Program-made: the position numbers and the translations under genes | Assembly (NCBI GenBank): GCA_003232015.1 | Contig: QIKU01000040.1 | Span: forward strand, 1-5,289 | Length of the DNA stretch: 5,289 nucleotides | Direction of reading: 5' to 3' | From: Gammaproteobacteria bacterium | GTDB lineage: Bacteria; Pseudomonadota; Gammaproteobacteria; UBA6429 | Shown here: piece by piece, positions 1-5,289 of the stretch | Numbering within the stretch: the stretch's first letter is position 1 | Layout: each line of letters begins with the position of its first letter | Notes under the pieces: generated by a model | The model's database searches: none | Seen by the model: the letters and a program-made list of their open reading frames with translations, nothing else | What the model was told of the DNA's origin: nothing

Positions 1-305
1 GTTGCTGTGAGTGGCATTCCCGCAATCGGCTGAATAGGCTCAAACTCTTCACCATTCATGCCTTTTTCAAATGCATTAATCAGGCTTTGGTTAAAACGAC
101 GCACCAGAGTCCGATTTACAGTTTGCATCCACCAGCCTAATCCCGCCAGGCCAAGAAAAATCCAAACTGGCAGGCTATTTTCTAGCGCCCCGCCCATTAA
201 AACAATAACAACCAGCCCCAGTAGCCCAATCGCCGTTAAACTCGCACCCGCGTAGCAGTGCTGTAATACACCTAAAATCTGTGGTTTAAGATGGCTTAAA
301 CTCAT
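1..305 (-). CDS. Membrane protein of unknown function, 5' part only
   Basis: An open frame starts at ATG 305-303 and stays open for 101 codons to the left edge, so the C-terminal part lies outside the window. A good ribosome site, AGGAG, sits 8 nt upstream of the ATG. The visible protein begins MSLSHLKPQILGVLQHCYAG and has two hydrophobic stretches, about residues 21-39 and 45-60, separated by a short ENSLP turn. A basic segment follows (NRTLVRRFNQ), then a soluble part. This suggests a helical hairpin anchor with both ends in the cytoplasm and a cytoplasmic domain beyond the edge. It is transcribed divergently from mutY. I do not recognise the family. A two-helix anchored signalling protein would fit the layout, but nothing visible proves it. 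The gene is real on frame length, start and ribosome site; the function is open. Confidence 0.75.
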   Translation of the reverse strand, partial: MSLSHLKPQILGVLQHCYAGASLTAIGLLGLVVIVLMGGALENSLPVWIFLGLAGLGWWMQTVNRTLVRRFNQSLINAFEKGMNGEEFEPIQPIAGMPLTA

Positions 306-533
306 CAAAAATACTCCTGATTATTACCACAAAACGATAAACTGGGGTGCAATACAAACACAAAAAAGACCCCGCACCTCAAATTTATCGGCAAATAAAC
401 AAAAAACATGAGCTATAGCAGGGCTAAAAAGGGCTGATTGACCACATTGAATTTGCCACCTCACTAATACTTCAAGAGCAAGTCCAGTATACTCGGGAGC
501 CGGATACCCAAAAACAGAAGAAAAGCATCCCCC
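306..533. promoter_or_regulatory. Divergent intergenic region upstream of mutY
   Basis: This 228-bp A/T-rich gap separates the leftward membrane-protein gene from mutY and must hold both promoters. For mutY the best -10 candidate is TATACT at 488-493, but its -35 region (465-470, TAATAC) is poor. A TTGACC at 438-443 has no well-spaced -10. No convincing promoter was found for the leftward gene. The mutY start has only a weak purine-rich ribosome site (AGAAG around 516-520, some 13 nt before the ATG), which suggests modest translation, as is usual for this enzyme. No operator palindrome was recognised. Confidence 0.3.
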
Positions 534-1619
534 ATGGCCGAAAATACCAATGCAGCCTTTAGTGAGCACTTACTTACATGGTTTAAGCAACATGGCCGCC
601 ATGACTTGCCCTGGCAACAGCCTCGAGAAGTGTATCGTGTATGGCTATCAGAAATTATGCTGCAACAAACGCAGGTAGCCACGGTTATCCCCTATTTCGA
701 ACGTTTTATTAAAGCATTCCCCAACCTGCGGGCGCTCGCAAAGGCCAGTCAGGACGAAGTGCTACACCAATGGACTGGGCTGGGTTATTACGCCCGCGGG
801 CGTAACTTGCACAAGGCTGCGCAGATAATTGTTGAACAGCACAGCGCCGAGTTCCCGCAAGAATATAACGACATACTCGCCCTGCCCGGCATTGGCCCAT
901 CAACCGCAGCGGCCATCCTGGCGCAGGCATTCGACCAGCCAAATGCCATATTAGACGGTAATGTAAAACGCGTGCTAACACGCTTCCATGCCCTTAGGGG
1001 CTGGCCAGGGAAGAAAAAAATTGAAACTCAGCTATGGGAAATGGCTCGCCAGCATACGCCTAATCACAGCGCAGCAGACTACACTCAGGCTATTATGGAC
1101 TTAGGCGCCACCGTTTGTACCCGCAGCAAACCCGGCTGCAAAGCCTGCCCGATTAATACAAACTGTGCCGCCTATAAGCAAGGCAACCCCTGCGATTATC
1201 CAACGCCTAAAAAGCGTGCCAGCCTGCCCGTGCGTAAAACCACCATGCTGCTACTGCAAAACACCAGGGGTGAAATACTACTGCAACAGCGCCCGGCACA
1301 AGGTATATGGGGCAACCTCTGGAGCCTGCCGGAAATAGATGCTGCCGAATCGGCCAGCGAAATTAGCCGCCAGCGTTTTGCCTGTGAGGTTGAAACAAGC
1401 ATTCCACTCAGCCCTTTCCGGCACACCTTTAGCCACTTCCACCTTGATATCCAGCCCATTCATTGCAAGGTGAGTACCCACACACAATGTGTCATGGATT
1501 CGAGCAGGCTGGTCTGGTATAAATGCGTTCCACCAAACAAACAAAGCAAAACAGACAAACGCGGCCTGCCCGGCCCCGTCAAAAAGCTATTAGAAACAAC
1601 TTTGGAGAAAACCCCATGA
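534..1619 (+). CDS. mutY: Adenine DNA glycosylase MutY
   Basis: MutY removes adenine mispaired with 8-oxoguanine (and with G), preventing G:C to T:A transversions in the GO base-excision repair pathway. The 361-residue product is close to the usual family length (about 350). Visible landmarks are: WLSEIMLQQTQV (37-48), with catalytic Glu40; the helix-hairpin-helix LPGIGPSTAAAIL (117-129); LDGNVKRV (140-147), with catalytic Asp141 and Lys145; and a four-cysteine [4Fe-4S] loop C195-x6-C202-x2-C205-x5-C211. From about residue 231 there is a NUDIX-like C-terminal domain that reads the 8-oxoG, with FRHTFSHFHLDI (295-306). All key residues are present, so it should be active. The ATG at 534 places the conserved N-terminus (HGRHDLPW) at the normal distance. 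The stop overlaps the yggX start by three bases, so the two genes are translated as an operon. Confidence 0.98.
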   Translation: MAENTNAAFSEHLLTWFKQHGRHDLPWQQPREVYRVWLSEIMLQQTQVATVIPYFERFIKAFPNLRALAKASQDEVLHQWTGLGYYARGRNLHKAAQIIVEQHSAEFPQEYNDILALPGIGPSTAAAILAQAFDQPNAILDGNVKRVLTRFHALRGWPGKKKIETQLWEMARQHTPNHSAADYTQAIMDLGATVCTRSKPGCKACPINTNCAAYKQGNPCDYPTPKKRASLPVRKTTMLLLQNTRGEILLQQRPAQGIWGNLWSLPEIDAAESASEISRQRFACEVETSIPLSPFRHTFSHFHLDIQPIHCKVSTHTQCVMDSSRLVWYKCVPPNKQSKTDKRGLPGPVKKLLETTLEKTP

Positions 1620-1894
1620 GCCAACAAACAAGAATGGTGCAATGCGTAAAACTTGGTAAACAAGCTGAAGGCCTCGATAACCCCACCTACCCCGGCGAAC
1701 TCGGGCAGAAAATCTTTGATAATGTCTCCAAAGAAGCCTGGCAACAGTGGATGGCGCACCAGACCATTTTAATGAACGAAAACCGGCTTAGCCCGATAAA
1801 ACCCGAAGACCGTGCTTTTCTAGAGAAGGAAATGGACAAATTTTTCTTCGGCGAAGGCAGCGACAAACCTGAAGGCTACGTTGCACCGGAATAA
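1616..1894 (+). CDS. yggX: Probable Fe(II)-trafficking / oxidative-damage protein YggX
   Basis: YggX is a small cytoplasmic protein that protects Fe-S proteins from oxidative damage and has been proposed to handle Fe(II). In enterobacteria it belongs to the SoxRS response. The 92-residue product matches the family length (about 90). It shows the conserved N-terminal cysteine (Cys10, in MVQCVKLGK), the YPGELG motif, SKEAWQQWMAHQT, LMNENRL and the terminal EGYVAPE. The start was chosen at ATG 1616 because it overlaps the mutY stop (ATGA) and has GGAG 8 nt upstream. The same frame is open back to an ATG at 1523 inside mutY, but that extension is low-complexity and absent from the family. A start at Met7 (1634) cannot be excluded. 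Linkage to mutY is conserved in gammaproteobacteria and joins DNA oxidative repair with protection of its [4Fe-4S] cofactor. Confidence 0.95.
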   Translation: MSQQTRMVQCVKLGKQAEGLDNPTYPGELGQKIFDNVSKEAWQQWMAHQTILMNENRLSPIKPEDRAFLEKEMDKFFFGEGSDKPEGYVAPE

Positions 1895-1908
1895 TGCAAT
1901 ATTCAGCG

Positions 1909-1923
1909 AATACCAATGGTATT
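1909..1923. other. Small hairpin after yggX
   Basis: AATACC, a 3-nt loop, then GGTATT form a perfect 6-bp stem 14 nt after the yggX stop. No T-run follows, so it is not a standard intrinsic terminator. It may simply protect the mRNA end, or be chance. Confidence 0.25.
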
Positions 1924-1956
1924 TACCAATAAATTGCCATAAAAACCCAAAATAAC

Positions 1957-1992
1957 TTGACTAAAAGGCGCGTAGCCGCTTAAATACGCCGC
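1957..1992 (+). promoter_or_regulatory. Promoter of tRNA-Phe
   Basis: TTGACT (1957-1962, five of six -35 consensus bases) is followed after exactly 17 bp by TTAAAT (1980-1985, four of six -10 bases). A GC-rich stretch ACGCCGCTC sits where the discriminator lies. A strong -35 with a GC-rich discriminator is the usual design of stable-RNA promoters under stringent (ppGpp/DksA) and growth-rate control. Transcription would start near 1992, about 45 nt upstream of the mature tRNA, leaving a short 5' leader for RNase P. The assignment is by sequence match only. Confidence 0.7.
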
Positions 1993-2037
1993 TCAAACAA
2001 AGCCATACGACCTACGTTGAACTGGCAGTTGAAATAA

Positions 2038-2113
2038 GGCCGGATAGCTCAGTCGGTAGAGCAGAGGATTGAAAATCCTCGTGTCCCTGGTTCGATTCCA
2101 GGTCCGGCCACCA
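2038..2113 (+). tRNA. tRNA-Phe, anticodon GAA
   Basis: This is a complete 76-nt cloverleaf: acceptor GGCCGGA / TCCGGCC (7 bp), D stem GCTC/GAGC, anticodon stem GAGGA/TCCTC with loop TTGAAAA (anticodon GAA, reads UUC/UUU), a 5-nt variable loop, T stem CCTGG/CCAGG with loop TTCGATT, discriminator A and an encoded CCA. All stems pair perfectly, so the gene is functional. It follows yggX, a common gammaproteobacterial order, and its 3' half is the attachment site of the island that begins immediately after it. No clear terminator follows the CCA, so read-through into the island is possible. Confidence 0.98.
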
Positions 2114-2115
2114 TT
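2085..2115 (+). repeat. attL: 31-bp att core at the 3' end of tRNA-Phe
   Basis: The stretch from CCCTGG of the T arm through CCACCATT is repeated without a mismatch at 3314-3344. Upstream of the core, similarity extends to 2064 with three mismatches in 52 positions. T-arm-to-CCA cores of this kind are standard for tyrosine integrases that use tRNA genes and leave the tRNA intact. Confidence 0.9.
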
Positions 2116-2170
2116 AATTCTATAAAAATCAATATCTTGTAAACTCACTTTACAACACCCCAACCTTAAA

Positions 2171-2189
2171 AGTACAGTAAAGGTACACT
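2171..2189 (+). promoter_or_regulatory. Candidate integrase arm-type sites, left end
   Basis: AGTACAGT (2171-2178) and GGTACACT (2182-2189) are direct repeats 11 bp apart, about one helical turn. They begin 56 bp inside the end of the attL core. The same pair, in the same orientation and with the same 11-bp phasing, occurs at the right end (3243-3261). Integrase arm sites typically look like this. The function is inferred from position and symmetry. Confidence 0.6.
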
Positions 2190-2224
2190 CGCAAATTTCG
2201 AGGTAGGCTTAATATGGCCAATGA

Positions 2225-2470
2225 GTGGGCCATGTTTTTCAATCAAATATTCAACAGTTGCACTTGTCATTGCGAACCTCACAAAGTAGTCAGGCCACAA
2301 ATTTTCATCTTCATTACGAAGATAAGGCTCGTATGTCGCTTATAACCTTTATAACCTTTGCGATGGGCTCTCGCCCACAAACAAATAATGCTTATAAGTT
2401 TACGAAAATATACAAATCGTGGACAATGTCAACTAAGGTACAAATGAATAAGAAGGAAATGCAAGCATAA
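2225..2470 (+). CDS. Doubtful small ORF upstream of the island gene
   Basis: This frame could give 81 residues from ATG 2225, or 45 from ATG 2333 (MSLITFITFAMGSRPQ). Its stop shares one base with the start of the next gene (TAATG at 2468-2472), the arrangement expected for translational coupling. Against it: there is no ribosome site at 2225 and only a weak AAGG before 2333, the composition is not protein-like, and no domain is recognisable. It is best regarded as a leader region that may or may not be translated. The rest of 2116-2469 holds only the arm sites and a small 5-bp hairpin (TGGGC, TCTC loop, GCCCA; about 2364-2377). Confidence 0.2.
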   Translation: MGHVFQSNIQQLHLSLRTSQSSQATNFHLHYEDKARMSLITFITFAMGSRPQTNNAYKFTKIYKSWTMSTKVQMNKKEMQA

Positions 2471-3033
2471 TGGAACACCCACCGTTTTTTGTTCATAAAG
2501 ATGAGCGATATGATCTAACTCATCTTCAGCCTTTTATGTTTAACCTCACTCTTCAAGCACATAAGTCTAACCCTGAATTGGAAATATCATTACGTGTTGA
2601 ATTTACAAATCATTGTTATACCGAGGGAGCAGCTCAAGACGTTACTGAATTGAATGGTGCCTCATATGATGAAGTTGATCACTATGGATGGCCGCGATGG
2701 TATAACACACAGAGATACAATACTTCTTTGTTGTTACCTGGATTTATAAGACAAATACATACAAAAAAATGCCTATTCACTAAGAAACAAAACTGGTTAA
2801 TTATTGAATTAGAGGAAGAGGGTGGGGCTACTGTCCCGTTCTACCTTATCTTTTCAATATGGGTACATAAAAAACAGGAAAATAGCTTAGGGCTTCGCAT
2901 AGTAAGCGCTTATAAGAAGACAAAGGGAGATAATGCCCCTCAGAGGGGTCGTGGTATGGATCGCATTTCCTTTGCGATGCTCGCACGAAAGACGCTTGCT
3001 GGCGTAGCCATAAAACGACCAAGAAGAAGATAA
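2470..3033 (+). CDS. Island cargo protein of unknown function (187 aa)
   Basis: This is the only convincing gene of the mini-island. ATG 2470 has AAGGA at 2453-2457 (12 nt, a long spacing), which may be helped by coupling to the upstream frame. No signal peptide or membrane segment is seen, so a cytoplasmic protein is expected. Motifs in order are VEFTNHCYT (43-51), an aromatic stretch RWYNTQRYNTSLLLPGFI (76-93), CLFTKKQNWLIIELEEE (101-117), a hydrophobic strand FYLIFSIW (124-131), LGLRIVSAYKK (140-150), ISFAMLARKTLAG (166-178) and a very basic tail KRPRRR. The order of an FxxHxxT-like motif, Arg/Tyr-rich centre, strand and SAY resembles, from memory, a family of uncharacterised accessory-genome proteins. 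The pattern of strands ending in a conserved SAY also recalls small RNase folds of the barnase/RelE group, but that is speculation. Roles in defence or element stability are possible and unproven. Confidence 0.8.
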   Translation: MEHPPFFVHKDERYDLTHLQPFMFNLTLQAHKSNPELEISLRVEFTNHCYTEGAAQDVTELNGASYDEVDHYGWPRWYNTQRYNTSLLLPGFIRQIHTKKCLFTKKQNWLIIELEEEGGATVPFYLIFSIWVHKKQENSLGLRIVSAYKKTKGDNAPQRGRGMDRISFAMLARKTLAGVAIKRPRRR

Positions 3034-3046
3034 TCACACATAAAAA

Positions 3047-3068
3047 AAGCCTCCTAAAAAGGAGGCTT
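3047..3068. terminator. Bidirectional intrinsic terminator after the cargo gene
   Basis: AAGCCTCC and GGAGGCTT form a perfect 8-bp stem around a TAAAAA loop, 13 nt after the stop of the 2470-3033 gene. On the plus strand it is followed by ATAATT, a weak U-tract. On the minus strand the same hairpin is followed by seven Ts, so it would stop leftward transcripts more strongly. It would shield the cargo gene from antisense transcription entering from the right. Confidence 0.8.
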
Positions 3069-3073
3069 ATAAT
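3068..3073 (+). promoter_or_regulatory. Perfect -10 box just before the candidate RNA
   Basis: TATAAT at 3068-3073 matches the consensus exactly and would start transcription near 3080, where the structured block begins. No -35 match exists at the right spacing (3045-3050 is AAAAGC), because that stretch is the terminator stem. An activator-dependent or weak promoter is possible, and so is chance in AT-rich DNA. Confidence 0.35.
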
Positions 3074-3078
3074 TAAGT

Positions 3079-3153
3079 CGGGGGGCTCTTGATTATCCCA
3101 GATCGCCTGGAACCCTTTCGGGCGGCAAGTGAACATCGTTTTCACGATCCCCG
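3079..3153 (+). ncRNA. Candidate structured RNA, C4-antisense-like
   Basis: This 75-nt GC-rich block stands out from its AT-rich surroundings. On paper it folds into a branched structure. The outer stem is CGGG (3079-3082) with CCCG (3150-3153). Next comes a single-stranded 5' stretch, then GATCG (3101-3105) with CGATC (3145-3149). That stem encloses a hairpin CCC-TTTC-GGG (3113-3122) and a hairpin TGAA/TTCA (3130-3133 / 3141-3144). The segment GGGCGGCAAGTGAACAT (3120-3136) recalls, from memory, the conserved part of the C4 antisense RNAs of phages P1/P7, which silence an antirepressor gene. I cannot check this match here. No T-run follows 3153, so the 3' end is undefined. No protein on either strand explains the conservation-like look of the block. 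Confidence 0.4.
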
Positions 3154-3167
3154 TATATGTCCACCTA

Positions 3168-3201
3168 ATGTAATTATAGCAAAGTTTGTGTACTATTACA
3201 T
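3168..3201. repeat. Inverted repeat ATGTAAT / ATTACAT
   Basis: Two 7-bp arms (3168-3174 and 3195-3201) are separated by 20 bp between the candidate RNA and the right arm sites. It could be an operator or an accessory-protein site of the island end. In AT-rich DNA a chance occurrence is also plausible. Confidence 0.3.
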
Positions 3202-3213
3202 GATAAAAACAAA

Positions 3214-3283
3214 CAACATGTGAAGTAAGCTACCAAAAATCAGGTACACTCAAGGTACAGTGCTCATATTTGCTAACATGTTG
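3214..3283. repeat. CAACATGT / ACATGTTG inverted repeat flanking the right arm sites
   Basis: CAACATGT (3214-3221) and its exact reverse complement ACATGTTG (3276-3283) bracket the two arm-type repeats at 3243-3261. The centre of the inverted repeat falls close to the arm pair. Placement at an att arm would suit an excisionase or bending-protein site. No equivalent was seen at the left end. Confidence 0.35.
3243..3261 (+). promoter_or_regulatory. Candidate integrase arm-type sites, right end
   Basis: GGTACACT (3243-3250) and GGTACAGT (3254-3261) are direct repeats 11 bp apart, ending 52 bp before the attR core. They match the left pair (2171-2189) in sequence, orientation, phasing and distance to the core. 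In a circular form the two pairs would flank a single att core, as in an integrase attP. Confidence 0.6.
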
Positions 3284-3292
3284 ATTTTAAAC

Positions 3293-3342
3293 GAGAATTG
3301 AAAACCCTCGTGCCCCTGGTTCGATTCCAGGTCCGGCCACCA
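3293..3342 (+). pseudogene. 3' fragment of tRNA-Phe at the right island end
   Basis: This segment corresponds to tRNA-Phe from the anticodon stem to CCA. It differs from the intact gene at 3296 (G to A), 3305 (T to C) and 3313 (T to C). The first two changes break two pairs of the anticodon stem (GAGAA against CCCTC), while the anticodon loop TTGAAAA is kept. There is no acceptor 5' strand or D arm, so it cannot make a tRNA. It is the duplicate left by site-specific integration. Confidence 0.9.
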
Positions 3343-3344
3343 TT
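3314..3344 (+). repeat. attR: 31-bp att core
   Basis: This is an exact copy of 2085-2115 covering the T arm, the acceptor 3' strand, CCA and two further bases. Divergence from the left copy begins one base upstream (3313) and one base downstream (3345). It marks the right boundary of the 1,229-bp unit. Confidence 0.9.
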
Positions 3345-3934
3345 TTCAATATCACTTCCCACAAACGCTATTTAATAATAATTTTGTAATCTTGCTTTTA
3401 ATATGCAAACAACTCCTGCAAAGCATTGCATAACTGGGTAGCTCCCCATCATGAGACCGAATATACGTACGCTAACATAAAGTCCAGTAACGGGGGTTTT
3501 TAATGTGAACTATCAAAAGGAGTCAGTCTGATTAATTTATCATAATAACTGCAATTTTTTATTGCATTACTTGAGGAGTCCATAGTACAGGCTACACCTT
3601 TCACTTTTTATATCTACGCAGCAAGCTGCGGGGAATTGAACCCAAAACGATTAATAGCATCTATTTTAGCCAATATTACTCGTTATGCTTTTATGTTCTC
3701 AGTAAAATTATATAACCGCTATAGTATAATTTTTCCAACCTAACGGCTAACTCTTGCTCTAATTGAGTAATTTAATTAAACATGCCCCGTTTACATTAAT
3801 TTGGTATTAACTTACAGAATGATCAAGAGATCTAACATCCATATAAAATCATAAGATACTGATATTTATATGTTTTTATATTTTAGATAACTTAGCTAGC
3901 CCCTAATAATCAAAACCCAATCAAGAGCTGGATT
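3345..3934. other. AT-rich stretch without a gene
   Basis: No frame with a start, a ribosome site and protein-like composition is seen on either strand across these 590 bases. Contents worth noting are a G5T5 run at 3493-3502 without a matching stem, a hairpin TGCAAT-TTTTT-ATTGCA (3550-3566), a REP-like hairpin (3617-3630), and the inverted repeat around the pseudogene's 3' end (from 3922). Purine-rich GGAG tracts at about 3521 and 3574 are not followed by usable start codons. Confidence 0.6.
3617..3630. repeat. REP-like hairpin CGCAGC-AA-GCTGCG
   Basis: A perfect 6-bp GC-only stem with a 2-nt loop is set in AT-rich DNA and followed by GGGAATTGAACCC. Read on the minus strand, it gives a CCCCGCAGCTTGCTGCG core, a layout I associate with REP sequences that are mobilised by RAYT-type TnpA-REP transposases in various proteobacteria. 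Only a single copy is visible here. Confidence 0.45.
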
Positions 3935-3966
3935 TTATGCCCAATTAGGCAAATACCCAGCTCTTG
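3922..3966 (-). terminator. 10-bp inverted repeat straddling the pseudogene stop codon
   Basis: CAAGAGCTGG (3922-3931) and CCAGCTCTTG (3957-3966) are exact reverse complements around a 25-nt loop that contains the stop codon (3937-3935) and a small inner stem TGCC/GGCA. On the minus strand the stem is followed by ATTGGGTTTTG, a poor U-tract. It could act as a terminator or mRNA 3' stabiliser of the broken gene, although a stem that starts inside the coding sequence is unusual. Confidence 0.4.
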
Positions 3967-5203
3967 GATGCTCAGGATCTGCAAGCTTAATCCACCCTTC
4001 CTTTTGTGCTGTTTTGAGCACTTGAGATGCTTGAGCGGCATTTTTGCTATCAATACCAAATCGTTCACACAAACTCGAATTCTTCATTCTCTCACCACTG
4101 AGGTATTTTATAACTGCATGCTGGAAACATGCACGTACTCGTTCAGCCACAGTCATTTTTGCAAAAGGGCGAGGCCCATATAAAATGACCTGCATAGAGT
4201 TTTCATCAGCTTGGAACTTTGGTGGTGGTAATTGATATAACTCAACATGAACAATCACCTTATCTAACCCGCTACCCTGTTCTTCACAAATTGCCATACG
4301 TCTCATTAAAGATGCCAAGGCTTCATTACGAGAGCGCGGTGGTAGATCAATCATCCGATCAATTTGTACCAATGGCTTACCTGGATTGGTAATTTCAATT
4401 CGATCACTAAATAATTCAACTTGTGGGTCGGCTCCACTGATAGTCATGTCTTGGTGAATCAAAGCATTGGCAATCAACTCTCGAATAGCCAATTCAGGGA
4501 ATAGCGGTTGAGACTCACGGAAAGCCGCCCCTATATGTTCGTTCTGAGGTAGGAGACTGTTAATAGCTCACAAGACCCTCAAAGCCCGTAGCGTAGCCCT
4601 TTTTACCATCTTGACGGTGCGTTACCGTCGATGCCTTATTATTCCCTTCATAAGCAATAAAGCGAACCGATTTTTGAGAAATTGCAGAATCAAATTGAGT
4701 TAAATCAGATGCAAATAAAATCGCACCCAAATTTGAAATATCCCAGCGCCCACCAACATCTTTTGAAATAAGCTGTTCAGCACTAAGTAACTCAAAAATA
4801 CCGGCACGATTATCCGGTAACCGTTGATCAGTCAGTTTGAAGTAACTAGGGTAGTCCAGAAGTTTTAAAACATCGTCTTCAGTTAAAAAAGACTTCGCTA
4901 TGCCTTTTTCCCACGAACAAGCTCGGATCTTATCAATCAACTTTTGGAAGTATTCTGGATATTCTGACAACTTAGGAGTAGCACTGCCAATTCTGACAAA
5001 AGCTGTACCTTCATATTCAATAGGTGCCGAGGTCGCTGCAGGAATTTCCAAAATAATAACAGTTCCATCAGGATGTTCTACCTTTCTAAACGAAAAGGAA
5101 ATACTCGGATTTAGCCTCTGCGCTAACCAAATATGCAAACCTTGATTGCCAACTTTAACGCTATCAGGGTCAAAACTTGTACCCACAACCGCATGATCAG
5201 CAA
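3935..5203 (-). pseudogene. AlbA_2 / GHKL-type ATP-binding protein, frameshifted and 5'-truncated
   Basis: Two adjoining frames read as one protein of the AlbA_2 (DUF294-like 'RecG-related', putative nucleic-acid- and ATP-binding) family. Part one (5203-4563) has DHAVVGTSFDPDSVKVGNQG and YEGTAFVRIGSATPKL, the end of the AlbA_2 domain, and runs to GFEGLVSY, where TAA (4562-4560) stops it. Part two (4561-3935) resumes with NSLLPQNEHIGAAFR, then PELAIRELIANALIHQD (ATPase N-box-like), RIEITNPGKPL, EEQGSGLDKVI, and a winged-helix-like tail with GERMKNSSLCERFGID ending AGYLPNWA. Comparing the join with the family pattern (LVxYINxLLPxNEHIG) points to loss of two bases in a TATATT run. The N-terminal part of AlbA_2 is missing: the frame enters a REPIN at 5204 and hits TGA at 5246-5244. 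Such proteins often sit in islands, sometimes next to defence genes. The rest of the sequence is well preserved, so decay is recent. Confidence 0.85.
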
Positions 5204-5282
5204 GTAGCCCGGATGGAATAAAATGCAATCCGGGAAGCAGCCCTCAACCTTCCCGGATTTCGCTTCGCTGCATCCAGGCTAC
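5204..5282. repeat. REPIN: two inverted REP sequences
   Basis: The 79-bp palindromic unit starts GTAGCC and ends GGCTAC. It consists of two 33-nt REPs (5204-5236 and 5250-5282) in inverted orientation around a 13-nt centre. Each REP has the outer block GTAGCC(C/T)GGATG and the inner block AATCCGGGAA. The outer blocks differ at one base, the inner blocks are identical, and the 11 nt between them are unrelated. This is the structure of REPINs spread by RAYT (TnpA-REP) transposases. It lies at the 5' end of the AlbA_2-type gene and puts a stop (5246-5244, minus strand) in its frame, so it probably interrupted the gene. Only 7 bases remain beyond it, too few to see whether the gene continues. Confidence 0.85.
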
Positions 5283-5289
5283 GTACTAC

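Follow-up and report, generated by a model that had tools for sequence, protein, structure and literature searches.

Structure of the tRNA-Phe locus and contents of the unit

The window, which is the whole 5,289-bp stretch of DNA analysed here, carries mutY (534-1619), yggX (about 1616-1894, recognised as Iron_traffic) and then a tRNA-Phe gene, the 3' end of which is found a second time further downstream. The features of the locus are the following:

2038-2113, plus strand: tRNA-Phe (GAA), the integration target (ARAGORN; Rfam tRNA, 72.4 bits)
2064-2115, plus strand: attL core copy, within tRNA-Phe (direct repeat D1)
2172-2187, plus strand: left paired arm-like repeat, GTACA-N6-GTACA (motif search; putative arm function)
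2470-3033, plus strand: cargo gene, 187 aa, whose family carries the label PF27200 in the protein database (open reading frame; relatives; AlphaFold2 pLDDT 85.4)
3047-3164, minus strand: predicted small RNA, convergent with the cargo gene (folding; covariation in plasmid relatives only)
3164-3157 with 3136-3129, minus strand: predicted 5' stem of the RNA
3153-3149 with 3083-3079, minus strand: predicted pseudoknot strands of the RNA
3047-3068, minus strand: terminator hairpin, then a T-run (hairpin search)
3244-3259, plus strand: right paired arm-like repeat, GTACA-N6-GTACA (motif search; putative arm function)
3293-3344, plus strand: attR core copy, the displaced tRNA-Phe 3' end (direct repeat D1)

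The two core copies form a direct repeat of 52 nt with 94% identity and a start-to-start distance of 1,229, and their final 31 nt (2085-2115 and 3314-3344) are perfectly identical; for a repeat so long at a tRNA 3' end, chance is ruled out. The 1,179-bp interior, from the tRNA end to the second copy, holds a single clear open reading frame (2470-3033), all remaining listed ORFs between the core copies being shorter than 100 aa. No recombinase was detected among the ORFs of the unit with Pfam and PHROG models (serine recombinases via Pfam on the listed ORFs alone), and a tblastn search with 12 integrases from tRNA-Phe islands of relatives gave no remnant in the interior at E<=0.05. The perfect 31-nt repeat, its spacing and the lack of a recombinase match between the copies confirm the preliminary description of a tRNA-Phe island with apparently intact ends and no integrase. 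When the unit was compared with plasmids and phages by blastn, only its final 46-47 bases, the tRNA end, were found among the matches listed.

The gene order is conserved in relatives, tRNA-Phe following and adjoining mutY in 16 of 22 of their loci of roughly 4 kb, and its T-arm in the window (CCTGG/CCAGG) is unlike those of 16 relatives compared. To the right of the unit, the minus strand carries two pieces (3935-4492 and 4560-5228) of one SLFN_AlbA_2/HATPase_c_4-type gene with broken frames, possibly a piece of another island, and positions 5199-5287 form an imperfect inverted repeat (39 nt, 74% complementary, 11 nt apart) that is perhaps a dispersed repeat.

Paired end repeats and tRNA-Phe units of related genomes

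The attP sites of tyrosine integrases usually contain arm pairs. Two pairs of GTACA words, 11 nt apart, start at distances of 59 bp (left) and 48 bp (right) from the ends of the unit, and they are the only ones in the window at spacings of 10-12 on both strands, which lends support to the earlier statement that both ends are apparently complete. One such pair was present in a control of 300,901 bases around relatives' tRNA-Phe genes (L028-L043). We also compared the ends of 27 other tRNA-Phe units, including L061, L062 and L086, which are incomplete in view: 24 have no GTACA pair, L047 and L054 each have one, with a spacing of 12 and 10 respectively, but not at both ends, and only L055, from genome G527, has pairs at both ends, exactly two in all, which lie 74 bp from one end and 109 bp from the other.

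L055 is a 10.7-kb tRNA-Phe unit that we read as an inovirus-like prophage because Phage_integrase and Zot both match it above cut-off and Rep_trans matches it weakly. Its integrase has no match in viral contigs, and blastn at E<=1e-3 detected no DNA common to its interior and the window unit beyond the short repeats. From the matching paired repeats we infer that an integrase of the L055 type could act on the window unit, which makes L055 a plausible helper type. The preliminary description had proposed a search of relatives for the same two ends; this succeeded insofar as L055 has GTACA pairs at both ends, but among 390 genomes of the order the right-end and core pattern of the window element was present in one alone, that of L055 (G527), and it is therefore the class that recurs, not this element. 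Here, the order means that of the best mutY matches (the order of G195), which are only 57% identical to the window mutY.

Across the order, the tRNA-Phe 3'-end pattern matched 252 of 293 genomes. Units were taken from genomes with extra same-strand copies of this end on one contig, opposite-strand copies and copies on different contigs being left out except in G426 (L085, L086), and their DNA was read except for the 68-kb G472 unit and the distal portions of the G124 (35 kb) and G408 (31 kb) units. Seven units of 0.8-3.6 kb, in four of the 293 genomes, had no intact tyrosine recombinase detected, in a survey that covered tyrosine and no serine recombinases: G140 (1,747 bp), G430 (2,367 bp), G429 (3,603 bp) and four in G401 (1,108, 801, 852 and 1,073 bp). 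A separate family search added a 3.9-kb unit in G571, likewise with no tyrosine recombinase detected. The G140 unit encodes an HNH ORF over the Pfam cut-off, together with BrnT-like and CopG-antitoxin-like ORFs that are both under it. Apparent units in G343 (1,863 bp) and G317 (326 bp) were discarded as islands, their second copies being complete tRNA-Phe genes, and same-strand pairs about 100-170 bp apart, not each read, were taken for tandem tRNA genes.

Larger units with an integrase-like ORF by blastp were present in G356, G567, G491, G520, G459, G421, G527 and G408, as well as in the 12-kb G472 unit, in G320 (two copies) and in G324 (weak, E 5e-6); that of G284 came from a different search. 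Weak partial integrase matches were obtained in the G474 and G454 units, and no integrase was detected in the 8.9-kb G526 unit, in the long central portion of the G401 array or in the part of the G124 unit that was read. The two G320 units (L059), 7.4 kb each and 100% identical, lie in tandem at tRNA-Phe and represent a recent duplication or an assembly artefact.

The G401 array (L044) has six clear tRNA-Phe 3'-end copies and a seventh, with 5 mismatches, that divides a 15.1-kb part. Of its four small units, which differ in cargo, one holds an NYN-domain gene and another ParE with a ParD-like partner, and the remaining two each hold a Gp49-like gene, with an HTH partner in one and an antidote-type partner in the other. 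Units 2-5 of the array share a right end with the G526 unit (blastn, 72-78 bp, 74-85% identity), and the same right end is present in G426 and, by eye only, in unit 1. The G401 genome has four PF00589 matches, three above cut-off and none inside the array. The middle part of L044, between core copies at 2129 and 17247 on the reverse strand, contains what by eye resemble PQQ-biosynthesis and transporter genes, and also a right-end-like stretch without a core.

These units bear on the possibility that the window unit is a deletion remnant: a larger, integrase-encoding island at tRNA-Phe would have lost its central part, and the ends, one gene and the RNA would have stayed behind and would now be fixed. 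It would in effect be a decayed island, the origin usually given for CIMEs, which an excerpt of PMC5704250 describes as elements that keep attL and attR and have lost integration and transfer genes. Such a remnant exists at tRNA-Phe in G430: on sequence comparison its 2.4-kb unit (L035) matches the ends of the 12-kb G472 island (L056) over 411 bp at 78% identity, a stretch that includes a truncated integrase, and over 85 bp at 82%. G430 contrasts with the others in this, and the tRNA-Phe site thus has both deletion remnants and units free of integrase traces. L055, moreover, is a larger integrase-bearing island with the same kind of ends, which the preliminary description had named as a finding that would speak for deletion, but the interior DNA of L055 is unrelated to the unit, so that this objection stands only in part. 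Against deletion, the window unit shows no integrase remnant by tblastn and has no DNA in common with L055 beyond the short repeats, and four tandem G401 mini-units with different cargo are hard to explain as independent deletions. We regard a deletion origin as possible rather than probable.

Tandem islands at tRNA-Phe in G401, G320 and G472 fit a further alternative, a larger composite island of which the unit would form only one part and whose integrase would be located rightward of position 5289; the right flank agrees with this as well, since it consists of the broken AlbA/HATPase-type gene with no recognised chromosomal gene up to the window end. The window, however, has no third core copy, and 3345-5289 gave no integrase match. 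We consider accretion of this kind somewhat unlikely; it would be compatible with an integrase acting in trans and would merely place the helper nearby.

The PF27200 protein and the predicted minus-strand RNA

The 187-aa window protein had no match to Pfam and PHROG models at E<=1, and its PF27200 relatives in the protein database numbered 14 in a first search, 26 with a profile and 23 with a divergent profile, these sets overlapping. Most relatives have no source name; those named come from a Methylococcales MAG, Sphingobium algorifonticola and a Brevundimonas. Searches of plasmids by tblastn with three PF27200 members gave 69, 153 and 86 records (overlapping), including plasmids of Pseudomonas, Xanthomonas, Enterobacter and Klebsiella, and among the matches listed the proteins are mostly named 'hypothetical protein'. 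Genome contigs yielded two PF27200 loci, L001 in a MAG labelled Anaerolineae and L002 in Sphingobium. The window protein itself had no relative in genome or viral contigs, the family profile had none in viral contigs, and an alphaproteobacterial relative had no match in phage records. The profile found one chain among the sequences of solved structures, at E 0.26 only, and no sequence relation to known toxins was detected. The L001 contig, which may be misbinned, has apparent type I restriction genes near the PF27200 gene and, at the contig end (1-64), a near-perfect loopless palindrome that is perhaps an assembly artefact.

The preliminary description counted one gene in the unit, which holds for the single clear open reading frame but overlooked a likely second gene, the RNA on the minus strand at about 3164-3047. 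Directly after the stop codon, the window and L001 have a conserved stretch in common, which folds better than most shuffles on either strand (z -2.3 to -3.6). We compared this region in 20 loci, consisting of the window, L001, L002 and 17 plasmid loci chosen from the listed matches. In the first 60 nt after the stop codon, a minus-strand hairpin with a T-run occurs in 18 of them (the window and 17 of 19 relatives), and a plus-strand terminator-like hairpin, by the same test, in 7; single-locus matches are weak, because 1-17 of 60 shuffles per locus also score.

In nine plasmid loci, among them three close kin of the P. syringae group and two close enterobacterial kin, the RNA aligns well around anchors picked by eye, and the loop of its 5' hairpin pairs with a downstream strand as a pseudoknot, accompanied by three more helices. 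All 195 cells of this structure are paired (195/195); both partners have changed in 10 of 22 pairs, against a mean of 4.5 in 500 shuffles, none of which reaches 10, and sliding the partner by 1-3 columns lowers pairing to 25-42%. The pseudoknot helix is invariant across the nine RNAs, and one of five covariation measures, further pair types, does not exceed shuffles (13 against 13.6). Covarying pseudoknotted minus-strand RNAs past a PF27200 gene were noted on plasmids of several genera (L063-L079).

An unguided pseudoknot search of the window returned the same topology in other letters, GTGGACAT/ATGTTCAC with CGGGG/CCCCG, and none of 40 shuffles was as good, a result reached in the window only. 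The shared stem with CCGGA/TCCGG was recovered in 8 of 9 plasmid-type loci, where 1-10 of 40 shuffles were as good; in L067 the pair is shifted, in L001 the best structure is a different one, and in L072, L073 and L077 no pseudoknot was found. A model built from the nine RNAs matched a Sphingobium locus (L005:2041-2185, E 6e-4) and missed the RNAs of the window, L001, L064, L068, L070-L073, L077 and L079; the predicted window RNA would share the topology of the plasmid RNAs, with no sequence homology detected by this model. No Rfam family covers the RNA of the window or of the plasmid relatives, and a sub-threshold Phe_leader match at 3040-3097 overlaps the terminator. Viral contigs contained no exact copy of the RNA motif, and no promoter-like match was found for the window RNA. 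As modelled, this RNA is likely small and structured, and probably pseudoknotted.

The conserved structure could alternatively be a DNA element, such as a replication origin or a packaging or recombination signal, as the PF27200 family is common on plasmids, the candidate helper belongs to a single-stranded-DNA phage type, and the terminator-like hairpin also appears on the plus strand in the 7 loci mentioned. This explanation appears improbable to us, given the minus-strand hairpin and T-run in 18 of 20 loci, weak as the single matches are, and the range of replicon types among the host plasmids (IncP, ColRNAI and others, by PLSDB typing).

A non-autonomous element and its relation to known systems

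By a modest preference, and on sequence comparisons, we interpret the unit (about 2064-3344) as a non-autonomous, CIME-like integrative element with a trans-acting integrase and a two-part cargo, the PF27200 gene and the RNA. A tyrosine integrase of the kind encoded by the inovirus-like prophage with the same paired repeats would have inserted the unit in trans, and the same enzyme could excise it. The PF27200 protein and the convergent, probably pseudoknotted RNA would provide RNA-controlled addiction or defence, a module whose function we can only guess at and which would help to retain an otherwise passive 1.2-kb element, just as toxin-antitoxin pairs may retain the mini-units of relatives. 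Rather unlikely is the wider idea that tRNA genes serve as integron-like docking platforms for one-gene cassettes that have complete att ends and no integrase and are moved in trans by prophage integrases, filamentous ones included, and collected in tandem arrays such as that of G401, the window cassette carrying a new plasmid-spread RNA-protein addiction or defence class.

The unit had been proposed to be a minimal satellite that borrows an integrase. The borrowing part agrees with the lack of a detected integrase, the arm-like repeats at both ends, the recurrence of small integrase-less units, including a tandem array, and the candidate helper type, but a satellite in the phage sense is unsupported. 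We rejected a PICI-type phage satellite, as no regulatory, replication or helper-hijacking genes of its own were found and its one ORF has no Pfam or PHROG match.

Integrase-less inserts between tRNA repeats tend to pass for decayed islands. The 0.8-1.2-kb units of one array, with their varied one-gene or toxin-antitoxin cargo and common right ends, together with a unit bounded on both sides by paired arm-like repeats, suggest that a subset of such inserts makes up a functional class of non-autonomous elements, which integrase-first surveys would overlook, and the paired-repeat match to L055 gives a testable helper. PF27200 and its covarying RNA partner, in addition, occur on plasmids of Pseudomonas, Enterobacteriaceae and others, and the RNA, having no Rfam family, seems undescribed. 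Within the open-licence literature, no account of comparable one-gene tRNA-Phe units or of the RNA was recognised, and PF27200 is unnamed there.

In type III toxin-antitoxin systems, repeats of the antitoxin RNA lie upstream of the toxin gene and are co-transcribed with it. Assignment to this type was rejected, as the window has a single convergent RNA downstream rather than upstream co-transcribed repeats. The resemblance to type III and AbiF-type systems, as far as available accounts of them go, lies in a protein gene beside a structured RNA, which is pseudoknotted in ToxIN, and the difference in the single-copy, downstream and convergent position of the window RNA.

Among mobile elements, a tycheposon was excluded, since PMC10872708 gives these as 4-200 kb with a tyrosine recombinase, and the window unit has 1.2 kb and no detected recombinase. 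The same source describes 'additive' flexible islands of Methylophilaceae marked by repeated tRNA-Lys 3' ends; the recurring tRNA 3'-end copies are alike, whereas the target here is tRNA-Phe and a single unit has paired-repeat ends. The tmRNA-targeted islands moved by a jumbo phage, according to extracts of PMC12595487, resemble the unit in their RNA-gene site, direct repeats and helper-dependent transfer, but they encode their own tyrosine integrase and span tens of kb, and neither applies to the window unit. Also close are CIMEs and, as reported in PMC3146451, the 15 ssrA islands of Dehalococcoides that have no integration modules. As described there, they share with the window unit the lack of integration and transfer genes of its own, the apparent retention of attL and attR (core repeat and paired repeats) and a putative ability to be moved with or by another element of the same site. 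Compared with CIMEs, the unit differs in its size of 1.2 kb, its one protein gene, an interior in which nothing points to a decayed ICE or IME, and paired arm-like repeats at both ends whose match is an inovirus-like island and not an ICE or IME. The unit would thus fit the known CIME idea as a very small variant, and what is new is its size, its paired-repeat ends and the type of its candidate helper.
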